42,837 nt of DNA from assembly GCA_029218465.1 (NCBI GenBank), contig JAQXRJ010000057.1, positions 1 through 42,837 of the forward strand, in the 5' to 3' direction. Made by a program: the position numbers and the translations under genes. Positions 1 through 42,837 of this stretch are shown piece by piece (the first letter of the stretch is position 1; each line of letters begins with the position of its first letter). The notes beneath the pieces are model-generated. The model was not told where the DNA came from. It saw only the letters and a list, made by a program, of their open reading frames with translations, and searched no databases. The stretch is from a bacterium. Its GTDB lineage: Bacteria > Bacillota_I > Bacilli_A > RF39 > UBA660.

Positions 1-1
1 A

Positions 2-691
2 GTGTATGATATTAAGAAAAATAAAGATAGTTATGTAATATTAAAAAAAGATTTAACTAATATTCTTAAATTAAAAGAAGAAATGGTAAAGCAACAAAAA
101 GAATTATTAAAGCAACAAGAAAGTATGAAATTAGAAGAAAAAACAAAAAGAGAATTATATGAAATAAAAATAAGAAAAGATACTATTAATAGGGTGGAAA
201 AGAAATTAGAAGAAAAAAGATTAGAAGCAAAAAATATTTTAATGAAAGATGATATTAAGAGAGAAGATTTAGAAAAAGTAAAAAGGATTATTATATATAG
301 CAAAAAGAAAAGTATGCTTATAATTTCAGAAATGAATAATGAAATATATAATGAAGAAAGTATAAAAGTATTATTGAATGAATTAATATTGAGTATGCCA
401 AGTTTAAATATAGAGGGTTTAGTAGTTGTAAAAAATAAAATGAATATTAAAGGAAGAATTATGTCATACTTATATGATATTGTTTATGAACTTATTGAAA
501 ATTCTAAAAATAATGCTGTCGTGCTCTATGTATTTAGTAATAATAATATGGTTAACTTAAAAGCAGTCATCGGTACTAATAAAAAGATAAAATATAAACT
601 AAAATTAGATTCAAATATTAAAGTAAAAGAAAAAATTTATGATACTGATACAGAACTTATATTTACTATTAAGGATAGTGATAAATTATGA
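2..691 (+). CDS. Histidine-free kinase-like signalling protein, 5' end cut by window edge
   Basis: The reading frame is open to the window edge, so the true start probably lies upstream; the GTG at base 2 is only the first possible start inside the window. The visible 229 residues begin with a long charged coiled-coil region (about residues 10-105, rich in K/E/L/Q) and end in a region around residues 160-180 that resembles a degenerate N-box of a histidine-kinase ATPase domain (YELIENSKNN). There is no histidine anywhere in the visible part and no recognisable G-box, so it is unlikely to autophosphorylate. Its stop overlaps the start of the next gene, a real histidine kinase, by four bases (ATGA), which points to translational coupling and a shared pathway. 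The kinase-like reading is inference; it could also be an unrelated coiled-coil protein. Confidence 0.6.
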   Translation: MYDIKKNKDSYVILKKDLTNILKLKEEMVKQQKELLKQQESMKLEEKTKRELYEIKIRKDTINRVEKKLEEKRLEAKNILMKDDIKREDLEKVKRIIIYSKKKSMLIISEMNNEIYNEESIKVLLNELILSMPSLNIEGLVVVKNKMNIKGRIMSYLYDIVYELIENSKNNAVVLYVFSNNNMVNLKAVIGTNKKIKYKLKLDSNIKVKEKIYDTDTELIFTIKDSDKL

Positions 692-1809
692 GATTATTAT
701 TAATATTAACGATTGTAGCAACTATATTACAAGCATTTAGAATATCTATATATTTTTTAAGAAAGGATGTTTCATCTATTAAGAAAATAATAGAAACAGT
801 AGTTTTAATTTCAATGGTAATATTAAGCTATTTTAACTTAACAGAAAATATTTTAAAATTAACATTTTGTATTTCTACTATATTATCTCTCTATATATTT
901 CTATCATTTATATATGAAAAGTTATTTAAAAATGAATATGTATCAATTTTATCAGTAAAAAATGGAATTGATTTGTCTGATACAGGAATTATGTTTTTGG
1001 ATAGCAATGATAACATAATACTAATGAATAATTTAATGAGTAATATTTTAAAAGACTTAAATATAAAAGAAAATTATATAGATAAATTAATAAATATATG
1101 TAATGGGAATATTGATGATGATTATTTATTAAAATGCAATAATAGAGTATTTTTATTAAAAATATTTGATAATAAAGAAGTATCTTTGATTGATATAACT
1201 GAATTATATAAGTTACAAGAACAAGAAAAATTACAAAATAAAAAGATAAAAGAAAATAATGAAAAATTATTAGACGCTATAAACAATATAGAAAAAATAG
1301 AGAAAAATAAAAATTTATTAAAAATTAAAAATGAATATCACGATATAATAGGACAACGTCTTGCTTTGCTTACAAAATATTTAGAACAAGATACTAAAGA
1401 TACTAAAAGTATAATATTCCTATTAGATAGTATTTATGAAGATTTTGATTCAAAATTGTCTTCCGATGAAAAGTTAAAAAATTTAGTTAAGTTATATCAA
1501 GTAATTGGCATAAACATAATTGTAAAAGGTAAACTTCCGATTGATGAAAAAATTGCTAATATATTTTTTGAAATAATAAGAGAAGCAGTTACCAATGCTA
1601 TTATTCATGCAGATAGTAAAAATATTAAAGTAGTCATAACACAATATTTAGATAAAACTGAAATGATTATAACTAATGATGGCAAAAAACCAAGTCCTAC
1701 TATTTACGAGAATGATGGTATAAAAGGGATGAGAAGAAAATTAACTTTAATAAATGGTAGTTTAAATATTTCAACTGAGAATTATTTTGTTTTAAAAATT
1801 ATTGTATAA
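688..1809 (+). CDS. Membrane sensor histidine kinase, NarL/HisKA_3-like
   Basis: Sensor kinase of a two-component system, 373 residues. The N-terminus has about three hydrophobic membrane segments (roughly residues 1-20, 32-50, 55-78), then a PAS-like stretch (about 90-170), a coiled coil, and a dimerisation/phosphoacceptor helix containing EYHDIIGQRL with the likely phosphorylated His at residue 218. The C-terminal ATPase domain shows an N-box (REAVTNAIIHA, about residues 298-308) and a G-box-like DGIKGMRRKL near 345-355. This layout is that of NarL/DegS-type kinases, which pair with LuxR-type regulators. Such a regulator is encoded convergently just downstream, which supports cognate pairing. 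The start overlaps the upstream gene by four bases. No ligand can be inferred. Confidence 0.85.
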   Translation: MRLLLILTIVATILQAFRISIYFLRKDVSSIKKIIETVVLISMVILSYFNLTENILKLTFCISTILSLYIFLSFIYEKLFKNEYVSILSVKNGIDLSDTGIMFLDSNDNIILMNNLMSNILKDLNIKENYIDKLINICNGNIDDDYLLKCNNRVFLLKIFDNKEVSLIDITELYKLQEQEKLQNKKIKENNEKLLDAINNIEKIEKNKNLLKIKNEYHDIIGQRLALLTKYLEQDTKDTKSIIFLLDSIYEDFDSKLSSDEKLKNLVKLYQVIGINIIVKGKLPIDEKIANIFFEIIREAVTNAIIHADSKNIKVVITQYLDKTEMIITNDGKKPSPTIYENDGIKGMRRKLTLINGSLNISTENYFVLKIIV

Positions 1810-1811
1810 AA

Positions 1812-1850
1812 AAGAAAGTCATTAAAATTGAAATGATTTTCTTATTTTTT
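1812..1850. terminator. Bidirectional intrinsic terminator between kinase and regulator
   Basis: A 12-base stem (AAGAAAGTCATT at 1812-1823 with AATGATTTTCTT at 1832-1843, one G-T pair) is flanked by an A-run on the left and a T-run on the right. It can therefore end the plus-strand kinase transcript and the minus-strand regulator transcript. The regulator's stop codon lies inside the right arm. Confidence 0.75.
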
Positions 1851-2474
1851 TATATTTGGGACAATATAACCATTGCTTACACAAAACATAGTAAGTTTAG
1901 AAATACTATCAAAACCCATTTTGTTAAGTATATTGGTAATATAGTTTTTTAATGTGCCAGATGTTATATTTAATTCTTTAGCAATAGCCTCTCTATCTAT
2001 TGCTTCACATAATAATTTTAATATTTTAATTTCTTTATTTGAAAGATTTTTTAGTTTCTCGTTTTCTTCGTTGTAAATATAATTATCAGGAAATAAAGTA
2101 TACCCGCTTAAAATTTGATTAATACTTGTTAGAAGAGACTCACTATCAATATCTTTATAAATTAATCCATCTAAATTATATTTTTTTGCATTATCTAAGA
2201 ATGTTATCTCTGGTATTCCCGTAATAGCTAAAATTTTGACTTTTTTTCCATATTTTTCTTTTACTTCTTTACCATAATCTATCCCATTAGCACCATCTTT
2301 AGTAACAACATCAGTCAGAATTAAATCTGGAGTATATTTTTTATATAAATTCATCATATCTTTAGCACTAGTACAAGTACAAACTACATCGTAATCGTTA
2401 GATAATACCTTTTGCATCATATTATTAAGCAGAGCTTGATCTTCAATGATCATAATTTTTTTCTTTATAGACAT
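1842..2474 (-). CDS. Response regulator, receiver plus LuxR-type HTH
   Basis: A 210-residue NarL/FixJ-type response regulator. The receiver domain (about residues 6-125) has the acidic pair E11/D12, the phosphoacceptor D55 in DLILTDV, a conserved Thr in ILAITG, and a Lys in LIYKD. The C-terminal LuxR/GerE helix-turn-helix (about 143-205) carries the family pattern LSNKEIKILKLL followed by REAIAKELNITSGTLKNYI. It is convergent with the histidine kinase at 688-1809, the most likely partner. It is transcribed away from the InlB-repeat protein gene, with a 175-base divergent region between them that contains two matching direct repeats. A minus-strand extended -10 (TGATATAAT) lies at 2499-2507. 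Confidence 0.9.
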   Translation of the reverse strand: MSIKKKIMIIEDQALLNNMMQKVLSNDYDVVCTCTSAKDMMNLYKKYTPDLILTDVVTKDGANGIDYGKEVKEKYGKKVKILAITGIPEITFLDNAKKYNLDGLIYKDIDSESLLTSINQILSGYTLFPDNYIYNEENEKLKNLSNKEIKILKLLCEAIDREAIAKELNITSGTLKNYITNILNKMGFDSISKLTMFCVSNGYIVPNIKK

Positions 2475-2498
2475 ATAATCACTCCAAAATACAAATGT

Positions 2499-2507
2499 AT
2501 TATATCA
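2499..2507 (-). promoter_or_regulatory. Extended -10 promoter element for the response regulator
   Basis: On the minus strand the sequence reads TGATATAAT, a perfect extended -10 (TGnTATAAT), 25 bases upstream of the regulator's start codon. No good -35 hexamer is seen 17 bases further upstream, which is common for extended -10 promoters. Confidence 0.55.
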
Positions 2508-2555
2508 TATTTCTTAAATTTACGCTTATTTTTTAATTACCAAGAAAATTTATTA

Positions 2556-2600
2556 TGACTTTTTGCATTTTTTTTCAAATAAAAATGTGACTTTTTTCAT
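2556..2600. repeat. Pair of direct repeats, TGACTTTTTnCAT type, in divergent promoter region
   Basis: TGACTTTTTGCAT begins at 2556 and TGACTTTTTTCAT at 2588. The two copies are 32 bases apart start to start, about three helical turns. They lie between the divergent response-regulator and surface-protein genes and could be regulator-binding sites; that role is inference. Confidence 0.4.
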
Positions 2601-2649
2601 CTATTATAAACTACGAAAATAATTTATAATGTTAATAGGAGGAGATGTT

Positions 2650-3915
2650 ATGTCTAAAAAAGACGAAAACAAAGAAGTTAATACTTCAAAAGAAAAGAAT
2701 AAGAAAAAGATTATTCTAGTAGTAGTTGGTGTTATACTACTTGCAATTATTTTATTCTTACTTTGGTTTTTTAACCGTAAATTTGATGTTACTTTTGATT
2801 TGAACAATGGCTCTAAAAATGAAATAGTACAAGTTAAGTATAATAAAGTATTAAATGAAAAAGACATCAAAACAAAAGAAGATTTAGGAGATTTGTTTAT
2901 TGATTGGTATGAAGTTGTTGATATAAAAGACAATAAAGATGTACTAGCCGATGAAAGTTTTGATTTTAAAACAAAAATAAAAAAAGACACCAAATTAAAA
3001 GCAGTTTATAAGGGAGCAGTAGAAACTATTACAATTACTTTTGACTCAAGAGGTGGATCAAAAGTAGATAGTATAACTATTAATAAAGGAACAGAGCTTA
3101 ATTTGCCAAGTAATCCTACTTATAAAGGGTATAAGTTTGTTGCCTGGGAAACAGCTAACGGAACACCAGTATATGATAAAGCATTATTAAGTGAAAGTAT
3201 AACACTTTATGCTAAATGGGAAAAGATAGAGGAGAAGAAGGAAGAAACACCTAAAAAAGAGGAACCAAAACAAGAAGTAAAAGAGGAAAAGATTAGCTTA
3301 TCAATTAATAAAAAAGCTATACATCGAAGAGGAACAATAAAGGAAGCTAAAGTAACGGCAAATGTTCAGAATTCAAGTAATAGTAAAGTTGCTTATTCTT
3401 TAAGCAGTACAGCATGTGCTAAAATTAATAGTTCAACAGGTGTGATAACTGCAAAAGCTGAATCAGAAATAGTAGGTTCAGATATCCAAATTTGTGAAGC
3501 AGGGGAAACTGTTACAGTAACTGGTAAACTTCCAAGTGGTAAAAGTGCTAGTGTTAAACTTAACATTGAAAAAGACTTATATGCCCATTTTACAGGTTCT
3601 GAAAATAATAATAGTTTTGTTGGATTAGCAACTTCAAAAACATTTTATCATGCTGGCGAAAAAGAATTTAGTATTACTGCTAATCAAAGTGTTACATGGA
3701 ATGCAAGTTGTGAGGATGATGTTACTTATTATGGTGCAGCTTGTAAATATATAGGAAAAACTAGTTCAACGGCAAAAATATTTAAAGGAACTTTATCGGC
3801 TACTTATACCAAATCTGATGGTTCAACTTCAAATAGTTATTCCAATAGTAAAGTTACTTTAAGTACTCCAGCAGGGCAATCATTAACTTTAATCCTTAGA
3901 CAACGAGTTAATTAA
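2650..3915 (+). CDS. Membrane-anchored InlB B-repeat surface protein
   Basis: Predicted surface protein of 421 residues. The start at 2650 is chosen because AGGAGGAG at 2637-2644 is placed correctly for it; an in-frame ATG at 2629 lies upstream of that site. A charged N-terminus (about 25 residues) is followed by one membrane segment (about 27-48) with the rest presumably outside. Next come two InlB/Listeria-Bacteroides repeats: a weak one (VTFDLNNGS) and a clear one (ITFDSRGGSKVDSI through FVAWE and LYAKWEK), then an E/K/P-rich linker, a Big_2-like Ig domain, and a C-terminal beta-rich domain with two cysteines near CEDD and CKYIG. There is no LPXTG sorting signal, so anchoring is by the N-terminal helix. 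It is divergent from the response regulator, a plausible controller. Ligand unknown. Confidence 0.8.
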   Translation: MSKKDENKEVNTSKEKNKKKIILVVVGVILLAIILFLLWFFNRKFDVTFDLNNGSKNEIVQVKYNKVLNEKDIKTKEDLGDLFIDWYEVVDIKDNKDVLADESFDFKTKIKKDTKLKAVYKGAVETITITFDSRGGSKVDSITINKGTELNLPSNPTYKGYKFVAWETANGTPVYDKALLSESITLYAKWEKIEEKKEETPKKEEPKQEVKEEKISLSINKKAIHRRGTIKEAKVTANVQNSSNSKVAYSLSSTACAKINSSTGVITAKAESEIVGSDIQICEAGETVTVTGKLPSGKSASVKLNIEKDLYAHFTGSENNNSFVGLATSKTFYHAGEKEFSITANQSVTWNASCEDDVTYYGAACKYIGKTSSTAKIFKGTLSATYTKSDGSTSNSYSNSKVTLSTPAGQSLTLILRQRVN

Positions 3916-4593
3916 TTAAAAAAATAATTTAAATTATGCATATTAATATATAAGATATGCAAAAGGTCATATTCTTAATTATTATAAATAAATTCATATT
4001 CAAAAAAGATTCAATTATTTAATTTTTGAATCTTTTGTTTTTTATATAGCCAATCAATAGATATCTTGTAATATTTTTCAAATTATATTAGTGGATAATA
4101 AAGTTTATCTCATTTCATTTTTTTAATATTTGGGGTTGAATAACAAACTATTCCAGTATATACAATTGTTAATAATAAAACACTCAGTAACTTTGAATTA
4201 AATTAATTTTTTGAGTATAACAATAATAATGTAATAAAATATTGCAATGTTTTTAAGGATGAAGAATATGGAATTAAAAAAAGCTCAAAAATATTAATGA
4301 TATTTTTTGCATTTTGTTACAGTTGGAAGAAATATATTATAGAGATAAAAAACTTGTAATAAAATTTCTAAATAATCATTTTTATTTGTAAATTTTACAC
4401 TATAAATAATAAGCTATATTTTACTTTTTTTAAATTATATGATATTCTATAGAAGAATAGTAGTGTTTAGAAAATAGCGTTGTTATAATTTATGAATTCA
4501 GTTTTTTCTAAGATATTTATCTATTCACAGAATCTTTATTAAATTTTAGAATTATGAATATGCAATATGAAGCATATTGAAAGGGAGGTATTT
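3916..4593. other. Long non-coding gap before the SPFH gene
   Basis: This AT-rich stretch of 678 bases has no credible gene. It holds the terminator of the surface-protein gene (about 4004-4043) and, at 4269, a 9-codon open frame with a purine-rich leader (MELKKAQKY then stop) that could be the head of a decayed gene. I see no repeat array, structured RNA or mobile-element end. The last bases carry the strong GGGAGG ribosome binding site of the next gene. Confidence 0.5.
4004..4043 (+). terminator. Intrinsic terminator after the InlB-repeat gene
   Basis: An 11-base perfect stem (AAAAGATTCAA at 4004-4014 with TTGAATCTTTT at 4026-4036) is followed by a T-rich tail. It lies about 90 bases past the surface-protein stop. 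Confidence 0.7.
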
Positions 4594-5817
4594 ATGGGAT
4601 TTATTAAAGCATTTACTGGCGCATTCAATGCCACATTAGCTGACCAATGGAAAGATTTCTATGGTCCAAAACAAGGTGTTTCTGCTACTGCAGCAATTTT
4701 TCAAGCAGTACCACAAAGTACTAATGCAGGTGTTGGAGAAAACACTAAAGGTTCAAACAATATAATTAGTAATGGCAGTAAAATTATTGTTCCAGAAGGG
4801 ACTGCACTTGTTACTATGCAGGATGGACAAATTACTGGATTTATCGCTGAGGCGGGTGGATTTATTTATCAATCAGATGATCCTAACTCACAATCACTTT
4901 TTGCAGGCGATGGTATTTTATCATCAACTATTAAACAAACTTGGGAAAGAGTTAAATTTGGAGGACAGCCTGGTAGTCAACAATTAGCTTTTTATGTAAA
5001 TATGAAAGAAATTCCAAATAACAAATTTGGAACTCAATCTCCAATTGTATTCTATGATAATTTCTTACAAACTCAAGCAACAGTTTCTGCTAGAGGAACA
5101 TATACATTACAAATTGTTGATCCATTATTATTTATCAAAAATTTTGTCCCAATGCAATATTTACAACCTGAAGCTCAAGACTTTGATTTTTCTGATATGG
5201 ATAATGCTGCTGGACAACAATTATTTACAGAAGTTGTTTCTGGTTTAGGACAAACATTATCTGTATATTCAAACAGTGATCCTCAAGGTGGAACTTTAAT
5301 GAAAATTCAAAGTGATCCAATCGGATTAGCTAAGAGTATGCAACAAGTCGTTGAAGAAAATTATCAATGGACAAGTTCTCGCGGTTTAAAAATCGTGAGA
5401 GTGGCTATGGTACCACCGGAATATGATGAAGAAACTACTAAACTATATAGAGAAATTCAAGAAGATGACAGAGAAGTTAGAAAATCTGCTAGAATGGGTG
5501 CTGCTTATGCTAATAATATGGCAGGAATGATGGCTTATGATAGTGGACAAGCTTTAAAAAATGCTGCTAGCAATGAAAATGGCGCAATGATGGGATTTAT
5601 GGGTATGAATATAGCAAGCATGCAAGCAAATAATATTATGGGTGCTGCTAATGCTGCGGTGCAACAACCAACTACTCCAACTGAACCAGTAGCTACTCCT
5701 CAGTCAGTTGCAGAAGATCCTTATGCAAAATTAACTGAAATGAAAAAATTGTTAGATGCTGGAGTAATTACACAAGAAGATTTTGATGCTGCAAAAGCCA
5801 AGTTATTAGGTATTTAA
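4594..5817 (+). CDS. SPFH-domain protein with C-terminal SHOCT domain (YdjI-like)
   Basis: A 407-residue protein of the SPFH (stomatin/flotillin-like) family, related to Bacillus YdjI and the so-called virion-core-like proteins. GGGAGG at 4583-4588 fixes the start at 4594 over an in-frame ATG at 4567. The N-terminus (FTGAFNATLADQWKDF) and the region with GSKIIVPEGT, ITGFIAEAGGF and SARGTYTLQI are typical. The C-terminal 32 residues (DPYAKLTEMKKLLDAG... DFDAAKAKLL) form a SHOCT domain, usually an interaction tail, after an Ala/Met/Asn-rich low-complexity stretch. In Bacillus, YdjI helps place the PspA stress protein at the membrane with YdjG and YdjH (family knowledge). Here it heads a zinc-ribbon membrane module with the next gene three bases away; no PspA gene is in view. 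Confidence 0.88.
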   Translation: MGFIKAFTGAFNATLADQWKDFYGPKQGVSATAAIFQAVPQSTNAGVGENTKGSNNIISNGSKIIVPEGTALVTMQDGQITGFIAEAGGFIYQSDDPNSQSLFAGDGILSSTIKQTWERVKFGGQPGSQQLAFYVNMKEIPNNKFGTQSPIVFYDNFLQTQATVSARGTYTLQIVDPLLFIKNFVPMQYLQPEAQDFDFSDMDNAAGQQLFTEVVSGLGQTLSVYSNSDPQGGTLMKIQSDPIGLAKSMQQVVEENYQWTSSRGLKIVRVAMVPPEYDEETTKLYREIQEDDREVRKSARMGAAYANNMAGMMAYDSGQALKNAASNENGAMMGFMGMNIASMQANNIMGAANAAVQQPTTPTEPVATPQSVAEDPYAKLTEMKKLLDAGVITQEDFDAAKAKLLGI

Positions 5818-5820
5818 TTT

Positions 5821-7389
5821 ATGCAAGGTAACGATTTAAAAAATCTAAAGCCTAAATCAGAACAAAATAATACAGTACAATCTGAAGTGGTTGCCACTTC
5901 AGGTGCTACTATTGTTCAAACCGATATTGGTTCAAAAGATGGGCAAAATAAATGTCCAAAGTGTGGAGCAACAGATATATCATTAAATGTTAATAATGGG
6001 CATTTAAGATGTAATTTTTGTAGACACGAATTTGAACCTCAAAAGGTTGAAGGATTAGAAACAGATATTAGTCAACTTCAAGGTCAAGTTATTGGTTCTG
6101 GAGCACAAGACATTATTGCTGATACAAATGATGTTTTGACATTCAAATGCAGTAGTTGTGGAGCGGAAGTCGTTATTGATACAGCTTCTGCTTCTCAAGC
6201 AAGATGTCACTGGTGTAGAAATACATTATCAGTAAATCAACAAATTCCCAATGGAAGTATTCCAGATGTTGTATTGCCTTTTAACATAAATAAGGATACA
6301 GCAAGATTAGAAATAGAAAAGTTTGTAGGAAGAAGAAAATTTTTTGCTCATCCTAAATTTAAAGAAGAATTCACTACTAATAATATAATGGGTGTATATT
6401 TTCCTTATATGTTAGTAGATGTTAATGCTCACGCTAATTTAATTGGTGAGGGTGAACATCAAACTAGAAAATATTATGTCGGAAGTGGAAACAATCAAGA
6501 AGCTCGTTATGATGCTGATTTATATAAAATTGAAAGAGAATTTGATTTAACTATTAATGGTTTATCTGTTGAATCTAATTCTAAAAGATTAAATACTTCT
6601 TCTTCAAGCCAAACAAATAATGTAATAAATGCAATAATGCCATTTGATGTAGAAAATAGTGTTAAGTATAACGCAAATTATTTAAAAGGATACACATCTG
6701 AAAGACGTGATATTAATATTGACCAATTGCGAAATATAGTTGATACTCAATCCAAAGATATTGTAAGATTTGCTGCCAACAAAACATTACAAAATTATGA
6801 TCGTGGTGTTGTTTGGTCAACTGAAATATTAGATGTCAAAGGTCAACAATGGCAAGCCGCTTATTTGCCTGTATGGCTATATAGTTATCAAGAAATAAAA
6901 GGCGAAAAAAAAGTGTTGCATTATGTTGCAGTAAATGCAAGAACAAAAGAAACTATGGGATCTATCCCTATACATATGCCTAAATTAATTGGAATATCTT
7001 TTTTGGTTGAAATATTTGGTATTTTTGCAATGCTATTTGTTGATTTTGATTATAATTGGATTTTCTTGTTATCAGGAATAATATATTTTATTCTTATGTA
7101 CTCTAGGTATCGTAATGCTGATGCTAGACACACTTACGAAACTGACACTAAAACACAAATGTCAAATTTAAGAAAAGTTGATAAATTTATTCAATCTAAA
7201 AAAGGACTTACAAATTCAACAATGAATGGTGCAAATAATAAGCAAATTAATGGTAAAACGATAAGTGGTAAAATGTTAAATTCTTTATCAGAAGATAATT
7301 TAGGTAATTCAGTAATTAATTCTGTTACAAATAGTATTCCTATTGCAAACATTATAAAAGATACTATAGATAAAAAAGAAGGAAAATGA
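5821..7389 (+). CDS. Double zinc-ribbon membrane protein (TFIIB-type, YdjG-like)
   Basis: A 522-residue protein starting three bases after the SPFH gene, so almost certainly co-transcribed and translationally coupled. Two zinc ribbons sit near the N-terminus: CPKCG...CNFC (about residues 45-70) and CSSCG...CHWC (about 117-140). A long soluble middle domain follows, with a WSTEILDVKGQQWQAAYLPVWLY-type segment containing WQAAYLPVWL, then two membrane helices (about 388-425) and an Asn/Ser-rich polar C-terminus. Proteins of this build regularly sit beside SPFH-SHOCT genes, as YdjG does in Bacillus. The zinc ribbons are probably structural or protein-binding rather than catalytic. The assignment rests on the zinc-ribbon/two-helix layout and the neighbour; its molecular task is unknown. 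Confidence 0.82.
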   Translation: MQGNDLKNLKPKSEQNNTVQSEVVATSGATIVQTDIGSKDGQNKCPKCGATDISLNVNNGHLRCNFCRHEFEPQKVEGLETDISQLQGQVIGSGAQDIIADTNDVLTFKCSSCGAEVVIDTASASQARCHWCRNTLSVNQQIPNGSIPDVVLPFNINKDTARLEIEKFVGRRKFFAHPKFKEEFTTNNIMGVYFPYMLVDVNAHANLIGEGEHQTRKYYVGSGNNQEARYDADLYKIEREFDLTINGLSVESNSKRLNTSSSSQTNNVINAIMPFDVENSVKYNANYLKGYTSERRDINIDQLRNIVDTQSKDIVRFAANKTLQNYDRGVVWSTEILDVKGQQWQAAYLPVWLYSYQEIKGEKKVLHYVAVNARTKETMGSIPIHMPKLIGISFLVEIFGIFAMLFVDFDYNWIFLLSGIIYFILMYSRYRNADARHTYETDTKTQMSNLRKVDKFIQSKKGLTNSTMNGANNKQINGKTISGKMLNSLSEDNLGNSVINSVTNSIPIANIIKDTIDKKEGK

Positions 7390-7747
7390 TTTAGAACATT
7401 TAAATATGATTGATTAAAACTTATTAGTTTACATAAAAAATCTTAGGGCTATCTCTTTGTTTAATATATAGTAAACTCAAATGATAATATTGATAAAAAG
7501 TGTATTTTCATTTTATTTGCTTGTCAATATCAAGAAGTACTGACTATTCTTATATATGAAAGTAATTGTAATAAACTTATCACAGAAAAAATAATATACA
7601 AATTTTAAATGGTGATGCTTATATTATTAATCTTATTATATGCATATAATGAAAAAAGATAGCTTAAAATCTAGAAGATATATTTATGAAGAAATAAGAT
7701 TTTTTATGAAAATGTGAAGTAAAATAGTAAAGGTTTAGGTGAGATTT
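7390..7747. other. Non-coding gap inside the SPFH module
   Basis: These 358 AT-rich bases contain no convincing gene, terminator or structured RNA. A TATAAT string occurs near 7645, but no matching -35 is seen. The gap suggests that the following zinc-ribbon gene has its own promoter, though I could not place it firmly. Confidence 0.4.
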
Positions 7748-8677
7748 ATGAATGAAAATTTAACTAATAATATAGTATGTTCTAATTGTGGGACATCAAA
7801 TGTTGTAAATGCAAAATTTTGTATTAAATGTGGTACTAGTTTACAGCCACAATCAGTTAATGAAAATCAAGACACAAATGTTGATTATAATATAGAAATT
7901 AAATCTGTAAATGATGAACAAAACATTAATAGTGAAAATCCAAATAATTTTCAACAACCAATTCAACAACAAAATTATAATAATATGAATAATACTTATA
8001 ATTCTCAATCAACTAATATTGTTGGAAGTTTAAACTATTTTTCATATATACTTGGAGCATTATTAAAACCTTTTGATAAATTTAAAAGCGAAGAAAATAA
8101 ATTAAATGAAATAAAAAATGTTTCAATTTTAGCTTTAATTGTAGTTGGCGCTATGACTATTATTAGATTGATTACAACAATGATTTCAGCAGTTAGAGTG
8201 ACTTCTTTCTGGTCTAATGAAGTTAAATGGGTATGGGATAATTTAAAAGAGGTACACTATTTTAAAGTAATAGGACAAAGTTTATTAATTTATGCTGGCA
8301 TATTAGTGACAGTAGCGGGAGTACACTTTTTAGCAAATCTAGTTATTAAAAAAGATGCAAAGTTTGTCAAACTATTAGGTGCTACAACAACTGCCTTTAT
8401 ACCGTTTGCAATATGTTCTTCAATACTATCTCCATTGTTTTCTATGATATATACTCCATTAGGTATATGTGTCACTGTAATTGGATTAATTTATTCTTTA
8501 ATAATTTTATTAGAATTAATAAATGAGCTAATAAATATTGAAGATGCAAATGTTAGAATATATTTTCACTTGATTTGTCTATCTATAATTTTTATAGGTG
8601 GTGGCTTAGTAGCATATAAATTAATTTTAGGATCTTTAACAAGTAGTTTAGGATCACTTGGAAGTTTATTTAGTTAA
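7748..8677 (+). CDS. Zinc-ribbon multi-pass membrane protein
   Basis: A 309-residue protein. AGGTGAG at 7736-7742 supports the ATG at 7748 over an in-frame GTG at 7739. A single zinc ribbon opens the protein (CSNCGTSN... CIKCG, about residues 12-32), followed by a disordered Gln/Asn-rich linker (about 35-90), then about five hydrophobic segments between residues 115 and 300, the last ending in a Gly/Ser/Leu-rich tail. The build (N-terminal zinc ribbon, low-complexity linker, Yip1-like multi-pass region) is common in Firmicutes membrane-stress loci, but I cannot name a family with certainty. It lies between the zinc-ribbon/SPFH pair and the DUF2207-like gene, all on the same strand, so it is probably part of the same membrane module. 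Confidence 0.75.
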   Translation: MNENLTNNIVCSNCGTSNVVNAKFCIKCGTSLQPQSVNENQDTNVDYNIEIKSVNDEQNINSENPNNFQQPIQQQNYNNMNNTYNSQSTNIVGSLNYFSYILGALLKPFDKFKSEENKLNEIKNVSILALIVVGAMTIIRLITTMISAVRVTSFWSNEVKWVWDNLKEVHYFKVIGQSLLIYAGILVTVAGVHFLANLVIKKDAKFVKLLGATTTAFIPFAICSSILSPLFSMIYTPLGICVTVIGLIYSLIILLELINELINIEDANVRIYFHLICLSIIFIGGGLVAYKLILGSLTSSLGSLGSLFS

Positions 8678-8694
8678 GAAGGAGATGATTAGTT

Positions 8695-8742
8695 ATGAAT
8701 AAAGCTAAGAATAATTTCTTATTTAGCTTTATCATACTTTGA
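8695..8742 (+). other. Orphan ribosome binding site with 15-codon open frame and hairpin
   Basis: AAGGAG (8679-8684) is followed ten bases later by an ATG opening a 15-codon frame (MNKAKNNFLFSFIIL, then TGA). The frame coincides with a perfect 10-base stem (ATAAAGCTAA at 8699-8708 with TTAGCTTTAT at 8723-8732), followed after ten bases by a T-rich run. It may be a leader peptide, the head of a lost gene, or simply an imperfect terminator for the upstream gene. Confidence 0.35.
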
Positions 8743-8894
8743 TTTTTCTTTTTTTATAATACAAATAATGTTCTAATAATATTAGTAAAATTTATATGTA
8801 CGTTTAACTGAATTCAAACTGTAATGTAGATATTACATATACTTATCACAAGAAACAAAGAATATTCTTACATTATTAGAAATGAGGGATAATT

Positions 8895-10052
8895 ATGAAT
8901 AATTCTGAAACTAAATATAAAAATACAAAGTTATCATTATCATTAATAATCTTATTAATAATATTTTATATATTATTTCCTATTGCATTAATATATGGAA
9001 TAATTAAGATTTATAAAATGCCTTTAACTGAAACTGGAATTTTTCAAACTGTTATAATGAAAATTATAATTTTATTTATTTTAATATTCTTATTATGTTT
9101 TATGGTTTCAGGTATTATAGGAAATATAGTTGGATCTTTGAAAGGAAAAACATTTATTAATAAAGAAAATAAAATTATAAAAAAAACAAATCCTTATATA
9201 TATTATAGAGAACTGCCCAATGATTATGGTATTGGTGTGACTTCACTTTTATTTGATTCAAAAATAGAAAACTATAAAGATATTATTGCTGTTATATTAG
9301 ATTTGTGTGCTAAAAAATATCTTTCTCTAATTAAAGGTAATGATAAATACTATATTAAAATATTAAAATCAGCTGATAATAAACTATTAAGTAATGAAAA
9401 ATTTATTTTAGATTTAATAATATCTAAAAATATAAAAAATATTAATTATAGTGAATGGTATAATTACTGTCTCCAAGATGGTGCTGATTTAGGATTATAT
9501 TATCATTATGAAAATCCAAAAGAGGTAATTAACGATGGACTAGTTACAAAAAAGCAAACTGATTTTTTAAATAAAATACATAGAAATATATGCTTATTTA
9601 TTGGATTATTTGTATTCATTATTGCTTTAATAGCCGGTAGATTGGTAGAAGGAATATTTTATTCATTAGTTGCCTTTGCAGTATCATATATAGTATTAAT
9701 AATTCTTTTTTACGTAATAAATCTTTTTACTGCTGTATTAAATATTGGTAAAACGCAGAAAAATATAACTTATGATATAACTTTAAACAATCATCTAAAA
9801 AGGACACGTAAAGGTGCGATGGAATTACAAAAGTTAATATCATTTAAACACTTTCTTTCTGATTTTGGAAATTTTGTAGATAAGCATCCAGAGGAAGTTA
9901 TATTGTGGGATAGGTATTTATCCTATGCTCAAGTATTTGGATTAACAAAAGAAATAATGAGTAGTGGATACAAGCAACTTATTGATAATTCTTCTTTTCA
10001 AATTGATAATATTAATAATATCACTATATATAATATAGAAGTAGAAAAATGA
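8895..10052 (+). CDS. DUF2207-like membrane protein lacking the N-terminal domain
   Basis: A 385-residue membrane protein with ribosome binding site GAGGGAT just upstream. Two hydrophobic segments open it (about residues 14-38 and 51-75). A cytoplasmic region follows with the DUF2207 C-terminal pattern (YYRELPNDYGIGVTSLLFDS, then a conserved helix YKDIIAVILDLCAKKYLSL), then two more membrane segments (about 232-280) and a soluble end with LLSDFGNF-like and EEVILWDRYLSYAQVFGL motifs. Full-length DUF2207 (YciQ-type) proteins carry a signal peptide and an external beta domain in front; that part is missing here. Its place after three SPFH/zinc-ribbon genes suggests a shared membrane role. Function unknown. 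Confidence 0.78.
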   Translation: MNNSETKYKNTKLSLSLIILLIIFYILFPIALIYGIIKIYKMPLTETGIFQTVIMKIIILFILIFLLCFMVSGIIGNIVGSLKGKTFINKENKIIKKTNPYIYYRELPNDYGIGVTSLLFDSKIENYKDIIAVILDLCAKKYLSLIKGNDKYYIKILKSADNKLLSNEKFILDLIISKNIKNINYSEWYNYCLQDGADLGLYYHYENPKEVINDGLVTKKQTDFLNKIHRNICLFIGLFVFIIALIAGRLVEGIFYSLVAFAVSYIVLIILFYVINLFTAVLNIGKTQKNITYDITLNNHLKRTRKGAMELQKLISFKHFLSDFGNFVDKHPEEVILWDRYLSYAQVFGLTKEIMSSGYKQLIDNSSFQIDNINNITIYNIEVEK

Positions 10053-10060
10053 CTTAAAAA

Positions 10061-10098
10061 ATAAATCCCGTTTCTTTGATATAGAAACGAGGTTTTTT
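10061..10098 (+). terminator. Intrinsic terminator after the DUF2207-like gene
   Basis: The stem CCCGTTTCT pairs with AGAAACGAGG (one bulged A) and is followed by TTTTTT. It starts about ten bases past the stop codon. Confidence 0.8.
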
Positions 10099-10132
10099 AT
10101 GTTAAATTTTTGTTCAATGATATAATAAAAAT

Positions 10133-10277
10133 AAGATGATTTAATTTTAGAAATATTAATTATTATAAAATTTATGTATAATTAAAAGGACTAAATTCTA
10201 TAAATTATTGGTTATAATCCTTTAATTAGAAACTTTTTATAAAACGTTCAATGTTGAAGAACGGTTTATTTTTTTCT
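10133..10277 (+). ncRNA. Candidate small RNA or leader between promoter and terminator
   Basis: A perfect extended -10 (TGATATAAT, 10118-10126) would start a transcript near 10133. The transcript contains an imperfect inverted repeat (AATTAAAAGGA near 10180 with TCCTTTAATT near 10218) and ends at a hairpin (AAACGTTC 10242-10249 with GAACGGTTT 10259-10267) with an eight-base T-run. No frame longer than a few codons lies inside. It could equally be an attenuated leader of the methyltransferase gene that begins 85 bases later. Confidence 0.3.
10242..10276 (+). terminator. Hairpin with T-run ahead of the methyltransferase gene
   Basis: An eight-base stem with one bulged G (AAACGTTC with GAACGGTTT) is followed by a T-rich run at 10269-10276. 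It has terminator shape but no protein gene directly upstream. Confidence 0.55.
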
Positions 10278-10361
10278 TTGTTTGTGTTTCTATATTACCA
10301 TAGAATTGTGTTTTTTTCAAGACTAGTAATTATAAGCAATTAAGTGTATTAAGAATATGAG

Positions 10362-11249
10362 ATGAAAAAAATGAATGAAGAAAATATGACAGCATTAGTT
10401 AGTGCGTTTGTGAGAGCTTATCATATGAAAAATAGTAATATTAAAATATTCAATGACAAATTTTGCGAAAAAATATTAACAATAAGTGAGTATAATAATA
10501 TATTTCAAAACATGAGTGCTGGAATTGAATTTTTTAATCCTAATTTTGTTGGTACAAAAGAACAAGCAATGGAGTGGATTGTAAATAATCAATTAGCTCC
10601 TTCAGTATTAGGTAGAAGTGCTTTTAATAAAAAATCTCTTGAAACTGCAATAAAAATAGGATGTAATCAATATCTAGTTTATGGTTCTGGATATGACACA
10701 AGTACAATAGAACGATGTATTAAATGTTTTGAAATAGATAAGTCAAAAATAATTAAAGATAAAATTAATAGACTCAAAAGTAATAATATTAGTTTGTCGA
10801 ATATTGATTTTATTGAATGTGATTTCACAGACAAAAAATGGATTAGTAATTTGTTAAACTCAAGGTATGATAAATCACAAATCTCATTTAACAGTATGCT
10901 TGGACTTAGCTATTATTTATCTAAAGAAGATTTTGCTGATATGATAAAACAAATCTCTAGTATAATTTGTGAAGGAAGTAGTTTATTATTTGATTACCAA
11001 ACCACTGAAGAGAGTAGGGAAACATTAATTAATGAAAGTTTAGCACTTGCTGCTAATGAAGAAATGAAGTCAAAATATTCTTACTCAGAAATAGAAAAAA
11101 TTTTGTCAAATAATAACTTAAAAATATATGAATATTTGAGTGATAAAGATATGACAAATCAATTTTTTTATGATTATAATACTTTAAATCTGAATAAAAT
11201 GATAATTGCGCCTAAAGGTGTAGGATATATATTAGCAGTAAAAAAATAG
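10362..11249 (+). CDS. SAM-dependent methyltransferase, LCMT-like family
   Basis: A 295-residue class I methyltransferase of the leucine carboxyl methyltransferase-like (PPM1/LCM) family. Motif I reads YLVYGSGYDTSTIE (about residues 104-118), the acidic motif CFEIDKSKIIKDKINRL follows with the characteristic spacing, and GLSYYLSKEDF (about 184-194) is the later family motif. Members methylate carboxyl or hydroxyl groups on small molecules or proteins; the substrate here cannot be told. The start is uncertain: ATGs at 10362, 10371 and 10386 are all in frame and none has a strong ribosome binding site. Homology appears to begin near TALVSAFVRAYH, just after 10386. The gene stands alone between the SPFH module and the TetR operon. 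Confidence 0.82.
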   Translation: MKKMNEENMTALVSAFVRAYHMKNSNIKIFNDKFCEKILTISEYNNIFQNMSAGIEFFNPNFVGTKEQAMEWIVNNQLAPSVLGRSAFNKKSLETAIKIGCNQYLVYGSGYDTSTIERCIKCFEIDKSKIIKDKINRLKSNNISLSNIDFIECDFTDKKWISNLLNSRYDKSQISFNSMLGLSYYLSKEDFADMIKQISSIICEGSSLLFDYQTTEESRETLINESLALAANEEMKSKYSYSEIEKILSNNNLKIYEYLSDKDMTNQFFYDYNTLNLNKMIIAPKGVGYILAVKK

Positions 11250-11335
11250 AATTGTTATATTTTTATGTGTTTAACTATAAAATATATAAATGAATATAAT
11301 AATAAATTATTCTTATATAACGTTTAAAAAAAGCA

Positions 11336-11376
11336 TGTACAAATAATGTATCACGTGATATAATATCAATTGATAT
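11336..11376 (+). promoter_or_regulatory. TetR/PspC operon promoter with tandem TATCA-NN-TGATA operators
   Basis: A -35 (TGTACA, 11336-11341), a 17-base spacer and a perfect -10 (TATAAT, 11359-11364, in extended form TGATATAAT) are visible. Two copies of the palindrome TATCA-NN-TGATA sit over this promoter: TATCACGTGATA at 11349-11360 and TATCAATTGATA at 11364-11375, the second extended to 14 perfect bases at 11363-11376. They are 15 bases apart start to start and together cover the spacer, the -10 and the start site. This is the expected layout for repression by the TetR protein encoded 16 bases downstream. Confidence 0.75.
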
Positions 11377-11391
11377 AGAAAGGGGTGCGGT

Positions 11392-11994
11392 ATGCCAACT
11401 AAAATTAAGATATCAAAAGATATGATATTAGAAACTGCATTCGAAATTGTAAGAAAAAAAGGGATTGAAAAACTAAGTAATAGAGAACTTGCAAATAAAC
11501 TAAGATGTTCAATCCGACCCATATATTATCAGTTTAAAAATGTTGAAGAAATGCAAAAAGAACTATATATAAAAATTGAAAAATATTTTTATAAATTCTT
11601 AATGGATCATATGGTTGAAGGGATTCCACATTATAAGCAAATTGGAATTAATTATATAAAGTTTGCAAAAAAAGAGAAAAAATTATTCCAAACATTGTTT
11701 ATGAGTGAATTAGGATTAACACCAAATGCATTCATTTCTAAAGTAGGAGAAGAATATGAAGAAATAAAAAAATTAATAAAAATAAGCACTAATTTAAGTG
11801 ACGATGATATAAAAGGGTTTCATACAAAAATGTGGATCTTCTGTCATGGAATAGCTACACTTGTAGCTAATAATACAATTAATTTAGATAATAAGCAAAT
11901 TGAACAGCTATTATCGTATCAATTTCAAGCGTTAATGTTATTGGAAGAGAATCCAAATAATAAATGGGTATTACCAAAAAAGGAGGATATTTAG
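11392..11994 (+). CDS. TetR-family transcriptional regulator of the PspC/ABC operon
   Basis: A 200-residue TetR-type repressor. The N-terminal DNA-binding domain (about residues 7-55) shows MILETAFEIVRKKGIEKLSNRELANKLRCSIRPIYYQFKNVEEM, here noted in pieces: the helix-turn-helix core is NRELANKLRCSIRPIYYQF. The rest is an all-helical ligand domain of no clear subfamily. The ribosome binding site is AAAGGGG at 11379-11385. It is the first gene of a run of six or seven genes on one strand, the next starting on the base after its stop. It probably represses that operon through the two palindromes overlapping its promoter. The inducer is unknown; membrane or envelope stress is suggested by the neighbours. 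Confidence 0.88.
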   Translation: MPTKIKISKDMILETAFEIVRKKGIEKLSNRELANKLRCSIRPIYYQFKNVEEMQKELYIKIEKYFYKFLMDHMVEGIPHYKQIGINYIKFAKKEKKLFQTLFMSELGLTPNAFISKVGEEYEEIKKLIKISTNLSDDDIKGFHTKMWIFCHGIATLVANNTINLDNKQIEQLLSYQFQALMLLEENPNNKWVLPKKEDI

Positions 11995-12189
11995 ATGAAG
12001 AAAAGATTATATAAAATAGAAGATGGTAAAAAACTTTTTGGCGTATGTGGTGGATTAGCAGAATATTTTAACGTAGATCCGACAATAATTAGATTGCTAT
12101 GGGTCTTCTTAATATTATGTGCTGGTACAGGAATTTTAGCTTATTTCGTAGCGGCAATTATTATGCCTAATAAAAGTGAAGTTATGTAG
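11995..12189 (+). CDS. PspC-domain small membrane protein
   Basis: A 64-residue PspC-family protein. The pattern KRLYKIEDGKKLFGVCGGLA followed by EYFNVDPTIIRLLWV and a hydrophobic helix ending IIMPNK is the whole PspC domain with its single membrane span. PspC proteins take part in phage-shock/envelope-stress responses, acting at the membrane. The ATG follows the TetR stop with no gap, and its ribosome binding site (AAGGAGG at 11980-11986) lies in the end of the TetR gene, so the two are coupled. Confidence 0.92.
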   Translation: MKKRLYKIEDGKKLFGVCGGLAEYFNVDPTIIRLLWVFLILCAGTGILAYFVAAIIMPNKSEVM

Positions 12190-12205
12190 GAAGGAGAGAA
12201 AAAAT

Positions 12206-12883
12206 ATGAATAAAATAAGTAATTTAGTATGGGGCTTATTATTTATTACAGTGGGTGTTATTTTTGGATTAAATGCTTTAGATATAACTAATATTAATAT
12301 TTTCTTTGATGGATGGTGGACTTTGTTTATCATTGTTCCATGCTTTATAGGTCTGTTTAAAGATGAAGATAAATCCAGTAATTTAATTGGCCTTATTATT
12401 GGGCTATGTTTATTACTTGGATGTATAGATATTCTAAAATTCACTTTAATTTGGAAATTAATGATTCCAGCTATTTTAGTTATGATAGGATTATCATTTA
12501 TTTTTAAAGGTACTTTAAATAGTAAGATAAGAAAAGAAATAAAAAAATTAAACAAAGCAGAAACAAAAGAATACTGTTCATGCTTTTCAGGACAAACAAT
12601 AGAGTTTAATAATGAAGAATTTATGGGATGTTCTATTAGTGCTGTATTTGGTTCAGCAAAATGTGATTTAAGAAATGCTATTATTAATAGTGATGTAGTG
12701 ATTAATGCTAATAGTATTTTTGGTGGAATTAAAATTTATGTACCAGAAAATGTAAATGTTAAAATTAATTCTACTTGTATTTTTGGCGGTGTATCTGATG
12801 AAAGAAAAAGCAAATCGAAAGATAAGAAACATACAATTTATGTTGATGCTTCTTCCATATTTGGTGGAGTTGAAATTAAATGA
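12206..12883 (+). CDS. LiaF-like membrane protein
   Basis: A 225-residue protein starting at 12206, where GGAAGGAGAG is well placed; an in-frame ATG at 12176 is not. The N-terminus has about four short membrane segments (LVWGLLFITVGVIFGLNAL; WWTLFIIVPCFIGL; LIIGLCLLLGCI; LMIPAILVMIGLSFIF). The C-terminal half is the LiaF-type beta domain with repeated FGG turns (AVFGSAKCDL, SIFGGIKIYVPENV, CIFGGVSDE, SIFGGVEIK). In Bacillus, LiaF restrains a cell-envelope stress response; here there is no LiaRS beside it, so only the structural likeness is claimed. Its stop overlaps the next start by four bases (ATGA). Confidence 0.82.
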   Translation: MNKISNLVWGLLFITVGVIFGLNALDITNINIFFDGWWTLFIIVPCFIGLFKDEDKSSNLIGLIIGLCLLLGCIDILKFTLIWKLMIPAILVMIGLSFIFKGTLNSKIRKEIKKLNKAETKEYCSCFSGQTIEFNNEEFMGCSISAVFGSAKCDLRNAIINSDVVINANSIFGGIKIYVPENVNVKINSTCIFGGVSDERKSKSKDKKHTIYVDASSIFGGVEIK

Positions 12884-13698
12884 GTGTATTACAAAAAATA
12901 ATAAAATATTTAACACTGTCTTTTGCTATATTTTTAACTTTTAATATCATGTCTGGAATAATGTATGGAATTTCATTTATAGGTACTTTGTTTGATGATA
13001 AAATTAATATTACAGAGAAATTAAATGATTTAGAAATTAACAATAATACGTTACTTTTGGATATTGAAGTGTTAAGCAGTAATATTACTATTAAAAAAGG
13101 AGATGCTTTTAAAGTACAAACTAATAATAAATTTATAAATTGCAAACAAGACAATAACAAACTGTACCTTATTGAGAAAAAACATAATTGGTTTCATAAT
13201 ATTAACAATAGTGAATTGATAATATATATACCTATTAATTTCGTTTTTGATTCAGTTTCAATAGAATCAGGGGCTGGGAAAATAAATATAGAAACCTTAT
13301 CTACTAAGCAATTATATTTAAATTTAGGAGCGGGAAAAGCAGATATAGAAAATTTAACTGTGTTAGAAAATGCCAAAATTGATGGCGGTGCTGGAGACTT
13401 AAATATTTCTGCTATTGATATTCATAATTTAGATTTAAGTATGGGTATTGGAAAATTTTCTCTTATTTCTAAACTAGTGGGAAATAACAAAATAGATTTA
13501 GGCATAGGAGAAGTAAATTTAACGCTTATAGGAACATTAGATGATTATCAAATATTCTTAGATAAAGGCGTAGGAAAATCAACGATTGACGGAAACAGTA
13601 TGAAAGACAATAAGTCTTATGGAACAGGAATTAATAAACTTGATATTGATGGTGGAATAGGAAGTATTAATATTGATTTTAAAAATTTGAGAGGTTAA
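12880..13698 (+). CDS. DUF4097-type membrane-anchored beta-repeat protein
   Basis: A 272-residue protein with one N-terminal membrane helix (about residues 10-33) and a long repetitive beta domain typical of DUF4097 (putative adhesin). The repeats centre on Gly-rich turns: SIESGAGKINIE, LNLGAGKADIE, IDGGAGDLNIS, LSMGIGKFSLI, IDLGIGEVNLT, LDKGVGKSTID, IDGGIGSINID. DUF4097 proteins often occur with PspC and LiaF-like proteins in envelope-stress operons, as here. The start overlaps the LiaF-like stop by four bases, and the ABC ATPase gene follows after four bases. Confidence 0.85.
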   Translation: MSVLQKIIKYLTLSFAIFLTFNIMSGIMYGISFIGTLFDDKINITEKLNDLEINNNTLLLDIEVLSSNITIKKGDAFKVQTNNKFINCKQDNNKLYLIEKKHNWFHNINNSELIIYIPINFVFDSVSIESGAGKINIETLSTKQLYLNLGAGKADIENLTVLENAKIDGGAGDLNISAIDIHNLDLSMGIGKFSLISKLVGNNKIDLGIGEVNLTLIGTLDDYQIFLDKGVGKSTIDGNSMKDNKSYGTGINKLDIDGGIGSINIDFKNLRG

Positions 13699-13702
13699 TT
13701 AT

Positions 13703-14410
13703 ATGATAGAGATAAAAAATGTTACAAAAAAATATGGTGATAAAATTGCTATAAAAAATATAAATTTTGATATTAAAGATGGAGAAATATTTGCTTTCAT
13801 TGGACATAATGGTGCTGGAAAAACTACGATGATTAAATCATTAGTAGGAATATTAGACTTTGAAGAAGGAGATATTATTATTAATAATAAATCTATTAAA
13901 AATAATCCAGTGGAATGTAAGCTAGAAATGGCTTATGTGCCTGATAACCCTGATCTTTATGAGAACATGACAGCAATTGATTTTATTAATTTCATCTGTG
14001 ATATGTATGATATACCTGATGGTAAAAGAAAAGAAAATATTGAAAAGTATTCAAATATGTTTGAAATGAAAGATAAATTAAATGATGATATTTCTTCATT
14101 TTCTCATGGTATGAAGCAAAAAGTTGCATTAATTGCGGCTCTTTCACATGACCCAAAAGTATTAATTATGGATGAACCATTTGTTGGATTAGATCCTAAA
14201 GCTGTATTTGATATTAAAAGTGTAATGAAAGATATGGTTAAAGATGGAAAAACAATATTCTTTTCAACTCATATTTTAGATGTTGCCGAAAAATTATGTG
14301 ATAGAGTTGCAATTATAAAAAATGGAAAAATTATTAAAATTGGCAAAATGAAAGATATTAAAGGAGATTCTTCATTAGAAGAAGTATTCCTAGAATTAGA
14401 GGAAAAATAA
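13703..14410 (+). CDS. ABC transporter ATP-binding protein
   Basis: A 235-residue ABC ATPase. It has Walker A GHNGAGKTT (residues 34-42), the signature FSHGMKQKVALIAAL (a variant of LSGGQ in which SHGMK replaces SGGQ), Walker B VLIMDEPFVGLDP and the H-loop FFSTHILDVAEKLCD. It pairs with the permease encoded next, whose ATG overlaps this gene's stop by one base. The pair probably forms an ABC-2-like exporter in the envelope-stress operon; the substrate is not evident. Confidence 0.92.
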   Translation: MIEIKNVTKKYGDKIAIKNINFDIKDGEIFAFIGHNGAGKTTMIKSLVGILDFEEGDIIINNKSIKNNPVECKLEMAYVPDNPDLYENMTAIDFINFICDMYDIPDGKRKENIEKYSNMFEMKDKLNDDISSFSHGMKQKVALIAALSHDPKVLIMDEPFVGLDPKAVFDIKSVMKDMVKDGKTIFFSTHILDVAEKLCDRVAIIKNGKIIKIGKMKDIKGDSSLEEVFLELEEK

Positions 14411-16008
14411 TGAAAACATTTTCTTTATTAAAAGCAGCTCTTAGTCAAGATATGAATTTATTCAAATATAGTGCTAAAAGAAACTCTAGCAAATTAACCA
14501 AAATTTTATTTCCAATAATGATTTTTATTTTAGTTTGTTTTTCTATTGGAACATATGCATATATGATTGCTGAAAAACTTGCGCCATTTAATTTAACATA
14601 TATTATGGTAAGTATGTTCATTATGATTGTTACTTTAATGACTTTTATTGAAGGAATATATAAATCACAAGGAATATTATTTGAATCAAAAGACAATGAT
14701 TTATTATTTTCACTTCCAATAAAAAAGTATCAAATACTATTTATAAGAATATTTAAATTATTACTATTTCAGTATATTTACAACTTAATGTTTCTTTTAC
14801 CAGCATTTGCTATATTTATATATTTTGAAAAACCAGGAATTAATTTTTACCTAATATCACTATTAATGACTTTGTTAATTCCGATTATCCCAACTGTTAT
14901 ATCAAGCTTTATAGGTTATATTATAAAACTGTTATCATCAAAGTTTAAATCAAAAAAAATAGTTCAAACGTTGCTTTCATCTATAATCTTTTTAGGTATA
15001 TTTTATTTTAGTATGAATTTAGAAAATTTTATACAAGATATTGCTTCTAAAGCAACAGGTATTAACAATATGTTAACAAGTATTTATTATCCTCTAGGAT
15101 TATATATAAATTTAATTAATGGATTTAATTTGCTAGATTTACTTAAATTGCTTTTAGTAAACATTATTCCGTTTATATTGTTTATTGTAATTGGATCTAA
15201 AGTATATTTTAAGATAATATTTAATTCAAAAGAAAATAATTGTAAAAAAAATAATAAAAAAAGTTTAGTTTTAAAAAGAAAACCAATTATTTCTCTTGTA
15301 AGAAAGGAATTAAAAAAATATTATTCTTCTCCAGTATATATGTTTAATACTTCATTTGGATTACTTTTAAGTGTTATTTTATCAATATATTTATGTTTTA
15401 AAGGATCAATTGTTTTTGATGAAATTCTAGTTCAATATGGAATACAAAATAGTATATCATTTCCAGTTTTATTTTACTTTTTTATTTTATTTGTTACATC
15501 AATGACTTCAATAACTTCATCAAGTATATCTTTAGAAGGTAAAACAATTAATATTACTAAAAGTTTACCAATAAATGAAGAATTAATTTTAAAATCTAAA
15601 ATACTAACTTGCTATATTATTGAATTACCATTTATTGTTTTTAGTGATATTATATTTTTTATTAAATTTAAACCAAATTTATTTTATTTAATACTAATAA
15701 TACTAATTGGGTTGATTTCAATTTTGTTGATAGCATGTATTGGATTAATTATAAATTTAAAATATCCTAAAATGAATGCCACTAATGATACAGAAGTTGT
15801 AAAGCAAAGCATGAGTTCAATGATTTCTGTTTTTATTGGCATAGGAATTTTTGTAGGTAGCATTTTATTTATTGTTTTCTTAGGTGATTATATAAATATT
15901 GATATATTATTAATTTTACATATATCTTTAATAACTATTATTTCTATAATTTTATACTATTTCTTAATGAAAAATGGTACTAAGGAATATAAGAAAATTA
16001 ATGTATAA
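14410..16008 (+). CDS. ABC exporter permease
   Basis: A 532-residue integral membrane protein with roughly 10-12 hydrophobic segments spread over its length. It resembles the putative ABC exporter family: an N-terminal ALSQDMNLFKYSAKRNSSKLTK region, then the conserved FESKDNDLLFSLPIKK loop (about 94-110) and, mirrored in the second half, SLEGKTINITKSLPINEELILKSKI. That mirrored loop shows internal two-fold repetition. It starts on the last base of the ATPase gene's stop codon, so it is translationally coupled to it and is its likely membrane partner. Confidence 0.88.
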   Translation: MKTFSLLKAALSQDMNLFKYSAKRNSSKLTKILFPIMIFILVCFSIGTYAYMIAEKLAPFNLTYIMVSMFIMIVTLMTFIEGIYKSQGILFESKDNDLLFSLPIKKYQILFIRIFKLLLFQYIYNLMFLLPAFAIFIYFEKPGINFYLISLLMTLLIPIIPTVISSFIGYIIKLLSSKFKSKKIVQTLLSSIIFLGIFYFSMNLENFIQDIASKATGINNMLTSIYYPLGLYINLINGFNLLDLLKLLLVNIIPFILFIVIGSKVYFKIIFNSKENNCKKNNKKSLVLKRKPIISLVRKELKKYYSSPVYMFNTSFGLLLSVILSIYLCFKGSIVFDEILVQYGIQNSISFPVLFYFFILFVTSMTSITSSSISLEGKTINITKSLPINEELILKSKILTCYIIELPFIVFSDIIFFIKFKPNLFYLILIILIGLISILLIACIGLIINLKYPKMNATNDTEVVKQSMSSMISVFIGIGIFVGSILFIVFLGDYINIDILLILHISLITIISIILYYFLMKNGTKEYKKINV

Positions 16009-16032
16009 ACACAATTAAAGGAGAACTTAAAT

Positions 16033-16287
16033 ATGAAAAATAATATATGTCAAAGCTGTGGTATGCCTATAAATTCAAATAAACAATTAGGGACAAATAA
16101 AGATGGGAGCGTTAATAGTGATTATTGTAAGTATTGCTATAAATATGGTGAATTCATAGACAAAGTTGAAATGGAAGAATATATAGCAATGTGTTCGAAG
16201 TTTGGTTTTCAAGTAGGGATGACTAATAGTGAAATGGAAGAGTATTGTAAAAATTTATTTCCAACTTTAAAAAGATGGAAAAAATAA
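16033..16287 (+). CDS. Small zinc-ribbon protein
   Basis: An 84-residue protein with the putative zinc ribbon CQSCGMPINSN... DYCKYCYKYGEF at its N-terminus (four Cys in two CX2C pairs, about residues 5-38) and an acidic helical rest. It corresponds to the small Zn_ribbon_2-type proteins that are widespread but uncharacterised. It follows the ABC permease by 24 bases with ribosome binding site AAAGGAG, so it is probably the last gene of the TetR-headed operon. Confidence 0.85.
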   Translation: MKNNICQSCGMPINSNKQLGTNKDGSVNSDYCKYCYKYGEFIDKVEMEEYIAMCSKFGFQVGMTNSEMEEYCKNLFPTLKRWKK

Positions 16288-16426
16288 ACGAAAGAAGAAA
16301 AATAAAGAAATTTGATTTTTAATTAGTATTCATCTATTACTATTCACATTAATCTTAAGTAAATGTTTATAAACTTTTCTCAGTTTATAAATTTTAATAA
16401 AAAAACTTGGTTCAAGCAAAAAATCA

Positions 16427-16457
16427 TTGACTCTCCTCTAAGAGTATACTGTATAAA
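16427..16457 (+). promoter_or_regulatory. MerR-type promoter with 19-bp spacer and dyad
   Basis: The -35 TTGACT (16427-16432) and -10 TATAAA (16452-16457) are separated by exactly 19 bases, the overlong spacer diagnostic of MerR-activated promoters. An inverted repeat ACTCT (16430-16434) / AGAGT (16441-16445) lies in the spacer, where MerR proteins bind. The MerR gene begins 20 bases downstream of the -10, so this is an autoregulatory promoter. Confidence 0.8.
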
Positions 16458-16477
16458 AATAAATAGGAGATGATAAT

Positions 16478-17281
16478 ATGTTCAAAATAGGAGATTTTTC
16501 TAAAATGTCTAAAGTAACAATCAAAGCATTAAGATATTATGAGAAAGAAGGATTAATAAAACCTATTTATATTGAGAATTCTAATGGATATAGATATTAT
16601 GAAAGTAATCAATTGTTAGATATTTCAAGAATTATCTCGTTAAAACAGGTTGGATTATCAATTGATGAAATAAAAAGAATAATAATAAAAAAAGAGTCAT
16701 TAGATAATATCTTGAAATTAAAGAAAGAACAATTGAAAAACGCTATTTCTGAATATAATTATCAGTTATCCAAAATAAAATATTTATTAGAGGAGAAAGA
16801 TATGAAAGAAAAAATATTTGAGAAAGTTATACCTGCTTACTATGTTTATTACAAGGAAGGTATTATAAAAGATTATAGTGAGTCATCTAAATTTATTCAA
16901 GAATCAGGAATAGAATGTTTAAAATTAAATCCTAGCATTAAATGTGTTGAACCGGATTATTGCTTTGTTAATTATTTGGATGGAGAATATAAAGATAAGA
17001 ATATAAAAATTAGATATTGTCAAGCTGTAGTAAAAGATAATAAACCATTTAAAGAAAATGATTCAATAAAATTTATGGATATACCAGAAGTAAAGTGTAT
17101 TTGTATATACCATAAGGGAGCATATAACGAATTGGGTATTTCTTATGGAAAAATAATGAAATATATAGAAGATAATAAATTAGAAATAATTGATTTTCCA
17201 AGGGAATGTTATATAGATGGAATTTGGAATAAAGAAAACATTGAAGATTGGTTAACAGAAATACAAGTGCCAATAAAATAG
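16478..17281 (+). CDS. MerR-family regulator with GyrI-like effector domain
   Basis: A 267-residue regulator of the BmrR/TipA-like class. The N-terminal MerR helix-turn-helix reads KIGDFSKMSKVTIKALRYYE (residues 3-22) with the wing containing GYRYYESNQL, followed by a coiled coil (about 75-110). The C-terminal GyrI-like/bacterial effector-binding domain (about 115-267) ends in the typical W-x-x-E-x-Q-x-P (DWLTEIQVPI). Such regulators sense small hydrophobic or cationic compounds and untwist a 19-bp-spacer promoter. That promoter lies directly upstream of the gene itself, and no transporter follows, so any other target is elsewhere. Confidence 0.93.
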   Translation: MFKIGDFSKMSKVTIKALRYYEKEGLIKPIYIENSNGYRYYESNQLLDISRIISLKQVGLSIDEIKRIIIKKESLDNILKLKKEQLKNAISEYNYQLSKIKYLLEEKDMKEKIFEKVIPAYYVYYKEGIIKDYSESSKFIQESGIECLKLNPSIKCVEPDYCFVNYLDGEYKDKNIKIRYCQAVVKDNKPFKENDSIKFMDIPEVKCICIYHKGAYNELGISYGKIMKYIEDNKLEIIDFPRECYIDGIWNKENIEDWLTEIQVPIK

Positions 17282-17588
17282 TTAATTATATAATATGTTT
17301 TTGAATTTTATTTTACATTTTTCAGAAAATTATTTGAGATATTAAGTCGATATAACAATCGACTTTTTAAATGGTATAATTGACGAATAAGAAAAAATGT
17401 AAAATTTAAATTTTGATAATATATAACTAATTTTAGGAATTCGTAAAAACAATAAAAAATACTTATTCAAGTCAAATTAGCAAATATTGATTTTATAGTG
17501 CTTATTATAGCAAAATAAATATTATTTTTAATAAAAGCCATGGTTATCTAATTATATTTTTGATATACTTATATAGGAGGTTAAGAAC
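17282..17588. other. Non-coding gap between the MerR gene and ruvA
   Basis: These 307 bases contain one good terminator (17344-17368) and the ruvA ribosome binding site (ATAGGAGG near 17573-17580). A weak inverted repeat (TGCT/AGCA) lies near 17500. I see no gene or riboswitch. Confidence 0.5.
17344..17368 (+). terminator. Intrinsic terminator after the MerR gene
   Basis: The perfect stem AAGTCGAT (17344-17351) with ATCGACTT (17358-17365) has a six-base loop and is followed by a short T-run. Confidence 0.8.
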
Positions 17589-18152
17589 ATGTATGATTAT
17601 TTAAACGGTATAATAACTAATATTTATAGTAATTCAATTGTACTTGATGTATCAGGTATTGGTTATTTAATATATACGGCTAATCCATATCAATTCAATG
17701 AAGGAGAAAAAAGTAAAATATATATTTATCAAAAAGTTAGTGAAGATGAGAATACTTTATACGGATTTAAACAAAATGAAGAAAGAGAATTATTCCTAAA
17801 ACTGATAAATGTTAAAGGATTAGGCCCTAAGATGGCTTTACCTATAATTGCAACAGGATCAGTATCGGGTGTAATAGATGCTATAGAAAGAGAAAATATT
17901 CTTTATCTAAAAAAATTCCCTAAAATAGGCGATAAAGTTGCTAAACAAATAATACTTGATTTAAAAGGAAAACTAGGCGTTATTACTACAAGTGGTGAAG
18001 TAGTTGATTCTAATACTTATGATGAATTAATTGAAGTATTGAAAGGTCTAGGTTATAAAGAAAAAGAATACAAAAAGATTATATCAAAAATAGATGATAG
18101 TTTATCAATAGAAGAACAAGTCAAAGAAGCGTTAAAATTATTGCTTAAATAA
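17589..18152 (+). CDS. ruvA: Holliday junction branch migration protein RuvA
   Basis: RuvA, 187 residues (family about 200), binds Holliday junctions as a tetramer and loads RuvB rings during recombination and replication-fork repair. The OB-fold N-terminus (MYDYLNGIITNIYSNSIVLDVSGIGYLI) is noted by its core YDYLNGII and VSGIGYLI. Two helix-hairpin-helix motifs follow (LINVKGLGPKMAL, about 73-85, and KKFPKIGDKVAKQIILDLKGK in part, about 107-127), and the C-terminal RuvB-contacting domain (about 140-187) holds ELIEVLKGLGYKEKE. AGGAGG lies ten bases before the ATG. ruvB lies 1.4 kb downstream, separated by a thymidine kinase and a nucleotidase gene, instead of directly adjacent as in most Firmicutes. 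Confidence 0.96.
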   Translation: MYDYLNGIITNIYSNSIVLDVSGIGYLIYTANPYQFNEGEKSKIYIYQKVSEDENTLYGFKQNEERELFLKLINVKGLGPKMALPIIATGSVSGVIDAIERENILYLKKFPKIGDKVAKQIILDLKGKLGVITTSGEVVDSNTYDELIEVLKGLGYKEKEYKKIISKIDDSLSIEEQVKEALKLLLK

Positions 18153-18167
18153 AAGAGGTGTAGTAGT

Positions 18168-18791
18168 ATGGCAAAAATGCATTTCAAATATGCCAGTATG
18201 AATTCAGGTAAAAGTATAGATTTAATTAGAACGGCATATAACTATGAAGAAAATGGATATAAAGTATTTATAATAAAGCCAGGAATTGATACCAAGGCTG
18301 GAAATAAAATATCATCAAGAGTTGGCCTTGAAAGAAACACAGATTTAGTATTAAATAGTAATGATTCTTTAATAGATAAATTATACAATAAGATAAATGA
18401 CATTAATTGCATTTTAGTAGATGAAGCCCAATTTCTTGCTAAAGATCAAGTTGACGAATTATTTATAGTATCAAAATCTTGTAATATACCTGTAATTTGT
18501 TATGGTCTTAGAACAGATTTTACTATGAATTCATTTGAGGGGAGCAAAAGATTACTTGAAATATGTGATGAGCTTGAGGAAATTCCTACTCTTTGTAAAT
18601 GCGGTGAAATAGCACGATATGTTGGAAGAAAAGTAAATGGGGAATATGTTTTGAAAGGAGATACTGTTGTAATAGACGGTACATCTAATGTAGAATATGT
18701 TCCACTATGTGGGTATTGTTATTTAAAAAAAGTAAAAAATATAAATTTTGATTTATTTAATAGAAGATGCAATTATAAAAAATATAAATAA
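18168..18791 (+). CDS. tdk: Thymidine kinase, type II
   Basis: A 207-residue thymidine kinase that phosphorylates thymidine to dTMP in the salvage pathway. The P-loop is of the E. coli-like form YASMNSGKS (residues 8-16), not the GxMxSGKT form of Bacillus. It also has the catalytic-region motif DEAQF (85-89), the lasso/substrate part CYGLRTDFT, and a zinc ribbon with Cys at about 143, 145, 181 and 184. The first pair is spaced CxC. It sits 15 bases behind ruvA with ribosome binding site AGAGGTG, so it is probably co-transcribed with ruvA. The neighbouring HAD nucleotidase could act on the same nucleotide pool. Confidence 0.95.
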   Translation: MAKMHFKYASMNSGKSIDLIRTAYNYEENGYKVFIIKPGIDTKAGNKISSRVGLERNTDLVLNSNDSLIDKLYNKINDINCILVDEAQFLAKDQVDELFIVSKSCNIPVICYGLRTDFTMNSFEGSKRLLEICDELEEIPTLCKCGEIARYVGRKVNGEYVLKGDTVVIDGTSNVEYVPLCGYCYLKKVKNINFDLFNRRCNYKKYK

Positions 18792-18830
18792 AAGTCTAAA
18801 GTTAGATGATCTTTATTTTTTATATTATTA
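18792..18830 (+). terminator. Probable terminator after thymidine kinase
   Basis: A hairpin around 18786-18830 pairs AAATAAAAG with CTTTATTTTT around an inner TCTAA/TTAGA stem and ends in a T-rich run. Bulges make it weaker than the other terminators in this window. Confidence 0.45.
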
Positions 18831-18910
18831 TATGATTTAATATAATACATTACTTAAATAGTAAAAAGTTTTATTGCTTATATAATTTATAATAGCAATT
18901 TTAGTTCTTT

Positions 18911-18939
18911 ATTATATCATCTCTTAAAAATGATATAAT
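18911..18939. promoter_or_regulatory. Inverted pair of extended -10 elements before the nucleotidase gene
   Basis: ATTATATCAT (18911-18920) and ATGATATAAT (18930-18939) form a perfect 10-base inverted repeat with a nine-base centre. The right arm is an extended -10 placed 37 bases ahead of the nucleotidase gene. The left arm is the same element facing the other way. It may be an operator or two back-to-back promoters. Confidence 0.45.
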
Positions 18940-18975
18940 AAATATAAATGTATAAATGAAGTTGGAGATGTTTTT

Positions 18976-19536
18976 ATGACAATTAAAATTGGAATAGATA
19001 TAGATGATACTATTACTAACACTAATGATTTAATAAAAGAATTAATGATTAGAAATAATTTAAAAGAGGAAAAACTAGATTTTGATTCTTATGACGATGG
19101 TAAATTAAATAAATATGATAAATTAATTAGACAGAATATATGTGATGTTTTATCAAACTGCAAGTTAAGAGATAATTCTAAGGAAGTTATTGACTATTTT
19201 AAGAATATTGGTTGTAAGATAATATTAATAACTGCTAGAAGTAATCATTATTCTGATAATGTTTATGATATTACAGTTAATTATTTAAAAAACAACAATA
19301 TTTATTATGATGAATTATTATTTGGATATTCAGATAAAGTTGATATATGTGTTGAAAAGGGTATAGATATAATGTTGGACGATAATTATACATTAATTAG
19401 TAAACTTAATAATACTAATGTTAAAGGAGTTTTGTTTGAAACAAGTTATAATAAAATATATAATTATAACGGAGATAGTGTTGATAGTTGGCTAGAGTTT
19501 AAAAAATTTGTAGATAATTTTAAAAATATTATTTGA
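18976..19536 (+). CDS. HAD-family 5'-nucleotidase-like phosphatase
   Basis: A 186-residue HAD-superfamily hydrolase. Motif I is GIDIDDTIT with the nucleophile Asp8 and Asp10; motif II is ILITARSNHY (the Thr-Ala-Arg form typical of the NT5C/YqfW-type nucleotidases); motif III/IV is KVDICVEKGIDIMLDD, with the metal-binding Asp pair in MLDDN. The likely reaction is dephosphorylation of (deoxy)nucleoside monophosphates. It lies next to thymidine kinase, which would fit nucleotide-pool control, but the substrate is inferred. It is followed by a clean terminator and so seems to be a single-gene unit. Confidence 0.85.
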   Translation: MTIKIGIDIDDTITNTNDLIKELMIRNNLKEEKLDFDSYDDGKLNKYDKLIRQNICDVLSNCKLRDNSKEVIDYFKNIGCKIILITARSNHYSDNVYDITVNYLKNNNIYYDELLFGYSDKVDICVEKGIDIMLDDNYTLISKLNNTNVKGVLFETSYNKIYNYNGDSVDSWLEFKKFVDNFKNII

Positions 19537-19556
19537 CGAACTTTAGTTCGTTTTTT
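19536..19556 (+). terminator. Intrinsic terminator after the HAD nucleotidase gene
   Basis: The stem ACGAAC (19536-19541) with GTTCGT (19546-19551) has a four-base loop and is followed by a T-run. It starts at the last base of the stop codon. Confidence 0.85.
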
Positions 19557-19584
19557 ATAATAAATAGAGAAAGAAGGCGTTAAT

Positions 19585-20613
19585 ATGGATGAAGATATAT
19601 TGAATAAGGAAGAATTAAGTAGTGATAAATTTGATGAAAGTATCAGACCTGATTTATTAAGTGAATATATTGGACAAACTGATGTTAAAGAAAATATTAG
19701 AGTTTTTATAGAAGCAGCTAAAATAAGAGGGGAGAGTTTAGACCACGTCTTATTATATGGGCCACCAGGTCTTGGAAAAACTACTTTGGCAAATATTATA
19801 GCAAATGAATTAGGAGCTGATTTAAAGACTGCAAGTGGTCCTTCTATTGAAAAATCAGGAGATCTTGCTGCTATTTTATCTAGTTTAGAGCCAGGTGATG
19901 TTTTATTTATTGATGAAATACATAGAATGCCTTCATATATTGAAGAAATATTGTATCCAGCAATGGAGGATTTCACATTAGATATAATTATAGGTAGTGA
20001 GGGTAATAGTAAAAATATTAAGATTAATTTGCCTCCGTTTACTTTAGTTGGTGCTACAACTAGGGCAGGTGATTTAACAAGTCCTCTTCGAGATAGATTC
20101 GGAATAGTATCAAAACTTAAATATTACACTAATGAGGAATTAACTGAGATTGTAAAACGTACATCTAGAGTTTTAGGATTTGATATAGATGATGGTGCCG
20201 CATATGAATTAGCATCTCGAAGTAGGGGTACTCCAAGAATTGCCAATAGATTGTTTAAAAGAGTAAGGGACTTTGCTCTCGTAGAGGGTAAAACTATAAT
20301 AGATAAAGAAATAACAAAAAAAGCTCTAGAAAGATTAAAAGTTGACCAGGATGGACTAGATGAAACGGATCATCAATTACTTAGAGGAATAATTGAAAAG
20401 TTTAATGGAGGTCCAGTTGGAGTTGAATCTATTGCATCAGTTATAGGAGAAGAAGTTGCAACTATTGAAGATGTTTATGAGCCTTTTCTATTACAAAATG
20501 GTTATTTGAAAAGGACTCCAAGAGGAAGAGTTGCTACTGATAAAGCATATAAGCATTTAGGAATAAATTCAAATAAGCAAATATCTAGACAAGTAGAATT
20601 GGAGTTGGATTAA
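19585..20613 (+). CDS. ruvB: Holliday junction helicase RuvB
   Basis: RuvB, 342 residues, the AAA+ motor that drives branch migration with RuvA. Walker A is GPPGLGKTT (residues 59-67), Walker B is LFIDEIHR (D110, E111), sensor 1 lies in [20 protein letters not shown] with its arginine finger, and the C-terminal winged helix includes [16 protein letters not shown] and [12 protein letters not shown]. It ends two bases before queA, so ruvB and queA are one transcription unit. That order (ruvB-queA) is conserved in Firmicutes. No ruvC is expected in this phylum. Confidence 0.97.
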
Positions 20614-20614
20614 T

Positions 20615-21655
20615 ATGAAAACAGACGATTTTGATTACTATTTACCAGAAGATTTAATTGCACAGACTCCTCTCAAAGTTAGGGATTCTTCTAGACTTTT
20701 GGTACTTGATAAACAAGATGGAAGTGTTTATGACAGGAAATTTACTGATATAGTTGATTATTTAAGCGAAGGAGATACATTAGTTGTTAATGACACGAAA
20801 GTATTACCTGCAAGAATTATTGGTATAAAGGAAGAAACTGGTGCTGTTATAGAGCTTTTACTATTAAAAAATACTAATGATAATATATGGGAATCATTAG
20901 TTAGACCTGCCAAGAGAATTAAAATAGGTACTATAATATCTTTTGGAGATGGACTACTAAAAGCAAAATGTATTGAAGAAAAAGAAGAAGGAATAAGAAT
21001 ATTTGAACTTATATATAACGGAATATTATATGAAATATTAGATAAATTAGGAACTATGCCTCTGCCTCCTTATATACATGAGAAACTATCTGATCAATCA
21101 AGATATCAAACTGTATATGCTAAAAACATTGGTTCAGCGGCAGCGCCCACCGCAGGTCTTCATTTTACAAAAGAACTTATAAATATAATTAAAGAAAAAG
21201 GTGTTAATATAGCAAGTGTTACATTGCATGTTGGACTAGGCACTTTTAGACCCGTTAGTGTAAGTGATGTTGCAAATCATAAAATGCATTCTGAATATTA
21301 CGAAATAAGTGAGGAAACTGCAAATATTATTAATAAAACAAAAGAAAATGGAAATAAAGTTATAGTGGTTGGTACTACGTCAGTAAGAGTATTGGAAACA
21401 GTAATGAATAGATTTGGATCATTAAAAGCTTGTAGTGGATTTACTGATATATTTATTTATCCTGGATATAAGTATAAGATAGTAGATAATTTAATAACAA
21501 ATTTTCACTTACCAAAATCTACTCTTATTATGCTTGTGAGTGCTCTAGCTACTAAGGATTATATAATGAATGCATATAAGCATGCCGTAGAGAAAAAATA
21601 TAGATTCTTCTCATTTGGAGATGCAATGTTCATCACAAATAATGTAGATAAATAG
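20615..21655 (+). CDS. queA: tRNA preQ1(34) S-adenosylmethionine ribosyltransferase-isomerase
   Basis: QueA, 346 residues, transfers and isomerises the ribosyl part of SAM to preQ1 at tRNA position 34, giving epoxyqueuosine. Recognised motifs are [15 protein letters not shown] at the start (residues 5-19), [55 protein letters not shown] (in part) and [10 protein letters not shown]. The gene starts on the second base after the ruvB stop. No preQ1 riboswitch is expected inside this operon and none is seen. The other queuosine genes (tgt, queG/H) are outside the window. Confidence 0.97.
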
Positions 21656-21712
21656 ATTATTATAATAAAAATAATTAAGTATACTTTTTCATAGTATTTT
21701 ATTGGTGATAAT

Positions 21713-22894
21713 ATGAAAAAGTTTTTATTTTCTATATTTGTAGTTATATTTTTTATTCTATCTTTCTTTATGATTGAAGATAAACAAATAACTGAAAAGG
21801 TTATTAATACTAATTCTGAAACAAGAGGAGTATTTTTATCATATATGGAACTAGGAGAATACTTGAAAGATAAAACAGAAACTGAAAGTAAAAAAAATAT
21901 CATAGAAATATTAGAAAATTTGAAAAAATATAATTTTAATCTATTAATAGTACAGGTAAGAGCTTTTTCAGATGCAATATATGATTCAAAAATATTTCCT
22001 TATGCAGATTATGTTAAGAATAATGGAAAAAATCCTAATTATGATGTTTTAAAATACATAATAGATGAGGCACATAAAAGAAAAATAGAAGTATATTCTT
22101 GGATTAATCCTTATAGAGTAAGTACAAGTGATGATTTATCTACAATTTCAAAAAATAACCCTGCATATAATTTTATAGAAGATAAAAATGTTAGTGTAAT
22201 AGATGGAAAGGGAATATATTATAATCCTGCTTGTACTGAAGTTCAAGAATTAATAATTAATGGCATAAAAGAAATTATAGAAAACTATGAAATAGATGGA
22301 ATAGAATTTGATGATTATTTTTATCCTGATGATTCAATTGATAAAAGTTCATACAAGGATTATAAATCTTTGGGAGGAACATTATCTTTAAAGGATTATA
22401 GATACAATATAATACTATCTTTAATAAAAAATACATATTCAGAGATAAAAAAGCTTAATAAAAATGTATTATTTGGGATATCTCCAGAAGGAAATATAGA
22501 TAATAATTATAATTCTCATTATTTAGATGTAAAGACTATTTTATCAAATTCAGATTATGTTGACTTTATTATGCCTCAAATATATTTTGGTTTTGAAAAT
22601 ACCAAAAGGCCTTTTGTTGATACATTAAATAGTTGGAGCGAATTAATAAAAGATGATAGTATAAATTTAATTCCGGCCTTAGCATTCTATAAAGTTGGTA
22701 CATATGATCAGTATGCTGGCGAAGGAAGCTTTGAATGGATTAATAATAGTGATATAATATCAAGACAAGTAAAACAAATAAGAAATATAACGAATGGTTT
22801 TTCTCTTTTTAGATATGATTTCTTATTTAGTGATAAAAAAAGAAATAATAATACTGAATATGAATTAAATAAATTGAATGAATTATTAAAATAA
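21713..22894 (+). CDS. GHL10 (glycosyl hydrolase-like 10) exported protein
   Basis: A 393-residue protein of the YngK/UPF0748 glycoside-hydrolase-like family. An N-terminal signal/anchor helix (about residues 2-22) is followed by the (beta/alpha)8-type domain. Motifs include TRGVFLSYMEL, LLIVQVRAFSDAIYDS, KIEVYSWINPYRV, DGIEFDDYFYPD (probable acidic active-site residues in EFDD), LFGISPEGN and DFIMPQIYFGFE. Such proteins probably cleave or bind peptidoglycan or other glycans outside the cell; the substrate is not established. GGTGATAAT precedes the ATG. Confidence 0.88.
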   Translation: MKKFLFSIFVVIFFILSFFMIEDKQITEKVINTNSETRGVFLSYMELGEYLKDKTETESKKNIIEILENLKKYNFNLLIVQVRAFSDAIYDSKIFPYADYVKNNGKNPNYDVLKYIIDEAHKRKIEVYSWINPYRVSTSDDLSTISKNNPAYNFIEDKNVSVIDGKGIYYNPACTEVQELIINGIKEIIENYEIDGIEFDDYFYPDDSIDKSSYKDYKSLGGTLSLKDYRYNIILSLIKNTYSEIKKLNKNVLFGISPEGNIDNNYNSHYLDVKTILSNSDYVDFIMPQIYFGFENTKRPFVDTLNSWSELIKDDSINLIPALAFYKVGTYDQYAGEGSFEWINNSDIISRQVKQIRNITNGFSLFRYDFLFSDKKRNNNTEYELNKLNELLK

Positions 22895-22918
22895 TATATA
22901 ATTTATTTGGTGATTATA

Positions 22919-23443
22919 ATGAAAATTATTAGAGTTGAAACAGGTTTTTTAAAAGAAAATTGTTATATATTGATTATTAATAATAAATGCTTAGTAATTG
23001 ATCCGGGAGACGATTATTTTAAAATAAAAGAAAAATTAAAGGATTTGGAAGTATTAGGTATATTAATAACACATGGTCATTTTGATCATATAGGAGCAAT
23101 TGATGATTTATTAAATGAGCATAATGTTAATATATATAAGTTTGATAATTTATCGGAAAGTAGTTATAATATAGGACCATTTAATTTTGAAGTAATATTT
23201 AATCCCGGGCACAGTGAAGACTCAATAAGTTATTATTTTAAAGATGATAATGTAATATTTGATGGAGACTTTATATTTAAGGGCACAATAGGTAGATGTG
23301 ATTTAAAAGGCGGAAACATTAATAAAATGAAGGAAAGTCTTTTAAAGTTTTATAATAGATTCAGTGATGTTATATTAATGCCTGGACATGGTAGTGAAAC
23401 TAATATAAATAATGAAAAAAATAATTATAGTTATAAAATTTAA
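22919..23443 (+). CDS. MBL-fold metallo-hydrolase (YqgX/glyoxalase II-like)
   Basis: A 174-residue metallo-beta-lactamase-fold hydrolase. The start at 22919 is chosen because GGTGAT (22909-22914) sits right for it; TTG/GTG codons upstream are in frame. The zinc-binding motif is THGHFDHIG (HxHxDH), further ligands are in NPGHSEDS and FDGDFIFKGTIGR, and the last is in MPGHGSE. This is the compact glyoxalase-II-like subgroup (YqgX/YcbL type), which lacks the C-terminal glutathione-binding helices. It probably cleaves a thioester or related small molecule. It lies 24 bases after the GHL10 gene, on the same strand. Confidence 0.9.
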   Translation: MKIIRVETGFLKENCYILIINNKCLVIDPGDDYFKIKEKLKDLEVLGILITHGHFDHIGAIDDLLNEHNVNIYKFDNLSESSYNIGPFNFEVIFNPGHSEDSISYYFKDDNVIFDGDFIFKGTIGRCDLKGGNINKMKESLLKFYNRFSDVILMPGHGSETNINNEKNNYSYKI

Positions 23444-23482
23444 ATATTATATAACTTTTTTTAATAAAATATTATTTACTAA

Positions 23483-23511
23483 TTGTTAAATATTATTTAG
23501 CATGATATAAT
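23483..23511 (+). promoter_or_regulatory. Promoter of the unknown membrane gene pair
   Basis: The -35 TTGTTA (23483-23488), a 17-base spacer and the -10 TATAAT (23506-23511, extended form TGATATAAT) lie 40 bases ahead of the next gene. Confidence 0.65.
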
Positions 23512-23551
23512 TTTATTAATAATAATTTATGATTATAGGAGGATAATCAAT

Positions 23552-24160
23552 ATGTTAAATAAAGCTAAAGATATTATTTTTTATTTTATAATATTTTACA
23601 CGATTACATTTACAATTTTGCTTATTAATCAGTCATTTTCTTTAAAAAAAGAACTGAATAAAAAAATGGAATTTATTAAAACAGAAGAGTATGAACAGGC
23701 CTATATTAATGCTAAAAAGAAAATTAATGATTACAAGTTAAATGCTTATAGTGATCAAGATAAACTTTGTTTGACTAATGCTGAGAAGATTATTGATAAA
23801 TCTAATAAAAATCAAAGTCTAGGCGAAATTTCAGTAAAAGAATTTTTTGAACAATATTATAATGATGTTAATAATAATTTGCTATTTTTACAAGCTTGCA
23901 AATTTGATGAAGAAGCAAAAAAGAAAATTTCTGTTAATATGATAGCTAGCATGATACTTATCGAGAGATTTACGATAGAAAAAAAGTTTTTATATGAAGT
24001 TAATTTAACAATAAAGGATTTCTATAGTAGATCGATTTTTGAACCATCAATTTATAGTATTGAAAAGAATGCTCAACAAACATTTGAGCTTAGATTACAA
24101 AATATTGATAAAAATATGATTTTACAAATAATGGAAAGCTTAGGTGATAAATATGAATAA
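23552..24160 (+). CDS. Uncharacterised single-span membrane protein
   Basis: A 202-residue protein with an N-terminal membrane helix (about residues 8-30) and a mainly helical, charged outer or inner domain with a coiled-coil-like stretch (about 32-60). I do not recognise the family. AGGAGGATAAT precedes the ATG and a good promoter lies upstream. It overlaps the next gene by eight bases and is probably translated together with it. The pair has its own promoter and terminator, forming a two-gene unit. Confidence 0.7.
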   Translation: MLNKAKDIIFYFIIFYTITFTILLINQSFSLKKELNKKMEFIKTEEYEQAYINAKKKINDYKLNAYSDQDKLCLTNAEKIIDKSNKNQSLGEISVKEFFEQYYNDVNNNLLFLQACKFDEEAKKKISVNMIASMILIERFTIEKKFLYEVNLTIKDFYSRSIFEPSIYSIEKNAQQTFELRLQNIDKNMILQIMESLGDKYE

Positions 24161-24602
24161 ATCATATAACAATAAAAGATATAGATTTTTATTCTATGCT
24201 ATAAATTTTTTTATATTTTTATTATCTGTTTTTTTAATGTATTTCGATTATGCTATTGGGGTTAATGAAATAGGAATAGAAAAAATATATATATCATTGT
24301 TTATTGTGTTTACAATATTTGTTATTATAAAAGTGTATAAAAACAAAGAAATAAATTATAATTTAAAAAATTATATATTACTTTTCTCAATTACATTTTT
24401 TATGTGTATATTATTTTTTGTTTGTATTATTAATCTAAAAAATTTGAATATTAATTCACAAGCTTTTATGTATTCTAAATTTACATTTATTTTGTATTAT
24501 TATGATATTCTGCTAGTTCCTTTTTTATTTATTGATATATATACATTTTTAACAATATATAGTCAGAAAAAAAATAAACTAAATAAAAACGTTAATTTAT
24601 AA
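24153..24602 (+). CDS. Uncharacterised four-span membrane protein
   Basis: A 149-residue protein with about four hydrophobic segments (around residues 12-32, 43-60, 75-95, 112-135) and a Lys-rich C-terminus. The start at 24153 is chosen from TAGGTGAT just upstream; a GTG at 24144 is in frame. It overlaps the preceding single-span protein gene by eight bases, which implies a stoichiometric membrane pair. No family was recognised. Confidence 0.7.
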   Translation: MNKSYNNKRYRFLFYAINFFIFLLSVFLMYFDYAIGVNEIGIEKIYISLFIVFTIFVIIKVYKNKEINYNLKNYILLFSITFFMCILFFVCIINLKNLNINSQAFMYSKFTFILYYYDILLVPFLFIDIYTFLTIYSQKKNKLNKNVNL

Positions 24603-24607
24603 TAATG

Positions 24608-24632
24608 GTACTAAGTATATTTAGTACTTTTT
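24608..24632 (+). terminator. Intrinsic terminator after the membrane gene pair
   Basis: The stem GTACTAA (24608-24614) with TTAGTAC (24621-24627) is followed by TTTTT. Confidence 0.8.
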
Positions 24633-24634
24633 AT

Positions 24635-24662
24635 TTGGCATTTTTTTAAAAAATGATATAAT
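24635..24662 (+). promoter_or_regulatory. Promoter of the U32 peptidase gene
   Basis: The -35 TTGGCA (24635-24640), a 16-base spacer and the -10 TATAAT (24657-24662, extended TGATATAAT) lie directly after the preceding terminator and 24 bases before the gene. Confidence 0.65.
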
Positions 24663-24686
24663 AATTATGAAAAAAAGAGGTAATAT

Positions 24687-26915
24687 ATGAATAAAATAGA
24701 ATTATTAGCTCCCGTTGGTAGTGAAAAAGCTTTACATTATGCAGTTATGAATGGCGCAGATGCAGTATACTTGGGTGGTAAATTATATGGAGCTAGAAGC
24801 TATGCTGAAAATTTTGATAAAGAAAGTATAATTAAAGCTATAAAATTTTGTCATTTGTATGGTGTTAAAATTTATGTAACAGTAAATACAATTATATTCG
24901 ATAATGAAATAGAGGAATTTATAAATTATATCAATTTTTTATATCATAATAATGTGGATGCAGTAATAATGCAAGATAAAGGAATGATAAAGAAAGTTAG
25001 AGAATTATTTCCTAATTTAGAAATCCACGCATCAACGCAACTTCATAATCATAATAATGAAGGTGTTAAATTACTAAGAGATATTGGTGTTAAAAGAGTA
25101 GTTTTTGCTCGTGAATTAAGTATAGAAGAAATTAATAAAATAGATGTTAATATAGAAAAAGAAGTATTTGTTCATGGTGCACTATGTGTATGTTACTCAG
25201 GATGTTGTCTTTTTAGTGCAATGAAATCTAATAGAAGCGGAAATAGAGGACAATGTATTGCATCTTGCAGGCTTCCATATAGTATTCTAGAAAATAAAAA
25301 AAATCTTAATTTAAATGATAAGTATTTATTAAGCACCAAAGAATTAAATACAATAAATAATATTGATAAGCTAATTGATTCTAACATAAATAGTTTAAAG
25401 ATAGAAGGACGAATGAAAAGTCCGGAATATGTTGGGTTAATTACAAAAATTTATAGAGAAGCAATAGATAGTTATTATGAAGGAAAAAAATATCAAATTA
25501 ATGAAAAAAATCTTAATAAAATGAAATTGCTCTTTAATAGAAAATATACAAATGGATATCTCTTTCATGATTTTGGTAAAGATTTAATGAATATTAAAAC
25601 ACCAAATCATCAAGGAGTAACTATTGGAAAAGTAATAAATTTTGATAAAAGTAAAATAGAAATAAAGCTTGATTACCCATTGCGTCAAGAAGACTCTATA
25701 AGATTTGTTAATTCAAATATTGGTATGACAATAAATAAGTTGTATAACAAAAAGGGATTACTTGTTAAGTCTTTAAACAAAGGAGAAGTTGCTATAGTTG
25801 ATAATAAAATTAATTTAAAGGAAAAATCAATTGTAAATAAAACTATAGATAAAGAATTAATTAACGAACTAGCAAGATTTGAAAATAGGAAGATATTAAT
25901 TAATATGGATGCTATTCTAAAAAAAGGTGAGAATATAAAATTAACTATAACTGATATAGATAATAATATAGTTACTGTAGAAAAAAATAGATGTTTAGAA
26001 GCAATTAACAAGCCTCTATCAAAAAAAGATGTTGAAAAACAATTAACAAAATTGGGAAATACACCTTTTAAATTAGATAACATTAATGTTACTATTGACG
26101 ATAATGTTTTTGTTAATAATAAGGATTTAAATGAAATAAGAAGAATCGCTTGTTATAAATTAAAAGAGATAAGGGAAAACAAAAAAATAATTTGTAAAGG
26201 AAATCCATTAGTTATTAAAGAAAAAAAAGTTGAAAAAGAAAAGGTTTCTTTAAATGTTTTAATTAGGAATAGAGAGCAACTTAAAGCAGCACTTAATCAA
26301 AATGTAGATAATATTTATATTACTGATTATTCACTCTATAAAGAAAATAAAGCAAAAAACATCTATTATGTTTTACCTAGAGTAATTACTAATTATATAA
26401 ATTATAAAAATGAAAATTTATTAATAAGAGAACTTGGTAGTTTAAATAAATATAAAGATGACAACGTCATAGCAAGTGATTATACACTTAATATATCAAA
26501 TAATGAGTCTTTAAGTTTTATGAATAATTTTGGTGTTAATAGAATATGTTTGTCTGTTGAAGTGGATTTAGATAATTTTAAAGAGAATAATTACAATACT
26601 GAAGTTTTAGTGTATGGCAAAGCAGAGCTAATGATTTCAAAATATTGTATGATTAATATGCTATTAAACAATGATAATAAAAAATGTAATTTATGTAAAA
26701 AAAATAAATATGAACTTATTGATGATAGAGGATTTTCTTATCCAATTAAAACAGAGTATTGCAATATGGTTATTTATGATAATAAAAACATTGATTTAAG
26801 TAATGAAATAAAAAAAATTAAGAGAAAAATAAATAATTTTAGAATTAATCTTTTAGATGAAGATTATAATGAAGCTCTAAATATAATTATGAAATTTAAG
26901 GAAATGATAAAATGA
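24687..26915 (+). CDS. U32 family peptidase, long RlhA-like RNA hydroxylation protein
   Basis: A 742-residue protein of the U32 'peptidase' family, members of which (RlhA, TrhP) are needed for hydroxylation of 23S rRNA or tRNA wobble uridine, not for proteolysis. The N-terminal barrel starts ELLAPVGSEKALHYAVMNGADAVYLG. The U32 signature cluster (about residues 158-200) has EVFVHGALCVCYSGCC and NRGQCIASCRLPY, with Cys residues that could hold an iron-sulfur cluster. A DUF3656-like middle part follows, and further Cys near the end (KKCNLCKKN, TEYCNM) match the long, two-part Firmicutes form. It heads an operon with ylbF (four-base overlap) and rsmD, all linked to RNA modification or turnover. 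Confidence 0.88.
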   Translation: MNKIELLAPVGSEKALHYAVMNGADAVYLGGKLYGARSYAENFDKESIIKAIKFCHLYGVKIYVTVNTIIFDNEIEEFINYINFLYHNNVDAVIMQDKGMIKKVRELFPNLEIHASTQLHNHNNEGVKLLRDIGVKRVVFARELSIEEINKIDVNIEKEVFVHGALCVCYSGCCLFSAMKSNRSGNRGQCIASCRLPYSILENKKNLNLNDKYLLSTKELNTINNIDKLIDSNINSLKIEGRMKSPEYVGLITKIYREAIDSYYEGKKYQINEKNLNKMKLLFNRKYTNGYLFHDFGKDLMNIKTPNHQGVTIGKVINFDKSKIEIKLDYPLRQEDSIRFVNSNIGMTINKLYNKKGLLVKSLNKGEVAIVDNKINLKEKSIVNKTIDKELINELARFENRKILINMDAILKKGENIKLTITDIDNNIVTVEKNRCLEAINKPLSKKDVEKQLTKLGNTPFKLDNINVTIDDNVFVNNKDLNEIRRIACYKLKEIRENKKIICKGNPLVIKEKKVEKEKVSLNVLIRNREQLKAALNQNVDNIYITDYSLYKENKAKNIYYVLPRVITNYINYKNENLLIRELGSLNKYKDDNVIASDYTLNISNNESLSFMNNFGVNRICLSVEVDLDNFKENNYNTEVLVYGKAELMISKYCMINMLLNNDNKKCNLCKKNKYELIDDRGFSYPIKTEYCNMVIYDNKNIDLSNEIKKIKRKINNFRINLLDEDYNEALNIIMKFKEMIK

Positions 26916-27217
26916 ATAATATATATTATAAATTAAATGACATTATAAATTCTATAAATAATATAGATGAAATTAAAAGGATGAAATCTTTAAAGAAAGA
27001 AATATATGCTGATAAGAATCTTAAAGAAGATTTAAATGCTTTTCATAATATAATGGAGAATCCTTATTCAAATGAATATGTTGAATTAAAGAGAAAAATA
27101 TTAGAAAATGATAAAGTAAAAGAATATAAAAAGTTAGAAAATAAATTATTTATAACTGTTTTAGAAATAAACAAAAGGTTAAATACTCTGATAGATAAAA
27201 GGAAGTGTTTATTATGA
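26912..27217 (+). CDS. ylbF: YlbF family regulator (RNase Y-associated complex component)
   Basis: A 101-residue all-helical protein of the YlbF/YmcA family; the helix IDEIKRMKSLKKEIYADKNL and the later NPYSNEYVELKRKIL fit the family. In Bacillus, YlbF with YmcA and YaaT forms the complex that steers RNase Y to its targets. The family call is supported strongly by position: it is followed directly by rsmD, the ylbF-to-ylbH order known from Bacillus (ylbG is missing here). It overlaps the U32 gene and rsmD by four bases each. The divergence from model sequences makes the symbol less certain than the family. Confidence 0.75.
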   Translation: MNNIYYKLNDIINSINNIDEIKRMKSLKKEIYADKNLKEDLNAFHNIMENPYSNEYVELKRKILENDKVKEYKKLENKLFITVLEINKRLNTLIDKRKCLL

Positions 27218-27756
27218 AAGTAATAAGCGGTACTTTAAAGGGAAGAGTTGTTGAAGGATTTAGTCTTAAGGAAACTAGACCAACTATGGATAGAGTAAAA
27301 GAGTCTCTTTTTGCTTCTATTCAAAATTATGTTCCTAATAGTACTGTTCTTGATTTATTCGCAGGAAGTGGTAATCTAGGAATAGAATCTATAAGTAATG
27401 GAACAAGTAAAGTTTTCTTTAATGATAAAAGCAAAGATGCATGTAAAGTTATTGATAATAATATATCTAAATTTGGTATTAAAGATAAATCAATAATTAT
27501 GAATTATGATTATATGAAATGTTTAAAAGTTTTGAAAGAAGAAAATCAAACTTTTGACATAATATTTTTGGATCCCCCATATAAAATGGAAATTCTAAAT
27601 GAAGTGATTGAATTTATTATTAATAATAATCTTATTAATAACGGTGGAATAATTGTTTGTGAAATAAGTAATTATTATTTAAAAAACTATGAAATGTTAA
27701 AAATTATTAAAAAGAAAAAATATGGTGATAAAGAAATTGTTATTTTAAAAAAATAA
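27214..27756 (+). CDS. rsmD: 16S rRNA (guanine966-N2)-methyltransferase RsmD
   Basis: RsmD, 180 residues from the ATG at 27214 (AAAGGAAG placed correctly; an upstream in-frame TTG is not needed). It methylates G966 of 16S rRNA during 30S assembly. The N-terminal KVISGTLKGRVV and RPTMDRVKESLF are family hallmarks; the SAM site is LDLFAGSGNLGIES (about residues 45-58), and the catalytic motif IV is DPPY. The ATGA overlap with ylbF shows translational coupling. In Bacillus, coaD follows, but here a small pilin-like gene does. Confidence 0.95.
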   Translation: MKVISGTLKGRVVEGFSLKETRPTMDRVKESLFASIQNYVPNSTVLDLFAGSGNLGIESISNGTSKVFFNDKSKDACKVIDNNISKFGIKDKSIIMNYDYMKCLKVLKEENQTFDIIFLDPPYKMEILNEVIEFIINNNLINNGGIIVCEISNYYLKNYEMLKIIKKKKYGDKEIVILKK

Positions 27757-27801
27757 TTGTAAATACTCAATTTTTATTTTATAATTACAATAGGTGATTA
27801 T

Positions 27802-28059
27802 ATGAAACTTAATAATAAAGGTTTTGCGATATCTACAGTTCTTTATGGACTTTTAGTTTTATTAATTTTAATAGTAATGCTAATATTTCAAGTTATGAGA
27901 ACTAATAACAATAATAGTAAAGATTTAAGTAATCAAATACAAAAAGAACTTGATACTTGTAGGGAATCTAGGATTAATTATAATAATTGTGTCGAGGATT
28001 GTGAAGAGGAAAAAAATGCTTATTATACATGTTTAAATAGCCTAAAAGAAAATAAATAA
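27802..28059 (+). CDS. Small prepilin-like anchored protein with twin CX9C motif
   Basis: An 85-residue protein with ribosome binding site AGGTGAT. The N-terminus KLNNKGFAISTVLYGLL followed by a run of aliphatic residues (to about residue 30) looks like a type IV prepilin leader (Gly7-Phe8 cleavage site), although position +5 after the cut is Thr, not the usual Glu. The short outer part has four cysteines, C53, C63, C67 and C77, spaced CX9C-X3-CX9C in charged helix-forming sequence. That is the geometry of a disulfide-stapled helical hairpin. It is a stand-alone gene between rsmD and rnhC and ends in a terminator. I do not recognise a family; an anchored lipid-facing or pilus-like role is only inference. 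Confidence 0.75.
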   Translation: MKLNNKGFAISTVLYGLLVLLILIVMLIFQVMRTNNNNSKDLSNQIQKELDTCRESRINYNNCVEDCEEEKNAYYTCLNSLKENK

Positions 28060-28086
28060 AAAGATTGTATTTACAATCTTTTTAAA
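28060..28086. terminator. Bidirectional intrinsic terminator between pilin-like gene and rnhC
   Basis: The stem AAAGATTGT (28060-28068) with ACAATCTTT (28073-28081) has a four-base loop, with A's on the left and T's on the right. It can serve both the plus-strand small gene and the minus-strand rnhC, whose stop lies at 28082-28084. Confidence 0.8.
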
Positions 28087-29029
28087 ATATTAAAGTATCT
28101 AAAATTCTTTGTGTATTTCTGAAATTTAATTTTGCTATTTCTTTTAACTTTCCTTTTCCATATTTTTCAACAACTTCTTTGCCAATGGTATCAACTTGAG
28201 GTCCAGCTCCTTTTGGTAGAGGAATGTGAAGTTCATCACATATTTTATCGAATTCTTTTAAGAAAATATATCTACTTATTACTGATGCACAAGCAACTGC
28301 AAGATTTTTGTCTTCTGCTTTAGTCATAAATGTTATTCCTCTTTGAATTTTATTTGATTCATTTATATATGAATAGTATCGTGCTTCTCTTGCAAATTCA
28401 TCTACAATTATATAATCGTATTCTAAATTTTCCTCATTAACCATTTTCCAAAGTGCTTTATTATGCATTATAGCTTTAATTTTATTTATATTATTTTCAG
28501 CATTATTATACTTTTCGTTATACTCAGTATTTGATAATATTATGCTTTTGTACTTAATTTCTTTTACAAGTTGTGGAGTAATTTTAAGTATTTTTTGATC
28601 ATCTAGTTTTTTTGAATCTTTAATACCTAACGATTCAACAAATGGTATATTTTCTCTGCTAACATAACAACTAGTAACAACAATTGGCCCAAAATAATCA
28701 CCTGTACCAACTTCATCTGAACCAATTGAAGAGCAATAATAATATTTTGAATAATCTTTTTGTGCTTCTTTTTTACTTGTTTCTATGGATGTTTGTTCCA
28801 TTGCCCAAATTGAAGATTCAACATCAGATGATATTCCTTGAAACATCACTTTATTTTCTCCTTTTTTATTTTTATCATATATTGTTATTACAACATCTTC
28901 GTTTTGTGCTTGCATTGTAATATAAGGAAGTTTTTTGCCTCTATCAAATGGTTTATAAAAGTTAATCATTTTTTGTTTTGTTTCGTCATCTACTTTAAGG
29001 ACAATATAATTATTATTGTTATTTGCCAA
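28082..29029 (-). CDS. rnhC: Ribonuclease HIII
   Basis: RNase HIII, 315 residues, removes RNA from RNA-DNA hybrids. The catalytic signature SSIGSDEVGTGDYFGPIVVTS (in part GSDEVGTGDYFGP) places the acidic pair at about residues 105-106; YDYIIVDEF and AVACASVISRY are later family motifs with catalytic Asp/Glu. The N-terminal TBP-like domain (about 1-95) is that of HIII and not HII. On the minus strand GAGGTG (29042-29037) lies six bases before TTG at 29029, so a TTG start is more likely than the GTG at 29038, which overlaps the ribosome binding site. It is the only minus-strand gene in the second half of the window. Confidence 0.95.
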   Translation of the reverse strand: MANNNNNYIVLKVDDETKQKMINFYKPFDRGKKLPYITMQAQNEDVVITIYDKNKKGENKVMFQGISSDVESSIWAMEQTSIETSKKEAQKDYSKYYYCSSIGSDEVGTGDYFGPIVVTSCYVSRENIPFVESLGIKDSKKLDDQKILKITPQLVKEIKYKSIILSNTEYNEKYNNAENNINKIKAIMHNKALWKMVNEENLEYDYIIVDEFAREARYYSYINESNKIQRGITFMTKAEDKNLAVACASVISRYIFLKEFDKICDELHIPLPKGAGPQVDTIGKEVVEKYGKGKLKEIAKLNFRNTQRILDTLIF

Positions 29030-29050
29030 TGTAATCACCTCTATGAGTAA

Positions 29051-29059
29051 ATTATATCA
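29051..29059 (-). promoter_or_regulatory. Extended -10 of rnhC
   Basis: On the minus strand the sequence reads TGATATAAT, 21 bases ahead of the likely TTG start. The -35 region is poor (TTTAAT). Confidence 0.55.
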
Positions 29060-29087
29060 AATATAAAAAAAAAATTAAATAAAAATA

Positions 29088-29116
29088 TTGCAAGATAAAA
29101 AAAATTATGTTATCAT
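29088..29116 (+). promoter_or_regulatory. Promoter of the tRNA pair
   Basis: The -35 TTGCAA (29088-29093), a 17-base spacer and the -10 TATCAT (29111-29116) put the start of transcription a few bases before the first tRNA. Confidence 0.65.
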
Positions 29117-29127
29117 GAATTAGTCAT

Positions 29128-29204
29128 GGACCCTTAGCTCAGTTGGTTAGAGCATCCGGCTCATAACCGGGCGGTCATAGGTTCGAGTCCTATAGGGTCC
29201 ACCA
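29128..29204 (+). tRNA. tRNA with CAT anticodon, probably tRNA-Ile2 rather than elongator Met
   Basis: A complete 77-base cloverleaf: acceptor stem GGACCCT/AGGGTCC, D-arm TAGCTCAGTTGGTTAGAGC, anticodon stem TCCGG/CCGGG around loop CTCATAA (anticodon CAT at 29162-29164), T-arm with GGTTCGAGTCC, and an encoded CCA end. A GGACC...GGTCC acceptor resembles the lysidine-modified tRNA-Ile(CAU) of Firmicutes and mollicutes rather than elongator tRNA-Met, which typically has a GGCGG-type acceptor. Automatic tools would probably write Met. Isotype needs comparison with the other CAT tRNAs of the genome. Confidence 0.95.
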
Positions 29205-29212
29205 TTATAAGA

Positions 29213-29297
29213 GCGGGTATGGCGGAATTGGCAGACGCACTAGACTTAGGATCTAGCGCCGCAAGGCTTGCAGGTTCAACTCCTGTTACCCGCACCA
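29213..29297 (+). tRNA. tRNA-Leu (anticodon TAG)
   Basis: A class II tRNA of 85 bases with acceptor stem GCGGGTA/TACCCGC, anticodon stem CTAGA/TCTAG around loop CTTAGGA (anticodon TAG at 29247-29249), a long variable arm (CGCCGCAAGGCTTG), T-arm GGTTCAACTCC, and an encoded CCA end. It lies eight bases after the previous tRNA and shares its transcript. Confidence 0.97.
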
Positions 29298-29341
29298 TAA
29301 GAGTTTTACTTGAACTGTCAAAAGGTCAAGTTTTATAAAGG

Positions 29342-29373
29342 AAAATCACTTGTTTGATAAAGTGATTTTTTTT
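29342..29373 (+). terminator. Intrinsic terminator of the tRNA operon
   Basis: The perfect ten-base stem AAAATCACTT (29342-29351) with AAGTGATTTT (29360-29369) is followed by further T's. Confidence 0.85.
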
Positions 29374-29527
29374 ACTTCAAAATTTATAGTGAAATAAGTT
29401 AGTAAAATTTATAAATCAGGAAATACTATTTTAAATGAACGAAAATTATTCAGAAGTAAAAAAATTGGAAAATTATGATATAATATATTAAGATAGATGA
29501 ATGGAAAGTTTTAAGGTGAAAAAAATT

Positions 29528-29779
29528 ATGGATAATATTGAAAAAATAATTAAAGAAACAAATGAATCTAGTCAAGAAAGAGTAAATTGGACTAAAGCTT
29601 GGAGTACTAAATATCCAATATTGAAACATTATCAAAAAGAAGTTGATATAAAAAAATATTCAACTGAAATTAGAAAACTATTAAATTGTATTCAAAATGA
29701 TTATGGCTATTCTGATGAAGATTCAATGATTGTGTTAAAGGACATACTAGCACATGAGTATTTAGATAATAAGAAATAG
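29528..29779 (+). CDS. Small uncharacterised protein
   Basis: An 83-residue, Lys/Glu-rich, probably helical and cytoplasmic protein with no signal or membrane segment. AAGGTG (29513-29518) favours the ATG at 29528 over an in-frame ATG at 29501. An extended -10 (TGATATAAT, 29476-29484) lies upstream. It is followed 29 bases later by a lipoprotein gene. I do not recognise the family. Confidence 0.6.
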   Translation: MDNIEKIIKETNESSQERVNWTKAWSTKYPILKHYQKEVDIKKYSTEIRKLLNCIQNDYGYSDEDSMIVLKDILAHEYLDNKK

Positions 29780-29808
29780 AAATATTAATTTGAAGAATGA
29801 GTGTAAAT

Positions 29809-30264
29809 ATGAAAAAAATATTATATATTTTAGTGTGTTGTTTTATGATTTTAGGATTAACAGGATGTGGAACTAACAAAAATGACTTTGAAATTGGGAA
29901 TGAATCAACTATCAAAACTTCAGAAAAAGGAATATCATTGTCTGTCAAAAAAGGAACCCTAACAAATACAGGAGCAACTTTAGTTTTAAGAAATAATAGT
30001 GATTTAGATGCTCAATATGGTTATCCATATGAAATAGAGATAAAAAAAGATGGAAAATGGTATAAAATAAATGTTGAAATTGATTTTATTCTTCCAGCGT
30101 TTGGATTAAAGTCTAAAGAAACAAAAGAAATAGAACTTAATTGGGAAAATGGGTATGGCCAGCTTTCTCCAGGTGAATATAGAATTATAAAAAGTATTGG
30201 TATAGAAAAAGATGATGGAGCATTAGATTCTTTTTATGTATCAGCTGAATTTAATATTAAATAA
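29809..30264 (+). CDS. Small lipoprotein with Ig-like domain
   Basis: A 151-residue lipoprotein from the ATG at 29809 (an ATG at 29797 is also in frame). The signal peptide ends in the lipobox LTGC, with the lipid-bearing Cys at residue 20, so the mature part is tethered on the outer face of the membrane. The rest is a single beta-sandwich: GATLVLRNNSDLDAQYGYP, IEIKKDGKWYKI and WENGYGQLSPGEYRIIK are the pattern of the bacterial Ig-like domain often found alone in Firmicutes lipoproteins. No function is known for this family. It may share a transcript with the small gene before it. Confidence 0.82.
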   Translation: MKKILYILVCCFMILGLTGCGTNKNDFEIGNESTIKTSEKGISLSVKKGTLTNTGATLVLRNNSDLDAQYGYPYEIEIKKDGKWYKINVEIDFILPAFGLKSKETKEIELNWENGYGQLSPGEYRIIKSIGIEKDDGALDSFYVSAEFNIK

Positions 30265-30368
30265 TAATTCAAGTGATTAATGTATATTACAAGGAATGCT
30301 AAGTTTGATAATTACACATTTCCATTAGAATATTATTTAAATAAATCAAGTAGTTAAAAACAAAACAT

Positions 30369-30389
30369 AACTCTATAAAAGAGTTTTTT
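30369..30389 (+). terminator. Intrinsic terminator after the lipoprotein gene
   Basis: The six-base stem AACTCT (30369-30374) with AGAGTT (30380-30385) is followed by TTTT. It is about 105 bases past the stop. Confidence 0.6.
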
Positions 30390-30395
30390 CTCTTG

Positions 30396-30424
30396 TTGTA
30401 AAATTTTATTGTTCGTAGTAGAAT
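30396..30424 (+). promoter_or_regulatory. Probable promoter of the VanZ-like gene
   Basis: TTGTAA (30396-30401) and TAGAAT (30419-30424) are separated by 17 bases and sit directly after the preceding terminator. Confidence 0.45.
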
Positions 30425-30453
30425 ATAACTGTAAAAGAAAGAAAGGTGGTAAT

Positions 30454-31074
30454 ATGAGTAATGCCTTTTGGAATTCATTAAACGGAACATTAACAGGTGT
30501 TTTAGAAATGACCTGGCCAATGATTTTAATTTCAGTAGTTTTATTATCATCGTTAAGATTATCTTATTTACTAAAAAGCAAAGAAGAATTTGTTTTGCAC
30601 AAAGAAATATTATCATTATTTTTTATAGTATATATATTGTGTTTATTTCAAGTCGTAACTTTTCAAGACATAAGTAATATAGGCACTAATAATTTTATTC
30701 CATTTAGGGAAATATTAAGATATGATTTTGGTAGTAGATTATTTATAAAAAATATTATTGGAAATGTTATTATGTTTGTTCCCTATGGTTTTTTTGTTGA
30801 ATATTATTGTAAAAGTGATAAACTTAAGTCGGTTTTATGGCTCGTTTTTATTGCTTCTCTTGTCATTGAAACAACTCAGCTAGCTATAGGAAGGGTTTTT
30901 GATGTAGATGATGTTTTGCTTAATGTAATTGGAGGCGTTCTAGGATACTATATATATAGAATAATAAATAAACTTGGGGATGCATGGCCTAAAGTATTTA
31001 AATCTTCATTGTTTTTAGATTTAATAACAATTGTAATTTTTGCTTTATTTGCATTTTGCATTTTAGGGAGGTAG
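30454..31074 (+). CDS. VanZ-like membrane protein
   Basis: A 206-residue VanZ-family protein with about five membrane helices. AAAGGTGG just upstream fixes the start at 30454. The family core is FIPFREILRYDF, then KNIIGNVIMFVPYGFFVEYY, ASLVIETTQLAIGRVFDVDDVLLNVIGG and GYYIYRI. VanZ proteins give mild teicoplanin resistance in enterococci, but most homologues are of unknown, perhaps envelope-related, role. It lies two bases before ybeY, so it is probably the first gene of the ybeY-recO transcript. In Bacillus that place is held by phoH. Confidence 0.9.
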   Translation: MSNAFWNSLNGTLTGVLEMTWPMILISVVLLSSLRLSYLLKSKEEFVLHKEILSLFFIVYILCLFQVVTFQDISNIGTNNFIPFREILRYDFGSRLFIKNIIGNVIMFVPYGFFVEYYCKSDKLKSVLWLVFIASLVIETTQLAIGRVFDVDDVLLNVIGGVLGYYIYRIINKLGDAWPKVFKSSLFLDLITIVIFALFAFCILGR

Positions 31075-31076
31075 TA

Positions 31077-31526
31077 ATGGAAATAGAAATATTTAATCAA
31101 ACAGGTGAAAAAATAGACAAAGAATTAGATGAAATAAAAAAAATATTGGTTGATTTTTGTAAAAGGGAAGGTTTATTAAATGTAATCTTTAACATAATAA
31201 TAGTTGATGAAGATACTATACGCGATTTAAATAAACAATATAGAAATATTGATAGACCAACCGATGTTATTAGTTTTGCATTAGAAGACGACGATAAAGT
31301 TATTTCACCAAATGAGATAAGAATTTTAGGAGATATTTATATTTGCTTGAATAAAGTGTATAGCCAGGCTAGTGAATATGGTCATTCTTTTAAAAGAGAA
31401 TTAACTTTTCTAGCTGTTCACGGTCTTCTTCATTTACTTGGATATGATCATATTGAAAAGGAAGATGAAGAAGTAATGTTTAAAAAACAAGAGGAGGTAT
31501 TAAATTATTATGGCATTAATAGGTAG
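31077..31526 (+). CDS. ybeY: Endoribonuclease YbeY (rRNA maturation factor)
   Basis: YbeY, 149 residues, a zinc-dependent RNase needed for 16S rRNA 3' processing and ribosome quality control. The zinc site is the classical HGLLHLLGYDH motif (about residues 115-125); also seen are NKQYRNIDRPTDVISFAL, and LGDIYI. GGGAGGTAG before 31077 fixes the start. The last 17 bases overlap dgkA. Confidence 0.96.
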   Translation: MEIEIFNQTGEKIDKELDEIKKILVDFCKREGLLNVIFNIIIVDEDTIRDLNKQYRNIDRPTDVISFALEDDDKVISPNEIRILGDIYICLNKVYSQASEYGHSFKRELTFLAVHGLLHLLGYDHIEKEDEEVMFKKQEEVLNYYGINR

Positions 31527-31905
31527 AAAGCATAAAGTAAGTAAGCAAGATATTGTAAGTAGTTTTAAACATGCATATGAAGGAATTAAGTATGCAACAG
31601 TTAAAGAAAGAAATATGCATATTCATATTTTATTTGCATTGTTAGTAATAATATTTGCTGCAATATTTAATATTAGTTATATTGAATGGATTATTTGTTT
31701 AGTTTTAATTGGACTTGTTATTTCTTTAGAGTTAATAAATACTGCAATTGAACAAGTAGTTGATTTAATTACTACAGATGAAAATAATTATGCAAAAATG
31801 GCAAAAGATTTATCTGCTGGTGCTGTGTTAGTTTCTGCAATTATTTCGGCAATAATTGGACTCAATATATTTTTGCCAAGAATAATAGAATTTTTAGGAA
31901 TGTAG
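31510..31905 (+). CDS. dgkA: Diacylglycerol/undecaprenol kinase DgkA
   Basis: A 131-residue integral membrane kinase with three membrane helices. The family motif is SLELINTAIEQVVDL (about residues 76-90), with the catalytic and metal-binding glutamates, preceded by SFKHAYEGIKYATVKERNMHIH. In Gram-positive bacteria it phosphorylates undecaprenol (recycling of the cell-wall carrier lipid). It overlaps ybeY by 17 bases and precedes cdd by seven bases, as in Bacillus. Confidence 0.95.
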   Translation: MALIGRKHKVSKQDIVSSFKHAYEGIKYATVKERNMHIHILFALLVIIFAAIFNISYIEWIICLVLIGLVISLELINTAIEQVVDLITTDENNYAKMAKDLSAGAVLVSAIISAIIGLNIFLPRIIEFLGM

Positions 31906-31912
31906 GTGCAGT

Positions 31913-32299
31913 ATGAAACAAGAATTAATTAAATTAATAAAAAATACAAAAAGTATGTATTATAATTTCCCAGTTGTTGCAATTTTAGAGTGCTATGACG
32001 GTAAAACGTTTAATGGAGTAAATATTGAAACATCTTCTCCAGCAGCAGGCATTTGTGCAGAAAGATGTGCAATATATAGTGCCATTGCAAATGGATATGA
32101 TAAAAAAGATTTTAAGACATTACACATCGGTGCGGCATCATGTGAAATTGTTTATCCATGTATGATTTGTAGACAAACTTTATTAGATTTATGCCCTGAA
32201 AATTTAGATATAGCATTATATGATTTGGATAGTGAAAAAATAGAACACACAACTATAAAAGAATTAACACCAAATTCTTTTTCAAAAGAGGATTTATAA
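31913..32299 (+). CDS. cdd: Cytidine deaminase
   Basis: A 128-residue homotetrameric-type cytidine deaminase that converts cytidine and deoxycytidine to the uridine forms. The zinc ligands and proton shuttle are visible in GICAERCAI (C48, E50) and PCMICRQ (C83, C86). It starts seven bases after dgkA, and its stop codon shares its last base with the era start (TAATG). Confidence 0.96.
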   Translation: MKQELIKLIKNTKSMYYNFPVVAILECYDGKTFNGVNIETSSPAAGICAERCAIYSAIANGYDKKDFKTLHIGAASCEIVYPCMICRQTLLDLCPENLDIALYDLDSEKIEHTTIKELTPNSFSKEDL

Positions 32300-33186
32300 T
32301 GAAAAGTGGATTTGTAAGTTTAGTAGGTAGACCAAATGTTGGAAAGAGTACACTTCTTAATAAAATATTAGGAATGAAGATTGCAATTACTTCTAATGTT
32401 GCTGGTACAACTAGAAATATTATTCAAGGAATTTATAATGATGATGACTCTCAAATTATATTTGTGGATACTCCTGGAATTCATAAACCTAAAAATAAAC
32501 TTGGAACATATTTAAATAGAAAAGCATATACGATGGTAGATGATGTAGATATAATTTTATTTCTTGTGGACTCAGCTAGTGGTTTTGGCAAAGGAGATAA
32601 ATTTATTCTTGAAAGATTAAAAGAATTAAATAAGCCTGTTTTTTTAATCATTAACAAAGTAGATTTATTACCAAAAGATAAATTACTTGAGTTAATTAAT
32701 GAATATAAAGATTTTTATAATTTTAGTGAGATATTTCCATTATCTGCCTTAAAAGGAGATAATGTTAAAGAATTAATAAATACTTTAAAAAAGTATTTAA
32801 ATAATGATATAAAATATTATGAAGATGATGCAATTACTAATGTTAGTCGTAATTTTATTATTGCAGAGATGGTAAGAGAAAAAATTCTTTATTTAACAAA
32901 GGAGGAGGTTCCTCATAGTGTTACCTGCTTAGTTGAAACATATGAAGAAGAAAATAATGTTATAAATATTGGTGTACTTATAATAGTTGATAGAGACAAC
33001 TTAAAAAAAATAATTATAGGTAGGCAAGGTGCAATGTTAAAAGAAATAGGAAAACAAGCAAGGATTGACATAGAAAAATTTTTAGGCAAGAAAGTATATC
33101 TTGAAACTTATGTTAAGTCTGTTAAAAATTGGAGAGATAAAGAAAAATATTTACATGAATTTGGGCTAAATGAGTTAGATATTTGA
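32299..33186 (+). CDS. era: GTPase Era
   Basis: Era, 295 residues, binds the 3' end of 16S rRNA during 30S assembly. G1 is GRPNVGKST (residues 10-18), the switch G2 is in TTRN, G3 is DTPGIHKP, G4 is NKVD and G5 is SAL. The C-terminal KH domain (about 200-290) includes VIIVDRDNLKKIIIGRQGAMLKEIG (in part IIGRQGAMLKEIG) and ARIDIEKFLGKKVYLETYVKV-like ends. It follows cdd with a one-base overlap and precedes yqzL and recO, the standard Firmicutes order. Confidence 0.97.
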   Translation: MKSGFVSLVGRPNVGKSTLLNKILGMKIAITSNVAGTTRNIIQGIYNDDDSQIIFVDTPGIHKPKNKLGTYLNRKAYTMVDDVDIILFLVDSASGFGKGDKFILERLKELNKPVFLIINKVDLLPKDKLLELINEYKDFYNFSEIFPLSALKGDNVKELINTLKKYLNNDIKYYEDDAITNVSRNFIIAEMVREKILYLTKEEVPHSVTCLVETYEEENNVINIGVLIIVDRDNLKKIIIGRQGAMLKEIGKQARIDIEKFLGKKVYLETYVKSVKNWRDKEKYLHEFGLNELDI

Positions 33187-33228
33187 TTAAAATTTCATAA
33201 AATATATCACTATTAAATAGGTGATTTT

Positions 33229-33363
33229 ATGATAGATTTAGTTTGGGAAATTTTTAAAAAAACAGGTGATATAAAGTATTTTTTACTTGCAAAAAGGCTT
33301 GAAGGTGAAACTAATGAAACAAATAAAAATAGAAGGGATAGTTCTAACAGAAACAAATTATAG
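33229..33363 (+). CDS. yqzL: YqzL family small protein between era and recO
   Basis: A 44-codon gene with ribosome binding site ATAGGTGAT. The product begins MIDLVWEIFKKTGDIKYFLL and continues AKRLEGETNE, matching the YqzL family (about 47 residues; typical form M-x-D-x-W-x-x-F-x-x-T-G-x-x-x-x-Y-L-L-x-K). The family normally sits exactly here, between era and recO. The function is unknown. Its last 50 bases overlap the recO start in another frame, so the two genes are coupled. Confidence 0.82.
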   Translation: MIDLVWEIFKKTGDIKYFLLAKRLEGETNETNKNRRDSSNRNKL

Positions 33364-34042
33364 TGAATCTAGTAAAATACTTAATATTTATACTAAAAAT
33401 TTAGGGATTTTAAGTGTTATATCTAAGGGTTGTAGGAAAATTAAGAGTATTTTAAGGTCATCTTCAAATAAGCTTACTTATGCTTATTTTATAATTAATT
33501 ATAAGGAGAATGGGCTTTCCACTTTGATAAATGCTGACATTATAGATAGTTTTAAAAATATAATGACTGATATAATAAAGATTAGCTATGCAACGTATTT
33601 ATTAGAACTTTCATATCAAGTTGCAAAAGAATCGGATAATTCTAATATATTTAATTTATTAATAACTTCATTAAAGAAAATTGATATTGGTTTTGATCCT
33701 CATATAATTTCCTTAATAGTTGAAATTAAATACTTAAGATATCTTGGTATTGATATTAATGTTGATAGTTGTTGTATTTGTGGGTCTACTTCAGATATCG
33801 TTACAATAAATGTTGATAAAGGCGGTTATATATGTAGGAATTGTTATTCAAATGAAAAAATTATTTCTAATAAAGCAATTAAATTAATTAGAATATTTTA
33901 TTATGTAGATGTTTATAAGATTTCTAAATTAAGCCTTAATGATACAACTATCAAGGAAATAACAAAATTTTTAGAAGATTATTATGATAAATATAGTGGA
34001 CTATATTTAAAAAGTAAAAATTTTTTAAAGCAAATAATTTAA
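33314..34042 (+). CDS. recO: DNA repair protein RecO
   Basis: RecO, 242 residues, loads RecA with RecR/RecF and anneals ssDNA. The OB-fold start IEGIVLTETNYSESSKILNI (residues 5-24) is characteristic, with KGCRKIKS following. A zinc finger lies in the C-terminal half (CCICGSTSD... GGYICRNCYS, about 157-184). GAAGGTGA at 33300-33307 fixes the start at 33314. It ends the ybeY-dgkA-cdd-era-yqzL-recO operon and is followed by a terminator. Confidence 0.95.
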   Translation: MKQIKIEGIVLTETNYSESSKILNIYTKNLGILSVISKGCRKIKSILRSSSNKLTYAYFIINYKENGLSTLINADIIDSFKNIMTDIIKISYATYLLELSYQVAKESDNSNIFNLLITSLKKIDIGFDPHIISLIVEIKYLRYLGIDINVDSCCICGSTSDIVTINVDKGGYICRNCYSNEKIISNKAIKLIRIFYYVDVYKISKLSLNDTTIKEITKFLEDYYDKYSGLYLKSKNFLKQII

Positions 34043-34047
34043 ATCTT

Positions 34048-34079
34048 AAAGCAAGTATTAAAAAAGGTACTTGTTTTAA
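34048..34079 (+). terminator. Intrinsic terminator after recO
   Basis: The ten-base stem AAAGCAAGTA (34048-34057) with TACTTGTTTT (34068-34077, one G-T pair) ends in T's. Confidence 0.75.
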
Positions 34080-34086
34080 TATTATG

Positions 34087-34116
34087 TTGACACATGACAA
34101 GTTGTCATAATATAAT
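34087..34116 (+). promoter_or_regulatory. TetR/ABC exporter promoter with palindromic operator
   Basis: The -35 TTGACA (34087-34092) and -10 TATAAT (34111-34116) are both perfect consensus with an 18-base spacer. A perfect 15-base palindrome, ATGACAA-G-TTGTCAT (34094-34108), fills the spacer. A repressor bound there would block RNA polymerase, and the TetR gene 28 bases downstream is the natural candidate. Confidence 0.85.
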
Positions 34117-34143
34117 GTAATAGTTGTATTAGGATGTGATTAA

Positions 34144-34758
34144 ATGCCAACAAAAACATTTCTTAATTTAAATAAAGAAAAACAGGATCTAATTATTAAA
34201 GAGGCAATAAAAGAGTTTTCAAATAAATTATATTCTGAGGTATCTCTAAATCAAATAATAAAAAAATCTAAAATTTCTAGAGGAAGTTTTTATATGTATT
34301 TTAATGATAAAAGGGATTTATACTTGTATATAATGGATAAATTTATTAATGATTTTGATAAACTTTTAATTAACAAATTGAAGAGTAATAATAGAGATTT
34401 ATTTACTACATTTTTAAATTTAATAAATATTTTTGATTCTGATTTGTTAAAAAGTAAAAATTATAAATTTATAGAAAATATCTTTAGAAATAAAAATTAT
34501 TTGATTGAAAATAAGATATTACAAAAACCCGATAAAAAAATAGATGAGATAATATTTGAAAATATTGATGTTTCTTTTTTGAATATTCAAAAAAAAGATG
34601 ATATTATGGATTTAATTCATATAATAATATTGCTTTATATGAATAGTATAACTGCACTTATACATAATCCAGATTGTAAATATAAAATAAAACAAAAATT
34701 TATAGGCGAAATTAATTTGCTTAAAAGAGTTTTTTATAAAAAAGGAGAAAATTTATGA
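34144..34758 (+). CDS. TetR-family regulator of the ABC exporter
   Basis: A 204-residue TetR-type repressor. The N-terminal domain (about residues 10-60) has FLNLNKEKQDLIIKEAIKEF, then VSLNQIIKKSKISRGSFYMYFNDKRDLY, noted in part: the helix-turn-helix core is NQIIKKSKISRGSFYMYF. The C-terminal ligand domain has no clear subfamily. It overlaps the first exporter gene by four bases (ATGA) and is thus co-transcribed with its targets. The inducer is probably a substrate of the exporter. Confidence 0.92.
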   Translation: MPTKTFLNLNKEKQDLIIKEAIKEFSNKLYSEVSLNQIIKKSKISRGSFYMYFNDKRDLYLYIMDKFINDFDKLLINKLKSNNRDLFTTFLNLINIFDSDLLKSKNYKFIENIFRNKNYLIENKILQKPDKKIDEIIFENIDVSFLNIQKKDDIMDLIHIIILLYMNSITALIHNPDCKYKIKQKFIGEINLLKRVFYKKGENL

Positions 34759-36878
34759 AAGATATATTAAAAATATTAAAAAAACATGTATGGAAAATCT
34801 TTTTTGTAATTTTATTTTTGATATTACTTGCAAATTGTGATTTAAAATTGCCAGCATACACTTCTGATATAGTAAATGTTGGTATAACTCAAAATGGAAT
34901 AGAAAAAGCTGTTCCTGTGGTTTTAAGAGAAAATACTTTTAATGGTATAAAGTTATGTATATCTGCGGACAGTGAAATACTTAATAATTATAGTTTAATA
35001 TCAAAGGATAGCTTATCAAAAGCTAAATATGATGAATATGTAAAACTATATCCATCTCTTGAAAATGAAAACTTATATATTTTAGATGATGTAACAGATT
35101 CTAAAATGCAATCGTTAGAGCAAGAAATGTCCAAAGCTTTGGTTGCAAACAATTTGATGACTAAATATAATTCTTTAATAAATACAAATGATACTTTAAT
35201 GACTAATTATAGTGACATTTCTGATACAATAGTTAAACAATATGCAATAAATATAATTAAAGAGGAATATGAAAATATTGGATTAAACATAGAAAAACTA
35301 CAAACTGATTATATTATAAATGTTGGTATAAAAATGCTTTGTGTAACTCTTATATCAGTAACAATTACAATATTAAATTCATATTTAATTAGCAAAATAT
35401 CTTCAATGTTTTCTAAAGAACTTAGAAGCAAAGTTGTAAAAAAAGTAATGAGTTTTTCAAACGAAGAATTTGAAAAAATTAGTGCAAGTAGTTTGATTAC
35501 TAGAACCACAAATGATATACAAAGAATCCAAAATTTAATTGCTATGGGTTTAAGAACAATAGTATTTGCGCCAATTATAGGAATAGGAGCATTTTTGAAA
35601 GTTAGAAATAGCTCTATGGCTTGGGTAATAGGTATTGCAATCCTTGCGATATTTGTGATAATTTTAATTCTGTTTTTTATCGCACTTCCTAAATTCAAAA
35701 AATCTCAAGAATTACTTGATAAAACAAACTTAGTTGCAAGAGAAATGCTTACTGGCCTACCTGTTATAAGAGCTTTTTCTAATGAAAAATATGAAGAAAA
35801 AAGATTTAATATAACGAATATGGATCTAACAAAAGTAAATATATTTGTAAATAAATTGATGTCTATAATGATGCCTACAATGATGTTTATTATGAATTCA
35901 ATAACAATATTAATCATTTGGGTAGGGACAGGTAAAGTTGATAATGCAATATTACAAATTGGTGATTTAATGGCATTTATACAATATTCTATGCATATAA
36001 TAATTGCATTTTTAATGATTTCTGTTTTGTCAATTATGATTCCAAGAGCAATTGTATCTATTAAACGTATTGCAGAAGTTTTAGATAAAGAGGATAGTAT
36101 AAAAGAACTTGAAAAAGTTAAAAAATTCAATAAAAATAAAAAAGGTGAAATAGAATTTAAAAATGTATTCTTTAGATATCCTGATGCTTATGAAGATGTG
36201 TTAAAAAATATTTCATTTAAAGTTGAAAGTGGGCAAACTATTGCATTTATTGGTTCAACTGGAAGTGGTAAGTCAACTCTTATTAATTTAATTGTTAGAT
36301 TTTTTGATGTTACAAAAGGTGAAATAATAATTGATGGTCAAAATATTAAAGATGTTTCATTAAAGGAATTGAGAGATAAAATTGGTTTTGTTCCTCAAAA
36401 ATCTACGCTTTTTTCCGGTACAATTGAATCAAATTTGAAATTAGGTAATGATGATTTATCTGATATTGAAATGAAAAAAGCATGTGAAATAGCTCAAGCA
36501 TTGGATTTTATTGATAATACTGAATCAAAATATGAAACTCCTATTTCTCAAGGAGGTACTAATGTTTCAGGCGGTCAAAAGCAAAGACTTGCAATAGCTA
36601 GAGCAATATCTAAAAATCCAGAATTTTATATATTTGATGATAGTTTTTCAGCACTTGACTTTAAGACTGATTCTGCACTAAGAAAAAGATTAAAAGAATA
36701 TACAAAAGATTCTACTATTTTAATAGTAGGTCAAAGAATAAGTAGCATCATGAATGCTGATAAAATAATTGTTTTAGAAAAAGGTGAGATAGTTGGAATT
36801 GGTAAGCATGAAGAATTGTTAAAAAAATGTGATGTATACCGCGAGATTTCTACATCTCAATTAGGAGGTGATTTATAA
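34755..36878 (+). CDS. ABC exporter half-transporter with degenerate ATP site and large extracellular loop
   Basis: A 707-residue ABC half-transporter (membrane domain plus ATPase). Membrane segments flank an unusually long loop of about 160 residues between the first (about 13-28) and second (about 195-215) helix, which should lie outside the cell. The ATPase domain (about 455-700) has Walker A GSTGSGKST and signature NVSGGQKQRLAIARAI, but Walker B reads FYIFDDSFSALD, with Asp where the catalytic Glu should be, and the switch position is Gln (LIVGQRISS) where His is usual. This marks it as the degenerate-site partner of a heterodimeric multidrug-type exporter. Its stop overlaps the next gene by one base. 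Confidence 0.93.
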   Translation: MKDILKILKKHVWKIFFVILFLILLANCDLKLPAYTSDIVNVGITQNGIEKAVPVVLRENTFNGIKLCISADSEILNNYSLISKDSLSKAKYDEYVKLYPSLENENLYILDDVTDSKMQSLEQEMSKALVANNLMTKYNSLINTNDTLMTNYSDISDTIVKQYAINIIKEEYENIGLNIEKLQTDYIINVGIKMLCVTLISVTITILNSYLISKISSMFSKELRSKVVKKVMSFSNEEFEKISASSLITRTTNDIQRIQNLIAMGLRTIVFAPIIGIGAFLKVRNSSMAWVIGIAILAIFVIILILFFIALPKFKKSQELLDKTNLVAREMLTGLPVIRAFSNEKYEEKRFNITNMDLTKVNIFVNKLMSIMMPTMMFIMNSITILIIWVGTGKVDNAILQIGDLMAFIQYSMHIIIAFLMISVLSIMIPRAIVSIKRIAEVLDKEDSIKELEKVKKFNKNKKGEIEFKNVFFRYPDAYEDVLKNISFKVESGQTIAFIGSTGSGKSTLINLIVRFFDVTKGEIIIDGQNIKDVSLKELRDKIGFVPQKSTLFSGTIESNLKLGNDDLSDIEMKKACEIAQALDFIDNTESKYETPISQGGTNVSGGQKQRLAIARAISKNPEFYIFDDSFSALDFKTDSALRKRLKEYTKDSTILIVGQRISSIMNADKIIVLEKGEIVGIGKHEELLKKCDVYREISTSQLGGDL

Positions 36879-38689
36879 TGCCACCAAGAAAAAAAGGATC
36901 CGCTTCAAGAGGATCGTTTGAAAAAGCAAAAGATTTTAAAGGAACAGTTAAAAAATTATGGAAGTATTTGTCAAAACATAAAATTCCTTTAATTATAGTC
37001 GGAATACTTACTGTTATTAGTACAATATTTAGTGTAGTTGGACCTAAAATCTTAGGAAATGCCACTACTGAGTTATTTAATGGACTTATAAGCAAATATT
37101 CTGGAGGAATTGGAATTAATTATTCTAAGATAGGCAAGATATTATTAATACTTTTGATGCTGTATATATTTAGTGCAATATTTTCTTATATACAAGGTAT
37201 AATAATGACAGATATTTCTCAAAAATTAGCTTATAAATTAAGAAGAGAAGTAATAGAAAAAATAAATAAAATTCCATTTTCTTATTATGATAAGAAAACA
37301 AATGGAGAAATATTATCAGTTATAACAAATGATATTGATACATTATCACAAAACTTAAATGTGGAAGCAACACAAATTATTTCTTCAATTGCAACATTAA
37401 TTGGAATACTTATAATGATGTTTTCTATAGATTGGATAATGACAGTTATTACATTGCTTACTTTGCCATTATCGATAAGTTTAATTGCGTTTGTAATGAA
37501 AAAAAGTCAAAAATATTTCATAGATCAACAAAACTTTTTAGCTAATGTTAATGGTGATGTTGAAGAAATGTTTTCTGGTCAAAATGTAATTAGGGCATTT
37601 AATGCTGAAGATAAGATGATTGAGTCATTTGAAGTAGATAATGAAAAACTTGCAGAAGTTGGATGGAAAAGTAATTTTATATCAGGACTTATGCATCCAA
37701 TAATGACTTTTATTGGTAATTTGGGATATGTTGTAATTGCTATTATAGGAAGTTATTTTGCAATTATTGGAAGAATTACAGTAGGTAATATTCAATCCTT
37801 TATGCAATATAGTAAAAACTTCAATAATCCAATATCACAAATTGCCCAAATATCAAGTGTATTACAATCAATGATAGCGGCTTGTGAACGTGTATTTGAT
37901 TTTTTAGGGGAAAAAGAAGAAAAAGAAGGTACGAAAAAATTTGCAGATGCTTCAAACATAATAGGGAATGTTGAATTTAAAAATGTTAAATTTGGTTATA
38001 ACGAAGATAAAATTATAATTAATGATTTTAGTGCAAAAATTAATGATGGTCAAAAAATTGCTATAGTTGGACCTACCGGAGCCGGAAAAACAACAATTGT
38101 AAAATTACTTATGAGATTTTATGAATTAAATGCAGGTTCAATATATATAGATGGGCATAATATAAACGAATATAAAAAATCTGATATAAGAAAATTATTT
38201 GGTATGGTTCTTCAAGATACATGGCTTTTTAATGGTTCTATAATGGATAATATCAGATATGGTAATTTAGAAGCTAGTGATGATGATGTAATAAAGGCTT
38301 GCAAAACAGCTCATGTACATCACTTTATACAGACTCTTCCAGATGGATATAATATGACTTTAAATGAAGAAACAACAAATATATCTGGAGGACAGAAACA
38401 ACTTTTAACTATTGCTAGAGCAATACTTGCTAATCCCAAAATACTGATTTTAGATGAAGCAACGTCATCAGTTGATACAAGAACCGAAGAATTAATACAA
38501 AAAGCAATGGATAAATTGATGGAAGGAAGGACAAGTTTTATAATTGCTCATAGATTGTCAACCATTCGCAATGCAGATTTAATACTTGTTATGAATAATG
38601 GTGATATAATTGAACAAGGAACTCATGATGAATTATTAGATAAAAAGGGATTTTACTATAATCTTTATAATTCACAATTTGAAAAATAA
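36878..38689 (+). CDS. ABC exporter half-transporter with canonical ATP site
   Basis: A 603-residue half-transporter, the partner of the preceding gene. It has six membrane helices (about residues 35-330) after a Lys-rich N-terminus and no long loop. The ATPase part has Walker A GPTGAGKTT, the Q-loop in LQDTWLFNGSI, signature NISGGQKQLLTIARAI, Walker B ILILDEATSSVDTRTEE with the catalytic Glu, and the H-switch IIAHRLST. Together the two proteins form a heterodimer in the style of BmrCD/LmrCD/EfrAB. Drug, lipid or peptide could be the cargo; the sequence does not tell. Confidence 0.94.
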   Translation: MPPRKKGSASRGSFEKAKDFKGTVKKLWKYLSKHKIPLIIVGILTVISTIFSVVGPKILGNATTELFNGLISKYSGGIGINYSKIGKILLILLMLYIFSAIFSYIQGIIMTDISQKLAYKLRREVIEKINKIPFSYYDKKTNGEILSVITNDIDTLSQNLNVEATQIISSIATLIGILIMMFSIDWIMTVITLLTLPLSISLIAFVMKKSQKYFIDQQNFLANVNGDVEEMFSGQNVIRAFNAEDKMIESFEVDNEKLAEVGWKSNFISGLMHPIMTFIGNLGYVVIAIIGSYFAIIGRITVGNIQSFMQYSKNFNNPISQIAQISSVLQSMIAACERVFDFLGEKEEKEGTKKFADASNIIGNVEFKNVKFGYNEDKIIINDFSAKINDGQKIAIVGPTGAGKTTIVKLLMRFYELNAGSIYIDGHNINEYKKSDIRKLFGMVLQDTWLFNGSIMDNIRYGNLEASDDDVIKACKTAHVHHFIQTLPDGYNMTLNEETTNISGGQKQLLTIARAILANPKILILDEATSSVDTRTEELIQKAMDKLMEGRTSFIIAHRLSTIRNADLILVMNNGDIIEQGTHDELLDKKGFYYNLYNSQFEK

Positions 38690-38712
38690 AGTCATTCGAC
38701 TTTTTTTTTTAA
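38688..38712 (+). terminator. Intrinsic terminator after the ABC exporter operon
   Basis: The six-base stem AAAGTC (38688-38693) with GACTTT (38698-38703) is followed by a further run of T's. It begins inside the stop codon. Confidence 0.75.
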
Positions 38713-38741
38713 TTGATTTTTTCTTTATGGATTTGTATAAT
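38713..38741 (+). promoter_or_regulatory. Promoter of the leucine-rich-repeat gene
   Basis: The -35 TTGATT (38713-38718), a 17-base spacer and a perfect -10 TATAAT (38736-38741) lie directly after the preceding terminator. AGAGAGG follows ahead of the ATG. Confidence 0.7.
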
Positions 38742-38771
38742 TATTATATAGAGTAGAGAGAGGATTTTTAT

Positions 38772-41700
38772 ATGATAGATTATAATTATAAGATTTATAT
38801 AAGACGCAAAAAAAATATAATAATTGCATCTTTATGCATAGCATTAGTTTTTATGGGAATTGGCTATTCATTGTTAGCCCAAAACTTAAAAATTAATTCT
38901 ACAGGAAAAATTTCGTCAATATGGTCTATAAAAATGATAAATGTAGAATATAGTGCAAGTGGATATGCAGAAGTAGCAAGTGATTCACCAAAAATTTCAG
39001 AAGATGGTCATTCATTAAAACTCTCTACTATATTTAAAGCTCCAAATGATGAAATTATATATACTGTAACAGTAAAAAATGAAGGAAACATCAAAGCTTT
39101 ATTAAAAAGTATAGAATATAGTGGACCAACAACAACAGATTATATAAAAGTAACTGATACTATTACTAGTGCCCTTGAAATAAATCCTGAAGAAGAAATA
39201 ACGTTTGACGTAAAAGTAAGGTTTAAAGATATTTCATCTCTTCCAGAAGGAAAAGACAAAACTTTTACTTTGACAATAACACCAATATATACACAACTTG
39301 GAGATACGGAAATATATGAGCCAGGAGAAGACGATTGGTTATTCAAAATAGATAGTAATGGTGTATTAACAGATTATAACTATGCTTCAAAAATGGTAGA
39401 TGACACATTAATAGTTGAAGTACCTAGTAATGTAACATCAATATCAAAAACAGCATTTCAAAATTATAATGTAGCGCTTTTTAGCGCAACAGACTTAAGA
39501 ATAAAAGCATCATCAGAAGAAGAGTATAATCAAATAAAAACAAAAGCATCATCAGCAATGAGAAATATGTGTTATGATTCAGGAAGTGATACTTATGATT
39601 CTGATTGTTTATCACAAATGGAATCAATGATAAGTGCATTTAGAGAATATGGTGTAGATATACCAGATGGTAGTCAAGCAGTAATTAATGTAGATTTAGA
39701 AAATGATATAGTTGATTTTGTAGATAGTGAACCAGCCAATGTATATATGGTTAATTATGAAGGAATAGAAATAATCGATGAAAAAAACTTTGATGCAATA
39801 AAAGAGAAATTGTTAGCACTTCTTGCCGCAGAATGTAGTTCTGATGATGAAAACTATCAAGAATGTGTAGCACAAGCTCAATCAGCTTATACTATATATA
39901 GAGCAAGTGAACTAGGTAATGCTCATTTAGAAATTCAGCAAACATTGTTGATAGATCCAGATCCAAATACATCATTAGAAAATTCAATGCAAGAAGGTGG
40001 CAGTCAAATTAAAAGTTTAGATTTATCAAATGCAACCAATTTAGAAACAATAGAATCAGAAACATTTTCAAATTCTCCATTAGAGAATCTTATATTACCA
40101 GAGGGGTTAAAATATATAGAGGATAATTCCTTTAGTAATACCAATTTAAAAACTGTTGTAATACCTGACAGTGTAGAAGAAATAGGAGATTCTGCATTTT
40201 CAAATAATTCAGAATTATCATCAGTTACATTTGGAACAACAAGTACCCAACAAACAAACAATTTAAGTCAAAAATATAGTATAAATAAAATGACAAATAA
40301 AGTAGAAAAAATGTCAACAACATTTAATAGCAATTTAAAAAGAATTGGGAATAGTGCTTTTTCTGGATGTAATTTATCAGGAAAACTAGTATTACCAGAT
40401 AATGGCAATTTAACAAGTATTGAAGGGTATTCATTTTCAAACAATGCAATAACATCAGTAGATATTCCTAAAAGTGTAACAAACCTAGGATCTTATGCTT
40501 TTGGGTATAACCAAATATCTACTTTGACAGTTTCAACATCAAGTGAAGCAGATGCATTTTATAATAATCCAATAACAAATTTAACACTAACTGATTGTAA
40601 TAATTATTGTGGAAGTGTTAACTCAACTTCAACAATAAATCAATTAACAATAAAAAGTGGATCAATAAAAAATGATGTGTTTTATGATAAATCGATTCAA
40701 AAATTAACATTAGAAGAAGGTGTAACAAGTATAGGTTCGTCTGCATTTTCATTAAATCAAATAAGTGAATTAACAATTCCATCAAGCGTTACAAGTATAG
40801 GTTCGTCTGCATTTTGTGTAAATCAAATAACAGAATTAACAATTCCTTCAGGTGTAGTAACTATTGGATATAGTGCTTTTTCTAATCAAACAGATTCTGC
40901 CGGAAATGTTATTTCAATTAACAAACTAATTATTGAAGAATATAAAAATGGATATAACATTAATGCATTTGATAATATAATAAATTTAACAATAAATGGT
41001 GGTGATATATCTAAAGAAGCTTTTAGAGAAAGATTAATTCAAAACTTAATGTTGGGTAATGATGTAGTTAACATAGGTGTTAAAGCGTTCTCTGAAAATC
41101 AAATAAATGAATTAACAATACCATCAAATGTAACAACTGTAGGAGATTATGCATTTTTTGGAAATCAAATAAGTAAGCTTGATCTAACAGATGCAACAAG
41201 TTTGCAAAGTATAGGATGCGAGGCATTTTCTTCAAACCAACTAACGGAATTAACAATATCATCAAGTGTAACAACTGTAGGAGATTATGCATTTTTTGGA
41301 AATCAAATAAGTGAATTGATAATTCCACTAGGTGTAATTAGTATAGGAGATTATTCATTTTGTGAAAATCAGATAAATATGTTAATAATAGAAGAATACA
41401 AAAGTGGATATAATATCAATGCTTTTGATAATATAATAAATTTAACAATAAATTCTGGAGAAATATCTAATTATGCTTTTCAAAGAAAATCAATTCAAAG
41501 CCTTATATTAGGAGAAGGTGTAACAAGTATAGGAGATTGGGCATTTGAACAAAACCAAATAGGCGAATTAAAAATCACATCAGGTGTAACATGTGTAGGA
41601 GGTGTATCGTTTGGCAATAATAAAATTAAAGCATTAGACTTAACTGATGCAATAAATTTGAAAAACATTGAAGTAAGCGCATTTTCAAATAATCAAATAA

Positions 41701-41885
41701 GTGAATTAACAATTCCTTCAAATGTAATAAACATTGGAAATCAAGCATTTTATGCTAACCAGATAAATCTAATAAATATTGAGAGAAGTGAAGAGAGTTG
41801 GAAAAATGATGTTACTTTAGGAAATAATTGGTATGGTTATGCTAAACCTATATTCAATTATAATTATGTAATTTTGAATAATTAA
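38772..41885 (+). CDS. Large membrane-anchored leucine-rich-repeat (BspA-type) surface protein
   Basis: A 1037-residue protein. It opens with a signal/anchor helix (IIIASLCIALVFMGIGYSLL, residues 16-35), then a TasA/camelysin-like beta domain (about 40-175, INVEYSASGYAEVA, VTVKNEGNIKALL, LTITPIYTQ) after an acidic spacer (EPGEDDW). Next comes a helical part (about 245-400) with two cysteine-paired helix modules. From about residue 410 to the end it consists of LRR_5/BspA-type repeats of 22-23 residues with consensus L-T-I-P-S-S-V-T-S-I-G-S-S-A-F-S-x-N-Q-I-S-E. There is no LPXTG or choline-binding tail. BspA-type proteins mediate adhesion to host matrix or other bacteria (family knowledge). 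Nearly identical DNA repeats in the LRR part suggest recent unequal crossing-over. Confidence 0.88.
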   Translation: MIDYNYKIYIRRKKNIIIASLCIALVFMGIGYSLLAQNLKINSTGKISSIWSIKMINVEYSASGYAEVASDSPKISEDGHSLKLSTIFKAPNDEIIYTVTVKNEGNIKALLKSIEYSGPTTTDYIKVTDTITSALEINPEEEITFDVKVRFKDISSLPEGKDKTFTLTITPIYTQLGDTEIYEPGEDDWLFKIDSNGVLTDYNYASKMVDDTLIVEVPSNVTSISKTAFQNYNVALFSATDLRIKASSEEEYNQIKTKASSAMRNMCYDSGSDTYDSDCLSQMESMISAFREYGVDIPDGSQAVINVDLENDIVDFVDSEPANVYMVNYEGIEIIDEKNFDAIKEKLLALLAAECSSDDENYQECVAQAQSAYTIYRASELGNAHLEIQQTLLIDPDPNTSLENSMQEGGSQIKSLDLSNATNLETIESETFSNSPLENLILPEGLKYIEDNSFSNTNLKTVVIPDSVEEIGDSAFSNNSELSSVTFGTTSTQQTNNLSQKYSINKMTNKVEKMSTTFNSNLKRIGNSAFSGCNLSGKLVLPDNGNLTSIEGYSFSNNAITSVDIPKSVTNLGSYAFGYNQISTLTVSTSSEADAFYNNPITNLTLTDCNNYCGSVNSTSTINQLTIKSGSIKNDVFYDKSIQKLTLEEGVTSIGSSAFSLNQISELTIPSSVTSIGSSAFCVNQITELTIPSGVVTIGYSAFSNQTDSAGNVISINKLIIEEYKNGYNINAFDNIINLTINGGDISKEAFRERLIQNLMLGNDVVNIGVKAFSENQINELTIPSNVTTVGDYAFFGNQISKLDLTDATSLQSIGCEAFSSNQLTELTISSSVTTVGDYAFFGNQISELIIPLGVISIGDYSFCENQINMLIIEEYKSGYNINAFDNIINLTINSGEISNYAFQRKSIQSLILGEGVTSIGDWAFEQNQIGELKITSGVTCVGGVSFGNNKIKALDLTDAINLKNIEVSAFSNNQISELTIPSNVINIGNQAFYANQINLINIERSEESWKNDVTLGNNWYGYAKPIFNYNYVILNN
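40725..41459 (+). repeat. Near-identical DNA repeats inside the LRR gene
   Basis: Three repeat pairs can be read by eye: 24 bases at 40725 and 40791 (66 bases apart, 22 codons); 52 bases at 41123-41174 and 41261-41312 (138 apart, 46 codons, two LRR units); and about 60 bases at 40935 and 41391 (456 apart, 152 codons). All offsets are multiples of three, so gain or loss of units would keep the frame. Confidence 0.75.
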
Positions 41886-41895
41886 TAAGCTAATT

Positions 41896-41917
41896 AAAGA
41901 GGCATATGCTTCTTTTT
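41896..41917 (+). terminator. Intrinsic terminator after the LRR gene
   Basis: The nine-base stem AAAGAGGCA (41896-41904) with TGCTTCTTT (41907-41915, one G-T pair) has a very short TA loop and is followed by TT. Confidence 0.6.
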
Positions 41918-41996
41918 AATTTGTTTATAATTGTAATAAAAAATTTATTTTGGAATAAATCATAAAAGTTTTATCATAATAAAACTGGTGAATATT

Positions 41997-42779
41997 ATGA
42001 TAAGTAATTATTTAATAAAAGACGGGAATTTAATACTTTATATTGATTATAATTATGAAATTGGATTTTTTAAAAATAAAAAATTATCATTTAAAAATAG
42101 TATTACAAATTATATTAAAGATCATAAAATTAAATTTACTGGTCAAATACTTTTAGTTATAGGCTCTATACTACTTGCGACGTTTAATTATGATAATAAC
42201 GTTTTAACATTAAATAAAATAAATAAAGATGCAAATGAAAATATTATTTATACTATGCCATTTGAAGATTTAAATTATATACCTGAAGTGAAGAAAAATG
42301 TAGAAAATAATAATTCTAGTAATAATACTAAAATTAATAAAAATACTAACAATTCTTTAATTTCTTCCAATAATAAAACAAATAACAATAAATCTAATTC
42401 TAATACAAATACAAATAAGAGTTCTAGTAACAATACTTCATCAAATAGTAAGTCAGCTATAAGTAATACATCAAATACTTCTGAAAAAAATACTAACATG
42501 GTTACTATATATAGATCAAATGGTAAAATAATAACTCTTGATTTAGAGGAATATTTAATTGGAGTTGTTGCTGGGGAAATGCCTGCTTCATTTAATATGG
42601 AAGCATTAAAGGCTCAAGCCGTACTTGCAAGAACTTATGCTTTAAAATCCATAAAGGCAAATAAAAAACTTACTGATACTACTTCGACTCAAGTTTATAT
42701 TGATAATAATGAGATGAAATCTAAATGGGGTAGTGATTACAATAAATATTATAGTAAAATAAAACAAGAAGTTGAATAA
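41997..42779 (+). pseudogene. SpoIID/LytB-domain protein, interrupted by an in-frame TAA
   Basis: A start at 41997 fits GGTG (41987-41990) upstream. The product has an N-terminal region with one membrane helix (about residues 48-65), a long Asn/Ser/Thr/Lys low-complexity linker (about 95-165), then a SpoIID domain. The catalytic-region motif [31 protein letters not shown] (in part [11 protein letters not shown] and [13 protein letters not shown]) is intact, with the key Glu in GEMP. SpoIID proteins are lytic transglycosylases acting on stem-peptide-free glycan. The frame stops at TAA (42777-42779), yet the same frame continues to the window edge with family-like sequence (KKSVYVNYNNELIDAVYHA). 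So the gene is either nonsense-mutated, read through, or wrongly sequenced. The rest of the gene lies beyond the window. Confidence 0.75.
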
Positions 42780-42837
42780 AAAAAAAGTGTTTATGTTAAT
42801 TATAATAATGAGTTAATAGACGCAGTATATCATGCTA
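42780..42837 (+). pseudogene. In-frame continuation of the SpoIID domain after the ochre codon
   Basis: Directly after the TAA the same reading frame encodes KKSVYVNYNNELIDAVYHA, which fits the SpoIID-family segment that normally follows the [10 protein letters not shown]-type helix (a beta-strand with a YNG/YNN turn, then the I-x-A-x-Y/F-H region). It is open to the window edge. Confidence 0.65.

Follow-up and report, generated by a model that had tools for sequence, protein, structure and literature searches.

The stretch of DNA analyzed here (the window, 42,837 nts at its full length) belongs to a MAG that is 89% complete with 6% contamination and is the sole member of its genus in the sets searched. 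On its forward strand, an 85 aa ORF with an ATG start (27802-28059) is located between rsmD (27214..27756, forward strand) and, in convergent orientation, the ribonuclease HIII gene rnhC of the window gene list (28082..29038, reverse strand). The gap between rsmD and the ORF is 45 bp long. It contains a Shine-Dalgarno-like AGGTGA read on the forward strand 4 nts 5' of the ATG (27792..27797) and a sigma-70-like promoter match, TTGTAA-17-TATAAT (10/12; 27757..27785, forward strand), which is weak because the promoter scan yields no more such sites than shuffles. A perfect 13-bp inverted repeat with A and T runs on its flanks overlaps the end of the gene (28057..28084; fold z = -5.3) and is likely a bidirectional terminator between the convergent genes; a GC-based terminator scan gives no score to this repeat. 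The ORF is a real gene, as its conservation, the Shine-Dalgarno site and the terminator rule out a spurious reading frame.

In many genomes of the family, rsmD directly precedes the gene, and the usual order is U32 peptidase, a small ylbF-like gene, rsmD and the pilin-like gene. The preliminary description had proposed to look in relatives for the same gene between rsmD and rnhC; the position directly after rsmD held, and rnhC was found 1-3 kb further downstream in several of them. An SPFH / virion-core-like gene is present between the pilin gene and rnhC in relatives (L164:3657-4868, L171:4055-5254, L141:4001-4786), and a similar-looking gene lies far off in the window (4567-5817); both were named by look alone. 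Elsewhere in the window, an ORF on the reverse strand (29161-29298, MVRVTGVEPASLAALDPKSS...) is antisense to tRNA-Met and tRNA-Leu genes, a type of translation often misannotated as protein.

Leader, helix and predicted four-cysteine hairpin

The protein begins with the leader peptide MKLNNKG (27802..27822, forward strand), for which the conserved motif and the presence of PilD in the genome predict cleavage after Gly7. This short basic leader ending in Gly is followed by Phe and about 20 hydrophobic residues (MKLNNKG^FAISTVLYGLLVLLILIVMLIF), as in prepilins. Residues 8-31 (27823..27894, forward strand) form the hydrophobic helix corresponding to a pilin alpha-1N / membrane segment, predicted with a pLDDT of about 95 for residues 11-30, and a helix extension (residues 32-61; 27895..27984, forward strand) holds Cys53. 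The AlphaFold helix covering residues 5-61 gives the protein a predicted long N-terminal helix, as in type 4 pilins. The residue at +5 is Thr (MKLNNKG^FAIST) instead of the Glu of conventional pilins, as already noticed in the preliminary description, and +5 is non-Glu in 25/25 aligned rows, across which G7, F8, A9, T12 and Y15 are invariant. The leader is the most conserved part of the family-wide gene. Nothing above cut-off was obtained with Pfam N_methyl (PF07963) or the NCBIfam pilin models, either for the window protein or for its long relatives; searches with NCBIfam, and with Pfam in the case of the window protein, yielded weak unrelated matches only. A conventional E5 pilin from the same rsmD slot of another genome does match a pilin model.

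Following the hydrophobic segment, the cysteines at 53, 63, 67 and 77 form the CX9C-X3-CX9C motif of a predicted hairpin, recognized from sequence, alignment and AlphaFold (27958..28032, forward strand). Their spacing is exactly 9-3-9, as first described, and among the 57 window ORFs of at least 60 aa, this gene is the sole one with a 9-n-9 or 9-n-7/9 arrangement. Shuffling the protein's own tail reproduced 9-3-9 in 0.011% of cases and any 9-n-7/9 in 0.29%. Conservation is stronger evidence than these shuffle statistics: all four cysteines are kept in 20/20 distinct sequences, window copy included, which rules out chance cysteines. The first pair is CX9C in all 20; as the second, 12 have CX7C and 8 have CX9C. 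The linker between the pairs varies from 3 to 13 residues (6-13 in the relatives), so that the conserved pattern is CX9C-X(3-13)-CX(7 or 9)C. The four cysteines, whose conservation the preliminary description had proposed to test, proved conserved within this set; the exact 9-3-9 spacing did not, being unique to the window copy, and other clades carry two cysteines or none. Among the 19 longer four-Cys members, C53, C63, C71, Y76 and C79 are the invariant residues between positions 31 and 81, the non-Cys tail columns averaging 52%; close pairs of relatives have a dN/dS of 0.05-0.14. In an rsmD tree taken to represent the species tree, from which one row truncated by its contig end was excluded, one change of 4-Cys state, in a region of moderate support, parts the four-Cys rows, window included, from the rest.

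AlphaFold run with 25 rows predicts a helix (5-61), a turn and a second helix (68-83), with a mean pLDDT of 82. In this model C63 and C67 fall within the turn, whose ends are 8 and 9 residues away from C53 and C77, respectively. The helical hairpin proposed in the preliminary description is also the predicted one and, judging from the helix boundaries, C53 can pair with C77 and C63 with C67, giving two putative disulfides. A longer homologue is predicted alike (helices 5-65 and 74-80), followed by a mixed alpha/beta domain.

Relatives, C-terminal modules and pilus machinery

At E <= 1e-7, 88 of 386 genomes of the same family match the protein; a four-Cys profile matches 195/386 at E <= 1e-5, mostly via the leader helix alone. 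In a sample of 395 genomes from the class, no hit at E <= 1e-9 falls outside this family. The records that carry a name are uncultured gut Bacilli; many of them come from ruminants, deer and other animals, and Candidatus Onthousia is one of the more distant. Four forms of the gene were distinguished. The four-Cys hairpin after the helix occurs in the 20 distinct sequences described above, each of which lies directly after rsmD and comes from the same family of uncultured gut Bacilli. Two short forms comprise proteins of 57-64 aa with two cysteines, most with C-X5-C at the very C-terminus, and proteins of 53-63 aa with no cysteine; a long form (300-680 aa) has no hairpin. The one long member scanned, from a sister clade, carries glycine-rich (ALK_LTK_GRD), discoidin-like and ricin-type lectin domains.

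In short forms of 57-59 aa, the last residues are exactly C-X5-C, for example ELNACVAAKTC (L007, L050, L051, L052, L091, L092, L094-L096, L098, L103; several shown directly after rsmD). This terminal motif, which coincides in position with C53 of the window protein, could close a single disulfide loop. In another clade, conventional E5 pilins (KGFTLIELLAVIV) are present in the rsmD slot (L067, L068, L070, L072, L073, L078), and the slot therefore seems to be a long-standing pilin site.

About 220-290 residues follow the hairpin in 18 of the 19 four-Cys relatives, and only about 105 in the remaining one (G008, L003). This C-terminal module is thus present, at least in part, in all 19, and lectin domains are found in the lectin clade. 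The predicted domain of one relative (L140) resembles the N-terminal domain of the Thomasclavelia ramosa IgA peptidase (9qa6; Foldseek E = 1e-4), which was also the sole, weak, PDB sequence hit of the family profile for the module (E = 0.07). This peptidase domain has a C-type-lectin-like core (PMC12237041). The long relatives match this fold in their C-terminal module and differ from the IgA peptidase in having no peptidase part. DUF6273 was rejected for the module, as it matched 1/19 members at E = 0.0044, too weak a match, and the IgA peptidase domain is the stronger candidate by fold. The window copy has no adhesive module of the kind grafted on PilB/PilC-type tip pilins: it stops eight residues past C77, directly before the terminator, and therefore no module remnant is left. 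What the preliminary description missed is that the protein is the short form of a modular, lectin-bearing pilin and that its likeness to mitochondrial proteins, treated below, arose by convergence.

A prepilin peptidase, anticipated in the preliminary description, is encoded in the genome: PilD (PF01478) is adjacent to PilC (PF00482) on contig C12, a PilB-type ATPase (PF00437) is on C72, a Tad-type set on C86 and E5 pilins on C31. A peptidase, a platform protein and an assembly ATPase are thus all available, and the pilin-like gene is encoded alone, apart from PilB, PilC and PilD. Among 12 carriers, PilB-type ATPases and T2SSF-type platform proteins are present in 12 and PilD in 11, the peptidase not being found in G080. 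The thiol oxidase that oxidative folding had led the preliminary description to expect did not turn up: DsbB and VKOR families had no match in any of the 12 carriers, and Thioredoxin_4 gave sub-threshold hits in four, none of them the window genome, with nothing above cut-off. In the window genome, pilC-pilD is immediately preceded by two transposase-like genes that look IS3-like (L245:1955-3306, G000:C12), and the pilC frame after them is intact at about 480 aa. Two other genomes show an unusual expansion of pilin-type leaders, with 46 matches to the pilin N_methyl motif in G175 and 24 in G277, many of identical score and spread over most contigs.

A putative tip pilin and the alternatives

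We consider it fairly probable that the protein is an E5-less, modular minor (pseudo)pilin of a type 4 filament, probably located at the tip, of which the window copy has the stapled hairpin and no module. The steps from cleavage to filament membership, tip location and adhesion are those that we infer: PilD would remove MKLNNKG, and the hydrophobic helix would be held in the membrane before entering a pilus built by PilB and PilC. Instead of a beta-sheet pilin head, the outer end would consist of a short second helix, folding back onto the end of the long one and stapled by C53-C77 and C63-C67. In relatives, the stapled hairpin may act as a stiff joint from the pilin helix to the C-type-lectin-like module, whose place is taken in another clade by discoidin and ricin-type lectin domains. 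In the window copy, the hairpin would make up the whole head; the protein could then cap or initiate the pilus without any module, or serve another subunit as a platform.

The apex appears the most likely position because the protein lacks Glu5, an absence that marks the filament-apex subunits PilA of Streptococcus sanguinis and K of the HIJK complexes; modular pilins with adhesive domains are likewise assigned to the tip, since the shaft has no room for bulky modules (PMC9934059, PMC10628169). With its E5-less helix and exchangeable lectin-like modules, the family fits an apex adhesin. The PilA, PilB and PilC tip complex of S. sanguinis (PMC9934059, PMC10628169) also belongs to a monoderm type 4 pilus; its PilA, without Glu5, is placed at the apex, and its PilB and PilC consist of short pilin parts with grafted adhesive modules, that of PilC being a lectin. 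Unlike these proteins, the relatives described here combine the E5-less helix and the lectin-like module on one chain, joined by the four-Cys hairpin, and the gene follows rsmD instead of being in a pil operon; the two systems are compared by these features. The K subunit of HIJK minor pilin complexes (GspK type) similarly lacks Glu5 and caps the filament, but K is bulky with a large globular head whereas the window protein has only a hairpin.

The absence of Glu5 would equally suit a pilin-derived membrane protein that never enters a filament, its helix staying in the membrane to display the cysteine hairpin, or the lectins of relatives, on the surface. The isolated position of the gene away from pilus genes and the existence of relatives of only 53-60 aa, almost headless, point the same way. 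However, an ordinary membrane anchor would not need so conserved a leader motif, and the carriers have the machinery, with PilD in nearly all and the ATPase and platform in every one; we consider such a protein unlikely. The short length of the window copy, alone among the 20 four-Cys sequences in having no long C-terminal part, raises another explanation, in which its lineage lost the ancestral lectin-like module and the leftover is functionless. That the window copy could be a decaying gene was counted against the tip pilin reading, as were the lack of any pilin-model match, the isolation of the gene from PilB, PilC and PilD, the negative DsbB, VKOR and Thioredoxin_4 results, the carrier G080 without a PilD hit and the want of a significant Foldseek hit for the 85-aa model. 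Yet the frame is intact, the Shine-Dalgarno site, the four cysteines and the leader are kept, the terminator comes right after the stop, and stable short forms exist in several genera of other clades, so that decay is rather improbable.

The cysteines themselves might bind a metal ion (zinc, iron or copper) and not form two disulfides. The hosts are gut anaerobes, neither DsbB nor VKOR was found in the carriers, and a metal site would tolerate the CX7C/CX9C change too. However, in the predicted antiparallel hairpin, the 9-residue spacing would put the outer and inner pairs far apart along its axis, an arrangement better suited to two disulfides than to one four-Cys site, and no conserved His or Asp accompanies the four cysteines; these may also oxidize spontaneously or through an oxidase outside the DsbB and VKOR families. 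Metal binding appears unlikely.

Likeness to mitochondrial CHCH proteins

Four-cysteine hairpins of twin CX9C layout are textbook substrates of the mitochondrial disulfide relay. The preliminary description had likened the protein to this class, and the window copy does share the layout, with two CX9C in a predicted hairpin. Like COX17, NDUFB7, Cmc1 and mS37, it would have two short antiparallel helices with four cysteines in two CX9C pairs, and the expected pairing is outer to outer and inner to inner. In contrast to the mitochondrial proteins, the family is bacterial, anchored by a pilin helix and without the Mia40/Erv1 route, and its spacing varies among homologues, with CX7C as the second pair in 12/20 and a linker of 3-13 residues.

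A true prokaryotic homologue of the CHCH / twin CX9C family would explain why the best PDB hits of the family profile are NDUFB7, mS37 and bc1 complex subunit 6. It would also explain why two members match Pfam NDUF_B7. Yet every hit is weak (PDB E >= 0.1) and no curated threshold was passed: among CHCH-type Pfam models, NDUF_B7 (best E = 0.0013) and Cmc1 (E = 0.0042) matched 1-2 of 19 long members below cut-off, and none matched the window protein. Foldseek of the 85-aa model gave 24 hits, none significant, one pair is CX7C in most members, and the motif arises once, in one bacterial family, on a pilin whose relatives lack it. Homology was rejected as very improbable, the hits to NDUFB7, Cmc1 and mS37 being sub-threshold and the origin phylogenetically late. 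Because of this late single origin on a pilin and the sub-threshold sequence matches, the comparison argues for a likeness of layout that arose by convergence.

Among the papers searched, none combines twin CX9C, bacterial and pilin. We tentatively suggest, as possible rather than probable, that bacteria independently evolved a CHCH-like double-disulfide hairpin that serves an apex pilin as head or joint and is oxidized outside the known DsbB/VKOR routes; its state could then depend on oxygen at the gut surface or report on it. Conserved exported cysteines in genomes without DsbB or VKOR raise the question of their oxidation route. The lectin-like domains may explain how uncultured gut Bacilli hold on to host or other cells. 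One conserved locus exposes an E5-less, module-swapping pilin family that the pilin models tried do not recognize, and its conserved four-Cys hairpin shows that the design can arise by convergence.
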